DNA from: Bdellovibrio sp. GT3
GTDB taxonomy: Bacteria; Bdellovibrionota; Bdellovibrionia; Bdellovibrionales; Bdellovibrionaceae
Direction: 5' to 3'
NCBI RefSeq assembly: GCF_037996765.1
Contig: NZ_JBBNAD010000001.1
Location: forward strand, 124,001 to 188,000
DNA length: 64,000 bases
The notes under the pieces were generated by a model. The model had not been told where the DNA came from and did not search any database. It saw only the letters and a list, made by a program, of their open reading frames with translations. Shown here piece by piece: positions 1 to 64,000 of this stretch. Within the stretch, counting starts at the first letter, position 1, and every line of letters begins with the position of its first letter. A program made the position numbers and the translations under genes.

Positions 1-483
1 CATCGAATTTTCGTATTTAACGTCACGCCAGCACGCAGTGGTGGGATTCCGTCATTGGTTGCGAATCTGTCGGTCTTTGATGGCGTTGCGGGACACGAGG
101 ACTGCAAGCCGTCGGATATAGTTTATGACTCCGTCACCAATCGTGTTTACGCACTCCTTAGTGGAACCGGGGGAGTCGTAACCTTCCCTGATAGTGCTTC
201 CACGACGCCAACCACTGGCACTATGCAGTTTATTGGTGTGAACGAGCTGAATGCTTCGGTCTTTGATGTGCCTGGCGGCGGTCGTCGTTTGGCGATACGT
301 GCCTCCGATCGACTTTTGATCGGAACGATGGAAGGGGCCAATCAGGTATTTACAATTGATCTGAATGATAACCGGGTTTATGTCAGCGCGGTTCAGGTGC
401 CGATTGCCAGCATAGCCAGTTATGAATCAGGGCAGATCTTATTGATTAGCCGAAGTAAAGGAAAGGTCCTCAGAGCAAAATAG
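1..483 (+). CDS. Propeller-like protein, C-terminal part (5' end outside window)
   Basis: The reading frame is open from base 1, so only the C-terminal 160 residues are present. Two similar stretches, DSVTNRVYALL and DLNDNRVYVS, lie about 80 residues apart and look like blade strands of a beta-propeller, but I cannot name the family. The protein ends directly against the next gene, whose ATG follows the TAG, so it is the upstream member of a plus-strand operon with an outer-membrane protein and a VWA protein. Coding is secure because the frame is long and operon spacing is tight; the function is unknown. Confidence 0.6.
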   Translation, partial: HRIFVFNVTPARSGGIPSLVANLSVFDGVAGHEDCKPSDIVYDSVTNRVYALLSGTGGVVTFPDSASTTPTTGTMQFIGVNELNASVFDVPGGGRRLAIRASDRLLIGTMEGANQVFTIDLNDNRVYVSAVQVPIASIASYESGQILLISRSKGKVLRAK

Positions 484-1677
484 ATGAAACGGATTTTATT
501 AAGTCTAATGACGGCAACATGGATGTCTTTTTGCCTCGGTGAGCTGGCTGTAGCCAGCAGCTGGATCAACATCGACTTCATCAAAAAAAATGCAGTTCCC
601 GTTCGTCGTGTGACGGACGATGTGATTTTTTTACCTCGAAGCAACCGGGTGGGCGTCGGGGAGCTGGTCGTCATTTTGCGTGTGCAAGGGGATGATGTCG
701 AAGTAATCGCCCGTGGCAATGCAGAGACGGTTCAAAACAATGAACTCTTAGTGGTGATGGATGGCAAGTCGATCACGAAAATTCCAAAAGTCCGTGACCT
801 GGTTGTCAGTTTGTCAAAATTAAAGCCGGCTCCGGAGGATCCTTTTTTCCCGCAACCGCCGGACAATCCCATTGTTGAAAAAGCGGACCCCTATGAGCCT
901 GGATATATTGTTTTTGAAATGGGTTCCAATCAGGGGCATTTTGAAAGTCAGTCGCCGAATCAAGCCAACCAATACAAGATTTACGACTATAAATTCACCG
1001 AGATGCATTTTCTTTGGTATGTGGATATGTTCTGGCGTTATGGAATTGAATACCAAACTTCCAGTGCAAATATTCCCCTGCAGTCATATTACCGGGAGGA
1101 TCGACCTACTACCGCCGAGGAAACGCGAATGGCTTTGCACTATCGCCTGCTTCCTGTTTGGAAAGAATTGCGTCCGACTTTGAAGTTGATTTCACTTAGC
1201 AGCAAGTTTGATACAACCAATGAGGATGAGTATGTCGTTTCTTCCCAGGCCTCGGGCATGGGCTTGGGTGCGAATTTTCATTATCTGTTTTCAGATAATC
1301 TGTTTAAAACAAAAAAGGGATTTGGCTGGGCTTTCAATCGAGTTTACTTCGATATGAACTATTTCCCAAGTTATTCGGTCTCCGATGGCGAGGTGAGCCG
1401 CGGTTCCAGTTCCTCCGGAACATTGATGGAACTGAAGGTCGGGGCCACCGCTCTTTTCTATGTGCCGTTCATTCCCTGGCTGAAACGCTATTCTGTGGAT
1501 GTCAGCTATGGGATGTCGCAATCTCAAGTTACGTTTTCCGGAGATGTTAAGAATGCAACCGATGGGGCTTACGATATTCCTCCGGGACAGTCTTACAATG
1601 AAAGTCAGTCATACATTAAGATTATGCTGGGACTGCGCCTGGATGATTTTATCAGCAATATAATGAAGTCGAGATGA
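484..1677 (+). CDS. Predicted outer-membrane beta-barrel protein
   Basis: A 397-residue protein with a signal peptide ending near AVASS. A short SH3-like beta region rich in Val and Arg follows (about 35-115), then a Pro-rich linker (LKPAPEDPFFPQPPDNP). The rest alternates polar and aromatic residues (YRLLPVW, FNRVYFDMNYFP, YSVDVSYGM), as in transmembrane beta-strands. The last bases overlap the start of the VWA gene by four, implying translational coupling. I do not recognise a named family. A combined periplasmic-domain and outer-membrane-barrel role is inferred from the composition. Confidence 0.7.
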   Translation: MKRILLSLMTATWMSFCLGELAVASSWINIDFIKKNAVPVRRVTDDVIFLPRSNRVGVGELVVILRVQGDDVEVIARGNAETVQNNELLVVMDGKSITKIPKVRDLVVSLSKLKPAPEDPFFPQPPDNPIVEKADPYEPGYIVFEMGSNQGHFESQSPNQANQYKIYDYKFTEMHFLWYVDMFWRYGIEYQTSSANIPLQSYYREDRPTTAEETRMALHYRLLPVWKELRPTLKLISLSSKFDTTNEDEYVVSSQASGMGLGANFHYLFSDNLFKTKKGFGWAFNRVYFDMNYFPSYSVSDGEVSRGSSSSGTLMELKVGATALFYVPFIPWLKRYSVDVSYGMSQSQVTFSGDVKNATDGAYDIPPGQSYNESQSYIKIMLGLRLDDFISNIMKSR

Positions 1678-3035
1678 TATTGAAGACGATTCTATCTTTT
1701 TATTTAGCAGTGTTTTTCAGCTTGGATGCTGTGGCGTCAGAGGCCTTGGATAAACTTGATTTCAACCCGGTCAATGTACCCGTGACAGAGCAAGGCACTG
1801 CCGACCTTAGTGAGTTGGAAAACCATCCCACACCATTGGTAGAGTACATCATCGACAGCTCAGGTTCGATGGGACAGATTCTGACGGGCAAACAAACCAA
1901 AATATTTGTGATGAAGAAGCTCCTGTCCCGATACTTGGTGTCCCAATGGACCGAAAAAACCTCCAGTGGAATGAGAGTGATCGGCTCCCGGCGCAAAAAA
2001 GATTGTAAGGACAACTACCTTGCCATTCCACCGGGAAATTCCAAGTTGGGTCTGATTGAGGGCACCGTGAAGGGCATGGATGCCGTTGGCATGACACCAC
2101 TTTATGACTCGATGAAAGCCGCCTACCAGGACTTGGAAAAATATGATGGTCCGAAGCGGATTGTTATTTTCACCGATGGAGAGGAAACATGTGGTAAAGA
2201 CCCATGTCAGCTTGCCAGAGAATTCAAAAACAAGAATGTCGATGTGAAGTTCTTTGTGGTTGCTTTCGGTCTTCAGGGACAGGAGGACACTCTGAAGAAG
2301 CTGCAGTGTATCGGCGACATGCACCAGGCGGACAATGAAGATCAACTGGATGAACTATTTCAGGAACTGGACAAGAATTTAAATCCCAACAAGAACCTTT
2401 TTGTGGATAGTCCGGAACCTCAGGCTACGGTGATGCTGTTTCGGGCGGAAACTCCCAATGAAATCTATCGTCGCTTTCAGTCTTCCTACGGGATTCAGGT
2501 TCCTCCGGGTCGGTACTATGCCATTGTGAATCTGAAGCCCAAATACAGGTTTCAAGAGTTCGTGGTGCCACCAAATAAAAAGGTCACCTTGAAAGTAAAA
2601 GGCGAAGGACAATTCACCGCGAATTTTATCGATGGTCTTATGAAAGTTGAGCTTTTGAATAAGAATAGAAAAGTGGTCAAGCGATTCAACAGTGACACGA
2701 CCGTCGGATTGCCACCTGGAAAATGGAGTCTGCGTTTTTATCGAGATCCATTTTATGAAAAGATCATCAATGACTACCTGATCGTTCCAAATGGAAAGTA
2801 CGAGATAAATCTTGAAGAAGCGGGAGTTGCTTATGTTCAGGATCCCCTGGTGCGGGGTATTTATGTCTTTGGTAACCGAGGAGTCATGACGGGAAATCAT
2901 GTTACGAACTTTCCGTTGGTCCTGGGTAAAGGGGTCTACGAGATTCGGGTGGATGACAAATGCGTATTTAAGGATGTTATCATGGGTTCAAATAAAGAAG
3001 TCGTGAAGCTTCAATGTCCGAAAGATAAGAAGTAA
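1674..3035 (+). CDS. Secreted von Willebrand factor A domain protein
   Basis: 453 residues with an N-terminal signal peptide (hydrophobic 3-20, cut near AVAS). The VWA fold is clear. The metal-ion-dependent adhesion site DSSGSMG is at about residues 61-67, the conserved Thr sits in GMTPLYDSM, and the Asp is in IVIFTDGEETCG. Two Cys in the TDGEETCGKDPC segment and one in QCIGD may form disulfides, fitting an envelope location. The C-terminal half (about 240-453) is beta-rich with PPGRYYAIV and PPGKWSLRF repeats, resembling carbohydrate-binding or PEGA-like beta-sandwich repeats. It overlaps the upstream barrel gene and probably works with it at the cell surface or in the periplasm. Confidence 0.8.
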   Translation: MILKTILSFYLAVFFSLDAVASEALDKLDFNPVNVPVTEQGTADLSELENHPTPLVEYIIDSSGSMGQILTGKQTKIFVMKKLLSRYLVSQWTEKTSSGMRVIGSRRKKDCKDNYLAIPPGNSKLGLIEGTVKGMDAVGMTPLYDSMKAAYQDLEKYDGPKRIVIFTDGEETCGKDPCQLAREFKNKNVDVKFFVVAFGLQGQEDTLKKLQCIGDMHQADNEDQLDELFQELDKNLNPNKNLFVDSPEPQATVMLFRAETPNEIYRRFQSSYGIQVPPGRYYAIVNLKPKYRFQEFVVPPNKKVTLKVKGEGQFTANFIDGLMKVELLNKNRKVVKRFNSDTTVGLPPGKWSLRFYRDPFYEKIINDYLIVPNGKYEINLEEAGVAYVQDPLVRGIYVFGNRGVMTGNHVTNFPLVLGKGVYEIRVDDKCVFKDVIMGSNKEVVKLQCPKDKK

Positions 3036-3038
3036 AAA

Positions 3039-4271
3039 ATGAACAAAATAAAAAAACTTCCGCTGCTTATTAAAATTCCAATTGGGCTTGCACTATTTCT
3101 CTCGTTGATGCTGCTGTTCGTGACCGTGTTTGAAAATCTGCCGCCAAGTGCCGGCACACCGTTGCAGTGTCAGGTCAGGTATTCCGGAGCGCTGAAAGTC
3201 GGCGATCAGCCAATGGGATTGCTCACGCATATGTATCGCAATAGTGACGGACAGTTTGCCGTTGCTGGATTGAATAAAAACGGGGATGCCTGGCTGGTCG
3301 GAAAAATGGGATTCGCAGCCGACTACCAACCTTATTGGGAGTTGGACGGCCGGAATGCAAGTTCACTAAAGAACTCAGGCGATGCGAACTTTGAGCTTGC
3401 GGCAACCAGCGGAGAGTGGGCGTTCGTGCGTAATGGCTTGGGCCAGGTGGTGGCCGTCAATGTAGTGAAGAACAAGGTTTTGGAGAAATCCAATCTTGGA
3501 CTATGCACAGGAACTTGGGGTGATGATGTCCGTATTCAACGGGTGAATCGTGACAATATCGTACTTACCAACTCCAAAGGTCAGGTTGGCTTCTATGATT
3601 TACGCCACTTGACGGACTATATTCCCAAGGAAGTGGGGCGTTCTCCGGATTTACTTATGGTGGTGGATCCTGACAGTGCTCTCGCTGTCGGACAATGTGC
3701 TCAACTCAGTGAAAACCGCAATGCCCGGATGAGGGTGGATGAAGGGTTGATGGGATTCACTTCCGGGATGAACGGAACTTTGAACCTGTACCGGGTTGCG
3801 CCAGATAAAATCGAGCTGAAACCGGTCACGTTGTCGGTGCCGAAAGAAGGCGGTTCTGATTTTGTCATCAGCAAGCAGGGTGTGTTTGGAGTCAAGGTGA
3901 GTGGACTCTTGGATCGCACTGAACAATGGAAGCAATACAAGTTGGCGGACCTTGAAAACAACCGAAAAGATCCCGCGTTTTTTATGACGGCGGAGCCTCT
4001 GGGCTTTCGCAGTGACTATGCTTTGGATGAGTCAAAAAATGGTTCCGGATATTGGATTGCAGAACGCTTTAAAAGTTACTACTTTTTTGACCGCTTCTTA
4101 CTGACTCATGTTAATGGCGAAGGCGTGAAACAAAGCTACGAGATAGATGATCGACTTTTGAAAGAATCTTTATCAAAGCAGCAGGCGTGGGTGGTGTTGC
4201 CCGGAGAAAGACATTTGGTGGCGGCAAACCTGGAAAACGGAGCTGGATACTCCGTCATTGAGTGCAAGTAA
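3039..4271 (+). CDS. Membrane-anchored protein of unknown function
   Basis: 410 residues with a single N-terminal transmembrane helix (about 9-31) after Lys-rich MNKIKK, so the bulk should be periplasmic. The remainder is beta-rich with repeated short strand and turn patterns (GFYDLRHLTDY, TLNLYRVAPDKIEL), which suggests a propeller-like fold, but no family signature is recognised. Cysteines at both ends of the periplasmic domain (LQCQVRY and the C-terminal VIECK) could pair. It starts four bases after the VWA gene and is the last gene of the operon that begins before the window. Confidence 0.65.
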   Translation: MNKIKKLPLLIKIPIGLALFLSLMLLFVTVFENLPPSAGTPLQCQVRYSGALKVGDQPMGLLTHMYRNSDGQFAVAGLNKNGDAWLVGKMGFAADYQPYWELDGRNASSLKNSGDANFELAATSGEWAFVRNGLGQVVAVNVVKNKVLEKSNLGLCTGTWGDDVRIQRVNRDNIVLTNSKGQVGFYDLRHLTDYIPKEVGRSPDLLMVVDPDSALAVGQCAQLSENRNARMRVDEGLMGFTSGMNGTLNLYRVAPDKIELKPVTLSVPKEGGSDFVISKQGVFGVKVSGLLDRTEQWKQYKLADLENNRKDPAFFMTAEPLGFRSDYALDESKNGSGYWIAERFKSYYFFDRFLLTHVNGEGVKQSYEIDDRLLKESLSKQQAWVVLPGERHLVAANLENGAGYSVIECK

Positions 4272-4275
4272 ATGA

Positions 4276-4713
4276 TTACATGAAATCTTTTTGTGCAAGC
4301 TCAGCGGTTGTCTTGAATGCCCGGAGCTCGCGCTTTGCCGGGGCTTGCAGCTCCGGGGATCTTTCATCTTCTGACCAATAAGCTGTTTGTGGTGAGTTCG
4401 CTTTTGCTTTTAGCAGAGATTGAGCCAGGTAAGTCAGCTGCACTTTGGCCACTTCCAGATCTGCTCGTAGCTTATGCTCAGTTTGCAGACTTTTATTCCA
4501 AAGAACATTGATGCCTTGGATTTCGCGTTGGGCATCTTCCAGCCTTTGTGTGGTTTCGCTCAGTTTGGCAGAGAGGAATTCCACCTCATTGTGTGGAAGG
4601 GCAGTGGGTGTTTTCGTCAAAGTGTTCGTTGGTGTTCGGCGAGCTTCGCGGGTGATCAGTACGATTTCGACGAGGCAAATAGCGATAAAAACGAATGTAA
4701 TGGCTGCTGTCAT
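4276..4713 (-). CDS. Small membrane-anchored coiled-coil protein
   Basis: About 145 residues from the ATG at 4713, which has AAGGG eight bases upstream; an in-frame ATG at 4776 would add 21 residues but has no good ribosome binding site. The N-terminal helix (AITFVFIAICLVEIVLI) is followed by a Thr/Pro-rich linker and a long heptad-patterned helix (EVEFLSAKLSETTQRLEDAQ and onward), so it is probably a bitopic protein with a coiled coil in the periplasm. It converges on the 3' end of the preceding operon and is divergent from motA. The family is unknown. Confidence 0.6.
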   Translation of the reverse strand: MTAAITFVFIAICLVEIVLITREARRTPTNTLTKTPTALPHNEVEFLSAKLSETTQRLEDAQREIQGINVLWNKSLQTEHKLRADLEVAKVQLTYLAQSLLKAKANSPQTAYWSEDERSPELQAPAKRELRAFKTTAELAQKDFM

Positions 4714-4873
4714 GAATTTCACCCTTCTCTTGCTCTTAGTATAAATCGGAACTTCCCATTCGGAAAAACCAATCATGAGAAGTTTTTGAAATCTAAGCCT
4801 AGGTACAGTTCAGATCTCACTCTGTTTTCACGATCTAGTAAGTAAATTTTTCGTATGAGCTTTTGGAGGCACT

Positions 4874-5677
4874 ATGAACTTTGCGGGACTACTTGGATTG
4901 ATTGCTGCTGTTGGTATTTCAGCATTTGCAATTATGGACAGTGCAAAGAATCCAAAGATATTTGCAGACCCACACGGTATCGCACTGGTTATCGGTGGTA
5001 CCATCACTGTCGCTTTGATGAGCTTTAACTTTAAAAGCTTGTGGAGCGCCCTTAAAATTGTCACGCGCAAGTACTTCGGGCGCGAGCGTGCAATTAACTA
5101 TAATGAAACCATTGAAAGAATCGTGACCCTGTCTGAAGCCTACCGTAAAGAGGCAAAATCCATTCAAGGAATGATGAAGCCCAGTGATCATCCATTTTTG
5201 AAGGATGGCGTGAACTTTCTGGTCGATTATGGCTTCAATTATGAAGAGCTGGACGAAATCATGCACAATGCGGTTCGCGGTAAGAAGAAGCGTGACGGTG
5301 ATGAGATCAAAGTATGGCAGACGATCTCCCGCTTTCCACCGGCGTTCGGTTTGTTGGGTGCGACTTTGGGTATGATCTCCTTGTTGCAAACTCTCGGAGA
5401 GCCTGGTGCCCAGGATCGTATCGGTCCGGCGATGGCAACGGCCCTGGTGGCGACTTTCTATGGTCTTTTGACAGCGAATCTTATTTTAATTCCGATTGCA
5501 GAAAAGCTTTCCAGTGTTTCTCAGGCCGATTTGACTTTGCGTGAGATTATCAAGGAAGGTGTTCTGCTGATTCATGAAAAGAAACATCCCATGTTTATTC
5601 GTGAATACCTGAAGTCCTTCCTGCCACCGCAACAAAGACAAGAGGGCGAAGCAGGGACTGTGAAAAAGGTGGCCTAG
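4874..5677 (+). CDS. motA: Flagellar stator protein MotA (PomA type)
   Basis: 267 residues, the usual length for a MotA/PomA stator subunit. There are four membrane helices: two at the N-terminus (GLLGLIAAVGISAFAIM; GIALVIGGTITVALMSF) and two near 155-205 (PAFGLLGATLGMISLL; ALVATFYGLLTANLILIPIA). The long cytoplasmic loop between helices 2 and 3 carries the charged residues (R/K/E-rich, AVRGKKKRDGDEIK) that in the family contact FliG. A strong GGAGG precedes the ATG. The motB start follows the stop codon directly. With MotB it forms the ion-conducting stator of a rotary motor in the inner membrane. Which rotor it drives, flagellar or the FliG-like chimera encoded 4 kb downstream, cannot be told from sequence. 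Confidence 0.93.
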   Translation: MNFAGLLGLIAAVGISAFAIMDSAKNPKIFADPHGIALVIGGTITVALMSFNFKSLWSALKIVTRKYFGRERAINYNETIERIVTLSEAYRKEAKSIQGMMKPSDHPFLKDGVNFLVDYGFNYEELDEIMHNAVRGKKKRDGDEIKVWQTISRFPPAFGLLGATLGMISLLQTLGEPGAQDRIGPAMATALVATFYGLLTANLILIPIAEKLSSVSQADLTLREIIKEGVLLIHEKKHPMFIREYLKSFLPPQQRQEGEAGTVKKVA

Positions 5678-6625
5678 ATGGGAGCACGCAAAAACAAGCA
5701 TCGTCGCCACTCGGATGACGATCATGAACATGCAGTACATCACGACGAATCCAACTGGCTGGTCAGCTATGCGGATATGATGACCCTGTTATTCGGGTTC
5801 TTTGTTTTGATGTATTCATTGTCACGGTTCGATAACACACGGTTTGATTTGGTTCGTAAAGAGGTGGCCAAGTACTTTGGTGGTAATATCAAGGAAATCA
5901 GCGCCATTTTGGAAGCCGAACAGAAGCTGAAAACAGCCCTTTTGGGCTCTGGTGAAATGAAAGGTGTTGAGATTTCAAAAGGATCAGACAACACCCTGCA
6001 ACTTAAGTTCGAAGGCAATGTCCTGTTTGAATCCGGAGCGACCGAGTTGAAAGAGGCGGCTAAACCGTCCTTACGCCAGGTTGTGGCGGCGTTGAGATCC
6101 GTTCCAAGCGTCGAGAAAATCAGCGTTGAAGGCCACACCGATGCAGATCCAATGCAAAACACGGTGATCAGATCCAATTGGGAGTTATCGGCCTTGCGTG
6201 CAAGCTCGGTTGTCAGATATTTCGAGGAAAGTGGTTTGAGTTCCAACGTTCTTGCTGCAGTGGGCTTTGGTTCCTCGCACCCGATTGCTGCTGAAAAGGA
6301 TGCTCAAGGGCATTCATTGGAGACCGGAAAAGCCGCAAATCGTCGCGTGGTTGTTCAGGTGAAACTGCTGGATCCGGAAGAAGCGTACCGTTTGCAGCAG
6401 CAGCAGTTTAAAAAGCAACTCAACAAAGAAGAGATCGAGCGCCAGAAGAAAGAGAACGAACTTCAGGACAAAATGAAGTTGGCGAAAGCTCGCTTTGATG
6501 AGGCACAGCGCAAGTATCGCGAGCAATCGGAACAAAAACGCAAAGAGCAGCAGCTGCAAAAACTGGAAAAACAAATCCAGGCCTTGGAAAACAAGACCAA
6601 GCAGTACGAGGAAAAAGCTCAGTAA
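5678..6625 (+). CDS. motB: Flagellar stator protein MotB with long C-terminal coiled coil
   Basis: 315 residues. A His/Asp-rich cytoplasmic N-terminus precedes one helix (SYADMMTLLFGFFVLMYSLS) containing the essential proton- or sodium-binding Asp33 in the SYADMM motif. The OmpA/MotB peptidoglycan-binding domain spans about 105-230, with VEGHTDADP, NWELSALRASSV and NRRVVVQV. After this domain there is an unusual Gln/Lys/Glu-rich coiled coil of about 80 residues (240-315), longer than the tail of textbook MotB proteins. The start directly abuts motA. The gene converges on the next barrel gene and overlaps its 3' end by seven bases. Confidence 0.92.
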   Translation: MGARKNKHRRHSDDDHEHAVHHDESNWLVSYADMMTLLFGFFVLMYSLSRFDNTRFDLVRKEVAKYFGGNIKEISAILEAEQKLKTALLGSGEMKGVEISKGSDNTLQLKFEGNVLFESGATELKEAAKPSLRQVVAALRSVPSVEKISVEGHTDADPMQNTVIRSNWELSALRASSVVRYFEESGLSSNVLAAVGFGSSHPIAAEKDAQGHSLETGKAANRRVVVQVKLLDPEEAYRLQQQQFKKQLNKEEIERQKKENELQDKMKLAKARFDEAQRKYREQSEQKRKEQQLQKLEKQIQALENKTKQYEEKAQ

Positions 6626-7233
6626 TAAGAAGTCGAAAAGACAAATGAGGCTCCAAATCCCGAATACTTGACTGACAGGTCATTCGAGGCTGAGGAGCCC
6701 TCTCTCATTGAAAGCTCAAAAGACAGTAAAGTGTTTGGCTTCAACGGATACTCAAATCCCGCCCCCAATATAAATTCGTAGACCAGGGCACTGAATGAGA
6801 AGGATTGATTCGGATCCGACTTATCAAGCTTATTCAGATTGAAGTTAACCGGAGTGAAGCTGGCAAAAGTGTACAGTCCAGGCCGGGACTTCTGAAGCAG
6901 GACTTCATCGGGACTGATTTCGTAAACTGATGATAACCCCTGAAAGTAGTAGTAGCCGCTGAGCCCGATTCCAGAAATTGGAGTCGCACCGTATTTGCTA
7001 TTAATATCCAGAATATAGTGGACCCCCAGGCGCGAGTTCATCGATGGCACATCCCAAAGAAGCGTGGGCTGAATGGTCATCATCGAGCCTAATGTTTCGT
7101 CTTTCACCAGTTCGCCGGCAGTGACGGTCGTATTGAACATGGAAAGCTTTGCTCTGAGCATGGGAGCTTGAATTCCCGCTTGCGAAACAATGCCGAACAG
7201 TAAGATTAGGACCAAGGTGAAGAATGGTTTCAT
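6619..7233 (-). CDS. Predicted outer-membrane beta-barrel protein
   Basis: 204 residues with a signal peptide (MKPFFTLVLILLFGIVSQAG). The mature part shows alternating strands (LGVHYILDI, GIGLSGYYYF, FSALVYEFILGAGFEY) and ends in an aromatic residue after VFSTSY, typical of an outer-membrane beta-barrel C-terminal strand. It resembles in style the barrel encoded at 8191, also about 195 residues, so the two flank the lipoprotein gene. It lies between motB and the chimera operon but on the opposite strand, sharing an intergenic region with the lipoprotein gene. Function is unknown. Confidence 0.7.
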   Translation of the reverse strand: MKPFFTLVLILLFGIVSQAGIQAPMLRAKLSMFNTTVTAGELVKDETLGSMMTIQPTLLWDVPSMNSRLGVHYILDINSKYGATPISGIGLSGYYYFQGLSSVYEISPDEVLLQKSRPGLYTFASFTPVNFNLNKLDKSDPNQSFSFSALVYEFILGAGFEYPLKPNTLLSFELSMREGSSASNDLSVKYSGFGASFVFSTSYY

Positions 7234-7318
7234 AGAATATGTTTTTTTCCTCTCTGCTTAGGAGAATGAAATCTGTGGGCCACTTCGTCTAATTTCGCAT
7301 GTCATGGAGGATATGGAA

Positions 7319-8194
7319 ATGTTTCTGAGACAACTTAAAATGTTGTTCCTTATTCTGTTGCCGGCATTTATTTCTGCCTGCGCCGGAAAGTATTCCATTA
7401 AATCCTATCCTCAGGGTTCAAAGATTTACATCAAGGATATACAAACCAACGAAAAAAAACTACTGGGAATTTCTCCGCTGAATATTCAGGAGGAATCGAA
7501 GCTCGGTGATGTTTTCTTTTTGATATTTGAAAAGCAGAACTATCGCACTAAAGAAGTGATGGTGAAAGTGAATGAAGGCGAAAGTATCGCTGTGCAAGCT
7601 CGCCTGGATCCGTTGTCTGACGAGGAAAAGAAAGCGGAAGAACTGGCTAAGAATGATGAAAAGAAACAGGATCAACCTCCTAAGCCTGAAGATAAAAAAG
7701 ATAAAAAGATGGATGACCTGCTGGCAGAGCTGGCTGAACTGAAGTTGCGAGTGGCTCTTTTGGAAAACACTTCCTCCTTTTATAAGGATGCATTGTTTTC
7801 GCCGCGGTTATCGGGAGGAATGCCAACCCAGGATCGTGATCGCAGTGAGAAAGTCGTCGGACTTATTTTTCAAGGTCAAAAAGCGATCATGAAGGGTGAC
7901 TATCAAAAAGCGTTGTTGGAAGTGGATAAGGCAATCACGATGGACGAATACTCCAACAATGCCTGGTTGCTTAAAGGTTCCATCAAATATTTGCAGAAGG
8001 ATTTCCAGGGCGCGAAGGTGGCTTGGGAGCGTTGTCTGAAAATTGATCCATATAATAAAGTCGCTTATCAATACCTGTCTGATGTTTATAAACGTCTTGG
8101 CATGGAGCCGTTGCCAAAAAGTGGTTCGGAGATGAGATATCCAGCTTCAAATGTTGAGATCGAAAAGCGAAACAGAGAAACACAGGTAAGATGA
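7319..8194 (+). CDS. PEGA/TPR outer-membrane lipoprotein
   Basis: The open frame extends to an ATG at 7304, but those bases form the ribosome binding site (GGAGG at 7306-7310), which places the start at ATG 7319. The product is then 291 residues with a lipoprotein signal and lipobox ISAC. A PEGA-like domain (GSKIYIKDI, LLGISPLNI) follows, then a Lys/Glu/Pro-rich linker, a short coiled coil (MDDLLAELAELKLRVALLE), and at least two TPR-like repeats near the C-terminus (GDYQKALLEVDKAI; KDFQGAKVAWERCLKIDP). Such proteins usually bridge outer membrane or peptidoglycan and a partner complex. It is the first gene of a four-gene operon ending in the FliF/FliG-like chimera. Confidence 0.8.
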   Translation: MFLRQLKMLFLILLPAFISACAGKYSIKSYPQGSKIYIKDIQTNEKKLLGISPLNIQEESKLGDVFFLIFEKQNYRTKEVMVKVNEGESIAVQARLDPLSDEEKKAEELAKNDEKKQDQPPKPEDKKDKKMDDLLAELAELKLRVALLENTSSFYKDALFSPRLSGGMPTQDRDRSEKVVGLIFQGQKAIMKGDYQKALLEVDKAITMDEYSNNAWLLKGSIKYLQKDFQGAKVAWERCLKIDPYNKVAYQYLSDVYKRLGMEPLPKSGSEMRYPASNVEIEKRNRETQVR

Positions 8195-8778
8195 TGTTGA
8201 AACTGTGGGGGATTCTGCTGGTACTTTTCATATCGAGTCCATCCTGGGCGTATCTGACGTCTGATTGGGATGTAAGTATGGGGCTGACCAGCTTACAATA
8301 TGATTTCGCGCGTTTGGAGAGTGCCAAATCGCTGGAATCCTCCACCACGTTGGAAGTGAATTACAGTTTGAATAATCCTTCCATCAATACCGCGATGACT
8401 TTGTCCTTCATGGAAATCACTGAGGCGGCAGGCTTGCAAATGCCATTCACTCGAATTGCCGTGGGTGCCAGATACTATGTTCTTGGTGTTAATGGCATGC
8501 GAACTGTATTGGACAGCAGGACTCAAGCAAAAGTTTGGCGATCCACTCCCTTTGTTGCGATGAACTTCGGTCTCAGTAATCTGGCTGTTGATAAGCTGAA
8601 TGCTTCCTTACTTGATGTCAGTTTGCGGGGTGGTGTGGAAATTCCGATGATGTCCAATTTGCTCCTGGTGGGGCAAGTGTCTGTGGGAACCAGCTTAACC
8701 AGCTCCAGTGATGAAGACAGTGTGAGTTATCAATTTATGAATCTTTTCGCCGGCCTGCGCTTTGTTGGCTTTGAGTAA
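8191..8778 (+). CDS. Predicted outer-membrane beta-barrel protein of the chimera operon
   Basis: 195 residues with a signal peptide (MMLKLWGILLVLFISSPSWA). The mature protein is made of alternating strands (SMGLTSLQYDF, TLEVNYSLNN, IAVGARYYVLG, FAGLRFVGF) and ends on a Phe-Glu pair after FVG, as expected for a small eight-stranded barrel. Its ATG overlaps the stop of the lipoprotein gene by four bases, so the two are probably co-translated. It would supply the outer-membrane part of whatever envelope complex this operon builds. No specific family is recognised. Confidence 0.72.
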   Translation: MMLKLWGILLVLFISSPSWAYLTSDWDVSMGLTSLQYDFARLESAKSLESSTTLEVNYSLNNPSINTAMTLSFMEITEAAGLQMPFTRIAVGARYYVLGVNGMRTVLDSRTQAKVWRSTPFVAMNFGLSNLAVDKLNASLLDVSLRGGVEIPMMSNLLLVGQVSVGTSLTSSSDEDSVSYQFMNLFAGLRFVGFE

Positions 8779-8780
8779 TT

Positions 8781-9764
8781 ATGAATAAAGCAAAAGTTTT
8801 AGTATCTGGAATTGTTTTGACTGGTCTTGCTGGAATTGGTGGCTACTACTTAAACAAAGCACGGACATCCTCAAAAACGGGCGTGGTTCACCACGATGGG
8901 ATGGAGATTTTTAAAGCGGCACAGTTGAATGCAGGAATGCAGTTGAAAACGCACATGGACTCTCCTGTGGGAATAGCCTGGAAAGCAAATGACTTTGCAA
9001 AGCTGAGTTCCATGTTTGGTTTACAGAAGTCTGTCGCGGAAAACGCATCGTTCTTTCAAGCCAGCATTTATGTTCTTGATGTGACCAAGATGGACTGGAA
9101 ACCCGATGAAAAGAAAGCGTTGCAGGAACTGCAGTCTTCTATTGCTGAATACATAATGGCGAAACGGGAACGACCGGCATTGGGACCGGAAGCCCAGGCA
9201 TTAAGCTATGCCTCCAAGGTGCTTTTGAAGTTTGATTCCCTGCCAGAAGCAGTCGTGAAGAAGATGTCCGACTACTACTCGGTGGCAACATCTGAGGGTT
9301 TGCGAAATCAGCGTGATATCGTTGGGGAAACCTTGATGCGTATCAGCCCCTTGCCTGAAAAGGGACTTAAGATCATCCGCGAAAAATTGAGATCCAAGAA
9401 TGACCCCTATCAGGGAATTGTATTGATTGGACAGATGCGGGACGCTCAGGCCGCGGCAGGACTATGGAACGAAGTGGCTGTCGGCTTCGAATCCTTTCCT
9501 TCACGGTTTCAGCCCATGATTTTCAAACAACTGGTGATACGTCACTCTATAATCAAATCAGATATCAGCGGTCATCTTCATCAGCTTTTGAAGTATTCCG
9601 GTCAGGTGGAGGAAGCTGATGATGCATTTCTTGTCGGAGTTCGGGAACTGAATATGACAGACAAGTATCGCTCGGAAATTCAACGTATATCCAATCAGAC
9701 CCGTTATGCCGCGACAAAAACATTGGCGGTTTCGTTATTGAATAGTTCAGGAGGCGCGAAATGA
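8781..9764 (+). CDS. Inner-membrane-anchored periplasmic protein, unknown
   Basis: 327 residues. One N-terminal helix (VLVSGIVLTGLAGIGGYYL) after MNKAK predicts an anchored protein with a periplasmic body. The body is almost entirely helical with no Cys and no low-complexity stretch (EKKALQELQSSIAEYIMAKR; AAGLWNEVAVGFESF). It could be an alpha-solenoid similar to HEAT or TPR proteins, but no repeat consensus is clear. It begins two bases after the barrel gene and its stop overlaps the chimera gene's ATG, so it belongs to the same operon and is a candidate linker between outer and inner membrane parts. Confidence 0.65.
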   Translation: MNKAKVLVSGIVLTGLAGIGGYYLNKARTSSKTGVVHHDGMEIFKAAQLNAGMQLKTHMDSPVGIAWKANDFAKLSSMFGLQKSVAENASFFQASIYVLDVTKMDWKPDEKKALQELQSSIAEYIMAKRERPALGPEAQALSYASKVLLKFDSLPEAVVKKMSDYYSVATSEGLRNQRDIVGETLMRISPLPEKGLKIIREKLRSKNDPYQGIVLIGQMRDAQAAAGLWNEVAVGFESFPSRFQPMIFKQLVIRHSIIKSDISGHLHQLLKYSGQVEEADDAFLVGVRELNMTDKYRSEIQRISNQTRYAATKTLAVSLLNSSGGAK

Positions 9765-11518
9765 GGCACGTTATTTTAGTACTCTCGGTTGTTCTGGCTT
9801 CATGGGGAGCGCAGGCTCAGTACATCGAGGAAATCGGGTCACTGGAAAATCTGTATGAAATCAGAGCCAGATCTGTATTGAATACGATCCTGCGTCCAAC
9901 GGAATACACGGTGGTGGTATCTGTGGATTTGGATCGTGATGAACAAAAGCTTAAGGAGTTTCATAAAGAGGCGGAATTGCAGTATCTGCCGGGAATGCCC
10001 ATGATGGGTGATGTTCCGGTGGCTCCGATGGCGGCCAATAAACTTCATGAAATGAAGGCAAAAACTGAAATCAGTGTGGTCTTGTCACGCAATGTATCCC
10101 CTGAAGTGGAAAAAGTGATTCGGGATTTGCTGGTTTCCAAATTGCATTTGGATTCGGCTGTCGGGGATTCGGTGGCCATTCGCCGTATCGAATTACCTTT
10201 GGATCCGAAGGTCGAGGAACCACCAAAGCAACTTCCAGAGCTTACTTGGAAAACGTGGGTGCTGGTGGTGATTCTTTCGTTGCTGGCCCTTGCGGGATTG
10301 ATGTTCGGTTTGTGGAAAAGAAAAACCGCTGATCCGAAAAAAGAGATCAACGAAAATCACGAATATGCCCACCAGGAACCTTTGCCACAGGCGGAAAAGG
10401 AACCTGTTACAGCAACTCCAGAACCTTCGGCGGACGTGGTGCCGGCGGCGGTTTCGGCCAAGCCAGATGAAATGGTCTGGGAGCTTGGTTTGGACAGTGT
10501 TCGTCAGCACGTCATTCAGATTGGAACACAATATCCTCAAATGGCGTCGCGTGCGATCGCCGAGTATTGTCTTGAGGGGGCTGTTGAAAACACCACTTAT
10601 CTGATGGACTTTATGGGATGGGATACAGCAAAGCATTTGTTTGCAGAAATCCCCGCGATGGCCTGGGCGCGAATGGGACGTTCGGTGAAAGAGCGAAAAG
10701 CTGATCCGACGGCAGTACAAATCGAGACCGGTGTGCGGGAAACCTATCGGGCTTTGCTGGGCAGTTACATTGAACATGAAATGGCTGAAGATGAAGCGGG
10801 ACCATTCAACTTTATCCTGAAGCTTCGCGAGGACCAGCGTTCACAAATCCTGGAAAAGGAAAGCGCCAAGAACATCGCCATCCTGTGCCTGCATGCTCCT
10901 TCCGAAGTGACGGCTGGAATTCTGGCCAGCATTGATAGCGAGAAAAAAGTCAGAGTCATGGGAGAGCTTTCCCGAATAGAAAAAATTCCGCATGATGTTT
11001 TGCAGTCAGTGATTCAGGCGTTTAAGCAGCGTGTGAGCGAAACTCGACTGAAGCCGGAACCCAAAGTACATGGTGCCACTGTTCTTGCAAAAGTTATCCG
11101 TGGCATGAGTCCGGAAGAAGAAGTGAACATGTTGACCATGTTCGCAGCTGAAAATCCCGAAGAGCTGGAGAGAGTGCGTCGATCGATCTTAATATTTGAT
11201 GACGTGTCCCTGGTGCCTCAGGACATTCTTGCTGAAGTCCTTGGACTTTATGAAGTGGAAGCACTTTATGGAGCCTTCTTCCGCACACAGCGAGCGCTGA
11301 TGGTCGCAGCCCTCAATGCGCTTCCAGAGAAAAAATCAATGATCCTGGAACGCGAATTGAGCGATATGCCAATGATTCCGTCCCAGAAACTTTCAGCTGA
11401 AACTCGCCGAAGCATCTGTCAGCGAGTTGAGACGGTTTTGGAATATCGTTCGATCAGCATGACCGATCTTATTGATGGAGCTGTGAAAGTTACCAAGATT
11501 CGCGCAAATGAAGGCTGA
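9761..11518 (+). CDS. FliF-like/FliG-like chimeric inner-membrane protein
   Basis: 585 residues. A signal peptide (1-20) is followed by a periplasmic segment that resembles the last ring domain of FliF. It has the pattern YEIRARSVLNTILRPTEYTV, then VSVDLDRDEQK, and further on IRDLLVSKLHLD..GDSVAIR, which matches the FliF C-terminal periplasmic pattern. One helix (about 166-187) leads to a Pro/Glu-rich linker. The cytoplasmic part (about 240-585) is helical and matches FliG middle and C-terminal domains: PSEVTAGILASIDSEKKVRVM, ATVLAKVIRGMSPEEEVNML, RRSILIFDDVSLVPQDIL and LYGAFFRTQRALMVAALNALPEKKSMILERELSDM. By eye the torque-helix charges are only partly kept. The gene closes a four-gene operon 3 kb downstream of motAB. 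The family call is by eye and no search was run. Confidence 0.75.
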   Translation: MRHVILVLSVVLASWGAQAQYIEEIGSLENLYEIRARSVLNTILRPTEYTVVVSVDLDRDEQKLKEFHKEAELQYLPGMPMMGDVPVAPMAANKLHEMKAKTEISVVLSRNVSPEVEKVIRDLLVSKLHLDSAVGDSVAIRRIELPLDPKVEEPPKQLPELTWKTWVLVVILSLLALAGLMFGLWKRKTADPKKEINENHEYAHQEPLPQAEKEPVTATPEPSADVVPAAVSAKPDEMVWELGLDSVRQHVIQIGTQYPQMASRAIAEYCLEGAVENTTYLMDFMGWDTAKHLFAEIPAMAWARMGRSVKERKADPTAVQIETGVRETYRALLGSYIEHEMAEDEAGPFNFILKLREDQRSQILEKESAKNIAILCLHAPSEVTAGILASIDSEKKVRVMGELSRIEKIPHDVLQSVIQAFKQRVSETRLKPEPKVHGATVLAKVIRGMSPEEEVNMLTMFAAENPEELERVRRSILIFDDVSLVPQDILAEVLGLYEVEALYGAFFRTQRALMVAALNALPEKKSMILERELSDMPMIPSQKLSAETRRSICQRVETVLEYRSISMTDLIDGAVKVTKIRANEG

Positions 11519-13256
11519 CAAATGTGATGTCATCGGGTTGTTCGATTCCAGTGGTGAAATCGGCAATCCGTTTGGCAATTTGGTCGTGAATACCTCGTTG
11601 TGAGCCTTTCGTGGATGCATCCGCGGCAAGTTTAAACACAGTTCTCTCTGCGAAGGCCTCGCCCTTTTCATTAATTGCATCGGTCAGACCATCTGTATAC
11701 GCAAACAGAGTTTGTCCTGTTTTGAAGTCCACAGAAGCCTCTTCATATGCCGATGATTTTTCGTGCCCCAGCCTTTTTCCATTCACATCTCCTAAAAGAG
11801 TGATATCGGACTTTTTCACCTTCCGACCTTCTTCGGTCAGCGGCAGAAGAAGGGGAGGTTCGTGGCTGGCATTTGCATAAGTCAGCTTTCCGCTTTTCAA
11901 ATCCAAGGTGGCGGCAAAAGCGGTCATCATTTTTTCACCTTTGGCGACGTCACAAAGAACCTGATTGATTCGGGTCAGGGTTTTACCCGGGCTCCAGACT
12001 CCTTCTTCAACTGTCAGGGAAAGGATGGAGCGAGTGGCTGCGGTGATAAGAGCCGCGGGAACACCGTGGCCGGTGGCATCTCCGATGAAAACAAAGATCT
12101 TGTCTTCAGTGCAGTTGTGAAACCAAAGATCACCTCCGCATTCGGAGGCGGGATGATAGTAACCTTTGAGTGAGTACGCATCCGTTTCGACCTTCATTTT
12201 GGGTAGCAGTGTGGTTTGGACTTCCTTGGCCGTCTCCAGCTCGGCTTGCATGCGAGCTTTTTCCTGTGTCTGCTGAAGAAGGCCCTCAATTTTGCCCTGC
12301 ATGGAATTGAACACCTTTGCCATCTGTCCGATTTCGTCATTGTTGGCAATTTTCAAAGGTTTTGCAGATCCGTTCTTGGAAAACTCATTCATGGCATTGT
12401 TTAAGCGCAGCAGATTTTGGGTCAGGCTGTCGATCGATATGAATACGGCAATCAACCCGATCAGCAAAATGATGAAGCTGGCGAGCAGCGTTTTATTCAT
12501 GATTGAATCAAGTACCGAGAAAATGCTCTTCTTATCAAAGACCTCGAAAACGAAAACATCCAGATAGGGGAGCTTCTTAAAAGAGATAAGATGTGGTTTC
12601 CCGTCAATTTCAATGTCTTTCACGCCGCTGCTATTTTGTTGAAAAATACTTTTAATGCTTGGGGTGACGCCGCTTAATTCGGCCTCCATGGAAGCGGGGA
12701 ACCACCATTGTCCGACTTTTTCATTGTAAAATCCGGCCTCGTTGCGTGCCTGAAGATTCTTAAAAAAGGGGAAGGTTAAGTTCGCATAAACCCGGAATAC
12801 CCCCTGGCGAAATAGCACGCGCAGTTTGTTGGGGGACTGCACATCGCTTTCCACAATCATCTCGTTCTCGGTTAAAGCGGCCAGTCGATTAGAGACACTT
12901 TCCGGGGTGGAAATATGTGTTCCGAGAGCGTCCATTAGACGCAGTGGGAAACCATCTTGTTGGATGAAAATGGCAATATCACCCCAATTTTGGGTTGTCG
13001 CCAAAGCTTTCACCTGGGCAGGGAACTGCTGTGTGGAGGCATCAAAAAGTTGAAGTGCGGAACGAACCCGGTCAAAACTTGTTTGGAAATCCTGATTAAA
13101 AGTTTGGCTGAATCCGTCAACTCTCTCGAGGGCATTGGCGTAGACGTAGGATCTTTTATCAGAGAGAAAAGTCTCGCGATTTAGAAAGAAGATCGTGCCC
13201 GAAGAGACGATCAAAAGAATAGAAACGATCAAAAGAAATTTAACTTTTAAAGACAT
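11490..13256 (-). CDS. Membrane sensor phosphatase: extracytoplasmic domain, HAMP, SpoIIE/PP2C
   Basis: 588 residues from the ATG at 13256, which has GGAGA six bases upstream; an upstream TTG at 13277 is less likely. Two membrane helices (residues about 5-24 and 250-275) flank a periplasmic cache-like sensor domain of about 225 residues. A HAMP linker follows (LNNAMNEFSKNG to GQMAKVFNSM), then a short coiled coil, then a SpoIIE/RsbU-type PP2C serine phosphatase. The phosphatase shows SECGGDLW, FIGDATGHGVPAAL, ANASHEPPLL and YTDGLTDAIN, which supply the metal-binding Asp residues. Such enzymes dephosphorylate anti-sigma-factor antagonists. No antagonist or anti-sigma gene lies next to it. Its 3' end overlaps the convergent chimera gene by 29 bases. 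Confidence 0.9.
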   Translation of the reverse strand: MSLKVKFLLIVSILLIVSSGTIFFLNRETFLSDKRSYVYANALERVDGFSQTFNQDFQTSFDRVRSALQLFDASTQQFPAQVKALATTQNWGDIAIFIQQDGFPLRLMDALGTHISTPESVSNRLAALTENEMIVESDVQSPNKLRVLFRQGVFRVYANLTFPFFKNLQARNEAGFYNEKVGQWWFPASMEAELSGVTPSIKSIFQQNSSGVKDIEIDGKPHLISFKKLPYLDVFVFEVFDKKSIFSVLDSIMNKTLLASFIILLIGLIAVFISIDSLTQNLLRLNNAMNEFSKNGSAKPLKIANNDEIGQMAKVFNSMQGKIEGLLQQTQEKARMQAELETAKEVQTTLLPKMKVETDAYSLKGYYHPASECGGDLWFHNCTEDKIFVFIGDATGHGVPAALITAATRSILSLTVEEGVWSPGKTLTRINQVLCDVAKGEKMMTAFAATLDLKSGKLTYANASHEPPLLLPLTEEGRKVKKSDITLLGDVNGKRLGHEKSSAYEEASVDFKTGQTLFAYTDGLTDAINEKGEAFAERTVFKLAADASTKGSQRGIHDQIAKRIADFTTGIEQPDDITFVSLHLRESW

Positions 13257-13323
13257 CCAGATTCTCCGCAGGTTCAAATAGGGAACCTTGCAAAGCCATC
13301 ATGAAAGATCATTGTTCTTTTGC

Positions 13324-13359
13324 AAATAAAAAAAAACCCACAGTTTTTCCAACTGTGGG
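13324..13359 (-). terminator. Rho-independent terminator of the DsbA-like gene
   Basis: A perfect 9-bp stem (CCCACAGTT at 13337-13345 with AACTGTGGG at 13351-13359) and five-base loop are followed on the minus strand by a T-rich tract (A-run on plus at 13325-13336). It lies just after the stop codon of the thioredoxin-fold lipoprotein gene. Confidence 0.9.
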
Positions 13360-13387
13360 CTTTTGAAGCTTTAATTTCGATTAGAAA

Positions 13388-14170
13388 TTACTTCGCTGCT
13401 TTCAAATGACGGTCGATGATGTCTTTGAATTCAGAGAATGGGTATGCGCCACGAAGGGATACGCCATTGATCAAGAAGCCTGGAGTACCAGAGAAGTTGA
13501 ATTTTCTAGCTTCTTCCATGTCTGCATCTACGATCTTAGTAACTTTTTCGGATTTAACATCAGTTTCAAGACGTTTCATGTCCGCGCCAACTTTTTTAGC
13601 AGAATCTTTCAAGAAAGCTTCTTTTTTAGTGCGTAGTTCGCCTTGGTTTTCGAAAACGATGTTATAGAACTTTTCAGCTTTTGCATGGTCTTGCATTGCA
13701 ATAGCTTCGAAGTAACGAGCTGCTGGCATTGCAAGTGGATGGAAATCCAATGGCAAGTGCTTAAGAACAACGCGTACATCTTTAGGGTAAGCTTTCATAA
13801 CTTCAGCAACAGTCGCGTGACCTTTCGCGCAGTATGGGCACTCGAAGTCTGTGTATTCAATGATAGTTACTTTTGCATCTTTAGGCCCAAAGATAACGCG
13901 GCCGTCTTCGATGTTAGGTTTCAAAGGACTTGCGAACTCTTCGTCACGCTTTTTGCCTTCTTCAGCCATTGCTTTTTCTTGAGCTTTCTTTTGCGCACCT
14001 TGAGCAGCTTTGTTCACCACTTCGATGAATTGCTCAGGGTCTTTTTCGATTGCTGCGAAAACGATGCTTGGATCTTTTTCTACTGCTTCTTTAAGTTGTT
14101 TTGCAGATGGAGCACAGTTCACTAGGGAAAGTGCCAATGCAGAAACTGCTACTAGTTTAAATGCTTTCAA
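13388..14170 (-). CDS. DsbA/DsbG-like thioredoxin-fold lipoprotein
   Basis: 260 residues from the TTG at 14170; GGAGG lies five bases upstream, and the in-frame ATG at 14182 is part of that binding site. The lipoprotein signal ends in a lipobox (SLVNC). A helical, Lys/Glu-rich segment (about 15-75) precedes the DsbA-like domain. The domain has a FECPYC redox site, a cis-Pro in GTPGF, and the helical insert typical of DsbA. It should act as a membrane-tethered disulfide oxidase or isomerase in the periplasm. It is monocistronic with its own terminator. Similar DsbA-family lipoproteins are widespread in deltaproteobacteria. Confidence 0.9.
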   Translation of the reverse strand: MKAFKLVAVSALALSLVNCAPSAKQLKEAVEKDPSIVFAAIEKDPEQFIEVVNKAAQGAQKKAQEKAMAEEGKKRDEEFASPLKPNIEDGRVIFGPKDAKVTIIEYTDFECPYCAKGHATVAEVMKAYPKDVRVVLKHLPLDFHPLAMPAARYFEAIAMQDHAKAEKFYNIVFENQGELRTKKEAFLKDSAKKVGADMKRLETDVKSEKVTKIVDADMEEARKFNFSGTPGFLINGVSLRGAYPFSEFKDIIDRHLKAAK

Positions 14171-14343
14171 TGTCGCCTCCATAAAGGATTAATTTGTTAA
14201 ATCTCAAAAGCCCTCCCATTGTGCCATGTTTTTTGACTGATGGAAGGAAAAAAACCCGCACTTTAGTCCTGTACCCAAATCTTGCCATGCTGCATGAAGT
14301 GATTGGACTTGCGTGAAGTTTCCGTGTGTTTAGACTGGAAACT

Positions 14344-14961
14344 ATGAAAACAACAAATTTTATTTTAGCAACATTCGTGATCGCATTTTGCATTAACGCA
14401 CAGGCTGCTCTGATTGCCAATTACGCAACTCTGGCCACCAAAGATCTTGATCAGATGAATGAACTCATCAACGAAAAGATCCAGGAGTCCGAGGAGATGG
14501 CAGATGAGAAGTACATTCCTTTGAAGGAAGCCCTTCAAGCCGTGTTTTCCCGCCCGGATGGCACCGATGACATGATTGATAAGGTTGTGGGTCCTTTGCG
14601 CACCAAATTGGACGAGTTGGATCAATGGGAAAATGCCATGACGATTCTTGTGGATGAAGCGGTGGATGCTTTGAAGAATCCAAAAGGTGTGAAACCTGTT
14701 GTTCAAAACACTTATGCTGTCTTTTTGGAAAACTACGTTGCAGAAGCAAAACCTTATGCCAAAAAAGGTGGTTTTGAGCGCAAGCTTCTGGAGAAAATCC
14801 GCGACGCAAAAATTGAAATGACCAAAGAGGCAAAAAATGAGCGCAGCCTTCGTGGCATGAAGGTGGGGGATTCTCCATCATCTTTGGCAAAGCGCGTGCT
14901 TGAACAGAACCCTTTGGAGCGCCCAGAGGCGCCTAAAGCTGAGAAGAAGAAAAAGAAGTAA
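14344..14961 (+). CDS. Secreted helical protein with Lys-rich tail
   Basis: 205 residues from the ATG at 14344; a GTG 18 bases upstream is in frame but would spoil the signal peptide. The signal is MKTTNFILATFVIAFCINAQA. The mature protein is highly charged and helical with no Cys, and finishes in the stretch EAPKAEKKKKK. It may be a periplasmic or surface protein, but no family is recognised. It stands alone, divergent from the DsbA-like gene. Confidence 0.7.
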   Translation: MKTTNFILATFVIAFCINAQAALIANYATLATKDLDQMNELINEKIQESEEMADEKYIPLKEALQAVFSRPDGTDDMIDKVVGPLRTKLDELDQWENAMTILVDEAVDALKNPKGVKPVVQNTYAVFLENYVAEAKPYAKKGGFERKLLEKIRDAKIEMTKEAKNERSLRGMKVGDSPSSLAKRVLEQNPLERPEAPKAEKKKKK

Positions 14962-15115
14962 TCACTCCGCCGGTTGAATATGAAATTCCCCTCGGGAGTT
15001 CGACAAAAACCGGCAAAATTTTCCCTCGACCGGACTGGCCTCTGGTACTTTCTGACCAGAGACCAGCGTCAAACAAAAGACCTCCTCAAGTCTCCGAAAA
15101 TCGCCTCAAATTGAC

Positions 15116-15143
15116 TCAAGTTCTAACGAACTCCTACCGATAG
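15116..15143 (+). promoter_or_regulatory. Candidate sigma-28 (FliA)-like promoter before the cpaF group
   Basis: TCAAGTTC at 15116-15123 and ACCGATAG at 15136-15143 resemble the FliA consensus TAAAGTTT and GCCGATAA. The spacer is 12 bases rather than 11 and two bases of the -10 box differ. The position is about 75 bases before the small gene at 15220, in the only sizeable gap (14962-15219) near this group. Nothing else was recognised in that gap. Confidence 0.35.
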
Positions 15144-15219
15144 AAACAACAGGTAATAGGGGGCAGGATGCTCTCCGCTTTGATCTCGCAAATCAAGGTG
15201 CAAGCAGATGGAGGATTCG

Positions 15220-15498
15220 ATGTTTCTTCAAGGCGATTTGCAAATTATGTTTGATGCACTATACGCAGTGGGTGCTATTGATCCGGTTCTTAAGCTCGAT
15301 TGGGCTGAAGTAACCAAAGAGATGATGGCCAATCCCAATTTGCTGAGTGATGCATTCCAAAGCATTAATGGCTGCCGTGGAAACAAAGACCTTCTTATCC
15401 AGAAGCTGCACATGATGGATCAAAAGTCCGTAAGTTATATCGCTATGGAGGTCGCTCGTGAGTTTTGTGAATTCCAAGACCGTAAAGATTTGCACTAG
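15220..15498 (+). CDS. Small protein of unknown function upstream of the cupredoxin/CpaF genes
   Basis: 92 residues from the ATG at 15220; GGAGG at 15210-15214 sets this start, and the in-frame ATG at 15208 overlaps the binding site. The product has no signal peptide, is helical, and has two Cys (NGCRGNK and EFCEFQ). No family is recognised. Its 3' end overlaps the start of the cupredoxin-like gene by 41 bases, so the two are translated in different frames of one message. It is first in the cpaF group. Confidence 0.65.
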   Translation: MFLQGDLQIMFDALYAVGAIDPVLKLDWAEVTKEMMANPNLLSDAFQSINGCRGNKDLLIQKLHMMDQKSVSYIAMEVAREFCEFQDRKDLH

Positions 15499-15976
15499 TC
15501 TTGCAACGGCATTTCTGATCACCAGCGTGGCAAATGCATGGGAAGTGGATTTTTCTCGTCGTCAGGTTGATTTCAACAAAGTGACGAATGAGGATCGCCT
15601 GCCTGCAAGCATCAAAGAAGATCAATCCGTCAGCATTCTGGGTAAAGTGTTCGACTCTGTCGAGCCGGCTCAGGATATCGTTATCATGAACACAGACAAG
15701 GGCTTCGTGCCAGAGACTGTGCGCTTGAAAAAGGGCAACAGCTATCGCATTCACGTGGTGAACGTGAACGGTAAGGAAAAAAACGTGAGTTTCGTGTTGG
15801 ATGCTTTTTCTGAACATCACAACACGGTTTTTGGTGAACAAAAAACCTTCAACGTGATGCCAAAAACTGACGGAATTTTTTCTTACCAATGTCCTGAGAC
15901 TGCGGTTCAAGGCAAATTCATTATTTATTCGGACACGAATTCTGCACCTGGTGGCAGAAAACCGGCGTCCAACTAA
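15458..15976 (+). CDS. Secreted cupredoxin-like domain protein
   Basis: 172 residues, GTG start with GGAGG seven bases upstream. The signal peptide ends near VANAWEV. The C-terminal 100 residues have a cupredoxin pattern: VPETVRLKKGNSYRIHVVN, a FVLDAFSEHHN segment with adjacent His residues, and FSYQCPE near the C-terminus, where copper-binding Cys/His usually sit. The family includes cytochrome c oxidase subunit II-like and copper-binding periplasmic proteins. The ligand set is not complete enough to assert metal binding. It lies in the operon with the CpaF ATPase. Confidence 0.75.
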   Translation: MSFVNSKTVKICTSLATAFLITSVANAWEVDFSRRQVDFNKVTNEDRLPASIKEDQSVSILGKVFDSVEPAQDIVIMNTDKGFVPETVRLKKGNSYRIHVVNVNGKEKNVSFVLDAFSEHHNTVFGEQKTFNVMPKTDGIFSYQCPETAVQGKFIIYSDTNSAPGGRKPASN

Positions 15977-15992
15977 CCTGATTGGTGCATCC

Positions 15993-17099
15993 ATGTCGGA
16001 TCAGTCGAACGTTTTCAAACAGACGATTCAACAGAACCTCGGTCCTGTTTTAAAGTACCTCGATGATCCGGGTGTATCCGAAATTCTTGTCAACGGTCCC
16101 CATGAAATTTTCGTAGAGCGCAAAGGTAAACTCGAGAAGGTGGCTGAAAAGTTTCCGACTGAGGATGACTTGCGTGCGGCTGTGAACTCCATTGCCCAAT
16201 CGGTGGGTCGTCGTATCAATGACGAGAATCCACGACTGGATGCACGTTTGCCGGATGGTTCGCGTATTGCGGCGGTGATTCCGCCGATGTCACGCAAGGG
16301 AACGACTCTGTCGATTCGTAAATTTACCAGCACGAAAATCACTTTCAATGACTACATCAAAATGGGCACAATCTCAGAGGACGGCGCGCGCTTTTTGGAT
16401 ATCGCAATGTTCCTGGGAAAAAACATTATCGTGAGCGGTGGTACGGGCTCCGGTAAGACGACGCTGTTGTCGTTGTTGTGTTCGCGTATTCCCAAAGGTC
16501 AGCGTGTGTTGATCATCGAAGACTCGTCAGAGTTGCAGGTCGATTATGAACACTTGGTGATGTTTGAAACCCGCATGGCTGATGCTCAAGGCAAAGGCGA
16601 AGTGAGTATCAAAGACCTTGTGAAAAGTGCTCTGCGTTTGCGTCCGGATCGTATCATCGTGGGGGAGGTTCGCTCGGGCGAAGCTCTTGAACTTTTAAAT
16701 GCAATGAACACCGGTCACAAAGGTTGTATGGGCACGGTCCACGCGAACTCACCGGAAGATGCTATTGTTCGCTTGGAAGCGTTAGCTCAGGGCGGGGACG
16801 GTAAGATCAGTGAGCGCGCTTTGCGCCAACAAGTGTCTTCCGCGATTGATTTGATCGTGCAAATCTCCCGTTACGGTGATGGCTCGCGTCGAATTGGAGC
16901 AATAAGTGAAGTTCGCGGATTCCTTCCGGATGGTTCGTATGACGTAGTACCAATCTTCGAATTGGGTCGTTTGGTGCGCCGTCCCGATGGAGCACTTGAA
17001 GGCAAACTAGAGTCCACAGGCAACGTTCCAACGTTTATGGACGAAATAATCGATAACAAGCTCCCTTTCCCAAAATCCAAATTCCAAAAAGCAGCCTAA
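15993..17099 (+). CDS. cpaF: CpaF/TadA-family secretion ATPase
   Basis: 368 residues from ATG 15993; upstream in-frame GTG/TTG codons exist but overlap the preceding gene. It has the N-terminal domain typical of CpaF ([43 protein letters not shown]), a Walker A box GGTGSGKTT, an Asp box, a Walker B-like RIIVGEVR and a His box (GTVHANSP). It powers type II/IV-like secretion or Tad/Flp pilus assembly. No other tad, cpa or pilin gene is near. The neighbours are a small protein and a cupredoxin-like protein, so it is an orphan ATPase as far as this window shows. Confidence 0.92.
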
Positions 17100-17204
17100 T
17101 CCTCCTTCGCCAAGGCTTCGGCGGGATAGGTTCACACGAACCCAAGACGCGATGCGCATCCAAAAGGTGCCAGGCGGTTTTTTGATGCGCGCTGCGCTAG
17201 TGAG

Positions 17205-17216
17205 TTTTGGTATAAT
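17205..17216 (+). promoter_or_regulatory. Extended -10 promoter upstream of the coiled-coil gene and eno
   Basis: A perfect TATAAT at 17211-17216 is preceded by TGG (17208-17210), giving an extended -10 element; no good -35 box lies at the usual distance. Transcription should start near 17223, about 36 bases before the GTG start of the next gene. The gap 17100-17258 also holds a palindromic stretch (GGTTC/GAACC and GCGCATC/GATGCGC arms). Confidence 0.6.
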
Positions 17217-17258
17217 ATAGTTATTTCAATGGCTTTGCTTTTGGGCTAAGACTTTTTC

Positions 17259-18290
17259 GTGCACTTTAGTTGTAAGATTTCCAACTCAGTTTTGACGGTT
17301 CTAGAAGAGCAGGGTGAAGACCTTACGCCGCTCTATGAACAAGTTCATTTGTCAGTTGAACTGTTGCGAGATTCTTCTTACTGGATCAGCGCTCCGGACA
17401 TGGAGCAATTCCTTGAAATGTGTTTGCGACTTCCACTCAAAAAAGATTGTGATGTGCTGACTCGTGCCGGACACAACGGACCGGAACTTCGTGCGTGGGG
17501 AGTGCTCGACAGCGTTCTGCGCATGATGCCTCGTCCACAGGAAATCTTTAATCAGCCTGAACAGTTTTTGTCGTACTTCATTTCTCCAAAACCGCCGATC
17601 GACAATCTTCGTAAAGACGAAGTCAGCATCTCTTTCGATCTGCCTCTTCCGGCAGAGCAGTATCCGTTGGTGACGACCTACTTGAAGGCGGCGTTTGAGT
17701 CGTTGCCAGTTTATGTTGGTCAACCCTTGGCGAAGTGCGAGTGGTCCGGCATTACTTTGAAATTAAGCTGGGCAACTCAGCAGCAGACAATCTTCACAGA
17801 AAACGAAACTGTCGGTCATCAGGTGAGTCCTGATTTGTTCCAAAGCTTGTTGAACGATTTGCAGCGCACTCAGCGCGAACGCGAGGATCTGCAAAAATAC
17901 GTTGGCGATCTTGAAGACAAGATTCGTAATTTCGAAAAACAAAGACAGCAGCAGGTGGCGCAAGCTGAATCGGTTGATGTCGCTGACAGCCGTGGCTCAT
18001 TGATTCCTCACGAAGGTGCACTGTCAAATTTAAACTTCGATGTGGAATCCCCGGCGTATTCGTTGAATCAGAACCTGGCCCGTATGCATGACTACATGGT
18101 GCGCGCTCAGCAATTGATCACTATGCTTGCTTCCCAGGGAAAAACAAATCCTGCAGTGAAGGAAGCGATGAGACGTGTGGACTGGGAGTTCGTAAAAACC
18201 GAATACCCACGCACCGTTTTCAATTCCATGGAACTGGTAAAAAAAATGAACTCTAAGCATTCCGAGAAAGAAGGTACTCATCATGTCTGA
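17259..18290 (+). CDS. Cytoplasmic coiled-coil protein of unknown function
   Basis: 343 residues, GTG start at 17259, cytoplasmic. The first 150 residues have the pattern of a small sensor domain ([35 protein letters not shown]) similar in style to signalling proteins, but no family can be named. A coiled coil lies at about 190-235 ([20 protein letters not shown]), and a helical tail follows. The stop overlaps the enolase start by eight bases, so the gene is probably co-transcribed with eno. Whether it is functionally linked to enolase is not known. Confidence 0.65.
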
Positions 18291-19551
18291 AATCATCAGT
18301 GTCGTAGCTCGTGAAATTCTTGATAGCCGTGGTAATCCAACGGTTGAAGTTGAAATCGGCACAGCAGATGGCAACATCGGTCGCGCCGCAGTTCCATCAG
18401 GTGCATCCACTGGTGCCCATGAAGCTTGTGAGCTTCGTGATGGCGACAAAAACCGTTACGGCGGTAAAGGCGTTTTCAAAGCCGTGGATAACATCCGTGA
18501 AAAAATCGCTCCAGAAATTCTGGGCCTTCAAGCGACTGAACAAGTTTACCTTGATAAAGTTCTTCGTGAAATCGACGGAACTGAAAACAAAACAAACCTG
18601 GGCGCGAATGCGATCCTGGGTGTTTCATTGGCTGCTGCGAAAGCCGCTGCTGCTGACGTGAATCTTCCATTGTACCGTTACATCGGTGGTTCCCAGGCTT
18701 GCCGCTTGCCGGTTCCTTTGATGAACGTATTGAACGGTGGCGCGCACGCGAACAACGGTCTTGATATTCAGGAGTTCATGATTGTTCCAACAGTGAACAA
18801 TTCATACGCTGAATCACTTCGCGCTGGTGCAGAAATCTTCCACGCTCTTAAAAAGATCCTGGGCAAAAAAGGTTTGACGACGGCAGTTGGTGACGAAGGT
18901 GGCTTCGCTCCGAAGTTGGGCAGCAATCAAGAAGCTTTGGACTTGATCATGAGCGCGATCGTTGATGCTGGTTATGATCCAGGTCAAAACGTATTCTTGG
19001 GTTTGGATGTTGCTGCGACTGAAATGTACAAAGACGGCAAATACCAATTCGATGGCAGCTTGATCACTCCAAATGAACTTTTGAAAGTGTACCAAGGTTG
19101 GGCAGAGAAATATCCATTGATCACTATCGAAGACGGCTTCTCTGAAGACGACTGGGATTCATGGGTGAACGTCACTGCAGCTATGGGCAACCAAATGCAA
19201 TTGGTAGGTGACGATTTGTTCGTAACTAATCCGAAACGTTTGCGTATGGGTCTTGAGAAAAAAGCTGCGAATGCATTGCTGGTGAAAGTAAACCAAATCG
19301 GTACTTTGACTGAAACATTCGAAGCTGTGAGCCTGGCTCAAAGAAACAAATACAAAACTGTGATGTCTCACCGCTCTGGTGAAACAGAAGACACGTTCAT
19401 CGCAGATCTTGCGGTTGCGTTGGGTTGCCAACAAATCAAAACAGGCAGCTTGTGCCGTTCTGAGCGTATTGCTAAATACAACCAATTGCTAAGAATCGAA
19501 GAGGATCTTGGTGGTATGGGCGTATACTGGGATAAAGCCGCTTTCCGCTAA
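18283..19551 (+). CDS. eno: Enolase
   Basis: 422 residues, typical for bacterial enolase (phosphopyruvate hydratase, glycolysis, cytoplasmic). Conserved features: [13 protein letters not shown] at the N-terminus, [23 protein letters not shown] with the catalytic Glu, the magnesium ligands in [24 protein letters not shown] and [10 protein letters not shown], the catalytic Lys in [13 protein letters not shown], and [17 protein letters not shown]. It overlaps the upstream coiled-coil gene and is closed by a strong terminator at 19576-19610. Confidence 0.98.
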
Positions 19552-19575
19552 TACCAGACGCTAAATTTTGATAAA

Positions 19576-19610
19576 TAAAAAGCCACTCCCAGCGAGTGGC
19601 TTTTTTTATT
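19576..19610 (+). terminator. Terminator after eno
   Basis: An 8-bp stem AGCCACTC (19581-19588) / GAGTGGCT (19594-19601), loop CCAGC, with a T-run on the plus strand and an A-run before it. It sits 29 bases after the enolase stop. Confidence 0.92.
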
Positions 19611-19658
19611 TCCGGATCTGGACTACCCAGTAGCCTGAAGCAAATTTAGACTTTTTGT

Positions 19659-19964
19659 ATGTCTTATAGTCGTTTTGCCGTAGGTCTTCGCCGTTTACTA
19701 AATCATCCTGGAAGAGTCGCATTTATCTGCATGATTATCTTCGGGGTATCTATCGTTTTGAATGGCAATCTATGGCGCCTATGGGGTTTGCATCGTGATT
19801 TTGATCGAATTAATGTCGAAATTAATGATAGCAAAAAAGCCACAGTGGCACTTACAGCACAGCTTAAGCAGGCCAAAGATCCAGCTTTTATTGAGCGACA
19901 AGCCAGAGACAAATTAGACCTAGCTGGTGAGCACGATTTAGTTTTCGTTTTTCCTGAACAGTAG
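19659..19964 (+). CDS. ftsB: FtsB/DivIC-family cell-division protein
   Basis: 101 residues. A cytoplasmic Arg-rich start is followed by one membrane helix (VAFICMIIFGVSIVL), a short periplasmic coiled coil (DFDRINVEINDSKKATVALTAQLKQ) and the C-terminal DPAFIERQARDKLDLAGEHDLVFVFPE. That last motif is the hallmark of the FtsB/DivIC septum-formation initiator family. It acts with FtsQ and FtsL in the divisome. Position directly after eno matches the common eno-ftsB gene order of Proteobacteria. A terminator separates it from eno here. Confidence 0.88.
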   Translation: MSYSRFAVGLRRLLNHPGRVAFICMIIFGVSIVLNGNLWRLWGLHRDFDRINVEINDSKKATVALTAQLKQAKDPAFIERQARDKLDLAGEHDLVFVFPEQ

Positions 19965-20026
19965 ATTAACGCGAGTAGTTATTTGATGTCGCTCCGGTAT
20001 ACTAGCAATAGTATCTCAGCTCTAAA

Positions 20027-20045
20027 TACTTTTTATTTAAAAGTA
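20027..20045 (+). other. AT-rich hairpin in the leader of the HTH gene
   Basis: TACTTTT (20027-20033) pairs with AAAAGTA (20039-20045), five-base loop, 20 bases before the ATG. A TATACT box at about 19999-20004 could serve as -10 for this gene. Function not known. Confidence 0.3.
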
Positions 20046-20064
20046 ATACCGGGGGGTTACCCTT

Positions 20065-20367
20065 ATGATCGAAAATCAAAATGAATGGAATAGAGACAGT
20101 CTTCGCGCGCTTCGCCTTCGTCTTGGCTGGAGTCGCTCGGACATGGCTCGCAGATTAAAGTGTGCTTTGACAGACATCGAAACGTGGGAAGAAGGCAACG
20201 GAGAGTTGTTGTTCAATCCACAAATCAAAGGCGAATTGGCCTTGATCAACCGTCAAGCTGACGAGGCTTCTGACGAAGTTCGCTTCACACCTGCCTGTGA
20301 GAACGAGTGCGACAAGAATGCACTTTCTCAAGTGGATTTCTCTCGCGTCAAAGCGGATCTAGAGTAA
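20065..20367 (+). CDS. Small helix-turn-helix (Xre-like) protein
   Basis: 100 residues with an N-terminal HTH_3/Xre-like domain: RALRLRLGWSRSDMARRLKCALTDIETWEEG fits the helix, turn and recognition-helix spacing of phage-repressor-like proteins. The C-terminal 40 residues are acidic and contain two Cys (PACENECDKN). It is a presumed DNA-binding regulator, and the target is unknown. It is preceded by a G-run before the ATG and followed, in the same direction, by polA after a hairpin-bearing leader. Confidence 0.75.
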   Translation: MIENQNEWNRDSLRALRLRLGWSRSDMARRLKCALTDIETWEEGNGELLFNPQIKGELALINRQADEASDEVRFTPACENECDKNALSQVDFSRVKADLE

Positions 20368-20385
20368 TCGAATAATCGACAATCA

Positions 20386-20430
20386 AACTCTCCCGTTGTA
20401 GGTTTTTTAATCTGCAAAACCGGGAGAGTT
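20386..20430 (+). promoter_or_regulatory. Hairpin that covers the polA ribosome binding site
   Basis: A perfect 10-bp inverted repeat (AACTCTCCCG at 20386-20395 and CGGGAGAGTT at 20421-20430) ends two bases before the polA ATG. The right arm contains GGGAG, the only good ribosome binding site. An inner pairing GTTTT/AAAAC (20402-20406 with 20416-20420) would extend the stem. There is no T-run, so a translational control or operator role is likelier than termination. Confidence 0.55.
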
Positions 20431-20432
20431 CT

Positions 20433-23033
20433 ATGAAAAAAATCTACCTTATTGATGTCAGCTCGATGTTCTTTCGCGCCTTCTTCGCGATCCGACAACT
20501 GACATCCCCTAAGGGCATGCCCGTTAATGCCATCTACGGTTTCATCTCCATGATCACGAAACTCATGAAAGAGGAAAAACCAGAATACATGGTTTTCTGC
20601 TACGACCGTAAAGAGCCTTCATTCAGACACGAAATGTACGATGACTACAAAGCTCACCGTACCGAAATGCCTGAAGACCTGGCTGTGCAGATTCCTTATA
20701 TCAAACAATTGGCCGATATCATGGGTATCCCGGCTTTGGAAATTCCAAGCTACGAAGCCGATGACATCATTGGAACATTGACCAAGGTTGGAAAAAAGAA
20801 CGGCGTCGAAGTCGTGATTGTCAGCGGAGATAAAGACTTCGGTCAGTTGATCGAAGATGGCGTGATCCTTTACGACACGATGAAAGATCATCGCTATACC
20901 TCTCAAGGTGTTTTCGAAAAATGGGGCGTGCGCCCAGATCAGTTCATCGACTACTTGGCGATCGTGGGTGATACCTCGGATAACATCCCAGGCGTTAAGG
21001 GCGTTGGTGAAAAGGGTGCAATTAAGCTTCTTGAGCAATTCAAGCACCTTGAAGACATCTACGAAAACATCGACAAAGTTGAAAGCAAAAGCGTTCGTCA
21101 AAAATTGATCGATGCCAAAGACATGGCTCTTTTGTCTAAAAAACTGGTGACCATCGCGACAGAAATTCCAGTGGATCACGATATTGAATCTTATCGCTTG
21201 AAGCCGCGTAAAGATGAAGAACTGCGCGCGTATCTGCGCGAATTCAATTTCAAAACTTTCGAAAAAAACCTGTTCGGAGATTCTTCGGCGGCACCGGCAC
21301 CGGCAGCTGCAGCGCCCATGACTTCGACAGAGGTGGGTAAGGCCTATTACTCGGCTGCAGCCAAACCGGCAGCGGCTCCCGATGCTTTGGCAACTCCAAT
21401 GCTTGCGGATCATCAAACCAAAGAATTCACTGAAAAGACGTTATCCACAAAAGAACTCGCAGGAATGTTTGCTGAAGGACAGCCACTATGGGGTTTTCAC
21501 GATGCCCGCGGTGTCTTCATCGGGACTGATAACGATATCATCGCTGTTTCTGATTCCGAATTCCTGGGCAAATTGACCGATACCTTCAAAGTTCAATGGA
21601 AGGGCTACGATCTTAAGGATTTGTGGCACAAAATTGGAGCTAAGAATCCAAGTGCCGAATGGGATTCGATGTTGGCAGCTTATGTTTTGAAGGCTGCGGA
21701 CTCGTCTGATTTTTCCAAGATCTATGAAAAACACATGGGCGAGGCGTTGCCAGAGATGGCGTCACCTTCACAGCTATACAATGCACAACTGCACCTTGCA
21801 AAAACCTTGGATAAGAAGCTTCACGAACTTCACGGTGAAAAAGTTTACCGCGAGCTGGAACTTCCGTTGGTGAAAGTGCTTTTATCCATGGAAAATCTGG
21901 GGATCCGTATCGATACGGATTTGCTCCACAACCTTAGTAAAGAACTTGAGGGCGAAATCGCCGTACTGGAAAAACAAATTCACGAACTGGCGGGAGAGAA
22001 CTTCAACGTCGGAAGTCCCAAACAACTGGGCGTGATTCTGTTTGAAAAGTTAGGTCTGCCTGCAGGTAAGAAAACCAAAACTGGATACTCGACAGGGGAG
22101 GACGTACTCGAAGCCCTTGATCATCCTATCGCAAAACTGGTTTTGCAATGGCGTGAGCTTTCAAAACTAAAATCCACCTATGTGGATGCATTGCCAGTCA
22201 TGGTTCAGGAAAAAGACGGACGAGTGCACACAAGTTTCAATCAGGCTTTGACGACTACGGGCCGCTTATCCAGTACATCTCCGAATTTGCAGAATATTCC
22301 GATCCGTACGCAGCGTGGTCAGTTGGTGCGTAAAGCCTTCATCGCAAATCCGCGCATGAAGCTTCTTTCGGTCGACTACTCACAAATTGAATTAAGAATT
22401 CTTGCGCACATCTCTGAAGATCCAAATCTATGTAAAGCCTTCGCTGAAGACCTGGACATCCATGCGGCGACTGCGGCAGAGATCTTTAATATTCCTTTAA
22501 CTGAAGTAAATGCAGAACATCGTCGCACAGCCAAGGCTGTAAACTTCGGTATCGCCTACGGGCAGGGTGCATTCGGTTTGGCTGAAACTTTGGGTATTTC
22601 CCGTACAGAAGGAAAAGACATCATTGATCGCTATTTCACGCGCTTTAAAAACGTGCGCGATTATATCGAGGGCACGGTTAAGATCGCTCACGAAAAAGGT
22701 TACGTGGAAACACTGTTTGGTCGTCGTCGCTATATCGATGAACTTCAATCCAGCAACGCCATGCTAAAAAAATTCGGCGAGCGCGCTGCCATCAATGCCC
22801 CGATTCAGGGAACAGCCAGTGACTTGGTTAAAAAAGCCATGATCGAAGTCCACAAGACGGTGCCAGTGCGCATGCTATTGCAAGTGCATGACGAATTGAT
22901 CTTCGAAGATTTCGCAGACAATTTGGAGAAAATCACTCCGCAGTTGGTAAGCATCATGGAAAACGTGGCGACACTGCGTGTGCCTCTAAAGGTAAATTAC
23001 TCCATCGGCAATAACTGGGACGAAGCCCACTGA
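20433..23033 (+). CDS. polA: DNA polymerase I
   Basis: 866 residues. The N-terminal 5'-3' exonuclease domain is intact (LIDVSSMFFRAFFA, YEADDIIGTL, VSGDKDFGQL, GDTSDNIPGVKGVGEKGA). An Ala/Pro-rich linker follows (about 285-325). The 3'-5' exonuclease-like domain lacks the usual first motif with paired acidic residues: its region reads LWGFHDARG, so proofreading is probably lost. The polymerase domain is complete (SVDYSQIELRILAHIS, RRTAKAVNFGIAYGQG, LLQVHDELIFE). It functions in Okazaki-fragment processing and repair. The gene is followed by an intergenic palindrome shared with the convergent ABC gene. Confidence 0.97.
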   Translation: MKKIYLIDVSSMFFRAFFAIRQLTSPKGMPVNAIYGFISMITKLMKEEKPEYMVFCYDRKEPSFRHEMYDDYKAHRTEMPEDLAVQIPYIKQLADIMGIPALEIPSYEADDIIGTLTKVGKKNGVEVVIVSGDKDFGQLIEDGVILYDTMKDHRYTSQGVFEKWGVRPDQFIDYLAIVGDTSDNIPGVKGVGEKGAIKLLEQFKHLEDIYENIDKVESKSVRQKLIDAKDMALLSKKLVTIATEIPVDHDIESYRLKPRKDEELRAYLREFNFKTFEKNLFGDSSAAPAPAAAAPMTSTEVGKAYYSAAAKPAAAPDALATPMLADHQTKEFTEKTLSTKELAGMFAEGQPLWGFHDARGVFIGTDNDIIAVSDSEFLGKLTDTFKVQWKGYDLKDLWHKIGAKNPSAEWDSMLAAYVLKAADSSDFSKIYEKHMGEALPEMASPSQLYNAQLHLAKTLDKKLHELHGEKVYRELELPLVKVLLSMENLGIRIDTDLLHNLSKELEGEIAVLEKQIHELAGENFNVGSPKQLGVILFEKLGLPAGKKTKTGYSTGEDVLEALDHPIAKLVLQWRELSKLKSTYVDALPVMVQEKDGRVHTSFNQALTTTGRLSSTSPNLQNIPIRTQRGQLVRKAFIANPRMKLLSVDYSQIELRILAHISEDPNLCKAFAEDLDIHAATAAEIFNIPLTEVNAEHRRTAKAVNFGIAYGQGAFGLAETLGISRTEGKDIIDRYFTRFKNVRDYIEGTVKIAHEKGYVETLFGRRRYIDELQSSNAMLKKFGERAAINAPIQGTASDLVKKAMIEVHKTVPVRMLLQVHDELIFEDFADNLEKITPQLVSIMENVATLRVPLKVNYSIGNNWDEAH

Positions 23034-23036
23034 CCC

Positions 23037-23160
23037 GTGCGGATGAAAAAGGGCAAACTGCTTCGTTGTCGGTTGGCGCCTTGCTCTTCGGCGTACTTGG
23101 AGTACGCCTGCGTGGCAGTCGCCGCCCTCCGCCTCGCATTTGACCCTTTTTGATCCGCAC
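23037..23160. repeat. REP-like palindromic element between convergent genes
   Basis: Two imperfect 21-22 base arms (23037-23057 and 23139-23160, sharing GTGCGGAT and AAAAAGGG) flank about 80 bases. The centre holds a perfect hairpin GGCGTACT-TGG-AGTACGCC (23090-23108). The whole could fold into one long structure and terminate transcription from both sides. I saw no second copy in this window. Confidence 0.6.
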
Positions 23161-23182
23161 TGGCGTTCGCGGTGCGGAGGAT

Positions 23183-23203
23183 GGGGATGGGGACGGGTTG
23201 GGG
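23183..23203 (+). other. G-quadruplex motif
   Basis: Four G-runs (23183-23186, 23189-23192, 23195-23197, 23200-23203) are separated by two-base loops, a canonical quadruplex pattern on the plus strand. It sits in the convergent gap beyond polA and 15 bases from the stop codon of the ABC gene. Confidence 0.6.
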
Positions 23204-23217
23204 CGAGCTGTGCTGGG

Positions 23218-24552
23218 TTAGCGGTGGCGGACTTCTACTACTACTTTTTCTTTGGCGATCTCGTTGATGAGTGTGTTGATCTTTTCGATATTTTCTTCGT
23301 CTAGGTTTGCGTCCCATTCATCTAGCAGAATTATCTTCTCGTTCATTTGAGCGATGTGCTTCAAGTGCTGTAGGATGTTTTGTCCTGTGGAGCCCACTTT
23401 TAGATTTGGAATATCGAATTGTGGATTGGCTGGCAGGTAGATGCTTTCTTCGACTTGCTCGTTGAGCATTAGAAGTAGAGTTGATTTGCCGCTGCCGTTG
23501 TTGCCACGCACTTCAAGTCTGCGGGGAGTTGCGTTTTCAATCTGTTCTTTGATTTCATTTGTTGTTTGGTAGTTCTTGTTCTCTACCTGAATCTGGTTTG
23601 CTTTAATTCGGTTGCAATAGCCAAGTTCAGACAATTTTGTACCTTCTGCCAGTATCTTGAATTTTGATTCAAAGCTGATCAAAGAGGCTACAGCTGTAAA
23701 AATACTTCTGAATGTTCCAAGCATGGTTAGTTGGCGGGGAATAGTTGCCAGCAAAGCAATCAGTACAGGGGCATTCCCTTGATTCTTGAATAATGTAAAC
23801 ACGATAAGTGACATCACCGGAAGGCAAGATACCAAAGTAAGAATCACAACCAATCCTTCGTACCATCGTACTGATGTTTTGGACTTCTCCAGTGAGTTCT
23901 TCAGCAGAGTATGCAGACGGCTTTTGTAGGTATTGATCTGTGGCGAATTCTTAAAGAAGATGTTTTCCCAAGAGGTTAGTAAATAGCTATTCAGGGACAG
24001 TTTTGCATTCTGCTCTTCTTCGAATGCAGTTGTGGCGCGTTTTTGCAAAGCTCTGAATGCGAAAAAGCTGATAGCACCGGATACTATGAACGCTGGGATA
24101 AATTGGGGATCTAAAACATAACCGATTACAAGGGCACTTAGAATAATAGACAAGGCATAGGAAAAAACATCGATGTAGACAAGCAGAATTGCCGCTAGAT
24201 ACATCTCTACTTCCGCGCCGATGGAAATCAGGAATGATTCCTTTTTGTCTTTTTGTTGCCAGAAGCTTGGCGATCCCGCTTTGGACAAAAGGTGCTCGTT
24301 CAGGTATTGGCGGTAAGCAGCAACCGTTAAGGTCGTGTCGAGTGGTCTGACGAAGTAGCCCATGGCTGGTGCTATCAGGTGAGTCAGCATTGCAAGTACG
24401 GCCCAGAAGGCGAATTGAACGATGTTTTCAATATTGAAGCCGGCTTTTGCCAAAGCAAATGTACCTACAGCAGTAATGAATTGTTGAATCAAAATAAGAG
24501 CAGCGATTTTTAACGCAAGTTTTTTATCGATGTAAGAGAGTGTTGTTTTCAT
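23218..24552 (-). CDS. Compact peptide-type ABC transporter (membrane and ATPase in one chain)
   Basis: 444 residues from ATG 24552 (AGGAAAG upstream); the frame continues upstream but overlaps the oxygenase gene. About six membrane helices fill residues 1-300. The ATPase part is very short: Walker A GNNGSGKST at about 349, a Gln in ANPQFD, a signature-like GSTGQ near 384, Walker B IILLDEWDANLD near 405, and the switch His in EVRHR at the C-terminus. DEW after Walker B is also seen in PvdE/YojI-type exporters of cyclic or modified peptides. The whole ATPase domain is only about 120 residues, roughly half of normal. It lies downstream of the oxygenase and small-peptide genes, so export of a modified peptide is the natural inference. 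Confidence 0.82.
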   Translation of the reverse strand: MKTTLSYIDKKLALKIAALILIQQFITAVGTFALAKAGFNIENIVQFAFWAVLAMLTHLIAPAMGYFVRPLDTTLTVAAYRQYLNEHLLSKAGSPSFWQQKDKKESFLISIGAEVEMYLAAILLVYIDVFSYALSIILSALVIGYVLDPQFIPAFIVSGAISFFAFRALQKRATTAFEEEQNAKLSLNSYLLTSWENIFFKNSPQINTYKSRLHTLLKNSLEKSKTSVRWYEGLVVILTLVSCLPVMSLIVFTLFKNQGNAPVLIALLATIPRQLTMLGTFRSIFTAVASLISFESKFKILAEGTKLSELGYCNRIKANQIQVENKNYQTTNEIKEQIENATPRRLEVRGNNGSGKSTLLLMLNEQVEESIYLPANPQFDIPNLKVGSTGQNILQHLKHIAQMNEKIILLDEWDANLDEENIEKINTLINEIAKEKVVVEVRHR

Positions 24553-24554
24553 AA

Positions 24555-25136
24555 TTATCTTTCCTGAACAATCCACTCTGACATTACAGAGTACCTGGTC
24601 CAATTTTTCACTTTGTTAACGGAGTGCCAGTTGGTTTCATCCGAAAAGAACAGAATCATTCTATTTGGAATTGGCTCAATGATATGGGCTTCTTCTGAGC
24701 TTGATTTTTCATTTTCGTGGAGTAAAAGTTCTCCGCCGTTTTCCTTCTTCCAGTTCGGGGAAAGGTAAAGAATGCAGACCAACGATCGATACTCCACAGT
24801 GTCTGTATGTATCGGCATCGATGGACTGGAGTCATTCATGTAGCGTAGTTGAACCAGACTCTTTTGATTAATCTCAAGTTCCGCGTCAGCGGCGCTTTCC
24901 AAAAAAAGTTTGAAGTCTTCGCTTAGGAAAATTCGTGCCAGATCCAAATCGGGAGTGAACTTAAAATTCACCTCCCATAGATCATCCGGAAGTCGTTGAA
25001 AGCCTTCTTTGGAGTTACACATCGTTTGTTGGAACTTCTCCAGAGCGTCGAGAGGCAGAAAATTATCCACCAGGTAGTACGGCCATGGTTGACTGAATTT
25101 CAAAGCTTGTTTGTATCGAATTAATGTCGTTTCCAT
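24555..25136 (-). CDS. 2-oxoglutarate/Fe(II)-dependent oxygenase (prolyl-hydroxylase-like)
   Basis: 193 residues. The double-stranded beta-helix iron site is complete: His110 and Asp112 in PIHTDT, His171 in NWHSV, and the 2-oxoglutarate-binding Arg181 in WTRYSV. Strands such as VCILYLSP and NGGELLLHE are typical of the prolyl-4-hydroxylase-like (2OG-FeII_Oxy_3) group, which hydroxylates Pro, Asp or other side chains in peptides and proteins. It is cytoplasmic, with no signal. The stop codon is followed after two bases by the ABC transporter start, and the 49-residue peptide gene ends 21 bases upstream. The arrangement suggests the peptide is its substrate; this is inference. Confidence 0.88.
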   Translation of the reverse strand: METTLIRYKQALKFSQPWPYYLVDNFLPLDALEKFQQTMCNSKEGFQRLPDDLWEVNFKFTPDLDLARIFLSEDFKLFLESAADAELEINQKSLVQLRYMNDSSPSMPIHTDTVEYRSLVCILYLSPNWKKENGGELLLHENEKSSSEEAHIIEPIPNRMILFFSDETNWHSVNKVKNWTRYSVMSEWIVQER

Positions 25137-25157
25137 GGTCGTTCTACCTGTTTGAAG

Positions 25158-25307
25158 TTACTTTCCTGAGTTTGATGTGCTTTTTGTCTTCAGAAGGTCT
25201 TTGATTTCTTGAGGGATGCAGTTGTCATCGAGTTCGCGTTGAACACCATGGGCAAAAGCGCCTCTGCGGGAATAACTGATTGATTGGAAAATTTCGAATT
25301 TGTTCAT
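25158..25307 (-). CDS. 49-residue peptide, candidate precursor of a modified peptide
   Basis: A small open frame read directly from the minus strand: ATG at 25307, TAA at 25160-25158. The product begins MNKFEIFQSISYSRR, continues GAFAHGVQRELDDNCIPQE, and ends IKDLLKTKSTSNSGK. AAGGAGAT lies five bases upstream of the ATG, an excellent ribosome binding site. It has one Cys and one Pro in the DDNCIP motif and a Ser/Thr/Lys-rich tail. The first half looks leader-like (amphipathic, charged). It is followed in the same direction by a 2OG/Fe(II) oxygenase and a peptide-type ABC transporter. A RiPP precursor is my inference; a small regulatory protein remains possible. Confidence 0.7.
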   Translation of the reverse strand: MNKFEIFQSISYSRRGAFAHGVQRELDDNCIPQEIKDLLKTKSTSNSGK

Positions 25308-25310
25308 ATG

Positions 25311-25331
25311 GGATCTCCTTTGTGGAGATCC
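25311..25331 (-). promoter_or_regulatory. Hairpin enclosing the ribosome binding site of the small peptide gene
   Basis: GGATCTCC (25311-25318 on plus) and GGAGATCC (25324-25331) form a perfect 8-bp stem with a five-base loop. On the minus strand the second arm contains GGAGAT, the ribosome binding site for the ATG at 25307. The arrangement suggests translation is switched by unfolding. Confidence 0.55.
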
Positions 25332-25373
25332 GTAATTGCAGGTCCGATGCCACGGATTTCGGGCATCAGATCA

Positions 25374-25402
25374 AATATAGGCGTGCTGAGGAGCTGCGGT
25401 AA
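25374..25402 (-). promoter_or_regulatory. Candidate promoter of the peptide/oxygenase/transporter operon
   Basis: On the minus strand TTACCG (25402-25397) and TATATT (25379-25374) are 17 bases apart; the -10 matches five of six consensus bases and the -35 three. It lies about 70 bases before the peptide ATG. Confidence 0.4.
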
Positions 25403-25440
25403 TTAAAATCAGGATTTTGTCTTAGAATTAGGAACCGGCG

Positions 25441-26067
25441 CTATTGAGTTTCCCAACCCACCACGCGGCCGCCTTCGAAGTAGACGAAGCGGACTTCCTT
25501 GCGGTAGCCCGAAGAGGTGGATGTCTGGCGTTCATAGCGCCAGCGTTCGTTTCTGTATAGTGGATTGCCGGATACATCAATGCCGACGGGCTCGCCCCAG
25601 GATTTTTTAACGTATTCCTGTGGCATGCCAATCGCGATGTCCTGGGTATCAACTAAGCCCTTCATTTCGGCCTTTGGAGCGGTCGAACGGCTCCAGATTT
25701 TATTCTTATTGATCCAAGCCTGGCGGCCTTCGATGGAAGGAATGGACAGGAATTCCATTTTTTCGGCATCGGATTCAAGCCAAGGCAGGATCCGGGAATA
25801 CTGTTCTTTCTCTTTGTTGGAGTGAAGCTTGCGCTCCATTTGGCGGACTGTTGTGCGATCTTGGATGTCCTGAATGTCACTGGCATTCAAGTTCCCTGGA
25901 TCCTTGCCTAATTCATAAGCTGTTTGGCGGGCTGAACGATCGCGCATGATGTCCCGGGAATCCTGGGTATAGTCCGAGGAACCATAGCCACTGGAGGCGG
26001 ATCTTTGCAAATTTGTACAAGCTGACAATGAAAGGCCCAAAACTGACACTGCAAACAATACTTTCAT
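25441..26067 (-). CDS. Lipoprotein of unknown function
   Basis: 208 residues with a lipoprotein signal (MKVLFAVSVLGLSLSAC, lipobox LSAC) and TAGGAG before the ATG. The mature N-terminus is Ser/Gly/Tyr-rich (SSGYGSSDYTQD). The C-terminal part (about 135-208) has IAIGMPQEYVKKSWGEPVGIDVSG, a SmpA/BamE-like pattern (glycine-methionine start, a conserved WGEP), and ends in WRYE..VRFVYFEGGRVVGWE. A BamE-like fold in the envelope is a moderate-confidence call. It is transcribed toward the peptide operon and has its own promoter region. Confidence 0.75.
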   Translation of the reverse strand: MKVLFAVSVLGLSLSACTNLQRSASSGYGSSDYTQDSRDIMRDRSARQTAYELGKDPGNLNASDIQDIQDRTTVRQMERKLHSNKEKEQYSRILPWLESDAEKMEFLSIPSIEGRQAWINKNKIWSRSTAPKAEMKGLVDTQDIAIGMPQEYVKKSWGEPVGIDVSGNPLYRNERWRYERQTSTSSGYRKEVRFVYFEGGRVVGWETQ

Positions 26068-26169
26068 GCGTGAACTCCTAAGGTTTCATTGTAGGGGATA
26101 AGGGCCTGTTTATAAATTGTTCTTGCGAGAGTTTTGGTTCTTTTCTTACAATCGTCTTGGGAGCGGATA

Positions 26170-27150
26170 TTGGCAGAAAATGAAAACCAGACCAAAGTAG
26201 AGTCGCAAAAGCCTGAGGGAGCACCCGAAGAGGAGAGTTCAGAGGAACTTTTATCTTTGGATTCCTTGGATTCTATTTTGGAAAAGGAAGATCCGGAATT
26301 TGCCAAGTCGTTGCAGACGATCGGTCCGGATGATCCCTCAAATCCCATTGTCATTGAAGAATCCGATCTGGAGTACAAACTTGCTGATGAAGTGAAGTAT
26401 TGGGAAAGACAGGATGGCTGGCGCAAGAAGCTGGTGAAGTTTTTGCCATTCATCCCGCGCATCAGTTACTTCATTCGCTTGCAGCACATGGCGCTGCGCC
26501 TGAGCTGGCGCAAATTCAAAGAACAGACAGTTCAGTTCTTAAAAAATCTGGGACCGAATCTGAAGCAGGGGATCGGAAATCTGATCGCTGGTTTGAAATC
26601 CTGGATTGGTAATCTGGTCACGACGATTAAAGGCTTTTCGATTGTTCAAAAGATCGGTTTGGCATTTTTAGTGGTGGCAACCGGCGTGGGCGGAGTGGTT
26701 CTTTATAAGATAGCCACCAACAGGCTGATTCCGGCACATGAAGAATTGTTTTTGCCGACACTCGAGGAGTGGGCGGATAAGAAGGAGATTTATCAGGCAG
26801 ATCAAGTGGAGCCATTTTACGACTCCACTCGTGTCGCTCAGAATATTTTTAGCACGCAGCGAATTTTTGCCAACGTCAGGAAATCCTCACAGTCAGGCCC
26901 GAACCCGATGGCCGCTCTGGAGTTTTTCGTAGAGGGCACGGATGCGGATGTGGTCGTTGAGATCAAAGACCGCGAGCCTGAAGTGAAGGATTTGTTTTTA
27001 AGGACAGTTGAAGAGTTTACTTATGATCAACTGTCCTCGGCCGAAGGCAAACAGATGTTGTGCGAAAGACTTCGCAAAGAAATCAATAAGATCCTGACCA
27101 AAGGCAAAGTGCGCAGGATCTTCTTTAAAACGGCTGTGATTAAGCCTTAA
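26170..27150 (+). CDS. FliL-like membrane protein with large cytoplasmic N-terminus
   Basis: 326 residues from TTG 26170, which has GGGAG six bases upstream; the frame is open to a TTG at 26134. An acidic N-terminus (about 1-75) and an Arg/Lys-rich helical region (75-155) precede one membrane helix (IGLAFLVVATGVGGVVLYKI). The periplasmic C-terminus resembles FliL: EPEVKDLFLRTVEEFTYDQLSSAEGKQMLCERLRKEINKIL, ending VRRIFFKTAVIKP, against the FliL pattern of RD-ELLS-KT-EEL-S-GK--L--E-----N and a final F-F strand. FliL supports MotAB stators. This copy is far longer on the cytoplasmic side than FliL. It lies alone, converging on the sigma-54 activator with an 11-base overlap. Confidence 0.75.
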   Translation: MAENENQTKVESQKPEGAPEEESSEELLSLDSLDSILEKEDPEFAKSLQTIGPDDPSNPIVIEESDLEYKLADEVKYWERQDGWRKKLVKFLPFIPRISYFIRLQHMALRLSWRKFKEQTVQFLKNLGPNLKQGIGNLIAGLKSWIGNLVTTIKGFSIVQKIGLAFLVVATGVGGVVLYKIATNRLIPAHEELFLPTLEEWADKKEIYQADQVEPFYDSTRVAQNIFSTQRIFANVRKSSQSGPNPMAALEFFVEGTDADVVVEIKDREPEVKDLFLRTVEEFTYDQLSSAEGKQMLCERLRKEINKILTKGKVRRIFFKTAVIKP

Positions 27151-28372
27151 AGTTATCAATCTGAATATTGTAGTACTTCAGGCGGTCATGCAAAGTCGAT
27201 TTTGGCATGCCCAAGTCAGCGGCTGTTCGACGTTGATTGCCGCGATTCGCTGTCAGACGTTTGATGATCATTTGTCTTTCAATCTCCTTGATCACGGGAA
27301 TGTCATTACTGACCTCAGCTTCCGCCGGCGTCAGCAGGGTTTTATCCAGCAGCTTTTCGATATGTTTTTCCTCGATGTGCTCGCGCGGATAAAGGGCTGC
27401 AGTTCTGCTGACCAGGTTTTTTAACTCACGAATATTTCCCGGCCATGGATGTTTTTTTAGACGGACAATGGCTCCGTGTGAAAAGCGCACCCGCATTTTC
27501 TTCGCAAACGTATATAGCAAGTCATCAAAGTCCTCCATGCGGTTTACCAACGCGGGTGGTGTGACGGTGACGACATTCAGACGGAAATAAAGATCTGAAC
27601 GGAAAGCGCCCTGACGGATTTTTTCAGGAAGACTTTGGTGAGTGGCGGCAATGATGCGCACGTCTGTTTTGATATTCTTATCGGCACCGACGGGGCGGAT
27701 TTCGCCGTTTTCCAAGGCGCGCAGAAGTTTTGCCTGCAGCGAATAAGACAAATCACCGATTTCATCCAAAAACAAAGTACCCCCGCGAGCGGCCTCAAAG
27801 GCACCTTTACGGTCCGAGATAGCGCCGGTGAAGCTGCCCTTCACGTGACCAAACAATTCACTTTCGATCAGGGTTTCACTCAAGGCACTGCAGTTCACGC
27901 TTAGAAAATTGGCGTTTTTACGAGCGCTGGCATTGTGCAAGGCTTGGGCAATAATGTCTTTGCCGGTGCCTGATGGTCCAAGAATCAAAACCGGAAACTC
28001 GGTGTCGGCAACATTGCGCAGACTTTGTAGTTCTTCATTCCAAACTTCGTTGCGGCTTTTAAGTGGGAATTCAGAAGTTGTTTGAGAGGATTCAAAGGTA
28101 AAGAAAAGTTCCTGAGTGCCAGCGCGGATAAGATCGCCCTCCTGAAGGATGGCTTCCATGATACGGGCATTGTTAACATAGGTTCCTTGAGTGCTGCGCA
28201 GATCGCGAATGTAGTAAGTTTGCTCGCGGCGTTCGATACGGAAGTGTCTTTCGGCGACGTCGTCACCGTGGATTTGGATCTGACATTGAGCGTCTTTGCC
28301 GATCGTCAGAAATTCGCTGACTTGATAAGTTTTCGGGTTTTCACCCATCAGTTTTAGAAAAGCTTGATTCAT
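27140..28372 (-). CDS. FHA-domain sigma-54-dependent transcription activator
   Basis: 410 residues. An FHA phosphothreonine-binding domain (about 15-95: LTIGKDAQCQIQI, ERHFRIERRE, STQGTYVNN) replaces the usual receiver domain. The AAA+ domain (115-345) has Walker A GPSGTGKD, the sigma-54-contacting loop GSFTGA, Walker B GGTLFLDEIGD and an Arg finger region (FRSDLYFRLNVV). A Fis-type HTH ends the protein (GNQRRTAADLGMPKSTLHDRLK). It should activate RpoN-dependent promoters in response to Ser/Thr kinase signals; rpoN itself is at 47432. Similar FHA-type activators are abundant in Myxococcota. No kinase gene is adjacent. The start is preceded by AAGGAGAT and a 7-bp hairpin. Confidence 0.93.
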   Translation of the reverse strand: MNQAFLKLMGENPKTYQVSEFLTIGKDAQCQIQIHGDDVAERHFRIERREQTYYIRDLRSTQGTYVNNARIMEAILQEGDLIRAGTQELFFTFESSQTTSEFPLKSRNEVWNEELQSLRNVADTEFPVLILGPSGTGKDIIAQALHNASARKNANFLSVNCSALSETLIESELFGHVKGSFTGAISDRKGAFEAARGGTLFLDEIGDLSYSLQAKLLRALENGEIRPVGADKNIKTDVRIIAATHQSLPEKIRQGAFRSDLYFRLNVVTVTPPALVNRMEDFDDLLYTFAKKMRVRFSHGAIVRLKKHPWPGNIRELKNLVSRTAALYPREHIEEKHIEKLLDKTLLTPAEAEVSNDIPVIKEIERQMIIKRLTANRGNQRRTAADLGMPKSTLHDRLKYYNIQIDNFKA

Positions 28373-28387
28373 ATTGGTTATCTCCTT

Positions 28388-28419
28388 GGTGGCAGTCCAA
28401 AAGCAAGGGTGTTGCCACC
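28388..28419 (-). promoter_or_regulatory. Hairpin in the leader of the sigma-54 activator
   Basis: GGTGGCA (28388-28394) and TGCCACC (28413-28419) form a 7-bp stem with an 18-base loop, just before AAGGAGAT on the minus strand. It could be an operator or leader structure; there is no T-run. Confidence 0.35.
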
Positions 28420-28536
28420 GTCAGCTCGATTTAAAATGACTCTCAGGGCAGTTTGGGACTTATAATGTACTGAGCCTAAGATCTCAGTCTTAGAATTGAG
28501 AATTGAGAAACTCCTTAAGAATTGGTAGCCTACGTT

Positions 28537-29109
28537 ATGCCAAAACAGATCAGATTCATTAAAAGTGCAGTTGTCGAAAAGGACTACCCAGTCCATTCTC
28601 TTCCCGAAGTAGCCATTGCGGGCCGATCCAACGCCGGAAAAAGTTCCTTCATCAATGGTCTTGCGACCAATAAGATCGCCAAAGTCAGTTCCACGCCGGG
28701 TAAAACCCGCCTGTTGAATTTCTTTGATGTCGCGGCAACTTTTGTTTTGGTGGATATGCCAGGATATGGATTTGCGGCGCGCTCAGGTGATGAGATTCGC
28801 GACTGGCATAAAATGATCGAGACTTACCTCTCTGCTCGTGAAAGTCTGGCGGGATTGATTCTGGTAATGGATATTCGCAGATCCTGGTCCGAGGACGAAG
28901 AGCTTCTTCGTCGCTTCTCCGAAACTCAGGGCTTTCCTTTGGCCGTGGTTTTGACCAAGGCTGATAAAATGTCCCGTTCGCAAATGCTACAGGCGATTGC
29001 CAAGCTTAAAAAAGAAACCGGTTTAACTGCGGTGTTTGGAACTTCGGCGATCAAGAAAACCGGCCAGGAAGATGTCGAAGACTACATCTATAAGAACTGG
29101 ATCAAATAG
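28537..29109 (+). CDS. engB: Ribosome biogenesis GTPase EngB (YihA/YsxC)
   Basis: 190 residues from ATG 28537; an in-frame TTG at 28522 is possible. It shows the GTPase motifs G1 GRSNAGKSS, G3 DMPGYG, G4 TKADK and G5 TSAIKKTG, with the EngB N-terminal IRFIKSAV stretch. It acts in 50S ribosomal subunit assembly and division-linked growth, in the cytoplasm. It directly abuts kdsB (stop at 29109, next ATG at 29110), beginning the envelope and nucleotide operon. Confidence 0.95.
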   Translation: MPKQIRFIKSAVVEKDYPVHSLPEVAIAGRSNAGKSSFINGLATNKIAKVSSTPGKTRLLNFFDVAATFVLVDMPGYGFAARSGDEIRDWHKMIETYLSARESLAGLILVMDIRRSWSEDEELLRRFSETQGFPLAVVLTKADKMSRSQMLQAIAKLKKETGLTAVFGTSAIKKTGQEDVEDYIYKNWIK

Positions 29110-31553
<2,444 letters not shown>

Positions 31554-31562
31554 GAATTGATT

Positions 31563-32543
31563 ATGTCGAAATTAATCGAGCAAGCACTACAGGTTTTGGA
31601 TGTTGAAGCACAGGCGATTCTGGCGTTGAAACCCCGAATCGGAGTTGAATTTGAACAGGTTGTGAAGCTTATCACTTCCTGCAAGGGCAAACTTGTTGTC
31701 ACTGGTATGGGCAAGTCCGGCCAAATTGCGCGCAAACTGGCGAGCACATTCTCTTCGACAGGAACACCGTCCGTGTTCTTGCATCCCGCGGAAAGTAATC
31801 ACGGTGATCTGGGAATGGTGACCAATGACGATGTGATTATGGCTCTATCCTATGGCGGGGAGTCTCCGGAATTTTCAGGAATTCTGAGCTTTGTCGCTCG
31901 TAAGGGAATTCCCTTGATTGCTCTGACAGGCAAGCCGTCTTCGTCTCTAGCGAAAGCGGCCCAGGTTACATTGAATGTGGAAGTGTCTTCGGAAGCCTGC
32001 CCGTTGGGGTTGGCTCCAACTGCAAGTAGCACAGCGACGTTGGCGATGGGTGATGCTGTTGCCATGGCTGTGATGGCCGAAAAAGGAGTCAGCTCTGCTG
32101 ACTTTGCAGAATTCCATCCGGGTGGCAGTTTGGGGTATCGTCTTCTAACCCGAGTTAAAGATGTTATGCACTCCGGGGAAGCGTTGCCGACAGTGGGGTT
32201 GAATGCTCCATTGAAAGAAGTGTTTTCAATCATGACCCATAAAGATGTTCGCGGTGCTGCCGGCGTCGTGGACGAGAAGGGTGATTTGGTCGGGGTTATT
32301 ACCGATGGTCAAATCCGACGACGTTTGGAGAAGTCCAACGATCCATTTACGGGGCAGGCTAAGGATCTGATGACCACAAGTCCAAGAACCATTGATAAGA
32401 ACGAGCTCGCTGAAAAAGCGCTCTTTGTGATGGAACAGTTCCAGATCAATATGCTCTTTGTCCTGGATAAAGAGGCGTCGCAACCCCATAAACCGGTGGG
32501 CATTCTCCATGTTCAAGACCTTTTGAAAGCGCGTGTACGCTAA
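31563..32543 (+). CDS. kdsD: Arabinose-5-phosphate isomerase (KDO pathway)
   Basis: 326 residues from ATG 31563 (AGGA upstream); a TTG at 31557 is less likely. An N-terminal SIS sugar-isomerase domain (VVTGMGKSGQIARKLASTFSSTG, ESNHGDLGMV) is followed by paired CBS domains (about 205-325). It interconverts ribulose 5-phosphate and arabinose 5-phosphate for KDO synthesis. Start of the conserved kdsD-kdsC-lpt-rpoN order. A terminator follows. Confidence 0.95.
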   Translation: MSKLIEQALQVLDVEAQAILALKPRIGVEFEQVVKLITSCKGKLVVTGMGKSGQIARKLASTFSSTGTPSVFLHPAESNHGDLGMVTNDDVIMALSYGGESPEFSGILSFVARKGIPLIALTGKPSSSLAKAAQVTLNVEVSSEACPLGLAPTASSTATLAMGDAVAMAVMAEKGVSSADFAEFHPGGSLGYRLLTRVKDVMHSGEALPTVGLNAPLKEVFSIMTHKDVRGAAGVVDEKGDLVGVITDGQIRRRLEKSNDPFTGQAKDLMTTSPRTIDKNELAEKALFVMEQFQINMLFVLDKEASQPHKPVGILHVQDLLKARVR

Positions 32544-32548
32544 TTAAA

Positions 32549-32582
32549 CGGGGTTTCAGACTGAAACCCTTGTCTTATTTTC
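32549..32582 (+). terminator. Terminator after kdsD
   Basis: GGGTTTC (32551-32557), loop AGACT, GAAACCC (32563-32569), then a T-rich tract. It ends the kdsB-pyrG-kdsD message. Confidence 0.7.
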
Positions 32583-32610
32583 TATTGGTTTTCATTTAAA
32601 TCCATGCGAG

Positions 32611-33312
32611 GTGACTTTTTCCCATGGGGCCGTTAAACCCTTGAGTAAGAGGCATTGTTTGGCTGTAAATTTCAGAGAAATACCCCCATTTGCGATTTCA
32701 TTGGTCTTGCACCTTGCGGTGTTTGCGGGGTTGTCTATTGGTGCCTTGAAAACTCAGAATCCGGCGCCATTTGGTTTCTACAAAAAAGGTGGTCCGGTGG
32801 TGGTGGAGTTTGATTCTGCCCCGACGCAAGCCACGGCAGTCAAAAAAATCGCCACTCCCAAGCTTTCCGATGATGGGGAAGTCGCTATTGCTCAAAAGAA
32901 AAAACAACATCTCGAAGTGACACCTCCGCCAGCTGAATCTGCTGGAGCAAAAACTTTGGGACATGCTGATGGAAATCTGACTTCAGGTCCGTTAGGTGAA
33001 GCCACAGGCAATCGAAATGCTTCAATCAAAGAGCGCTACTTGTATGAGCTTCGCGTATTGATTGAAGGTCGCAAGATTTATCCTGTCACATCCAAAAGAC
33101 TGCGCGAAACAGGCCGGGTGCTTGTGGAGTTTATCGTCGAAAAAGACGGCACGATCACGGCCGTGGAAGTGAAGCAGGGCACGGCTTTCAACAGATTGAA
33201 CGAAGCTGCAAAAAGTTTGATTGCCGGCATAGGAAAGTACAAACCTCTGCCTGCTGAATTTGCAACATCATCTGCCAAGCTTGAAATTCCGATCGAATAC
33301 TCTTTGCAGTAA
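32611..33312 (+). CDS. TonB-family protein
   Basis: 233 residues, start uncertain (GTG 32611 or TTG 32641). One N-terminal membrane helix (FAISLVLHLAVFAGLSIGAL), a Lys/Pro-rich periplasmic spacer, and a C-terminal TonB-like domain with LYELRVLIEGRKIYPVTSKRL, GRVLVEFIVEKDGTITAVEV and a Lys/Pro end (YKPLPAEFA). TonB spans the periplasm and energises outer-membrane receptors with ExbB/ExbD. No dedicated exbB or exbD lies beside it; the nearest such pair is in the gliding cluster at 43816-45640. It could equally serve a structural role in envelope machinery. Confidence 0.8.
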   Translation: MTFSHGAVKPLSKRHCLAVNFREIPPFAISLVLHLAVFAGLSIGALKTQNPAPFGFYKKGGPVVVEFDSAPTQATAVKKIATPKLSDDGEVAIAQKKKQHLEVTPPPAESAGAKTLGHADGNLTSGPLGEATGNRNASIKERYLYELRVLIEGRKIYPVTSKRLRETGRVLVEFIVEKDGTITAVEVKQGTAFNRLNEAAKSLIAGIGKYKPLPAEFATSSAKLEIPIEYSLQ

Positions 33313-33516
33313 TTCACGAACAGGAATGTCCGTTAACATTCACATTTGAATGGTCCAGTTGGAAAAAAGGAAACACACTCTACCTCAGGTTTGTTGTTAC
33401 CTTTAACTACTTTCTCTTCGAGTTGATATCATTCCCGACCAAATACCAGTGGGACAAAAGTCTTGTATCAAGGTGCGACACTTGCCCCCCTTGTAATAAT
33501 TTCCCACAATGATTTC

Positions 33517-34020
33517 GTGGCAATAGAAATATCAAAACTCAAAAATATCAAGATGTTGGTGCTCGATGTCGACGGCGTCATGACTGACACGCGAATCTGG
33601 TTTGAAAACGGCGAGTGGCGCCGTTTTTATTCTATTCGTGATGGCGTTGGCATCAAACGATTGACAGAAGCGGGTTACAAGATCGCGGTCATCACAGGTA
33701 CCAAGGCTGAAGATGTGCGCGCGCGCGTTAAGTCGCTTGGCATTCAGTATTTCTATGAAGGTGCTCTCGACAAAGAGCCTTCTTTCTTACAGCTGCAAAA
33801 GGATTCCGGCATTTCACCAAATGAAATGGCGTATGTGGGGGACGACATTTTCGATATCCCACTTTTGCAGGCAGTTTCCTTCGGCGCCACAGTTCCAGAA
33901 GCAGTAGATGAAGTAATTGAGATTGCAGATTACGTGACGAAGCGGCCCGGTGGCTGTGGAGCAGTTCGTGAAGTTTGTGATTACATTTTTAAATATGGGG
34001 CCTTTTCCTCAGGTAGGTAG
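33517..34020 (+). CDS. kdsC: KDO-8-phosphate phosphatase
   Basis: 167 residues from GTG 33517; the frame extends to a TTG at 33463, but those codons do not resemble the family. HAD-superfamily C0 type with no cap domain: MLVLDVDGVMTD (nucleophile Asp), a Thr in ITGTKAEDV, a Lys near ALDKEPS and the acidic GDDIFD motif. It makes KDO from KDO 8-phosphate. It belongs to the kdsD-kdsC-lpt order. The gliding cluster starts three bases downstream. Confidence 0.93.
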   Translation: MAIEISKLKNIKMLVLDVDGVMTDTRIWFENGEWRRFYSIRDGVGIKRLTEAGYKIAVITGTKAEDVRARVKSLGIQYFYEGALDKEPSFLQLQKDSGISPNEMAYVGDDIFDIPLLQAVSFGATVPEAVDEVIEIADYVTKRPGGCGAVREVCDYIFKYGAFSSGR

Positions 34021-34023
34021 TTC

Positions 34024-34743
34024 ATGCTAAAGAATGGTTTGAAAGCCTTGATCATCATTGGTGCAGCTTTGTTACTGCATAAAACGGCATTCGCTGCCGA
34101 GTTGGTCGAGTTGCCAGTAGAAGAGCTGGCAAAGGAATCCGTACTCCCGGTTTTTGATAAATCGGTGAGCGTTAAAAACCGCCGTGTAGTCACAGCAGGC
34201 CGCATTGACGTGAATGCGTTTTATGGGCTGGGACTGACTGAACCGATTTACGACGTCAGTAAGTTTGGATTCTCGGCTTACTATAACTGGAACGAGGAAA
34301 ACGCGATCGGTATTCTTTTCTCCAAGAATGCGACGGGTGTCTCCAGTTATGCGACTCAGCTCCAGGGTCAATTCAATCTGAACTACGACCAGGCTCCAAA
34401 ACCTGAAATGACTTTGATGGCTGACTATAACATCAAGGTTTTCTACGGAAAAATGAGTCTGACCAAATCAATGGTTATCAACACCATGCTTTTTGGCTCG
34501 GGTGCCCTGGGTATGGTTAAGTTTGAAACCAAAGCAAATCCGGCGTTGGCATTGGGCATGGGACAAAAGTTTTTCTTCAATCCCAGCTGGGCCCTTCGCT
34601 TTGATTTGCGTCTTTATATGAATCAAGCGCCGATTCCATTCAATTCCGGATTGAACGGCGGCGGAACAGTTTCAAATGATAGTTTTAAAGAGCGTCTTAC
34701 TTACACCACAAACCTCGATGTCGGTTTGTCTTACCTGTTTTAA
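34024..34743 (+). CDS. Gliding-cluster outer-membrane barrel protein (first)
   Basis: 239 residues with a signal peptide (MLKNGLKALIIIGAALLLHKTAFA). The mature protein is a beta-barrel type: RIDVNAFYGLGLTEPIYDV, FSAYYNWNEENAIGILF, LRFDLRLYMNQ and a C-terminal VGLSYLF ending in Phe. It starts just after kdsC and is followed after 13 bases by a second barrel. In Myxococcus xanthus the gliding machine includes outer-membrane barrels GltA and GltB and this is the corresponding position; the paralogue is not assigned. Confidence 0.78.
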   Translation: MLKNGLKALIIIGAALLLHKTAFAAELVELPVEELAKESVLPVFDKSVSVKNRRVVTAGRIDVNAFYGLGLTEPIYDVSKFGFSAYYNWNEENAIGILFSKNATGVSSYATQLQGQFNLNYDQAPKPEMTLMADYNIKVFYGKMSLTKSMVINTMLFGSGALGMVKFETKANPALALGMGQKFFFNPSWALRFDLRLYMNQAPIPFNSGLNGGGTVSNDSFKERLTYTTNLDVGLSYLF

Positions 34744-34756
34744 GCGAGGCTGAAAG

Positions 34757-35575
34757 ATGTTGAATAAAAAGCTAATCACTATTTTGCTTTTCTCAGCGAT
34801 GCTGATTCCGGGTTTGGCAACAGCCCAGGATCTGGGTGGCGGTGAGGATGTTGACAGCTTTGAATCCGAAGTTGGCAAATCCGCACCTAGAATTGATAAT
34901 TCTGCGGCAGCAAAAAACTATGATGACAGTCCTGATAAAAATACGACAGATTTCAAAGGTCTTGCGAATCTGGCGCCATTTCAGGAAATTTCGATTATCC
35001 AAAAAAGATTCATGCCTAAAACCGGTCGTTTCGAGCTATTTGGTGGCGCTACTGTCGTAACCAATGACCCATTCTTCAATACGATGGGTGGTGTGTTTAA
35101 GGCAGGTTACTTCCTGACTGAAACCTGGGGTGTCGAGCTGAATTACTTTGCTTTGACCACGTCAGAGCGGGAATCGACTCGTGAGCTTGAAGAGAACAAT
35201 AAAGTTTCCACCGAGAGTTTGGCCTTTCCAAAATCGTACATGGGTGCCGACCTGATGTGGGTTCCGATTTACGGGAAAATGACATGGTTTAACAACCGTA
35301 TTGTTCCTTTCGATCTTTATTTTTCCGGTGGTTATGGAATGACTGAGGTTTCCACTGGGGAAAGCGCAGGAACTATTCACGTGGCAGCAGGTCAGATCTT
35401 CTCTTTGACCAAATCTGTGGCGTTCCGTTGGGACTTCAGCTGGAACTTCTTCAATGCGACGGTCACCAATAAAGATACTGATGGCAACGTATTGGGCAAA
35501 TCCACGAACAGCTTCAATAACTTGTTCTTAACTGTCGGCGTAAGCTGGTTCTTTCCGGAGGCAACATACCGATGA
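34757..35575 (+). CDS. Gliding-cluster outer-membrane barrel protein (second)
   Basis: 272 residues with a signal peptide ending at LATA. The mature N-terminus is acidic (GGGEDVDSFESEVG), then come barrel strands (KTGRFELFGGATVVTND, FKAGYFLTETWGVELNYFALT, LTVGVSWFFPE). It ends against the next gene with a four-base overlap. The protein resembles the preceding barrel gene in overall design and probably pairs with it. Candidate GltA/GltB-type or CglE-type component by position only. Confidence 0.78.
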   Translation: MLNKKLITILLFSAMLIPGLATAQDLGGGEDVDSFESEVGKSAPRIDNSAAAKNYDDSPDKNTTDFKGLANLAPFQEISIIQKRFMPKTGRFELFGGATVVTNDPFFNTMGGVFKAGYFLTETWGVELNYFALTTSERESTRELEENNKVSTESLAFPKSYMGADLMWVPIYGKMTWFNNRIVPFDLYFSGGYGMTEVSTGESAGTIHVAAGQIFSLTKSVAFRWDFSWNFFNATVTNKDTDGNVLGKSTNSFNNLFLTVGVSWFFPEATYR

Positions 35576-37152
35576 GAAAACTACTACTACTCTTGATTGC
35601 AACAAGTATGGTTATGCCCGTTATGGGTGATGCGCAGACATCTCGCCAAGCACCTGCAAAACGTCCAACGACTGCACGTCCAGCGGCTCCTCGCAAAGCG
35701 CAGCCGCCGAATGCAAAAGCTCAGCTTGCCCGCGCATTGCAAATGGCCCAAAACGGTCAGTATGCAGCAGCAGCAAATAACCTGTTCACATTGGCTCGTA
35801 AACCTGAGTTGGCAGCAGAGCGTCCGCAAATTAAGTACATTCTGGGAACTATGTTGATGCAGTTGAAGCTGTATCAAACAGCAGCTTTCCAATTCGTTGA
35901 TGTGATCCGCTCCGGCAGCCCACGTTATTCAAAACCTGCGATTGAAAAACTTTCGATTGTGGCCGACGGCCTGGGTGACGATACCATTCTGAATTACGCG
36001 ATCTCTCGTGTGGATTTGAATGCCATTCCGGCAAGTCAAAAAGACATGGTTTATTTCCGTCTTGGGGAAATCCAGCGTCGTAATAAGGATTATGCCAAGG
36101 CGATTGATATGTTCAGCCGCGTTGGTGCAAACAGCTCATACTTCTATCAGGCCACGTACAACCGCGGGCTTTGTGAACTAGAGGCCAATGAAGTTCCACA
36201 GGCAATCACAGTTTTCCAAAACATGATTGATGGCCGTGCGTCCGCTCCGGTGACTGATACCAATAAGGTTCAGGCTCAGTTGGCTTTGGCACGTGCTTAC
36301 TATCAGAAGAAAGACTGGGATGCGGCGATCGAGGCATACTCTTCAGTACCTCGTGATACGCTGGCTTGGCATGATGCGATTTTTGAACAATCCTGGGCGA
36401 TGTTGCGTTCAGCGCGCTTCCGTTCAGCGATGAGTAATTTCCAAACTCTCCACTCGGCATATTACGAAGACTTTTATATGCCGGAGAGTTTACTTTTACG
36501 CGCCATCGTTTACCTCTACATCTGTAAGTACGACGAGATGGAGAAGGTTTTGAATCTGTTTGAGTCCACTTATGGACCGATCCGTTCCAAAATCGGTAAC
36601 TTCATCAAGAGCACAAACGACAATATGTACTACTATCAGGAGCTTGAAAAAGCGAAAGTCATCAAGACGACTGATAAATCCGCGAATCTTCATCTTCCAT
36701 ACATTGTTCTTAGAAACATCATGGATCAGGGTGACGTGAAGCGTGCGATGAACTACCTGGCTCGATTGAACCAGGAAAAAACGCGCGTGGAAGGCAGCCC
36801 GACATTCCGTGCATCAGCTTTGGGTCAGTATTCTTTAAAAATCCTGGCAAATCGCTCCAAGAACACGAAGCTGGCAATCGGCGATATGATGAAAGTGCAC
36901 TTGTTGAACATGCGCACAGAGCTTCATGACCTGTATGAGCAATCTGGCTTCATCCGTTACGAAATGATCAACGGAAGAAAAGAAAGCGTTAAAAAGAAAA
37001 TTGCTGGTAAAGACCTTGGTGAACAAATTGACGACAACGTGAACCGTAAGTTCTACGTCGAAAATGGGTTCCAATACTATCCGTTCCAAGGCGAGTTCTG
37101 GTTGGATGAAATCGGTAACTACCACTATCTGGGCAAACAAAGTTGCGAGTAG
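35572..37152 (+). CDS. TPR protein of the gliding cluster, GltC-like
   Basis: 526 residues with a signal peptide (ending near GDAQTS), an Ala/Pro/Arg-rich segment (QAPAKRPTTARPAAPRK), then at least eight TPR-like helical repeats (ALQMAQNGQYAAAANNLFTLA; GEIQRRNKDYAKAIDMFSRV; LALARAYYQKKDWDAAIEAYSSV). The C-terminal region (about 440-526) is less repetitive and ends in QSCE. It overlaps the barrel gene by four bases and the next TPR gene region by some bases. TPR proteins of this position (GltC) sit in the periplasm or outer membrane of Myxococcus. The assignment is by synteny. Confidence 0.78.
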   Translation: MRKLLLLLIATSMVMPVMGDAQTSRQAPAKRPTTARPAAPRKAQPPNAKAQLARALQMAQNGQYAAAANNLFTLARKPELAAERPQIKYILGTMLMQLKLYQTAAFQFVDVIRSGSPRYSKPAIEKLSIVADGLGDDTILNYAISRVDLNAIPASQKDMVYFRLGEIQRRNKDYAKAIDMFSRVGANSSYFYQATYNRGLCELEANEVPQAITVFQNMIDGRASAPVTDTNKVQAQLALARAYYQKKDWDAAIEAYSSVPRDTLAWHDAIFEQSWAMLRSARFRSAMSNFQTLHSAYYEDFYMPESLLLRAIVYLYICKYDEMEKVLNLFESTYGPIRSKIGNFIKSTNDNMYYYQELEKAKVIKTTDKSANLHLPYIVLRNIMDQGDVKRAMNYLARLNQEKTRVEGSPTFRASALGQYSLKILANRSKNTKLAIGDMMKVHLLNMRTELHDLYEQSGFIRYEMINGRKESVKKKIAGKDLGEQIDDNVNRKFYVENGFQYYPFQGEFWLDEIGNYHYLGKQSCE

Positions 37153-37157
37153 GAATT

Positions 37158-40100
37158 ATGAAATTTAACAGGCATAAACTTCTGGTCACAAGTTTAATAA
37201 CTGCATTGGTTGCGGGCTCTGTAGCCCCAGTCCATGCAGCTCCTCCGAAAAAAGGGAAGAAGGCGGCCCCTGCCAAACCTACGGCAGCTCCGTCTTCGGC
37301 TCAATCCCGTGCAAGAACGGTCGGGGAGTTGTTGGCACAAGCTGATCGCGAGAATGCCAAGGCCAAGAAGGATTCCACGGCGCTTCCAACTGCAAATCTG
37401 GGATTTGCGGCTCAGGCGAACCAAGTGAACCTGAGTGCGGTAAAACCGCCTCGCTCTTCTGAGATCATGCAGGCTCGCAGCAAGGGCGACCAAAAAGCTC
37501 AGTACGAGAAAATCCTGGATCAGCAGATTCAAGAGCTTTATAAACTGACCCAAAGATTCAAAACAAGTCCGAACCGTGGTGAGCTGTGGCTGCGCCTGGC
37601 GGAACTCTATGTTGAAAAAGCCAGTATCGTGGATTCCCGCAAGCAGGATGAGTACGATGCAAAACTACGTGCTTTCCAGGAAAAGAAAACCAACCGCAAG
37701 CCGGTTCTGGAGCTTGCTGAGGCACGTGACTACAATCGTAAAGCCGTTCAATTGTACGAATGGTTCCAGCGTGACTTTCCAAAAGATTCCAAAATGCCTC
37801 AGGCGTTATTCTTCCTTGGATACAACTACTTCGAATTGGGCGACGTAAAAAAAGGTGCTCAGTACTACGAGGATTTGACCAAGAAGTATCCAAAGTCCGC
37901 GTTCGTGGGGGAAGCTCACTTCGCCTTGGGTGAATACTATTTTGAGAATGAGAAATGGTCGGATGCTTATCGTGAATATACTTTCCTGATTAAGCAAAAA
38001 AGACACCGTTTGCACACTTTCGCGATGTATAAAGGCGGCTGGTGTTTGTTCCGTCTTGGAAAAGTACAGCAAGGTTTGGCGTATCTTGAATACATCATTA
38101 AAAGCAGCCGTCAGGAAGAGGCTGAACAGGTGGCGGGTAAAGCCGTCAATCGCACTCGCCTTGAAGGTGAGGCAATGCGTGACCTGGTCGTGTTCTATGC
38201 TGAAGGTGGTGATCCTGCCAATGCCGCGAACTATTTCGATGGTTTGATCGGTCAGGGTAGTGATCAGTATCTGGAAAGACTGGCATATCAGTACCAGGCT
38301 CGTGGAAACAAAGAAGCGTCCCGCGAAATCTTTAAGCTGTTGATTGCTCGTAATCCGACTTCGCCAAAATCTTTCGAGTTCCAGTACCAAATCGTACAGA
38401 ACTTCTTCTATGCCAAGAACACAACTCGTTTCAAAGACGAATTGTATGGCTGGGTGAAAGACTACGGCAAAGGCAGCGACTGGTTTGCGGCTAATAACAA
38501 GAACAAAGAGTTGATGGACAGTTCATATAAATTACGTGAAACAACATTGCGTAACTATATTTTGCAACAACATCAAACAGCGCAAAACTCCCGTGCCCAG
38601 TTCTCGCAAACTCAGGCCAACGAGGGTTATAAGCTTTATCTATCTGAGTTCACTGATTCTCCGTCTATTGGTGATATGCACTTCTACTACGGGGAGTTGC
38701 TATACGATATGCAACGTTACGACGAAGCTTACGCGCAATACCAATGGGTTGCTGAAAAAGCTCCGACGAGCAAATTCTATGCAAAAGCCGCTCAGAACTT
38801 GATTTTGTCAGTGGAAAAAACAATTCCGACAGACGCCGAAATGCAGAAGCGTGTTGGGAACTCCCTGGATCCGGTTCCATTGGATCCAAAAGTGGAGCGC
38901 TTTATCAAAGCTGGCAGCTGGTATGCAGCGAAGTTCCCGCAGTCTGAAAAGACTCCGGAGATCAAATTCCGTATTGGTCGTCTTTACTATCAATCGAATC
39001 ACTTCGATGAAGCGGTTAAAGTATTCCGCGACATCGTTAAGAACAATCCCAAATCCAAGTACGCGGAATACTCTGCGAACTTGATCCTGGATGTGTATAA
39101 CCTGAAAAAGGACTATGCGGGTCTGGAGAAAGTCGGAGCAGAAATGCTTGCGGTTCCATCCATTGCAGCATCGCCAGTGGGTAAAGATATCAAAGGGGTT
39201 ATGGAAAAAGCCTCTTTCAAAAAGGGTCAGGATCTGGAAGGGCAAAAGAAATTTGCGGAGTCCGCGCAAGCATACGAAGGATTTGCGAAAACAAATCCGG
39301 GATCCAATCTGGCGACGACGGCAATGTACAATGCTGGTATCAATTACGAGCGCGCCGGCCAAAACGGCATGGCTATTGCCGCATATAAAGGCATTTTGTC
39401 ATCCAAGGATCCAGAGGCTGAAAAGCTAAAACCTAAAGTTCGCAGATTCCTGGCAAAACAGTATCAGGATTCAGCGCAGTTTGAAGAGGCAGCCAAGCTT
39501 TACAAACAACTTGCTTTGGAAGCACCGAAAGATCCGTTGTCTCCGAACATGATGTTTAATGCTGCAGTATTGTACGATGCTTTGGGTCGCAGTGATGAGG
39601 CTATCCGCGCATACACTGAGTTCACGAAAATGAACAAGAAACGCAGTGAAAACGTGGAAGTCCTTTATAGCATCGCGACGATCCATCGTAAGGCGGATCA
39701 AAAAGGTGCGGCAATTCGCAACTATATGGAATATGTCGAAACTGGTGGTCGTGATCAGGAAAAAGTGGTCGAGAGTGCTTATTGGGTTTACGAGCTGTCC
39801 AAAGAAGTGGGTGCGATCACTCGCTCCAAAGAATGGGCTGGCAAAGTTGTATCGATCCAAAGACGTTTTGCTCCTAACAAAAAAGGCCCGGGCGCTTCTT
39901 ACGCTGCCAAGCTGAAGTTTGCGGATGCAATGACGACGTTTAAGGAAATGCGCTCAATCAACTTCCCGGCGAACCCTGCCAAGCAAAAAGCTGCGGCTGA
40001 CAGAAAGATTGGTTTGTTGACAAAGCTTTCCGGTGAGCTGGTGGATGTGATCAAGTACGACAGTGCCGAGGAGATTATCAGTTCTTTGGCGCTATTGGGT

Positions 40101-40391
40101 GATGCCAATACAAACATGGCTCAGGCGATCACAAACGCACCATTGCCTGGTGGTTTGAATCCAGAAGAAACGAAGCAGTACAAGGCGGGCGTCGAAAAAT
40201 TCGCGGAACCTTTTGTGGGTAAAGCGAAGGACTCTTACAAGGCCTGCGTGGATCGTGCATGGGAACTTGAAGCATATAATGATGCTTACCGTGCCGCCCT
40301 GGACTACATGAGCAAAGTGGACCCGGTTAACTACTACAACGGTGGTGAAGTCGGCTCTGAACTTCGTCTGGTGAATTGGATGGGTCAATAA
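37158..40391 (+). CDS. Large TPR protein of the gliding cluster, AgmU/GltD-like
   Basis: 1077 residues from ATG 37158 (AGGA upstream); the frame extends to a TTG at 37143 inside the previous gene. A signal peptide (VAGSVAPVHAA) is followed by Lys/Ala/Pro-rich linkers, then a long array of TPR-like repeats (LFFLGYNYFELGDVKKGAQYYEDL; MFNAAVLYDALGRSDEAIRAYTEF). In M. xanthus, AgmU (GltD) is a large periplasmic TPR protein that connects inner-membrane and outer-membrane parts of the gliding complex. The same placement between barrels/GltC and GltE supports that role. The stop TAA shares one base with the next start. Confidence 0.85.
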   Translation: MKFNRHKLLVTSLITALVAGSVAPVHAAPPKKGKKAAPAKPTAAPSSAQSRARTVGELLAQADRENAKAKKDSTALPTANLGFAAQANQVNLSAVKPPRSSEIMQARSKGDQKAQYEKILDQQIQELYKLTQRFKTSPNRGELWLRLAELYVEKASIVDSRKQDEYDAKLRAFQEKKTNRKPVLELAEARDYNRKAVQLYEWFQRDFPKDSKMPQALFFLGYNYFELGDVKKGAQYYEDLTKKYPKSAFVGEAHFALGEYYFENEKWSDAYREYTFLIKQKRHRLHTFAMYKGGWCLFRLGKVQQGLAYLEYIIKSSRQEEAEQVAGKAVNRTRLEGEAMRDLVVFYAEGGDPANAANYFDGLIGQGSDQYLERLAYQYQARGNKEASREIFKLLIARNPTSPKSFEFQYQIVQNFFYAKNTTRFKDELYGWVKDYGKGSDWFAANNKNKELMDSSYKLRETTLRNYILQQHQTAQNSRAQFSQTQANEGYKLYLSEFTDSPSIGDMHFYYGELLYDMQRYDEAYAQYQWVAEKAPTSKFYAKAAQNLILSVEKTIPTDAEMQKRVGNSLDPVPLDPKVERFIKAGSWYAAKFPQSEKTPEIKFRIGRLYYQSNHFDEAVKVFRDIVKNNPKSKYAEYSANLILDVYNLKKDYAGLEKVGAEMLAVPSIAASPVGKDIKGVMEKASFKKGQDLEGQKKFAESAQAYEGFAKTNPGSNLATTAMYNAGINYERAGQNGMAIAAYKGILSSKDPEAEKLKPKVRRFLAKQYQDSAQFEEAAKLYKQLALEAPKDPLSPNMMFNAAVLYDALGRSDEAIRAYTEFTKMNKKRSENVEVLYSIATIHRKADQKGAAIRNYMEYVETGGRDQEKVVESAYWVYELSKEVGAITRSKEWAGKVVSIQRRFAPNKKGPGASYAAKLKFADAMTTFKEMRSINFPANPAKQKAAADRKIGLLTKLSGELVDVIKYDSAEEIISSLALLGDANTNMAQAITNAPLPGGLNPEETKQYKAGVEKFAEPFVGKAKDSYKACVDRAWELEAYNDAYRAALDYMSKVDPVNYYNGGEVGSELRLVNWMGQ

Positions 40392-41245
40392 TGAAAAAGT
40401 ATCTATTGTTAACAGTTCTATTTATTGCCGCATGTTCTTCCACTCCGAAATCCAACGAGAGTTCAGAAGACATGATGGGTATGGACAGCGTGGCAGATGC
40501 TCCAATGCCGGAAGCTCCGGCTGCGGAAAAAGCGCCAGAGCCAGAGCCGGAAGCTCCGAAAGCGGCTCCTGTCGCATCCTCTCAGTACTCGAATTTAAAT
40601 TCTGCGATTAAATCCCAGAATGACGAGGGGATCTATCGTGCGGCCACGGATATTCTGGCACAAAATGGCAACGATGCCCGTGCTCTGAATGCCCTGGCGA
40701 TGTACCACTTCAAAAAGAGTCGTTTTGATCTGTCCCGCTATCTGTTGAGCAAAGCCATCGGTGCAAATCCGAATATGGCCGAGCTTTACTCAAATTTGGG
40801 TGTGGTCCAGTTGGCGCAGAATGAAAGACGTGAGGCGATCAAATCCTTCAAGAAAGCTCTTTCAATCAATTCGATGGAGCCTGTTGCTTCTGCAAACGTA
40901 GGTTCCATTTACGTCCAGGAGAAAGACTATAAAAAAGCTCTTTTGACTCTGGAAGTTGCTTACAGTCGTGGTGTGAAAGATCCACGAGTGATGAACAATT
41001 ATGCAGTGGCATTAACTGCTACAGGCAGTTACGACAAAGCCGCCGACCTATACAAGAAAGTCGTCAAAGAGGACAGCAACAACCGTGAGGCGATGCTGAA
41101 CTACGCTATTCTTCTTGTCGACAAAATGGAAAAATATAAGGACGGTCTGGACGTTATCAGCAGACTAAAGTTCGTGGGTGGACCGGCAGGGTCGAGTAAT
41201 AAAATAAATGCTTTGGAGAACAAGGCCAAAGCAGGTTTAAAATAA
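40391..41245 (+). CDS. gltE: TPR lipoprotein of the gliding cluster, AglT/GltE-like
   Basis: 284 residues from ATG 40391. Lipoprotein signal with lipobox IAAC, then a Pro/Ala/Glu-rich segment (EAPAAEKAPEPEPEAPK), then several TPR repeats (ALAMYHFKKSRFDLSRYLLSKAIGANP; LGVVQLAQNERREAIKSFKKAL). M. xanthus AglT (GltE) is an outer-membrane TPR lipoprotein needed for gliding. The name rests on order and architecture. Confidence 0.8.
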   Translation: MKKYLLLTVLFIAACSSTPKSNESSEDMMGMDSVADAPMPEAPAAEKAPEPEPEAPKAAPVASSQYSNLNSAIKSQNDEGIYRAATDILAQNGNDARALNALAMYHFKKSRFDLSRYLLSKAIGANPNMAELYSNLGVVQLAQNERREAIKSFKKALSINSMEPVASANVGSIYVQEKDYKKALLTLEVAYSRGVKDPRVMNNYAVALTATGSYDKAADLYKKVVKEDSNNREAMLNYAILLVDKMEKYKDGLDVISRLKFVGGPAGSSNKINALENKAKAGLK

Positions 41246-41268
41246 GTTAATCCTCGAGGGAGTGAACC

Positions 41269-41538
41269 ATGTTGCGAGTAATAAAATACATATCTTTGCT
41301 TGGAATCATATCCATGGCTTGCAATTTTGCTTACGCACAAGATGCTAAGAAAGAGCGTAAAGCAACACTGAACTTCGAAGATGAATTGGTTGAAGGGGGC
41401 ACTCAAAAACCAGAGTTGTCCTATCTCTTCCAAAAGAAAAATTTCAATTATAAAAGATTGATCAAGTTAAGGGAAAACTTCATTCCTGAGATGAGAAAAT
41501 CAGCAGAAGACATTCAGCGAGTTCGAGGTAGTAATTGA
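41269..41538 (+). CDS. Small secreted gliding protein, CglF-like
   Basis: 89 residues with a signal peptide (cut near AYAQD). The mature sequence has the motif TLNFEDELVEGGTQKPELSY followed by KRLIKLRENFIPEMRKS, which I recall from small gliding proteins annotated CglF in deltaproteobacteria. The assignment is from memory. It sits between gltE and the FHA protein and overlaps the next start by four bases. Confidence 0.65.
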   Translation: MLRVIKYISLLGIISMACNFAYAQDAKKERKATLNFEDELVEGGTQKPELSYLFQKKNFNYKRLIKLRENFIPEMRKSAEDIQRVRGSN

Positions 41539-43766
41539 GATCGCCGTTAATATTCAGAATCTTTAAGGATAACCAACTTATTGGAGTGAAGCAGTTCGAT
41601 CAGGATCAGATCGTAATTGGTCACTCTGAGGAAGTTCATGTCGACCTGGATGGTGACGGAGTTTCTCCGATTCACTGTTTGTTGGAGAGACGTGATGCCG
41701 GATACTATATCTGTGACTTGGGATCCCAAACCGGAACATTCAAAAATGGCCAGGCCATTCTTGATGAAAGCATTACTTCAGGCGATGAAGTGAATGTAGG
41801 TCCGTTCAAAATTGTATTCTTTCTTGGAGTGCCAAAACCAAAAGGTCCGCCTCCAGGCGAAGTGAAAATGGAAGATGCTGCGGCAGTTCCGGTTCCACCG
41901 GTTGAACCGCCAGTCGCGCCAGCTGTGATGGCTGCTCCGCCACCAGCTCCAGTAGCAACTGAGACGGTGACTGTGGCTCCTGTCGCTCCTCCTCCAGTGG
42001 AACCACCGGCAGCTCAAAAAGCTGAACCTGTTGCACCTCCACCACCAGCGGCTGAGAAAAAAGAAGAAGTTAAAGTTGCGATTCCAACTGTAATGCCGGT
42101 GATTGATGAAAAAGCACCAGCAGCTCCGGTTGTGACTGCGGCAGCTCCAGCGGCGACGCCATCTCGTCCGGAGATCCGTCCCGGTAAAGTTTCTTTCAAG
42201 AAAGACAAAAAGAAAAAAACCTTTGCTCCTCCAAGTGAGGTAAAGGATTTGAAATCTTATTTGAAGCCGGGCAAAGGCCCAACGGTTCAGGTTATCGTTG
42301 CTTGGAAAGAGCGCGTACTGAATACGTATAACTTCAAAGGCAATCAGCCGGTCAGAGTGAACCTGGGTGAGGATAAACCTGACAGCATTGCGCTGCCAGA
42401 AGGTATTCTGCCAAAGGGCTTCCAAATTCTGGACATGGCGGGTGGTCTGAAAGTTAATACCACTGCCGAAACCAAAATCGAACTAATCGGTGCGACAGGT
42501 TCTGTCAGTGTCGAGGAATTGGAAAAATCAGGGCGCGCGCAAAAAGCCGGCGCTGGTTATTCCGTTCGCGTTGATCAAAACGAAATGCTTTGCCTGACAT
42601 TGCCAGGTGGAATGATTGAACTTTACGTTCGTTTCGTTCCTCAGGCTCCGATTGTGCCTATCACGAACGTGATGCTATCCGGTTCTGAATTGACTGGATT
42701 GGTGATGTCGATGGTTATCGTCGGATTGCTTGCGCTGTATATCTCCGCAACAACACCGGATGACTGGGAAGAAAATAAGCAAGAGGACGTGCAGCGTATT
42801 GCTCAGGTTATTTTTGACAAGACGCCAACGCCTCCGCCAAAGCCGACTCCTGAGCCGAAGCCGCCAGAGCCGTCTCCGACTCCGGTACAACAACCAACTC
42901 CGACACCAACTCCAAGAAAAGTTGTCGTGTCTGACAAGGACAAAACGGCTCAACAGAAAAAGCCCGAGAACAAACCTCAGTTGGCGCAAAAAGCCCAGAC
43001 TGCGGCTCGCGCAAGCGAAGTGGCGCCTAAAGAAACCAAAGATCGTACTAAGAAGTTCACTTCCACTCGCCAGGGTGGCGCAGTGAAAATGGGTGAAACT
43101 GCCAGTGCGAATGCTCAGTCCAAGAACAAGGATCTGTCCAAAGTGGGTCTGTTCAGCGCTTTCGGTGGCGGCGGTAACCGTGGTTCCATCGACAAAGCTT
43201 ACTCCGGTCAGGGCGAAGTTTTGGGTATGGCCGATCGTGCAACCGGTACTTCCGGTATGAATGAAAACAGAGCGGGTGATGATCTTGGTTCGAAATTCAA
43301 AGACTCTGGTGCCGGTGGTAAAGGTACTGCGACTCAAGGTATCGCAGGTATCGGAACCAAGGGTCGTGGGTCAGGCCAATCAGCTTACGGTGCTTCGGAA
43401 GGTTTCGGTTCGAAATCCCAAGTGGCAATCGAAGGCGGCGGTATGGAAGAGTCGTTTGACGGTACCATCGATAAAGAGGCTATCCGTCGTGTGATTCGTG
43501 CCAAGCTTCACGAAGTTAAGAGCTGCTACGAAAGAGCACTTAACACTGTTGCGAAAGGCACTCGTTTAGAGGGTAAAGTGATCCTGGGCTGGGAAATCGT
43601 GGCACAAGGTCAGGCTCGTAACGTGGTGGTGAAGAGTTCTTCTCTTGGTAACAAACAAGTGGAGAATTGTATCAGAGATCGTTTGGCAAGTTGGACATTC
43701 CCGGAACCTCCAGCAGGTCTCGTGGCAGTGATCGAAGCTTATCCATTCGTTCTGAACCAACAGTAG
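41535..43766 (+). CDS. FHA/TonB-like gliding protein, GltG (PglI)-like
   Basis: 743 residues, TTG start overlapping the previous stop. An N-terminal FHA domain (about 20-95: VIGHSEEVHVDLDGDGVSPIHCLLE, GSQTGTFKNG) is followed by a long Pro/Ala-rich segment, a second folded region (240-370), one membrane helix (about 385-408: LTGLVMSMVIVGLLALYIS) and a Gly/Ser/Lys-rich periplasmic linker. The C-terminal TonB-like domain matches the AgmX/PglI pattern: AIRRVIRAKLHEVKSCYERAL, then GKVILGWEIVAQGQ, then CIRDRLASWTFPEPPAG. It bridges a cytoplasmic phosphopeptide signal to periplasmic parts. The FHA domain argues for GltG rather than GltJ. Confidence 0.85.
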   Translation: MRSPLIFRIFKDNQLIGVKQFDQDQIVIGHSEEVHVDLDGDGVSPIHCLLERRDAGYYICDLGSQTGTFKNGQAILDESITSGDEVNVGPFKIVFFLGVPKPKGPPPGEVKMEDAAAVPVPPVEPPVAPAVMAAPPPAPVATETVTVAPVAPPPVEPPAAQKAEPVAPPPPAAEKKEEVKVAIPTVMPVIDEKAPAAPVVTAAAPAATPSRPEIRPGKVSFKKDKKKKTFAPPSEVKDLKSYLKPGKGPTVQVIVAWKERVLNTYNFKGNQPVRVNLGEDKPDSIALPEGILPKGFQILDMAGGLKVNTTAETKIELIGATGSVSVEELEKSGRAQKAGAGYSVRVDQNEMLCLTLPGGMIELYVRFVPQAPIVPITNVMLSGSELTGLVMSMVIVGLLALYISATTPDDWEENKQEDVQRIAQVIFDKTPTPPPKPTPEPKPPEPSPTPVQQPTPTPTPRKVVVSDKDKTAQQKKPENKPQLAQKAQTAARASEVAPKETKDRTKKFTSTRQGGAVKMGETASANAQSKNKDLSKVGLFSAFGGGGNRGSIDKAYSGQGEVLGMADRATGTSGMNENRAGDDLGSKFKDSGAGGKGTATQGIAGIGTKGRGSGQSAYGASEGFGSKSQVAIEGGGMEESFDGTIDKEAIRRVIRAKLHEVKSCYERALNTVAKGTRLEGKVILGWEIVAQGQARNVVVKSSSLGNKQVENCIRDRLASWTFPEPPAGLVAVIEAYPFVLNQQ

Positions 43767-43815
43767 ATTTTAAAGTAAAAGAATTAAATAAGTTACTCTA
43801 ATAGGAGGAGTTTCC

Positions 43816-44532
43816 GTGAACCCAACAGACGCAGCAGCAGCAGCAACAAACGCAGCAACTAACGTAGCAGTGCAAGTTGCAACCGGTGATAATATGAATT
43901 TCATTCAACGTGCCTTCCATGAGGGTGGATTCGTGATGTACATCATTGCGGCAATCTTCATCATGTCGATCATGGTTATCGTTGACCGTATTATGAAGTT
44001 GAAAAACTTGAACGTGGATAAAAAAGAATTCACGGATCAGATTTTCCGCATGGTGGTGGCAGGCGATCTTCGCCAGGCTATTTCTTATTGCGACGCTCGC
44101 CCAGCAGCTTTGACGAACACAGTTAAAGCCGGTCTTGTGCAAGCAATGAACAAACGCCCGGATGAAGAAATCCAAGTGGCGATGGATGCAGCAGTTATGA
44201 GAGAGATGCCAAAAGTTGAGGGTTGGGTTTCCTTCCTTGCAGTTTTCGGTAATATCGCCGTTCTTGCGGGTCTATTGGGTACGATCGTAGGTATGATCGG
44301 GTCATTTAAGGCCGTGGCGGTTGCGGATCCTGCGACTAAATCCATCGAACTTTCAAAAGGTATCTCGCATGCCCTGAACTGTACGGCATTCGGTCTTTTG
44401 GTTTCGATTCTTTGTATCGTTGCTTACGGTTTGTTCCAGCATCGTATTCAAAAAACTGAGAACGAAGTTGTTGAAACCAGCATGAGTCTTTTGAATCTGG
44501 TTGTAGCAAACAGAGAAAAAATCAGAGATTAA
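43816..44532 (+). CDS. aglR: TolQ/ExbB/MotA-like motor protein AglR
   Basis: 238 residues, GTG start with a very strong AGGAGGAG upstream. Three membrane helices: MYIIAAIFIMSIMVIVDRIM; FLAVFGNIAVLAGLLGTIVGMIGSF; and a third near ALNCTAFGLLVSILCIVAYGLF. The LGTIVGM motif and Thr residues in helices 2 and 3 are typical of the TolQ/ExbB family. With two TolR-like partners it forms the proton-driven gliding motor. The gene order FHA protein, aglR, aglQ, aglS is as expected. Confidence 0.9.
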   Translation: MNPTDAAAAATNAATNVAVQVATGDNMNFIQRAFHEGGFVMYIIAAIFIMSIMVIVDRIMKLKNLNVDKKEFTDQIFRMVVAGDLRQAISYCDARPAALTNTVKAGLVQAMNKRPDEEIQVAMDAAVMREMPKVEGWVSFLAVFGNIAVLAGLLGTIVGMIGSFKAVAVADPATKSIELSKGISHALNCTAFGLLVSILCIVAYGLFQHRIQKTENEVVETSMSLLNLVVANREKIRD

Positions 44533-44558
44533 TTTTTTTGAGAGTTTAGAGGTTTAGC

Positions 44559-45035
44559 ATGGCTCACATAGAAGAGGGTGGCAAAGGCGGCAGGGCGAAG
44601 AATATCGAGTTGAATCTCGTGCCTGTCATTGACTTGATGAGCGTACTTATTACGTTCCTCTTGATCTCCGCCGTTTGGACTCAAATCTCTATGATTCAAA
44701 TTGGTAGTTCCTTGTACGGTAAGAAATCCGACACTCAGCCAAATCCGACTCCTCCGCCAAATGCGGATGTGGTGTTGAAGGTGGACGTGAAGCCTGTTGG
44801 TTATGTTTTAACTGTTGGGAAACAAGTCATCAGTCTTCCGATGCAAGCGGGACAATTTGACGATGCGGGCCTCATTGCGCAACTTCAAAGAGTTAAACAA
44901 ATCTATCCAGAAAAAGTGGATGCAATCCTGACGATGGCAGATGATCTGCCATACGAGCAATTGATCAAAGCAATGGATAATTGCCTGATCTCAGGATTTA
45001 GTGCGATTTCAGTCGCAACAGGAGCGCCTCAATAA
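44559..45035 (+). CDS. aglQ: TolR/ExbD-like motor protein (first)
   Basis: 158 residues. One membrane helix (NLVPVIDLMSVLITFLLISAVW) carries the conserved Asp in the VPVIDLM motif, which is needed for proton flow in TolR/ExbD. The periplasmic part has the family end pattern YEQLIKAMDNCLISGFSAISVAT. M. xanthus has two TolR-like gliding proteins, AglQ and AglS. Which of the two this one matches is inferred from order only. Confidence 0.85.
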   Translation: MAHIEEGGKGGRAKNIELNLVPVIDLMSVLITFLLISAVWTQISMIQIGSSLYGKKSDTQPNPTPPPNADVVLKVDVKPVGYVLTVGKQVISLPMQAGQFDDAGLIAQLQRVKQIYPEKVDAILTMADDLPYEQLIKAMDNCLISGFSAISVATGAPQ

Positions 45036-45640
45036 TGGCAATCTTTAAACCGGGCGAGAGACATCGCTATCATAATATTTTGAGCAAGCGTAAAGGGAAG
45101 CGTGGCGTGACGGCAGTTCTGTCTTTGACAGCGATGGTCGACATGTTTACGGTTCTCGTGATCTTCCTTCTTCAAAACTACAATACGACGGGTGACATTC
45201 TTTACATGCCAAAGGAAGTAACGCTTCCTAAGGCAGCCAGCGTAAAAGAATTGAAACCGGCTCACGTAGTGACGATCTCCAACAAGGAAATCGTTTTGGA
45301 CAGGGATGTGGTTGCCACTTTTGATGAAGTTCAGGCAACAGGTGCAGATGACTGGAATATTCCTAAGTTGAAGGAGCAGTTGACTGCAGCTTTGGCAAAA
45401 AGCAAAGCAGAACACGAAGCGAAACTGCAAAACAAAATCAGAAATGCTGTTGATCAAACAAAAGGTCAAAGCAATAACCCTGAGGATGATAATGCATGGA
45501 GCAAAGTGACCATCCAGGCCGATAAGGGTATGGATTTCCTGACTGTGAAAAAGGTAATGTTCACAGTGACGGAAGCTGGTGCCGGCGAAATCAATTTCGC
45601 GGTGATCAAAAACTCTAACCAGTCGACTTCTACCCAATAG
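45035..45640 (+). CDS. aglS: TolR/ExbD-like motor protein (second)
   Basis: 201 residues. One membrane helix (AVLSLTAMVDMFTVLVIFLL) with the conserved Asp in AMVDMF. The periplasmic domain is longer than in the first paralogue and includes a helical Lys/Glu insert (LTAALAKSKAEHEAKLQNK). The one-base overlap with the first paralogue indicates tight coupling. Last gene of the gliding cluster. Symbol by order. Confidence 0.84.
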   Translation: MAIFKPGERHRYHNILSKRKGKRGVTAVLSLTAMVDMFTVLVIFLLQNYNTTGDILYMPKEVTLPKAASVKELKPAHVVTISNKEIVLDRDVVATFDEVQATGADDWNIPKLKEQLTAALAKSKAEHEAKLQNKIRNAVDQTKGQSNNPEDDNAWSKVTIQADKGMDFLTVKKVMFTVTEAGAGEINFAVIKNSNQSTSTQ

Positions 45641-45658
45641 TTTGGGTAGAATCGCTAC

Positions 45659-46681
45659 ATGGCCAAGTTCAAGAACCTCATTTTTACAGCACTTTTAGTT
45701 TTGTTATTCGTTGAGGTTCTTATTGTCTTTCCTCAAAAACTTGAACACGAAGACGATGCTCAGGTTCAAGCACGCGTAGAACTCCAGGAAAAAAGAAAAA
45801 AAGAGCTCGAAGAACTGGGTAAAGATGCCCAGCAAAAACCGGCAGGTGGCACCATGGCGGATCAGCGCATGGGTGGTGTGCATTTGGTGGAAAGCCAAAA
45901 AGGTCAAAGAGACTGGGAGCTGTTTTCTGAATCAGCCGAAGGCAGTCAGGGCAGCGGCAACTGGAAGCTTAAAAAAGTCCGCGTATTCTTTTATAATCAG
46001 GAAAAAGTTGAATTCACCGCAACTGGTGATGAGGGCACGATCGATGCGGCCTCAAAAGATTTGAAGATCGAGGGCAATGTTATCACCCGGTCAGAGAATG
46101 GCTATGTTTTCAAAACTCCCGGGATCTCGTACTCTTCAGTTAAAAGACTCATCGAGAGCCCCGAGACAGTTTATATGGAAGGACCTGCAGACAGCACCGG
46201 CGGCGGCATGATCGTTCGTGGTCGCAGCATGCAGGTTTTCGTGGATCAGTCCAAGATGGTCATTCGGGAAAAGGTCACGGCCACAAAGTCCATGAGTCAG
46301 GGCAAGCGCTTTGAGATTGATGCCGATGGCGCAGAATTTAGTGGAAAAAACAATACGGCGCGGTTTTTAGGCGCGGTTCGAATGAACTACGATGGAATGA
46401 GATTGGAAGGCCCTGAGGCCAGCTTCCTATATGATCGCGGCGCAAATATTTTGAGTACCATCAGCATCATGGGGGGCGTGAAAGTCAGTGATGCGGATAA
46501 GTTTGCGACGGCAGATGTCGTAAACCTGGACCTTTTGGCAAATAAATATGTATTCAAGGGGAAACCCAAGGTCATTCAGAACAACGATGAGCTGAGTGGC
46601 GAGGAAATCATCTTTCTCGATGGCGGGAAAAAGGTTAAAGTTGAAAGAGTACGCGCCAAGATGGAGAGCATGGACAAATGA
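45659..46681 (+). CDS. LptC/LptA-like lipopolysaccharide transport protein
   Basis: 340 residues. One N-terminal membrane helix ([17 protein letters not shown]) is followed by a Lys/Glu coiled segment, then an LptC-like beta region (about 90-180: [40 protein letters not shown]) and a second, LptA/OstA-like region (about 200-340: [39 protein letters not shown]). It appears to combine the LptC bridge anchor and the LptA periplasmic repeat in one chain. It overlaps lptB by four bases, as expected for Lpt genes. No separate lptA is present between it and kdsC or lptB. Confidence 0.82.
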
Positions 46682-47400
46682 GTATTCTGACCATCAAAGA
46701 AATTTCAAAGAGCTTTAAAAAACGCAAAGTCGTTAACGGAGCCTCGTTTTCGGTTGAGTCCGGGCAGGTCGTGGGTCTTTTGGGTCCCAACGGGGCTGGT
46801 AAGACGACTTCGTTTTACATGGTCGTGGGGATCATTCAACCCGATAACGGCGTGATCCATCTGGATGACGAGGATATCACCAAAGAGCCCATGTATAAAC
46901 GGGCTCGGGTGGGACTTAGCTACCTGGCGCAAGAACCCAGTATTTTTCGTAAACTGACTGTGGCCGAGAACATCACTGTGGCTCTTGAAGCCCACGGTTT
47001 TAGCGGTGCCCAGCGTGCGGAACGCTTGGAACTGTTGATCTCTGAGCTGCGCATTGGACATATCCGTGACAGCTATGGATATGCTTTGTCGGGTGGTGAG
47101 CGTCGCCGTGTGGAGATTGCTCGCGCTTTGGCGGGAGAGCCCAAGTTCCTTCTGCTGGATGAGCCCTTTGCGGGTATCGATCCAATTGCGGTCGGTGACA
47201 TCCAGAATATCATCCGCGAACTTAAGGCCAAAGGTATAGGAGTTCTCATTACGGATCATAACGTTCGTGAGACTTTAGGTATTTGCGACTATGCTTATAT
47301 ACTAAAGGACGGAGCAATTCAGGTCAGCGGAAGTGCTGACGAAATCACTCAATCTGAATTGGCCCGCAAATTCTATCTTGGTGAGAATTTTAGACTGTAA
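46678..47400 (+). CDS. lptB: Lipopolysaccharide export ABC ATPase LptB
   Basis: 240 residues. Walker [11 protein letters not shown]-loop LAQEPSIF, signature [15 protein letters not shown], Walker [13 protein letters not shown] and switch ITDHNVRE. The last segment [11 protein letters not shown] is characteristic of LptB. It powers extraction of LPS from the inner membrane with LptF/LptG, which are not in this window. Confidence 0.96.
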
Positions 47401-47431
47401 CGCTTTGGCGCGTTTTTCAGAAAGGTAAACA

Positions 47432-48871
47432 ATGGCTCTTCGACAGACCATGAACCTGAGTCAATCTCTGGTCATCACACCGCAGCTTCAACAGGCCATC
47501 AAACTGTTGCAGATGTCGCGTATGGAACTGGAGTCAGCGGTGCGTTCTGAATTAGAGGAAAATCCGATTCTTGAAGAAGCAGAGCAACTGAAAGAGGAAG
47601 ATCTCCAGCGTACAAAGGAAGCCGCTGACGAAGTCGGCGACGGTGCCGGAGAGACGGCCAACGAACAGATTTCCCAGGATCCGCAAAAACAAGATGAGTT
47701 TGAGTGGGAATCCTATATTGAGCAAAATCAAAAACCTCCTCAGTCCGGCATGGCTGGCTCTGAAGAGATCATGAACTATGAAAACGTCATCACTGCTTCT
47801 CAAACCTTGCACGATCACCTTTACTGGCAAGTGAAAATGAATGGCTTCTCTGAGGAAGAGGAGCGCGCAGCTGATGCGATTATCGGTGCGATTGATGATG
47901 ACGGTTATTTCAAAGTTTCTATCGACCAACTTGCCGAAGAAGAGAAGTTGGACAAGGGGTTGTTGGAAGACACCCTGACCCTGATTCATGAGTTTGATCC
48001 TCCGGGTGTTGGGGCTCGTGACCTTAAAGAATGTCTTTTGATCCAGGCCAAGCATCTTGAGGAAGACACTCACGATCTGGTGAATTTGATCACGAATCAT
48101 CTGAAAGATCTGGAAAAGAAGAATTACGAAGCCATTGCGAAAGCATTGGGGCGTGATATCGAAGACGTGGTTGATATGTGTAAGATCATCTACGCCATGG
48201 ATCCAAAACCGGGTCGTGCCTTTGTTTCCAGCGACACTCACTATGTGACACCGGATGTTTACGTTTACAAAGTTGGTGACGACTACGTGGTGTCTTTGAA
48301 TGAAGACGGTTTGCCGCGTTTGAAAATTTCGAACTTTTATAAAAACATGCTGAAAAGTGGCAAAACCACGGGCGACAAAACTCAGGATTATATCCAGGAG
48401 AAATTGCGTTCAGCAGTTTGGTTGATTAAATCCATTCATCAAAGACAAAGAACGATTTATAAAGTTGCCGAGTCGATCGTAAAACATCAACGCGACTTCT
48501 TTGAAAAAGGTTCCGAGCATTTGAAACCGATGGTCTTGCGCGATATCGCCAATGACATCGGGATGCATGAATCAACAGTCAGTCGTGTAACCACGGCGAA
48601 GTATGTTCACACCCCGCAGGGTATTTACGAACTGAAGTACTTCTTCAATTCCGGTATTGCGTCGGGTGACGGGGATTCATTGGCAAGTGAATCAGTGAAG
48701 GTGAAAATCAAGGACCTGGTTGCCAAGGAAGATCCAAAAAATCCATTGTCAGATCAGAAGATCGTGGATTTGTTGAAAGTCGACGGTATTCAAATCGCCC
48801 GTCGTACTGTTGCCAAGTACCGTGATGTTTTGAAAATCCTTCCGTCTTCGCAAAGAAAGAAGTATTTCTAG
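47432..48871 (+). CDS. rpoN: RNA polymerase sigma-54 factor
   Basis: 479 residues. Gln/Leu-rich region I (LSQSLVITPQLQQAIKLLQMS) that interacts with activators, an acidic region II (about 45-105), the core-binding and DNA-binding region III (MHESTVSRVTTAKYVHTPQG helix-turn-helix) and the RpoN box (ARRTVAKYRDVL). It partners with activators such as the FHA protein at 27140-28372. Follows lptB as in many Proteobacteria and is closed by a terminator. Confidence 0.97.
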   Translation: MALRQTMNLSQSLVITPQLQQAIKLLQMSRMELESAVRSELEENPILEEAEQLKEEDLQRTKEAADEVGDGAGETANEQISQDPQKQDEFEWESYIEQNQKPPQSGMAGSEEIMNYENVITASQTLHDHLYWQVKMNGFSEEEERAADAIIGAIDDDGYFKVSIDQLAEEEKLDKGLLEDTLTLIHEFDPPGVGARDLKECLLIQAKHLEEDTHDLVNLITNHLKDLEKKNYEAIAKALGRDIEDVVDMCKIIYAMDPKPGRAFVSSDTHYVTPDVYVYKVGDDYVVSLNEDGLPRLKISNFYKNMLKSGKTTGDKTQDYIQEKLRSAVWLIKSIHQRQRTIYKVAESIVKHQRDFFEKGSEHLKPMVLRDIANDIGMHESTVSRVTTAKYVHTPQGIYELKYFFNSGIASGDGDSLASESVKVKIKDLVAKEDPKNPLSDQKIVDLLKVDGIQIARRTVAKYRDVLKILPSSQRKKYF

Positions 48872-48900
48872 TACTGCACGCATAATTCAGATTACTGAAA

Positions 48901-48930
48901 TCCCCGCGCGGCTCGTGCGGGGATTTTTAT
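48901..48930 (+). terminator. Terminator after rpoN
   Basis: TCCCCGC (48901-48907) pairs with GCGGGGA (48917-48923), followed by a T-rich stretch. It lies 30 bases after the rpoN stop; apt begins at 48944. Confidence 0.88.
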
Positions 48931-48943
48931 TTGAGGAGTTGTC

Positions 48944-49441
48944 ATGGACCTGAAGAAGCTTATTACGGATGTCCCAAACTTTCCGCAAGAGGGGATTCTA
49001 TTCCGGGACATGTCGCCGCTGTTGAAAAATCCTGAGGCCATGCACTACGTTTCACACAATCTCGTAAACGGAGTTGATTTATCGCAAGTGCAATATTTTG
49101 CGGGAATAGAATCCAGAGGGTTCATTTTGGCTGCTCATCTGGCGGCAACTCATGGGAAGGGCTTCATGCCCATTCGTAAAGCGGGCAAGTTACCCCCGCC
49201 CACGCGCCGACTTTCCTATGCTTTGGAGTACGGAACGGCCGAGATCGAGCTTCCAGTAGGGGGCGGAAAGATTATGATCGTGGATGATGTTTTGGCGACG
49301 GGCGGAACTTTGCAGGCAGCCATTGATTTAAGCACGATGGCTGGGTATACAGTGCAGGCAGTGGCGGTTCTGGTGAACCTGACCTTCCTGAACCAAATGA
49401 AGTTTAACGGCAAAGAGGTTTTTTCCCTTGTACAATATTAA
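48944..49441 (+). CDS. apt: Adenine phosphoribosyltransferase
   Basis: 165 residues. The PRPP-binding motif IMIVDDVLATGGTLQAA, the N-terminal DVPNFPQEGILFRDMSPLL and the flexible loop KLPPPTRRLSYALEYGT are typical. It salvages adenine to AMP in the cytoplasm. The downstream nucleosidase-like gene overlaps its 3' end by 14 bases; together they could recycle adenine released from methylthioadenosine or S-adenosylhomocysteine, which fits with metK located 2.5 kb downstream. Confidence 0.96.
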   Translation: MDLKKLITDVPNFPQEGILFRDMSPLLKNPEAMHYVSHNLVNGVDLSQVQYFAGIESRGFILAAHLAATHGKGFMPIRKAGKLPPPTRRLSYALEYGTAEIELPVGGGKIMIVDDVLATGGTLQAAIDLSTMAGYTVQAVAVLVNLTFLNQMKFNGKEVFSLVQY

Positions 49442-50012
49442 TGACGTCGCACTTTTGATGGCACTTCCTCATGAATCCCAGAATGTTTTCGAAAATGAGA
49501 ATATTCAGGTTCACTATACGGGTATCGGCAAAGTGAATGCCGCTTTGACCGCGATGGATGTCATTCATAAAACAAAATGCAAAGTCATTATTAACCTGGG
49601 AACTGCCGGCAGCGCTAAATTCAAAACTCACGAGCTGATTGAGGTTTCCTCTTTTGTTCAAAGGGACATGGATATCACTCCGTTGGGCTTCAAAGTCGGC
49701 GAAACTCCCTTTGATCCTATTCCGGGGCAAATTGATCTGATCCCGTATTTTGCGGAACTACCCCATGGAATCTGCAGTACCGGGGACAATTTTGAAACGG
49801 GCACTCCTAAGATTCCTTGTGACCTTGTTGATATGGAAGGCTATGCAATTGCCAAGGTCTGCCGCAAGATGGGCGTGCAGCTGATTTCGCTTAAATACAT
49901 CACGGATGGGGCAGACCATAACGCCCATAATGACTGGGCCGCGAACCTTTTACCGGGCGCTAAGAAATTACTCTATTTTTATCAGCGTATGGTTTCAGTT
50001 CCACCCAAATAA
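49428..50012 (+). CDS. Nucleosidase-like protein (MTA/SAH nucleosidase family)
   Basis: 194 residues from TTG 49428, with GAGG nine bases upstream. The phosphorylase/nucleosidase pattern is clear: VHYTGIGKVNAALTAMDVI, INLGTAGSAKF, STGDNFETG, LVDMEGYAIAKVC and the Asp in YITDGADHNA. The substrate could be methylthioadenosine, S-adenosylhomocysteine or a related nucleoside; adenine released would feed the apt gene just upstream. It is shorter than MtnN (about 230 residues), so the substrate is uncertain. Confidence 0.85.
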   Translation: MYNINDVALLMALPHESQNVFENENIQVHYTGIGKVNAALTAMDVIHKTKCKVIINLGTAGSAKFKTHELIEVSSFVQRDMDITPLGFKVGETPFDPIPGQIDLIPYFAELPHGICSTGDNFETGTPKIPCDLVDMEGYAIAKVCRKMGVQLISLKYITDGADHNAHNDWAANLLPGAKKLLYFYQRMVSVPPK

Positions 50013-50088
50013 CCCGACAAAATTTATTTTCTCAAAGTGAGATTTTAAATTAACCGCAAATTTATTCCTCCGGTTCTCATTATAGAGC

Positions 50089-50115
50089 TCATCTTTGGTC
50101 CAGCAGGGCCGATAA
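50089..50115 (+). promoter_or_regulatory. Candidate sigma-28 (FliA) promoter for hpf
   Basis: TCATCTTT (50089-50096), an 11-base spacer and a perfect GCCGATAA (50108-50115) match the FliA architecture (TAAAGTTT-N11-GCCGATAA: -10 eight of eight, -35 five of eight). Transcription would start about 45 bases before the hpf ATG. Confidence 0.55.
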
Positions 50116-50165
50116 GAAGTTCAGGAACACACTAGAAGGCCTTGAAAGGGGCTGGAGGAGATAAA

Positions 50166-50516
50166 ATGAAATTGAACACAACCTTTAAGCATCTTGATCA
50201 CTCCGATTCACTTGTAACCTATACGGAACAGCGTATGGAGGAGATTGGTCAGTTTCTGCTTAGAGAGGGTTACGGGTCCGTTTACTTCAGCAAAACCAAG
50301 AATGAATTTTGTGTGGAGATTTCCGTAAACACCCGTGAGAAGTATTTTAAGGCCTCTTCGTTTGGTGTGGATGCCTATGCTGCTGTAGATGCCTGTGTGG
50401 ACAAGCTTGAAAAGCAATTTTTGAAGACAGCCAAAATGTACAAGGATCACAAGAAGCCAGAGCTTTCCAAAGAAGGTCGTCTGAATCAGATGCTTCGCGT
50501 CCGCAAAGCAGCTTAA
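50166..50516 (+). CDS. hpf: Ribosome hibernation promoting factor
   Basis: 116 residues from ATG 50166, with GGAGGAG upstream (an earlier in-frame start at 50142 lies inside the binding-site region). The YfiA/HPF fold is recognised from KLNTTFKHLDHSDSLVTYTEQR, the Cys-containing VEISVNTREKYFKASSFGVDAYAAVDACVDKLEKQ, and a Lys/Arg-rich tail. It binds 30S subunits at the tRNA and mRNA channel and stabilises inactive ribosomes. Short form with no C-terminal dimerisation domain. It continues the conserved rpoN-hpf order. Confidence 0.93.
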   Translation: MKLNTTFKHLDHSDSLVTYTEQRMEEIGQFLLREGYGSVYFSKTKNEFCVEISVNTREKYFKASSFGVDAYAAVDACVDKLEKQFLKTAKMYKDHKKPELSKEGRLNQMLRVRKAA

Positions 50517-50545
50517 TGCAAAGTTGAAAAACAAATGTAATTAAC

Positions 50546-50575
50546 AAAAGGTGGTCGATGACCACCTTTTGTTGT
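50546..50575 (+). terminator. Terminator after hpf
   Basis: A perfect 11-bp stem AAAAGGTGGTC (50546-50556) / GACCACCTTTT (50560-50570), three-base loop GAT, then T-rich sequence. Confidence 0.85.
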
Positions 50576-50586
50576 TTAATGTGCTG

Positions 50587-51897
50587 ATGAAAAGCACCGA
50601 ATCTGGCATTTTTTTTGGTAATTGGCTGTTTTCCTCTGTTGTGGAAGATGATGCGCTTACCAGGTCCTATAAGTATCGCCTGTTGGTAGCAATCACTCTG
50701 TTAACTGGTTTGTTCATGTGGATGTATGGCATCCTCTCTGTAGTTCTGGTCGTGGATAAGCGACTGGCAACCATTGGATTCACCTGCGCCTTAGTTCATG
50801 CATTCTGTCCGATGTGGTACAAGATCACTCGATCCATAACTTTTGCGACCTATGTGATGGTGGCCGCAGGAATGACCTTCCAGACTGCGTTTGCTTATTT
50901 TACCGGTGGATTTTTCGCTCCCACTTTATTCTGGATTGCGGTTTTACCGATGATCGTGGGCATTCTGACCAATAAGACCCACGCATTGACCTGGATATTT
51001 ATCTGCGTTGCGGGTTATGCGCTCATGTTCCTTGCGCAGACCCGAGGCCTGGTGCCGCCAAACCAATTGTCAGAAGATGGCAAAGTCGTGGTTCAGTTTA
51101 TGGTCGGCTTGGGGTTGATCGCTCTTGTTGGTGGATTCTCCTTGTTCTTCATTGAGCTGGGCTATTTTTATCACAATAAAATTTCCGCAAAGAACATGCA
51201 GATTCGCCAGCTGTTTCGTGCCATCACTCATGACATCCTGAATCCTTTGGCGGTGGTGGAGATGACTCAAACCAGAATTCAAAATCGCGTACCGGAGTTG
51301 GAATCAGAGCTCAGTCACTCCAAGAAAATTATAGGCAATATTCGCAGCACAGTTGAGAACGCCCGTCACTTTGATGCCGCTGATTCGGGCCGAGTGGTGC
51401 TGAATATACTGCCAGTATCCATGAATGGTTTGTTGGAGTCGGTGTCAGTGTTATTTGCCGAGCGCTTTCGCGAAAAAAACCTGACCTTGGAAATCAGCGA
51501 GGAAGTGAAGTCTGCCTTCGTTTTAGGTGATGAGATCAGTTTACGAACTCAGGTTGTCTGCAACGCCATCTCCAATGCGATCAAATTTAGCAATCCTGGC
51601 AGTAAAATTGAAGTGACCGGGGTTTCTCACGGCACTGAGTATGAAGTGGTTATTAGGGACTACGGGGTGGGAATCCAGCCGGACCGCATTTCTCAATGGG
51701 AGCTTGCGGGGGCGCTGTCTTCCTCGCCAGGCACTTGGGGTGAAAAAGGGACTGGTTTTGGACTTTTACTCATGAAGCACTACCTCGATAAAGCTCATGG
51801 TCGTCTGCAGATACACAGCATATGTGATGGTTTAGACTCTGCCAGTCGTGGAACTCGGGTCAGTCTTTTCCTTAAGAAGGCCCCGGCAATTGGTTGA
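50587..51897 (+). CDS. Membrane sensor histidine kinase
   Basis: 436 residues from ATG 50587; the open frame extends to a GTG at 50551, but that lies in the hpf terminator. About six membrane helices fill residues 35-200. The H-box is RAITHDILNPL with the phospho-acceptor His. The ATPase shows an N-box (CNAISNAIKFSNPGSKIEV), G1 RDYGVGI and G2 GTGFGLLLMKHYLDKAHG. No response regulator is adjacent. The signal is unknown and possibly membrane-related given the many helices without a periplasmic domain. Confidence 0.9.
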   Translation: MKSTESGIFFGNWLFSSVVEDDALTRSYKYRLLVAITLLTGLFMWMYGILSVVLVVDKRLATIGFTCALVHAFCPMWYKITRSITFATYVMVAAGMTFQTAFAYFTGGFFAPTLFWIAVLPMIVGILTNKTHALTWIFICVAGYALMFLAQTRGLVPPNQLSEDGKVVVQFMVGLGLIALVGGFSLFFIELGYFYHNKISAKNMQIRQLFRAITHDILNPLAVVEMTQTRIQNRVPELESELSHSKKIIGNIRSTVENARHFDAADSGRVVLNILPVSMNGLLESVSVLFAERFREKNLTLEISEEVKSAFVLGDEISLRTQVVCNAISNAIKFSNPGSKIEVTGVSHGTEYEVVIRDYGVGIQPDRISQWELAGALSSSPGTWGEKGTGFGLLLMKHYLDKAHGRLQIHSICDGLDSASRGTRVSLFLKKAPAIG

Positions 51898-51956
51898 CCC
51901 CCAAATTCGACTTTGATAGGTTGCGAGGCTGACTTAAAGTACAGTCAATCAATCCT

Positions 51957-51987
51957 TGCTGCACTCTGCCCCGGTTAGTGTGCAGCA
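51957..51987 (+). promoter_or_regulatory. Hairpin in the metK leader
   Basis: TGCTGCAC (51957-51964) and GTGCAGCA (51980-51987) pair as an 8-bp stem, loop of 15 bases, 25 bases before the metK GTG start. No T-run follows, and no known SAM riboswitch signature was seen. Possible attenuation or translation-control element. Confidence 0.35.
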
Positions 51988-52012
51988 GCTTCGTCCATAA
52001 GGAAAAATAGAA

Positions 52013-53176
52013 GTGAAAAACTATCTTTTTACGAGTGAATCTGTTTCTGAAGGCCATCCGGATAAAATGGCCGATCAAATCTCTGATGGCATCCTGGATG
52101 CTATTCTGGCTCAAGACCCAAAAGGTCGTGTTGCCTGTGAGACTTTGCTAACAACAGGTTTGATCGTTGTTGCTGGTGAAATCACGACTTCTGCAAAAGT
52201 GAACTTTTCAGAAGTGGCTCGTGATGTTGTTAAACGTATTGGTTATGACCATTCTGACAAGGGTTTTGACTACAAAACTTGCGCCGTGACGGTTGCAGTT
52301 GGCCAACAGTCTCCAGACATCGCTGTCGGTGTTAAGGAAACTCTGTCTGATGATCAAGGTGCCGGCGATCAAGGTTTGATGTTCGGTTACGCAGTTAACG
52401 AAACTCCAGAGTTGATGCCTCTATCCATCGCTATGTCTCACAGACTGGTTAAGGATTTGGCGACTCTTCGTAAAGCCAACAAAGTGGACTGGTTGCGCCC
52501 GGATGCTAAATCCCAAGTAACTGTTCAGTACGAAAACGGTATCGCAAAACGCATCGATGCAGTGGTTATTTCCACTCAGCACGCTGACAGCGTTTCCAAT
52601 GCGACAATCAAAGAATTCATCACTGAGGAGTTGATCAAAAAATCAATCCCAGCTCAGTGGATCGACGCAAAAACCAAATTCTTCATCAATCCAACGGGCC
52701 GTTTCGTTACGGGTGGTCCAATGGGTGACGCTGGTTTGACCGGCCGTAAAATCATCGTGGACACTTACGGTGGTCACGGTGCCCATGGTGGTGGTGCATT
52801 CTCTGGGAAAGATCCTTCCAAAGTGGATCGCTCAGCTGCTTACGCAGCTCGTCATATCGCTAAGAACATCGTTGGTGCAGGTTTGGCAGATCGCTGCTTG
52901 CTTCAAGTTGCTTACGCGATTGGTGTGGCTGAGCCGGTTTCCATCACAGTAAACGATTTCGGTACAAGCAAAGTTGGCTCCGAAGTGCTTGAAAAAGCAG
53001 TTCGTCAGGTCTTTGACTTGCGCCCAGCTCGCATTACGAAGGATTTGGACCTTTTGAGACCGATTTACTCTCAAACTGCTGCATACGGCCACTTCGGTCG
53101 TACTGAAGAAGGTTTCTCTTGGGAGAAATTGAACAAGGTTGAAGAGCTTAAAGCGGCTGTAAAGGGCCTGATCTAG
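52013..53176 (+). CDS. metK: S-adenosylmethionine synthase
   Basis: 387 residues, GTG start with AAGGA upstream. Conserved [20 protein letters not shown], the [12 protein letters not shown] hexapeptide region, and the metal-binding [21 protein letters not shown]. It makes S-adenosylmethionine from Met and ATP. It is monocistronic by its hairpin leader and its strong terminator. Confidence 0.98.
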
Positions 53177-53207
53177 TTCCTTGATATTTCGAAATTTATT
53201 AATCATT

Positions 53208-53243
53208 GCGCCGAGTTGTCTCTAGCAACTCGGCGCTTCTTTT
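53208..53243 (+). terminator. Terminator after metK
   Basis: A perfect 11-bp stem GCGCCGAGTTG (53208-53218) / CAACTCGGCGC (53226-53236), loop of seven, then TTCTTTTAT. The lepA start is 14 bases beyond the stem. Confidence 0.92.
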
Positions 53244-53249
53244 ATAATA

Positions 53250-55058
53250 ATGGCGCCAATGGATCCAAAGTTTATACGTAACTTCGCAATTATCGCACAC
53301 ATCGACCACGGTAAATCTACTCTGGCAGATGGACTTCTTTCTGCAACCGGTTCCCTTTCTGATCGTGAAAAGAAAGAACAGTTCCTTGATAACATGGAGC
53401 TTGAGCGTGAACGCGGGATCACAATCAAAGCGCAAACTGTATGCTTGGATTTTAAATCCAAAGACGGTAACGACTATCAAATCAATTTGATCGATACTCC
53501 GGGGCACGTGGACTTCTCTTACGAAGTTTCCCGTTCACTGGCGGCCTGTGAAGGCGCGATCCTGGTTGTCGATGCCGCTCAAGGCGTGGAAGCGCAAACT
53601 CTTGCGAACGTTTATCTCGCAATGGAAAATAATCTTGAGATCATTCCAGTTTTGAACAAAATCGATTTGCCATCTGCGGACCCTGAAGGCGTTGCAAGAC
53701 AAATCGAAGATACAGTCGGACTGGACACTACAGGTATCATTCACGCGTCTGCCAAAGAGAAAATCGGTATCACTGATATTCTTGAAGCGATCGTGGAAAA
53801 AGTTCCGCCACCAAAAGCTGACAAGACACTGACTCCTCGTGGGTTGATCTTTGACTCTTGGTTCGATGCGTATCAAGGCGTTGTTGTCTTGGTTCGTATG
53901 ATGGATGGTACGATTAAAAAAGGCGACAAAATCAAATTCATGGCGACAGACCGTGATTACGAAGTTTTGCGCATGGGTAAATACAAACCATTCCCGGCTC
54001 CTCAAGAAACTCTTGAAGCAGGCGAAGTGGGCTTTATCATCTGCGGTATCAAAGACATCCGTGACGTTAAAGTCGGTGATACAGTGACCAGTGCAAAACA
54101 TCCAGCGACAGAGCCGTTGGCAGGTTTCCAAAGAATCAAGCCGATGGTATTCGCGGGTATCTTCCCGGTTGTTGCTTCTGAATATGAAAGCTTAAAAGAC
54201 GCCTTGGATAAGTTGTGCCTGAATGACTCTTCTTTGTCTTTCGAGGTGGAAAAATCCGCGGCCCTTGGCTTCGGTTACCGTTGCGGTTTCTTGGGGCTTC
54301 TGCACATGGAGATCGTACAAGAGCGTTTGGAGCGTGAGTTCAATCTTGATTTGATCACGACAGCTCCGACCGTTGTGTACCAAATCACGCAAACGGACGG
54401 CACGGTCTTGATGTTGGAAAATCCATCAGGCATGCCAGATGAATCAAAAATTGCAAAATTCGAAGAGCCTTATGTGAAGGTGACGTTGCATACACCAACC
54501 GAGTATATCGGTGGTATCTTAAAGCTTTGTGAAGACAAGCGCGGCGCCCAGCTTAAGATGGAGTACGTGAACGAAAAGAAAGTCATCATCGAATACAAAC
54601 TTCCGATGAATGAAATGGTTATGGATTTCTATGACCGTTTGAAATCCATCTCCAAGGGTTACGCCTCTTTAGAGTATGAATTCCTGGGCTTCGAGGAAGC
54701 TGACCTGGTTAAGTTGGATATTCTTATCAACTCTGAACCGATCGATGCTTTGTCATTGATCGTGCACAGATCCAAAGCGGTCACTCGTGGCCGTAAACTG
54801 ACCGAGAAGATGAAAGAGCTTATCCCTCGTCAGCAGTTCCAGATTAATATTCAAGCTGCGATTGGTTCGAAAATCATCGCTCGTGAAACTCAAGGGGCGA
54901 TTCGTAAAGACGTTACAGCCAAATGTTATGGTGGTGACATCTCCCGTAAACGTAAGCTTCTGGAGAAACAAAAAGAAGGTAAGAAGCGCATGAAGTCCGT
55001 CGGCTCGGTCGACGTTCCTCAAGAAGCGTTCTTGGCTATCTTGAAAGTAGAGGACTAA
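53250..55058 (+). CDS. lepA: Elongation factor 4 (LepA)
   Basis: 602 residues. GTPase motifs [20 protein letters not shown] and [10 protein letters not shown]; the C-terminal LepA-specific domain includes [16 protein letters not shown]-type ending ([14 protein letters not shown]) and the basic [25 protein letters not shown]. It remodels or back-translocates stalled ribosomes. First gene of an operon with three signal peptidases (lepA-lepB is the classic order). Confidence 0.98.
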
Positions 55059-55062
55059 AAGT

Positions 55063-55860
55063 ATGTCTAAGGATCAGGCAAACAAACCAAAACCATGGGA
55101 CTGGAGAACGAAACACTTTTGGACTGAAGGTTGGGGTTCACTCTTCCTTGCAGTATTCATCGCGTTGTTCATTCGTTGGGGCTTCGTTGAAGCGTATGTC
55201 ATCCCATCAGGATCCATGCTTCCAAGCTTGTTGATTCACGACCATATTTTTGTGAACAAGTTCACTTACGGTTTGCGTGTACCATTCAGCGAAAACTGGT
55301 TGGTTAAATTTAGCGAACCTAAGCGTGGTGAAGTGATCGTTTTCAAATTCCCTCGCGACATGAGCACGTTCTTTATTAAACGTATCGTGGGTGAGCCGGG
55401 CGATAAAATCTATTATGAAAACGGGACCCTTTATATCAACGACAAACCAGTTGAAAAGAAAGTTCCGTCCTCGCAAGTGGATTTTGATTGGTTGCGCGAC
55501 GCTGACTTCACTCGTGACGGCAACGTCAATGATGCGAAATCCAACTATGTGGAATTCACAGAGGCACTTCCTCCTGGTAAAGTGGGCGGAGAAGGCAAAG
55601 ATCATTCAATCTTGCTTCGTAAGGGCGACTTCTATGACACTTTCGGTCCGGTTGTAGTTCCTGAAGATCACTTGTTCGTGATGGGTGATAATCGCATGAA
55701 TTCAATGGACAGCCGTGTGTGGAGTTTCCTGCCTAAGCAAAACATCCTGGGACGCGCGATGTTTGTGTGGTTGTCATGCGAAGAAACTATTCCTGCGCTA
55801 CCAATGCTGTGCAATCCGTTGACGCTACGTTGGAAGCGATTCTTCCATCCTGTTAACTAG
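55063..55860 (+). CDS. lepB: Signal peptidase I (first copy)
   Basis: 265 residues. One membrane helix (LFLAVFIALFIRWGFVEAYV) precedes the catalytic Ser motif IPSGSMLPSLL. The general-base Lys is in FIKRIVGEPGD, and box E is MGDNRMNSMDSR. It is the lepA-adjacent copy and cleaves signal peptides of exported proteins at the outer face of the inner membrane. Two further copies follow at 55864 and 57194. Confidence 0.95.
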   Translation: MSKDQANKPKPWDWRTKHFWTEGWGSLFLAVFIALFIRWGFVEAYVIPSGSMLPSLLIHDHIFVNKFTYGLRVPFSENWLVKFSEPKRGEVIVFKFPRDMSTFFIKRIVGEPGDKIYYENGTLYINDKPVEKKVPSSQVDFDWLRDADFTRDGNVNDAKSNYVEFTEALPPGKVGGEGKDHSILLRKGDFYDTFGPVVVPEDHLFVMGDNRMNSMDSRVWSFLPKQNILGRAMFVWLSCEETIPALPMLCNPLTLRWKRFFHPVN

Positions 55861-55863
55861 TCA

Positions 55864-56577
55864 ATGAGTTCAGAAACACCAGTTGAAAAAAATTTGAAAG
55901 GAACGTGGAATCAGGCGATTCTAACGTTCCTTTTTCCTATCCTGCTGGTGTTGGGTGTGCGTTGGTCTATCGTAGAGCCATTCGTTATCCCATCGGGAAG
56001 TATGATCCCGAATCTTTTAATTCACGATCACATTTTGGTTAAGAAGTTTTCCTATGGGTTGCATTTGCCATTCAGTGATAAATGGTTGCTGCAGTGGAGC
56101 TCTCCAAAACGCGGAGACGTCGTGGTGTTCAAGTATCCGGAAAATCCGGATGTCTACTACATCAAAAGACTGATTGGGCTTCCCGGGGATGATATTGTCG
56201 TCAAGGCTGGTCAAATTACTTTGAATGGTGAAACCTTGCGTTTGGACTCGCAGCAAAGTGATCTGTTTGAATCCGGCTTCACCTATTTCAAAGAATACTT
56301 CGATGGCGACTCTCATTTGATTCGATTTATGGATTATAAATTCGAAGACGATCCGCCGGCGCAAACCTTCAAGGTCCCAGAGGGGCAGTATTTTTTCATG
56401 GGCGACAATCGCGATCAATCCAGTGATTCCCGGGTGTGGGGCTTCGTAAAGTCGGATTATGTTGTGGGACGGGCCTGGGTCATTTGGTTATCTTGTGACA
56501 GCACTTTGCCATCCATGCGTTTCATGTGTGACCCCGCGCAAATGCGATGGTCTCGATTGTTTAAAACAATTCAATAA
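55864..56577 (+). CDS. Signal peptidase I (second copy)
   Basis: 237 residues. Catalytic Ser in IPSGSMIPNLL, Lys in YIKRLIGLPGDD, box E MGDNRDQSSDSR. It is clearly paralogous to the first copy (same LIHDHI and VRWSIVEPFVIPSG layout, and both end in a P-x-RW-RLF type tail) and starts three bases after its stop. The mid-region is shorter. Tandem duplication is the likely origin. Confidence 0.93.
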   Translation: MSSETPVEKNLKGTWNQAILTFLFPILLVLGVRWSIVEPFVIPSGSMIPNLLIHDHILVKKFSYGLHLPFSDKWLLQWSSPKRGDVVVFKYPENPDVYYIKRLIGLPGDDIVVKAGQITLNGETLRLDSQQSDLFESGFTYFKEYFDGDSHLIRFMDYKFEDDPPAQTFKVPEGQYFFMGDNRDQSSDSRVWGFVKSDYVVGRAWVIWLSCDSTLPSMRFMCDPAQMRWSRLFKTIQ

Positions 56578-56607
56578 AATCAAACACTTAAGAATCGATC
56601 AAAGTTT

Positions 56608-56627
56608 AAACAAACGGGTTTGTTTTA
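56608..56627 (+). terminator. Probable terminator after the second signal peptidase gene
   Basis: AAACAAAC (56608-56615) and GTTTGTTT (56618-56625) form a perfect inverted repeat (effective stem about 6-7 bp with a four-base loop) ending in a T-rich stretch, 31 bases after the stop. Confidence 0.5.
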
Positions 56628-56652
56628 CACAATAATGCTAAGCATTATTGTG
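56628..56652. other. Perfect 11-bp palindrome upstream of the small secreted protein
   Basis: CACAATAATGC (56628-56638), centre TAA, GCATTATTGTG (56642-56652). It lies about 50 bases before the next ATG, so it could be an operator or a second hairpin. Confidence 0.6.
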
Positions 56653-56703
56653 AGGTCTCTGGTCTGTGGTAGTACTCCCAAATCAAATCCAAGGAGTAAA
56701 ACC

Positions 56704-57135
56704 ATGAAGATGCTTTCTTTTGCTATGACACTATTGATGTCAGTAAGTGCGTTTGCTTACAGCGCGAACTATACGAATCTTGAAGATCGTACAAACTATG
56801 TTGAGGCAGTCAGTGCTTCCAACCAAGACGGTGTGATTTCATTGCGCGTAGTAGTTGAAACAGACGGCAAGGTTTTGCCAACTGTTCTTGTTTCTGAACA
56901 AGCGAATGGTTTCAAATGTAAGGTGACTGACGTTTTGTTGTTGGATAGCTCATATAATTCTGCAAAAAAAACGTTCACTCAATCTGTGGAAGCTAAAGTT
57001 ATCTGGACTCCAGGTCGTGAAAACAGCGGTTGTTTAGTGGAGTTCTTCCACAAGTCTTTGTATGGCACCAAGGCTGTGATTTTCATGGAAAACAGAGATG
57101 TAAACCCATCTCCGATTTATGAGGACGAATACTAG
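56704..57135 (+). CDS. Small secreted protein of unknown function
   Basis: 143 residues from ATG 56704, with AAGGAG upstream; the frame extends to 56620 but that region is a palindromic leader. Signal peptide MKMLSFAMTLLMSVSAFA. The mature protein is beta-rich with two Cys (GFKCKV and NSGCLV) that may pair. No family is recognised. It lies between two signal peptidase genes with its own regulatory region. Confidence 0.7.
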   Translation: MKMLSFAMTLLMSVSAFAYSANYTNLEDRTNYVEAVSASNQDGVISLRVVVETDGKVLPTVLVSEQANGFKCKVTDVLLLDSSYNSAKKTFTQSVEAKVIWTPGRENSGCLVEFFHKSLYGTKAVIFMENRDVNPSPIYEDEY

Positions 57136-57193
57136 TTTTTTCGTATCTTCAAAAAAGCTATCCGCGATTATAAAAGTTGGTTAAGATTCTTCC

Positions 57194-57871
57194 ATGACTC
57201 GTTGGCGGGAATACATAACAACTTTGGTAATCGCGGTTTTTTTTGCGCTCTTTGTGCGGAGCTATCTGGTTACCGCTTACAAAGTTCCCACCGGCTCCAT
57301 GCAGCCAACTCTTAAGCCAGGCGATTTTATTTTCTCCTCGCGAGTGGCTTACGGTATTCAAATTCCATTCTCTGATAAAAAATGGCATCTGACTTTTCCA
57401 GAACGCGGCGACGTCGTGGTCTTCAACTATTCCAATCAACACGAGATTTCGAACGTAAAGCGTGTTGTGGGGTTGCCAGGGGATAAGATTCAGATAGTGG
57501 ATGGTCGTTTGATTCTGAATGATCAGCCCCTTGAATATGTGATGGTGAGTGGCAGTGATGCCGACAATCCAAATCATGACCTGTTCGAGATCTTCGAGGA
57601 GAAAACTCAGGATTCTTCCTGGAGAGTGATTTTTCAAAAACAGTCCCAGGGGAAAGATTTCGGCCCCATCATAGTGCCGCCGGGTGAAGTCTTTATTCTA
57701 GGTGACAACCGCGATGCAAGTGACGACTCGCGCTATTGGGGTACAGTTCCATCTTCTCAGATTATGGGAAAAGTGGTGTTGATCTGGCTTTCCCTTGATT
57801 GGCAGGAGAAATGGGGCGGAGATCGTTATCCTTCGGTGCGTTGGAACAGAGTTTTTTCCTCCGTTCATTGA
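57194..57871 (+). CDS. Signal peptidase I (third copy)
   Basis: 225 residues. One membrane helix (TLVIAVFFALFVRSYLVTAY), catalytic Ser in VPTGSMQPTLKPGDF, Lys in VKRVVGLPGDKI and box E LGDNRDASDDSR. More distant from the first two copies. It does not abut the second copy; a secreted protein gene lies between. All catalytic residues are present in all three. Confidence 0.92.
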   Translation: MTRWREYITTLVIAVFFALFVRSYLVTAYKVPTGSMQPTLKPGDFIFSSRVAYGIQIPFSDKKWHLTFPERGDVVVFNYSNQHEISNVKRVVGLPGDKIQIVDGRLILNDQPLEYVMVSGSDADNPNHDLFEIFEEKTQDSSWRVIFQKQSQGKDFGPIIVPPGEVFILGDNRDASDDSRYWGTVPSSQIMGKVVLIWLSLDWQEKWGGDRYPSVRWNRVFSSVH

Positions 57872-57906
57872 CAGGAAACCTTCAGCCTTCTAGGCTGTTC
57901 TTCTAG

Positions 57907-58809
57907 ATGTCATCTAGAACTCAGCACTCCATTCTTGATTTAGTTAATCTTGAAAAAGAAAAAATCGGCCGTCTTTTTTCAACAGCAGACCAGTTGGCAG
58001 CCAATCCATTTTTAACATCCAAGGGCTTCGGCAAAACCGGGGCCCTTTTATTTTTTGAAGCCAGTACCCGCACACGCATGAGTTTTGAAACGGCTTGTGC
58101 GCATTTGGGTGTGTATCCGATGTTACTTGATGGGAAGTCCGGCAGCAGCCTTGAAAAGGGTGAGACTCTTGAAGACACCGTTTTAAATGTCGCTGCGATG
58201 AAGCCGGCGTTCCTGGTGATTCGCTCTGGAGACGACCTGGATTTCAATGCCATTGCTGCGCAAGTTTCAATGCCCATTATAAATGCTGGTTGGGGAAAAA
58301 AAGGGCATCCCACGCAGGCGCTGCTGGATGCATACACCATCAGGAAGCATTTAGGTTCTATTGAGAATCAAAAAGTTCTGATTGTCGGGGATGCTCGTCA
58401 CTCTCGAGTGGCAGCTTCGCACCTCGAACTTGCCGCTAAGTTGAACTACGAAGTCGCCTTCTGCGGACCGCAGGAGTTTTTGCCGGTTCACGCGAAGGTA
58501 AAAGTATTTGAGACATTGTCTGAGGGCCTGAAGTGGTGCTCGGTGGCCATGGCTTTGCGAGTACAGTTGGAGCGCCATCAAGGGCAGCACTCACTTGGGA
58601 ATTATCGCAGTGATTTTGGATTTACCGTTGAAAATTTAAAGAGTCTTTCAAAGGATGCTCTGATCATGCATCCGGGGCCCATCAATCAGGGAACCGAGAT
58701 GGATACAGAGGTTTTGCAGAAGGACTCCCGTTGTCGTGTTTTGGATCAGGTCAGCAACGGTGTATTAATTCGTCAGGCGATTTTGCTCGATGTTTTGGGG
58801 GGATTATGA
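57907..58809 (+). CDS. pyrB: Aspartate carbamoyltransferase
   Basis: 300 residues. Carbamoyl phosphate site EASTRTRMSFETA, GHPTQALLDAYT, and the aspartate-binding MHPGPINQGTE. First committed step of pyrimidine synthesis. It overlaps carA (ATGA), so the pathway genes pyrB and carA are co-expressed. Confidence 0.95.
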   Translation: MSSRTQHSILDLVNLEKEKIGRLFSTADQLAANPFLTSKGFGKTGALLFFEASTRTRMSFETACAHLGVYPMLLDGKSGSSLEKGETLEDTVLNVAAMKPAFLVIRSGDDLDFNAIAAQVSMPIINAGWGKKGHPTQALLDAYTIRKHLGSIENQKVLIVGDARHSRVAASHLELAAKLNYEVAFCGPQEFLPVHAKVKVFETLSEGLKWCSVAMALRVQLERHQGQHSLGNYRSDFGFTVENLKSLSKDALIMHPGPINQGTEMDTEVLQKDSRCRVLDQVSNGVLIRQAILLDVLGGL

Positions 58810-59870
58810 AAGGTTGGCTTGTTTTAGAGACGGGCGAAGTATATCAGGGCGCTTGGCACGGTGGTGAAAATCGTGCAGGCGAAGTGGTATTTAATACGTC
58901 CCACTCAGGCTATGAGGAAATTGCCACGGATCCCTCTTACTTCTCTCAGATTGTAGTGATGACCGCCCCGATGCAGGGGAACTACGGAATTGAAGACGCT
59001 GCATGGGAGTCCCGTCAACTTTGGATCGAAGGATTTATTTGTCTGGAAGTTCAGGATACAGAGCGGGACCAAGCCTGGAAAAAGCGTTTGATCGGCAACA
59101 AGATTCCGATGCTAACTGAATTGGACACTAGACACTTGGTTCTTCGACTTCGTAAAGGTGGGACACCTTGGGGGGCGTTGGTTCAAGCGGCCGATGAATC
59201 CCAGGCCAAGGCAATTGCCCAAGATTTGATTGGTAAAAAGAAAACTTTGGATAAGGATTGGGTCTATCTGGCGTCACGACCGGCTCCCGAAGTTCGTCGT
59301 GGTGACACCATGGTGGGCCCGCGGGTGGCTGTCTTGGATTTTGGCAGCAAAGAGAATATTCTGCGCGAGCTGCAAAACCGCTGTTCTGAAATCAAGATAT
59401 TCAACAGCCGCAGTACTGTGCAGGAAATCATGGAGTACAATCCAGATGGAATCATGCTGACAAATGGCCCCGGTGATCCTGCAGATGTTAAAGTGGCAAT
59501 CGGCACGGTTAAGGAGCTTTTGGGAGTAAAACCCATCTTTGGGATTTGCATGGGTCATCAGATTCTGGGACTCGCTCTGGGAGGCAAGACCTATAAGTTG
59601 AAATTCGGGCATCGTGGCAGCAACCATCCGATTCAGGATCAGATTTTAAATCAAATTTATATGACCAGCCAGAATCATGGGTACGCCGTGGACCCAGCGA
59701 CCTTGCCTGAGGACGTCAAAGTGACGCATACCAATCTAAATGATGGCACTGTGGCAGGTTTTTATAGTGAAAAAAGAAAGTGTTTAGGAATACAATATCA
59801 TCCTGAAAGTTGCCCAGGCCCGCACGAGGCGAGTGGCCTGTTTAGTTATTTTGTAGAGCGGATGATATGA
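58806..59870 (+). CDS. carA: Carbamoyl-phosphate synthase small subunit
   Basis: 354 residues from ATG 58806. N-terminal CarA domain (LVLETGEVYQGAWHGG; FNTSHSGYEEIATDPSY). Class I glutamine amidotransferase domain with GICMGHQILGLALGG (catalytic Cys) and the His/Glu pair in QYHPES. It supplies ammonia to CarB. The downstream unknown gene overlaps its stop (ATGA). Confidence 0.96.
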   Translation: MKGWLVLETGEVYQGAWHGGENRAGEVVFNTSHSGYEEIATDPSYFSQIVVMTAPMQGNYGIEDAAWESRQLWIEGFICLEVQDTERDQAWKKRLIGNKIPMLTELDTRHLVLRLRKGGTPWGALVQAADESQAKAIAQDLIGKKKTLDKDWVYLASRPAPEVRRGDTMVGPRVAVLDFGSKENILRELQNRCSEIKIFNSRSTVQEIMEYNPDGIMLTNGPGDPADVKVAIGTVKELLGVKPIFGICMGHQILGLALGGKTYKLKFGHRGSNHPIQDQILNQIYMTSQNHGYAVDPATLPEDVKVTHTNLNDGTVAGFYSEKRKCLGIQYHPESCPGPHEASGLFSYFVERMI

Positions 59871-60514
59871 ACGAATACGAAAAGTTAATTGAGAAGATTC
59901 TTAATCATTTTGTGAGCGATGCCTTCAGGGATGAGTTGGCTATGGCCAAAAAGGAATTCTTTGAAAATGCGGGAACTCTGGATGAAAATTCAGAACACTA
60001 TGAATCCCGCATGGCACAGTTTTATGACTGGTATTTCTTTACGCGGGAATTGAAGGGTTTCGGTCAGACTCCTTTGGACGCCTGCCACCTGGTTCGCGAG
60101 TTGCGATTTACTGAAGATGAAAAAGATCTTATCGAAGTCCTTAAAAAACATCGTCATTCCATCTTTGAATTTATCAAAATCAAAAATGGCGACGTGTATA
60201 TCAAGGATCTGATGGCGAATAAGAAGTTGGTGGTTAAAGAATCATCTTACGTATTTGGTTTTGATCCGGATGAGCTGTTCGAGGTGCGTTTGATCCCACA
60301 AGGGGAGTCTTTTATTTTCACGCGCGGATTCTGCTTTCATCCTGAAAGTGCCAAAAAGTTCATCTTGAGCGAGGTTAAACGTCATCGCAAGGATCCGGAT
60401 TTGGATCCTGATCTTATGATGCTTCGTTTGATCAAGATGAGATACAAGTTTGAGCAGTACAAGCATGTAAGGCCAGAGATGATTTACTCCAACGAGGGTA
60501 AGCTCGGTATTTAG
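59867..60514 (+). CDS. Unknown cytoplasmic protein between carA and carB
   Basis: 215 residues, no signal peptide. Charged, helical (KKEFFENAGTLDENSEHYESRMAQFYDWYFFTREL). A beta segment around FIKIKNGDVYIKDLMANKKLVVKESSYVFGF is followed by a His/Lys-rich tail (EVKRHRKDPDLDPD). It overlaps carA and is closed by a terminator before carB. No family is recognised; the C-terminal region suggests a small globular protein. Confidence 0.7.
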   Translation: MNEYEKLIEKILNHFVSDAFRDELAMAKKEFFENAGTLDENSEHYESRMAQFYDWYFFTRELKGFGQTPLDACHLVRELRFTEDEKDLIEVLKKHRHSIFEFIKIKNGDVYIKDLMANKKLVVKESSYVFGFDPDELFEVRLIPQGESFIFTRGFCFHPESAKKFILSEVKRHRKDPDLDPDLMMLRLIKMRYKFEQYKHVRPEMIYSNEGKLGI

Positions 60515-60527
60515 TTTTATTTTATTT

Positions 60528-60554
60528 AACTCCGGTATATCCGGAGTTTTTTTT
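60528..60554 (+). terminator. Terminator before carB
   Basis: AACTCCGG (60528-60535) / CCGGAGTT (60541-60548), five-base loop, then a run of T. It ends the pyrB-carA-unknown message, so carB starts from its own promoter or by read-through. Confidence 0.92.
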
Positions 60555-60595
60555 GCTTAGGTTTTGATAAATTGTATTTTCGCAAGGGGGATAGA

Positions 60596-63500
60596 GTGCC
60601 ACGTAAGTCCGACATTAAAAAGGTTTTGATTATTGGATCCGGACCGATCGTGATTGGACAAGCCTGTGAGTTCGATTACTCCGGCACTCAGGCCTGTAAG
60701 GCCCTGATGAATGAGGGATTGGAAGTCATCCTGGTTAACTCAAATCCAGCGACAATCATGACGGATCCCGAAATTGCCACACGCGTATACGTTGAGCCTC
60801 TTAAGGTCGACTATCTGGAAAAGATCATCGCCAAAGAAATGCCTGATGCGGTTATTCCCACTCTGGGCGGTCAAACAGCACTGAATCTTGCCTTGGATCT
60901 GCATGGCAAAGGCATTCTACAGAAGTATAAAGTTCAACTGCTGGGGGCGACACCCCAAGTGATCAAAGCCGGAGAGGATCGCGAGATATTCCGCGGACTT
61001 CTTGATAAAATCGGCGCCAAGTATCCAAAAAGTCATCTGGTGCGTACTTTCGAACATGGTTTACAAGTAGCCGATGATTTGGGTTACCCCTTGATCCTTC
61101 GTCCAAATTACACATTGGGCGGTGGCGGCGGAGGCATTGCCTACTCGCCGGAAGAATATCAAAGCATGCTGGTGGGTGCTCTTCATGAAAGCCCGACATC
61201 AGAAGTTCTGGTCGAAGAAAGCATTCTGGGCTGGAAGGAATATGAACTGGAGGTCATGCGTGACTACAAAGGTTCCTTCGTTGTGGTTTGCTCTATTGAA
61301 AACTTTGATCCTTGCGGCGTGCATACGGGTGACAGTATTACCGTAGCTCCTCAGCAAACTTTGAGCGATCGTCAGTATCAGGCGATGCGTGATGAGGCCT
61401 GCAAGATCATCAATGAAGTGGGAATTCAAACAGGTGGGGCTAATATTCAGTTTGCGGTTCATCCCACGACTCACGAGCGTGTGGTGATCGAAATGAACCC
61501 ACGGGTAAGTCGTTCATCGGCACTTGCCAGCAAGGCGACCGGCTTCCCGATCGCAAAAATTGCGGCGCTTCTGTCGATCGGCTACAGCCTGGAAGAATTG
61601 AAAAATGACATCACTCAAGTGACGCCGTCGTGTTATGAGCCGGCACTGGACTACGTCGTTACAAAAATTCCGCGTTTCGCTTTTGAAAAATTCCAAGGCT
61701 CGAAGGATTCATTGACCACGCAAATGAAAAGCGTCGGTGAAGTCATGGGAATCGGTCGTACGCTGCAGGAATCGATGATGAAGGCCTTGGCAAGTCTCGA
61801 GGCCAATCCACAGGCGATTCCCGAGGTCATCCTGGAGACTGGTAAGATTTCTTATCCAAATAGTCACCGTATCTATCATCTTTTCCAAGCGTTCCGCGAT
61901 GGTAAAACCGTGGCTGAGATTCAGGATCTTACGGGTATTATTCCGTACTTCCTGGAGCAAGTTGAGAGTCTGATTAAGTTCGAAAATAAGTTCAAAAACG
62001 AATTTAGCGAAAGCAACACGGAACTATTGTTGGCAGCTAAGCGCAAGGGGTTTACAGATGCGCGACTTGCAAGTCTGCTGGGCCAGAGTGCAAAGTTCAT
62101 TCAGACCTTGCGTGAAAAGCACCAAATGTTTCCAAAATACTCACAAGTTGACACTTGTGCCGGGGAATTCGAGTCATCGACGCCGTATTTCTATTCAACT
62201 TACTGGGCACAAGAGTCGGCCCAAGTTGTTGCGAAAGATGCTGTGGTTGTGATCGGCAGCGGTCCGAATCGCATTGGGCAGGGGATCGAATTTGATTATA
62301 GCTGTGTTCGCGGTGTGAAAGCATTCCGCAAAAACGGCAAAAAAGTGATCATGGTGAATTCCAATCCTGAAACGGTTTCCACTGACTACGACACTTCGGA
62401 TGTCTTGTTTTTTGAGCCGCTGACTTCAGAAAGCTTGATCGAAATCATGCGTTTCATGAAACCGTATGGTTTTGTTGCTCAATTGGGTGGCCAGACGCCC
62501 ATCAATGTGGCTCCGGATTTGGTGGCTGCAGGTTATCAGTTACTTGGATCTTCCTTGCAGACTATCGATCTTGCAGAAGACCGTGGCTTGTTCACGAAAA
62601 TTTGCAAAGAATTGAATTTTGAAATTCCAAACTCCGCCATGGCGGGATCGTTGACAGAAGCTCTGGCCAGCGAGAACCAAGTCGGATATCCAATGATCTG
62701 TCGCCCTAGCTATGTCCTGGGTGGACGCCGCATGGAAGTGATCGAGAACCGTGATGAATTGATTTCATACTTTCAGCGACATGGGGATTATATTTCCACT
62801 GAAAAGCCATGCATGATGGATCAGTTCCTGGCTGGCGCACTTGAAGTCGATGTGGATTTGGTGCGCGGGGTGGATTGGACTCTGATCGGTGGAGTCGTCG
62901 AGCATATCGAGGCTGCAGGCGTTCACTCCGGGGACTCCATGGGTGTATTGCCGCCTCATCGTTTGAAAAATGAAACTTGTGACCGTATCGAACAACTTAG
63001 CATTCAATTGGCGAATCGCATTGGCGTTATCGGGCATTTGAATCTTCAGTTGGCAGTTAAGAATGACATCGTCTATATGCTTGAAGCGAATCCTCGCAGC
63101 TCGCGTTCAGTTCCATTCGTAGCCAAAGCAACTGGCATTCCGCTGATTGATCTTGGTGTCGCAGCGATGCTGGGCAAGAAGGCGAGCGAATTGAATCTGG
63201 GTAATTTGAAGTGGAGAAATACAAACACAGTTTCAGTGAAAGGTGTTGTGTTCCCATTCAAGAAGTTCCCGGAGTCAGATTCCATCCTTGGGCCTGAAAT
63301 GAAATCAACCGGGGAAAGCATGGGGCGCGGGAAGGACTATTCCGAAGCGCTATGTAAAGCGTTCTTATCAAGTAACATAAGACTTCCGAAAACGGGTCAG
63401 GTTTTCTTTTCTTTGCGGGACAAGGACAAAGAAGCCATGTTGCCTCTGGTTCGCGAACTGCAAAGAATGGGATACGGAGTTTCGGCGACGACAGGAACGG

Positions 63501-63790
63501 CGGCTTTCTTTAATGATAAAGGTGTGAACTGTCTGTCATTAAGAAAAGTCGATGAGGGACGTCCTCACTGCGTGGATAAAATTCGCTCAGGCGAAGTGGC
63601 CTTCGTGATCAACACCACCTCGGGTCGTCGTGCGATCGAGGCCAGCTTCGACATTCGTCGAGCTTGTACGGACTACAATATTCCGTGCCTGACCGAGAGT
63701 GATGCCGCTGAAGCCTTTGTTCTTGCTTTGAAAAACACCAGAAATGAGTCATCATCAGTCGAAGCGTTACCTTCGATGGAGGCCTTTTGA
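60596..63790 (+). CDS. carB: Carbamoyl-phosphate synthase large subunit
   Basis: 1064 residues from GTG 60596, with GGGGGA upstream; an upstream TTG at 60572 is less likely. Two homologous ATP-grasp halves: first half with [17 protein letters not shown] and [14 protein letters not shown], second half with [16 protein letters not shown] and [16 protein letters not shown]. The C-terminal MGS-like allosteric domain ([16 protein letters not shown]) binds UMP/ornithine. It makes carbamoyl phosphate for pyrimidine and arginine synthesis. Terminator-separated from carA in this genome. Confidence 0.97.
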
Positions 63791-64000
63791 TTTCATTTTC
63801 ACGAATGTTTGGCAATGCAGTGTTCTGCGTCCTTGCGACCATGGCGGTTTGTTCAGTAACTCAGGCCGCAGATAAAACTCCAGCGCAACTGACCATCGGG
63901 ATGATTCCCGGTGGTGATCCTAAAAAGGAAGCCGAGCAAGGCATGGCTTTGGCTCGGGAGCTGCAGACACGGTTGCGCATTCCAGTGACAATGTATATTT
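63787..64000 (+). CDS. Phosphonate-type ABC substrate-binding protein, N-terminal part
   Basis: The reading frame overlaps the carB stop by four bases (TTGA; GGAGG upstream); an ATG at 63805 is an alternative start. The N-terminus has a signal sequence ([17 protein letters not shown]) and the mature start [21 protein letters not shown] resembles the beginning of PhnD-like periplasmic proteins (LTIG-iPg-dp). The window ends after 71 codons. Confidence 0.7.

Follow-up and report, generated by a model that had tools for sequence, protein, structure and literature searches.

The locus considered here lies just downstream of a motAB pair of Bdellovibrio sp. GT3, and the last gene of its operon was read as joining parts of two flagellar rotor proteins, FliF and FliG, in one chain. 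The question that it raises is whether these genes serve the flagellum or encode a machine of another kind. Based on analysis of the window (the whole 64-kb stretch of DNA; Table 1) and of related genomes, it is quite probable, as judged from sequences and structure models, that the operon and the motAB pair specify an ion-driven rotor of the envelope that is not part of a flagellum. That the rotor acts on surface lipoproteins is a more tentative suggestion, to which we would give somewhat less than even weight.

Domain composition of the chimera

It is noted that the four genes of the operon are indeed co-directional and overlapping, as had been read from the letters, and that the MotA and MotB genes do lie upstream, at a distance that had been overestimated as 3 kb, with the pair ending 0.7 kb and starting 2.4 kb before the operon. 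As read from the sequence and the predicted structure, the last gene product is a FliF ring domain (RBM3) followed by one membrane helix and a complete FliG. For the FliG part, the Pfam matches to FliG_M (2.6e-7) and FliG_C (1.4e-5) are above the cut-off and that to FliG_N (4.6e-5) is slightly below it, the profile-profile comparison gives E 1.6e-18 over profile columns 14-334 (N, M and C; reversed control 0.23), and the predicted structure of residues 272-570 matches FliG 8wiw with Z 14.0. For the FliF part, residues 14-146 match the FliF S-ring 8z5v with Z 12.8 and an rmsd of 2.3 Å over 101 residues, as compared with 9.7 at most for unrelated OsmC-fold structures, whereas neither a single-sequence Pfam search nor the profile-profile comparison with FliF (hhalign E 0.005, probability 7%) gave a significant match. 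Thus, while the FliG relation holds by sequence and fold, the FliF relation fails by sequence alone and is accepted on the fold of the model. The regions RBM1 and RBM2 and the first membrane helix of FliF are absent, the signal region leading directly into the RBM3-like domain, with one internal membrane helix. With a pTM of 0.33, the model does not place the domains reliably relative to each other.

Table 1. Features of the window and their basis (positions in the 64-kb stretch)
Feature	Position	Strand	Basis or remark
C-terminal end of 2063-aa lipoprotein (whole gene G000:C1:118292-124483)	1..483	+	follows two more giants (1566 and 1750 aa), both encoded before the window
Exported 397-aa protein, function unassigned	484..1677	+	kept in A-type clusters
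Exported von Willebrand A (VWA) protein	1674..3035	+	Pfam VWA 2.2e-7; kept in A-type clusters
410-aa protein, N-terminally anchored	3039..4271	+	recognised in close relatives only
Module MotA (PomA-like)	4874..5677	+	present in the 16 class genomes that have the A-type chimera, and in no others
MotB, plug/TM segment (motif SYADMM) and OmpA peptidoglycan-binding domain	5678..6625	+	domain matches
Barrel-like outer-membrane protein, 204 aa	6619..7233	-	kept in module; related to 8191..8778
Outer-membrane lipoprotein with PEGA and TPR	7304..8194 (alternative ATG 7319)	+	hhalign to B-type 6.7e-28
Small barrel-like outer-membrane protein, 195 aa	8191..8778	+	hhalign to B-type 224-aa protein 1.3e-7
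Periplasmic protein, N-terminally anchored, 327 aa	8781..9764	+	fast evolving; recognised only in genus
FliF/FliG chimera (rotor protein), 585 aa	9761..11518	+	last gene of operon
FliF RBM3-like ring domain, periplasmic, residues 15-146	9803..10198	+	Z 12.8, rmsd 2.3 Å to 8z5v
Chimera membrane helix, residues 166-184	10256..10312	+	structure model and TM prediction
Chimera FliG-like cytoplasmic region, residues 244-570	10490..11470	+	Pfam, fold, profile-profile
Position of FliG EHPQ (FliM-binding) motif, ESAK in chimera	10859..10870	+	alignment
Torque-helix charges K524 (R281 of E. coli FliG), R531 (D288), E532 (D289)	11330..11356	+	alignment
RsbU-type phosphatase gene, convergent	11490..13277	-	adjoins chimera in many relatives

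When 15 A-type chimeras (the subfamily of this locus) are aligned with 12 true FliGs, the HPQ of the FliM-binding motif is found in all 12 FliGs and in no chimera. In the torque helix, the R281 position is K or R in 13 of the 15 chimeras (K in the present protein) and the D289 position is D or E in every one, these being the FliG charges that contact MotA (PMC7564593). By contrast, the D288 position is usually R or S, the K264 position mostly F or Y and the R297 position mostly S, Q or T. The by-eye reading of these charges, with Arg281 and Asp289 retained as Lys and Glu and the other three not kept, was therefore right.

For the partner genes, the first carries a lipobox (ISAC) and a TPR match above the Pfam cut-off, while the PEGA part claimed for it scores below (15.7 vs 20.8 bits). 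The second, claimed as an outer-membrane barrel, has no Pfam match and is here called barrel-like, on the basis of its signal peptide and of profile similarity to a family of which one member weakly matches OMP_b-brl; the 6619-7233 protein of the minus strand belongs with it (hhalign E 1.2e-14 to its family and 6.6e-6 to the D-type barrel). The third, which matches no family, has the single N-terminal hydrophobic helix expected of the anchored periplasmic protein that had been described. The RsbU-type phosphatase is a possible regulator. Searches of the window with Rfam gave no match, those with PHROGs gave no relevant match, and the matches to Bd0149/Bd0150 are unrelated by position.

The window does not hold the whole gene cluster, which starts about 16 kb upstream of it with the genes of three giant exported proteins. 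Two of these carry FN3/FG-GAP (integrin-like) repeats, and the giants bear ordinary Sec/lipoprotein signals. A search among solved structures found no relative of the 2063-aa lipoprotein.

Distribution of the module and its MotA

Profile comparison, kept within the phylum for the chimera, recovers a module of MotA, MotB, PEGA/TPR outer-membrane lipoprotein, small barrel-like protein and chimera, in divergent subfamilies A, B and D. Between A and B, hhalign gives E 6.6e-23 for the chimeras, 6.7e-28 for the lipoproteins and 1.3e-7 for the barrels, and the B-type chimeras mostly have a MotAB of their own beside them, together with genes for a PEGA/TPR protein and a barrel-like protein; giant lipoproteins adjoin these chimeras too. 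A contig scan with one short A2 pattern gave matches in six Bdellovibrionota MAGs only. Of the 144 genomes of the class, 16 have the A-type chimera, and these same 16, and no others, have its MotA and the 2063-aa lipoprotein; since the chimera is present in only 9 of 24 genomes within the genus, this co-occurrence is not mere ancestry. Although many flagellated relatives do not have the A-type chimera, an absence that the sequence-only reading would have counted against itself if there were no link to motAB, the A-type chimera is always found with its MotA. The claims of that reading, of a FliF/FliG chimera, of an operon with an envelope-spanning composition and of a link to motAB, are supported by homology and fold as well as by the conserved gene neighbourhood and by co-occurrence.

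The module MotA fits PomA/MotA models (NCBIfam PomA 1.6e-44, below the model cut-off), with TolQ far poorer (9.6e-6). In the MotA tree a branch with a modest support of 83/70 separates the 46 module MotAs, without exception, from the flagellar MotAs. The equivalent of MotA Arg90 is R or K in 42 of these 46, and for Glu98 the alignment gave no clear counterpart. The MotB retains the SYADMM motif.

Most genomes with the module are also flagellated. However, in two near-complete genomes (97% and 99%), G120 and G122, a B-type chimera and MotA are present while FliF, FlhA and flagellin were not found; the search of G122 for flagellar genes found none. The predicted structure of the G122 chimera gives Z 11.5 to FliF RBM3 and 12.0 to FliG. 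Persistence of the module in these two genomes strengthens the claim of a non-flagellar machine.

Proposed machine and rival explanations

In the model that we propose, copies of the chimera alone would make up a ring, in which the RBM3-like domains would oligomerise in the periplasm, the single helix would span the inner membrane and the FliG part would face the MotA pentamer. With such a ring, we propose, there would be no need for FliF-FliG docking, for FliM/FliN or for the export gate. The peptidoglycan-anchored MotAB would push the FliG part and the ring would turn. The PEGA/TPR lipoprotein and barrel-like proteins would receive the torque or displacement across the periplasm and hand it on to the giant exported proteins, with their FN3 and FG-GAP/integrin-like propellers, and to the VWA protein, so that surface adhesins may be moved, presented or tensioned for contact with surfaces or prey. 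A MotAB-driven, non-flagellar envelope rotor is the best explanation and, we think, probably the right one, its action on the giant exported proteins being less certain. That the phylum has a widespread class of such machines, in which a one-protein FliF-FliG ring turned by MotAB drives adhesion or movement through a lipoprotein/barrel complex and giant integrin-like surface lipoproteins, is an extension that we offer with some doubt.

The same genes could be explained by energy transduction with no rotation, MotAB pulling or pushing as do TolQR, ExbBD or AglRQS, and the chimera being a static docking ring or scaffold. The loss of the K264, D288 and R297 equivalents, the unclear Glu98 equivalent of MotA, the short region replacing the FliF collar and the resemblance of the outer-membrane partners to Tol-Pal-type couplers all fit this explanation, which is nevertheless unlikely, because FliG, its torque domain included, is retained in full across great divergence, together with both main MotA-contact charges and MotA Arg90, and because the MotA is PomA-like and not TolQ-like. 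It is quite unlikely that the chimera and MotAB are a flagellar accessory, i.e., an auxiliary ring, an alternative rotor or a stator reservoir or brake at the polar flagellum, given the module in genomes without FliF, FlhA and flagellin, the lost FliM motif, the outer-membrane and giant exported partners and the flagellated relatives without the A-type, even though most module genomes are flagellated. In B. bacteriovorus, each of the three motAB pairs reportedly contributes modestly to swimming, which motAB deletions are said in a 2011 study to slow mildly, and this also favours an accessory. So does the strong change in motA2/motB2 expression in fliL mutants, in which work, on the other side, FliL-Bd1076 bound MotB3 and had no detected interaction with MotB2 (PMC11323537).

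A secretion or assembly machine, in which torque would aid the export or folding of the giant lipoproteins, as GldLM energises type IX, could account for the giant lipoproteins beside both A- and B-type chimeras, one of them co-inherited with A, and for the barrel-like partners. It is very improbable, however, since barrels of about 200 aa would be too small as a translocon for such cargo, the giants have ordinary signals for export, and Pfam and NCBIfam searches found no type IX homologue among the cluster proteins.

Relation to known motors and implications

The envelope rotor proposed here shares with the flagellar rotor and stator a FliG homologue, the FliF RBM3 fold, a PomA-like MotA and an OmpA-type MotB, but its FliF and FliG are one chain lacking RBM1, RBM2, TM1 and the FliM motif, with a short region where the collar would be, outer-membrane partners replace rod and hook, and it is retained without a flagellum. 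As in the chimera, artificial FliF-FliG fusions in Vibrio and Salmonella place a ring protein in frame with FliG (PMC11481574, PMC6079021), and these form rings, so that an architecture of this kind can work physically; those fusions are engineered, full-length and inside flagella, whereas the chimera is natural, has only the last ring domain and comes with its own MotAB. Zorya ZorAB is likewise a MotAB relative in non-flagellar use, in phage defence, but the module has envelope proteins and a FliG-type rotor as partners; Zorya itself was rejected, as the MotB matches ZorB profiles (1.9e-19) but the MotA has no PADLOC match to ZorA at 0.01. GldLM of Bacteroidota is a 5:2 motor also connected to lipoproteins and large surface adhesins, and differs in its type IX parts and, to our knowledge, in having no FliG or FliF part. 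The AglRQS-Glt gliding machinery of Myxococcus and of the Bdellovibrio gliding clusters similarly ties an ion-driven inner-membrane motor to outer-membrane and surface proteins. However, Agl motors are TolQR-class (PMC12505986), while that of the module is MotAB-class with a FliG-type rotor, and with four Agl/Glt clusters present in B. bacteriovorus (PMC12546842) gliding need not involve the module.

We found no description of the chimera in the literature, in searches that covered subscription papers and preprints poorly. All FliG-based rotors described to date belong, as far as we know, to flagella. The parts of the motor have flagellar homologues; it is the machine which they would form that is new in kind. 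A FliG-type rotor persisting without FliF, export gate and flagellin would mean that the flagellar motor had come away from the flagellum and been put to another use, in parallel with the reuse of the export apparatus in the injectisome. A minimal natural rotor of one ring protein and MotAB would allow torque generation to be studied without switch or export machinery. Moreover, a Bdellovibrio stator pair (by position MotAB2) now listed as flagellar would be reassigned. A 2026 review sees a major open challenge in Bdellovibrio gliding, in its motor, its adhesins and the way in which force is transmitted (PMC13104615), and the proteins of the module would be specific candidates for the means by which predatory bacteria move on, or attach to, surfaces and prey.

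Domain make-up and functional residues of the chimera

In single-sequence HMM searches, the FliF/FliG chimera encoded by the last gene of the operon matches FliG_M (2.6e-7) and FliG_C (1.4e-5), both above the cut-off, with the FliG_N match slightly under it and no FliF model matched; among solved structures, its best sequence match is Thermotoga FliG (3.3e-8). When 42 chimeras are combined into one profile, their cytoplasmic part aligns with almost the full length of FliG at E = 1.6e-18 (reversed control, 0.23), the divergent B-type chimeras by themselves give 3.5e-9, and the periplasmic part matches FliF by sequence weakly (E = 0.005). The predicted structure (mean pLDDT 76.7) matches FliG with Z = 14.0 and the FliF S-ring domain RBM3 with Z = 12.8 (rmsd 2.3 Å, 101 residues), the latter above the Z = 9.7 of the unrelated OsmC fold. 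This part of the chimera spans 133 residues versus about 198 in FliF, so that the region replacing the collar is short. RBM1, RBM2 and TM1 of FliF are absent, and the chimera thus consists of RBM3, TM and FliG. No description of such a chimera was found in the literature searched.

We aligned 15 A-type chimeras, the subfamily of the window, with true FliGs from the class and with that of E. coli. The FliM-binding motif EHPQ is intact in 12/12 true FliGs, and in 15/15 chimeras the E is kept and HPQ is lost. Of the 15 chimeras, 13 have K/R at the Arg281 position and all have D/E at the Asp289 position, with mostly R or S at Asp288, an aromatic residue at Lys264 in most and S/Q/T at Arg297 in most. 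It is noted that MotA Glu98 and Arg90 have been described as contacted by FliG Arg281 and Asp289 (PMC7564593); among the 46 module MotAs, 39 have R and 3 have K at the Arg90 position, and the Glu98 position has no clear alignment.

The gene cluster and its subfamilies

Genomes were compared as species representatives. The set recurring in relatives is motAB, a reverse-strand barrel-like gene and the genes for the PEGA/TPR lipoprotein, barrel-like protein, anchored protein and chimera, where "barrel-like" is a prediction from weak homology. A single run in the window's genome (G000) encodes three giant exported proteins (1566, 1750 and 2063 aa), then an exported protein of 397 aa, a VWA protein and a protein of 410 aa, followed by motAB and the operon; two genes within this stretch lie on the opposite strand, and genome G004 has the same order. 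FN3 and FG-GAP repeats are present in giants 1 and 2, the first of which matches integrin alpha propellers (1.9e-7), and a lipobox is predicted in 2/3 giants by pattern match, lipoboxes and membrane topology being simple calculations.

B-type chimeras, about 15% identical to the A-type, are distributed across the class, usually beside a PEGA/TPR gene, a gene for a barrel-like protein of 224 aa and their own MotA-MotB; some genomes have MotAB about 25 kb off or on a separate contig. Giants with FN3 or FG-GAP repeats adjoin B-type clusters too. Profile comparison of the A- and B-types gives E = 6.6e-23 for the chimeras, 6.7e-28 for the PEGA/TPR proteins and 1.3e-7 for the barrel-like proteins, versus 0.06 to 0.8 for unrelated pairs, which shows, at the level of sequence profiles, that both clusters are built of the same parts. 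A D-type set of MotA, MotB, PEGA/TPR, chimera-like and barrel-like proteins is consecutive in one genome and dispersed over about 8 kb in a second. The profile searches covered the window's own phylum, in whose other classes there are further matches.

MotAB, PEGA/TPR and barrel-like genes lie near the C- and D-type proteins of the table, genome G008 has three D-type clusters (L146, L207, L208), and there are many additional chimera-like frames of 630-850 aa. In L212-L217 (genomes G122, G120, G101), the interval between the B-type chimera and motAB is occupied by giants, by conserved exported proteins with lengths of about 350 and 280-375 aa, and by a large protein (about 800-1300 aa). Nearly all close relatives have the RsbU-type phosphatase gene next to the chimera, RsbU-like genes stand beside many B- and D-type clusters as well, and the phosphatase is a possible regulator of the module.

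Coordinates of the features (window positions unless a genome, contig C1 or locus L is named)
Feature	Location	Strand	Remark
Operon gene 1, PEGA/TPR lipoprotein	7304-8194	+	alternative start 7319
Operon gene 2, barrel-like protein	8191-8778	+	
Operon gene 3, anchored protein	8781-9764	+	
Operon gene 4, chimera	9761-11518	+	585 residues
C-terminal tail of 2063-aa lipoprotein	first ORF		
Single cluster run	G000:C1:108347-135518	+	
RsbU-type phosphatase gene	11490-13277	-	convergent with chimera
~1000-aa protein, N-terminal helix	G000:C1:105073-108069	-	beside giant lipoproteins
~1000-aa protein, N-terminal helix	G004:C1:2941437-2944439	+	beside giant lipoproteins; 38% identical to that of G000
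GYF_2-like protein, ~440-475 aa	L050:12301-13683, L144:5122-6546, L145:5390-6712, L153:8473-9807		repeatedly adjoins B-type motAB
C- and D-type proteins, chimera-like and divergent, 576-668 aa	L143:3544-5550, L146:4518-6275, L147:13578-15308		
MotA-adjacent chimera-like frames, ~660-710 aa	L205:4893-6986, L206:5936-7915, L209:5886-8015		L209 from another class of the phylum

Co-inheritance and persistence without a flagellum

The A-type chimera is present in 16/144 genomes of the class, and the module MotA orthologues (at least 322 bits, plus one contig-end-truncated copy with 91% identity) occur in all of these 16 and in no others, the next-best MotA scoring 222 bits. The 2063-aa lipoprotein is in exactly those 16/144 genomes, leaving aside three weak partial matches. 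In the window's genus, chimera, MotA and lipoprotein occur together in 9/24 genomes and are all absent in 15/24, and thus ancestry alone is insufficient to explain the co-occurrence. Among 61 MotAs placed in a tree, the 13 of the A-type group as one clade (support 100/100), and all 46 module MotAs lie on one side of a branch with modest support (83/70).

The module is not a flagellum and persists without one. A B-type chimera and MotA are present in G120 (97% complete) and G122 (99%), where FliF, FlhA and flagellin were not found in searches in which flagellated genomes served as positive controls; the model of the G122 chimera matches FliG with Z = 12.0 and FliF RBM3 with Z = 11.5. The A-type chimera is also missing from many flagellated relatives. 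By position, the module MotA of G004 presumably corresponds to MotA2 (Bd3021) of B. bacteriovorus. Every motAB pair of this species reportedly adds to swimming, according to a 2011 study. In a 2024 study, FliL-Bd1076 bound MotB3, interaction with MotA2 or MotB2 was not detected, and motA2/motB2 expression was strongly changed in fliL mutants (PMC11323537).

Proposed working of the module

Beyond the composition, folds, gene order, co-inheritance, flagellum-free persistence and FliM-motif loss, which the comparisons establish, we propose that RBM3 of the chimera would build a ring, that MotAB would rotate this ring through the FliG part, and that the outer-membrane lipoprotein and barrel-like proteins would transmit the movement to the surface lipoproteins. 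Ring formation, stoichiometry and rotation are putative. Agl/Glt gliding clusters are already known in B. bacteriovorus (PMC12546842). Because of its FN3, FG-GAP and VWA domains, the module may have an adhesive or surface-motility role.

Follow-up and report, generated by a model that had tools for sequence, protein, structure and literature searches.

The 64,000-nucleotide window of Bdellovibrio sp. GT3 analyzed here (positions 124001-188000 of the contig in its own assembly) contains a cassette of three minus-strand genes, encoding a small peptide, a 2-oxoglutarate (2OG)/Fe(II) oxygenase, and an ABC half-transporter, separated by 21 and 2 bases; the single strand, the spacing, the completeness of the oxygenase, and all coordinates agree with the original prediction (Table 1). 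This is likely to be a RiPP-type cassette, in which the peptide is oxidized by the adjacent oxygenase and exported by the half-transporter. That reading, already made in the original prediction, is supported by the conservation of the trio, its movement as a unit, and the association of the transporter family with peptide-modifying enzymes, but the peptide core proposed with it is not supported, as described below. The RiPP features that can be read from sequence appear to be present, namely a conserved small precursor gene next to the enzyme (eight loci), an enzyme of a RiPP-type class, and an exporter of a dedicated type.

Table 1. Coordinates of the cassette and associated features in the window
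Feature	Position	Strand	Details
Candidate precursor peptide gene	25158-25307	-	49 aa
2-Oxoglutarate/Fe(II) oxygenase, complete	24555-25136	-	193 aa; PF13640 at 2.3e-15
ABC half-transporter	23218-24552	-	444 aa
Hairpin with Shine-Dalgarno sequence of the peptide gene	25311-25331	-	8-bp perfect stem, 5-base loop
Inserted unit	23034-25440	n/a	segment missing at the equivalent polA/lipoprotein gene site of G014

The peptide gene and its relatives

Frames of the size of the peptide gene are common (96 frames of at least 40 residues overlap 13 kb), so that a 49-codon frame is by itself no proof of a gene and the case for it must be comparative. The oxygenase was searched for in 140 genomes of the order, 14 neighborhoods were retrieved, and the peptide was compared by blastp with all ORFs of at least 25 residues in the window and 17 loci (L032-L048). 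Seven further frames were matched with E values from 9e-11 to 1e-3 (L039, 9e-11; L035, 2e-9; L037, 5e-6; L045, 1e-5; L038, 2e-5; L036, 3e-5; L040, 1e-3), and the next match was at 0.72. Six of the seven are directly upstream of an oxygenase-transporter pair, and the seventh (L045, in genome G025) is upstream of the transporter and an oxygenase remnant, whose last 28 residues are in one frame (68% identical) and follow a damaged stretch. Conservation of the small frame had been named beforehand as a point on which the prediction could fail, and the seven further copies in the genus bear it out. Shine-Dalgarno sequences stand before the starts of the peptide genes, variation by codon position is 0.45/0.36/0.60, being greatest at the third, and the closest pair (L036 and L037) differ by 6 synonymous changes versus 1 non-synonymous. 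In each of seven copies tested, the peptide frame is uninterrupted, and stops occur in both remaining forward frames with a single exception. As judged from these comparisons, the peptide gene is real and under purifying selection, and conservation and selection together indicate that the peptide is translated.

In the window, the ribosome-binding site of the peptide gene is enclosed by a hairpin (z −2.56; 4 of 200 shuffles fold as well or better) that, by eye, is absent from the other cassette loci. Since it hides the ribosome-binding site and is absent elsewhere, it perhaps represents local regulation of the translation of the peptide. Scans for promoters and terminators gave results no better than chance.

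Alignment of the eight in-genus peptides shows that Met1, Gly21, Leu26, Ile31, and Pro32 are invariant and that Glu34 and the hydrophobic pair following it are common, while the basic tail is variable; in the window peptide, Gly21, Leu26, and Ile31-Pro32 are succeeded by the hydrophobic/acidic stretch QEIKDLL and then by the variable basic tail. Conserved residues thus occur in both the N-terminal and C-terminal halves. The DDNCIP sequence that had been put forward as a core is not retained as such, because the DD pair, Asn, and Cys are not conserved across the eight peptides and just Ile-Pro is kept.

Small peptides of 35-53 residues also adjoin four TP-methylases (in G039, G047, G030, and G327) and carry RRLLNxxP or PRCLxxLP with a similar end. 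A simple profile of the eight in-genus peptides misses the small peptides of G039, G047, and G030 among 6776 ORFs, but one profile-profile comparison of the two groups gives an hhalign probability of 64.6 (E 6.3e-5); since the groups are joined by this comparison alone, the link is regarded as suggestive, and a common origin as likely. The common motif, which was derived from the same peptides in which it was counted and is therefore descriptive and not a test, is found in 12 of 5214 ORFs, comprising 11 candidates and one chance match, and misses the in-genus peptide of L035. In a profile search of the order, 11 of 140 genomes were matched, including the profile's own 10 training rows, and the sole new row, a peptide match in G072 (0.004), was dropped as it lies inside a 334-residue frame. 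Comparison of the peptide profiles with the PDB gave nothing usable, and the precursor family is matched by no library searched. The proline equivalent to Pro32 is also present in G030 and G327, where no 2OG oxygenase is seen in the stretches read; its conservation is therefore no proof of hydroxylation and may serve something else.

Distribution and mobility of the cassette

Of 24 genomes of the genus (that of GT3 and G004-G026), 8 carry the peptide gene next to the transporter gene, and a full oxygenase gene lies between the two in seven of these eight cassettes. In the window, the cassette is flanked by polA, which ends at 23033, and by a gene at 25441-26067 for a small lipoprotein-like protein that weakly matches BamE, while eno and ftsB are about 100 bases apart; in G014, the cassette is instead between eno and an ftsB-like gene, and polA and the lipoprotein gene are about 55 bases apart (the names polA, eno, and ftsB are those that we presume by eye from the translations). 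Still other flanks are found in G012 and in the trio G017, G019, and G020. The occupation of different chromosomal sites, together with the reciprocal empty sites, indicates that the cassette moves as a unit, which in the window comprises the three genes and flanks of 184 bases on the downstream side and 133 bases on the upstream side, and from these comparisons it appears to be a self-contained, horizontally moving unit. Because the three genes stay together while changing site, they are likely to be functional partners. A palindromic sequence, GCGTACT..AGTACG, is present just downstream of the transporter gene both in the window (23090-23108) and in G014, where it is between the transporter gene and eno (L038, 9559-9770) at an insertion site different from that of the window; this element might mark how the cassette moves.

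The oxygenase and the transporter

In the oxygenase, the residues of the HxD...H iron site, His110-x-Asp112 and His171, and the 2OG-binding Arg181 are invariant in 10 homologues. The solved folds nearest to its structural model (mean pLDDT 90.7, pTM 0.88) are those of PolD (Z 21.4), PasI (19.5), OGFOD1 (19.4; rmsd 2.7, 184 residues aligned), Tpa1 (18.5), and PHD2 (17-18), with a similar order in Foldseek, and OGFOD1, Tpa1, and PHD2 are the nearest by sequence profile, OGFOD1 being the best match (4nhx, E 1.2e-18). The modeled fold would place the enzyme in the prolyl-hydroxylase group, which is consistent with proline as its target without establishing it; PolD and PasI, which match the fold equally well, are a warning that other substrates occur with it. 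Compared with OGFOD1/Tpa1 and PHD2, it also differs in being a single 193-residue domain. Close homologues (E < 1e-40) are present in 7 of 140 genomes, every one in the same cassette, so that the possibility raised with the original prediction, that they might lie beside unrelated genes, is not borne out. Among weaker matches (E > 1e-9), no close relative of the window transporter is found near L043, L044, or L046-L048. Three Bacteroidota oxygenases from a scan of genome contigs, with no such transporter nearby, were set aside as distant general oxygenases, as were the weaker matches.

The best NCBIfam match of the oxygenase is NF041706 (E 3.1e-11), the family of YhhC, a cyclophane-peptide 2OG-Fe(II) oxygenase that likewise is a small PF13640-type enzyme and is named as a RiPP maturation enzyme; however, the score of 43.3 bits is below the family threshold, the curated cut-off being 150. 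The partner of YhhC is a radical SAM cyclophane maturase, as is also implied by the family name, whereas no radical SAM gene is recognized in the ORF list by the window oxygenase, where the flanks are polA and the lipoprotein gene. A second comparison is with CorC, described as a PF13640 2OG-Fe(II) oxygenase that hydroxylates Lys in corallotide, a ribosomal graspetide precursor (PMC13097080). Hydroxylation by CorC follows the formation of an isopeptide by a graspetide synthetase (PMC13097080), but the window cassette contains no such synthetase.

In the transporter, a helical membrane region is joined to an ATP-binding domain, as in peptide ABC exporters, with Walker A at residues 350-357, the signature STGQ at about 388-391, and the Walker B/D-loop LLDEWDANLD at 409-418; the DEW element that had been noted in it is at residues 411-413. 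Most of the invariant columns fall in the stretches GNNGSGKS, STGQ, LLDEW, and EVRH, the last including the H-loop, and the Pfam ABC_tran model scores 21.2 bits versus a cut-off of 25. DEW is present in 31 of the 31 transporters that reach that point, and DEWDANL in 27 of the 31, in a set of 32 rows of which four are plasmid relatives and one is incomplete. Because the protein starts with membrane helices, it has no N-terminal peptidase domain. The nucleotide-binding domain (residues 350-418) is compact by the yardstick of the usual length of canonical domains, as it is without most of the usual stretch between Walker A and the signature, and the same is true of ten aligned homologues. In Foldseek, the top match of the transporter model (pLDDT 86.2, pTM 0.76) is McjD, the microcin J25 exporter (4pl0, E 1.3e-8), but the identity is 12% and the TM-score 0.68, the nucleotide-binding domain of the window protein is much shorter, and other ABC exporters (MsbA, IrtAB, and PCAT1) are behind by small margins. 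In a maximum-likelihood tree, the window-type transporters form one clade with two solo copies, the second copy of G012 and the first of G116, alongside which neither peptide nor oxygenase was found; the sister of this clade is the transporter of G039 (97/94), a position that is unsure because G039 is a long branch.

The transporter family in the phylum and the proposed function

A profile of ten transporters, applied at an E value of 1e-40 or better to 368 genomes of the phylum, identified 28 loci in 25 genomes, the ten profile rows being included in the count. A gene for a recognized peptide-modifying enzyme adjoins the transporter gene at 21 of the 28 loci, a figure without a background rate from other transporters, and a candidate precursor is often present at the enzyme-bearing loci. 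The enzymes are the window-type oxygenase (seven loci), TP-methylases (four loci, those of G039, G047, G030, and G327), mod_HExxH proteins of TIGR04267 (eight loci: G137, G008, G088, G119, the second copy of G116, G063, G292, and G357; 41.9 to 65 bits versus a cut-off of 40), and radical SAM maturase-like proteins (two loci); of the latter, that of G128 matches the ryptide maturase model at 6e-68, with 229.7 bits versus a cut-off of 600, and that of G326 scores 101 bits. One further locus is that of G025 with its peptide, transporter, and oxygenase remnant, and no recognized enzyme is found at six (the second copies of G012 and G025, the first copy of G116, G060, G265, and G159, those of G265 and G159 standing at contig ends). 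More distant relatives of the transporter (25-30% identity) are encoded by plasmids of Acinetobacter, Moraxella, Methylophaga, and Psychrobacter. That of Acinetobacter adjoins an annotated "HEXXH motif-containing putative peptide modification protein," and those of Moraxella and Methylophaga adjoin a DUF6875 protein, but neither type of neighbor is annotated in Psychrobacter. The plasmid-borne DUF6875 and transporter genes (L108:4068-6281 and L106:4765-6956) have small frames upstream, of which the Methylophaga one ends in CGWGGGWSW, and DUF6875 may be a peptide-modifying family.

PosC and PflC exemplify the aKG-HExxH peptide hydroxylases (TIGR04267), a family that differs from that of the window oxygenase and has no member in the window cassette. 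Small frames stand directly upstream of the mod_HExxH and transporter genes (L074:10962-11093 (-), L076:5332-5511, L077:838-963, L079:5631-5753, L081:9986-10144 (-), L100:2228-2536, L101:9315-9455 (-), and L082:553-714). MIAFD occurs at or close to the end of five of the eight, and the remaining three have MIAFN, MAAFDR, and MLVLE; from these sequences, the frames look like precursors of one family that share a conserved core at the C terminus. A ryptide-like locus (L080:7544-10552) combines a candidate precursor ending in GGRRY with a radical SAM/SPASM protein and a transporter of the same family.

When the four TP-methylases are used as a profile, their best PDB matches are the borosin N-methyltransferases MroMA (1.6e-23), OphMA, and SonM. 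SonM and SonA belong to the type IV "split" borosins and SonA is described as having a 53-residue binding domain, made of five helices, that precedes the core (PMC8429565), whereas the candidate precursors at these loci are 35-53 residues in all. Relatives of the window transporter and, more weakly, of the peptide are thus found beside borosin-type N-methyltransferases, but the window cassette has no N-methyltransferase. These loci (L041:7111-11958, L042:4636-8513, L075:1923-4889, and L102:940-4051) combine the N-methyltransferases and very short separate precursors with further enzymes, being 2OG oxygenases and HExxH-bearing proteins in G039 and G047 and a small radical SAM protein in G030 and G327, combinations not seen in the papers examined. 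Two related proteins at L041:8704-9402 and L042:7731-8513 (E 4e-8) contain HEAGH/HELGH, have no Pfam or NCBIfam match, and are candidates for the missing leader peptidase or for a further oxidizing enzyme.

In the mechanism proposed for the window cassette, the 49-residue peptide would be translated and then oxidized, most likely by hydroxylation, by the adjacent oxygenase, and the product would be exported by the half-transporter, presumably as a homodimer. We think it fairly likely that the oxygenase does oxidize the peptide, and export by the transporter, to which family, fold, and neighborhood all point, likely. Because the ORF list contains no protease gene in the cassette, either the whole peptide would be exported or a protease encoded elsewhere would trim it. 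No boundary between leader and core is recognizable in the peptide. With respect to the site of hydroxylation, for which Pro32 and the DD pair had both been suggested, the DD pair is not supported, but Pro32 remains the best single guess, albeit a tentative one, given its invariance and the prolyl-hydroxylase fold of the enzyme.

A signal or an antimicrobial had been suggested as the role of the product, and the evidence favors neither. It is possible, although on balance rather doubtful, that the cassette is a bacteriocin-type unit, compatible with the RiPP-type reading, in which the modified peptide would act against competitors or prey and the transporter, besides exporting it, would shield the producing cell. 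The patchy and mobile distribution in the genus, the similarity of the transporter fold to an exporter of an antibacterial peptide, and the small plasmids that encode its distant relatives would be in keeping with this, but the middle part of the peptide is conserved and not fast-evolving, and signaling or metal binding would give the same picture. An improbable alternative to oxidation of the peptide is that it leaves the cell without modification, or assists the transporter, and that the oxygenase is a passenger with another target, for example a ribosomal protein or an elongation factor. The solved relatives include Tpa1, which modifies the ribosomal protein Rps23, and a prolyl hydroxylase bound to EF-Tu (4iw3), and G025 retains the peptide and transporter with the oxygenase reduced to a remnant; however, a full-length oxygenase stands between the two other genes in all in-genus cassettes but one and moves with them, and related transporters adjoin other peptide-modifying enzymes. 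Many frames of this size arise by chance, but it is very improbable that the small frame is one of them, situated in the leader of an operon of oxygenase and transporter, in view of its seven further conserved copies, the selection on them, and their ribosome-binding sites.

On the RiPP-type reading, the trio would be a locus with a single oxygenase, its own precursor family, and a compact exporter through which several further clusters for modified peptides can be found. No description of the peptide-oxygenase-transporter gene set was found in the literature searched, which covers few subscription papers. In earlier work, RiPP clusters are said in general terms to occur in Bdellovibrionota (PMC8067016), and clusters in Bdellovibrionota_B have been counted (PMC8692599); no described RiPP product from the phylum was found in the literature searched, in which the former is the one general mention of clusters. 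More speculatively, the "DEWDANL" half-transporters may mark an unrecognized RiPP layer in the phylum, one exporter family being repeatedly paired with unrelated oxidizing, methylating, and radical enzymes; the window cassette would be its leanest form, portable and with a single enzyme, and its precursor family would serve N-methylation in other genera. The cassette is a small, cloneable system in which to ask whether an enzyme of the prolyl-hydroxylase type can be the sole maturase of a secreted bacterial peptide, and the compact transporter provides a search handle for easily missed precursor peptides in the phylum.
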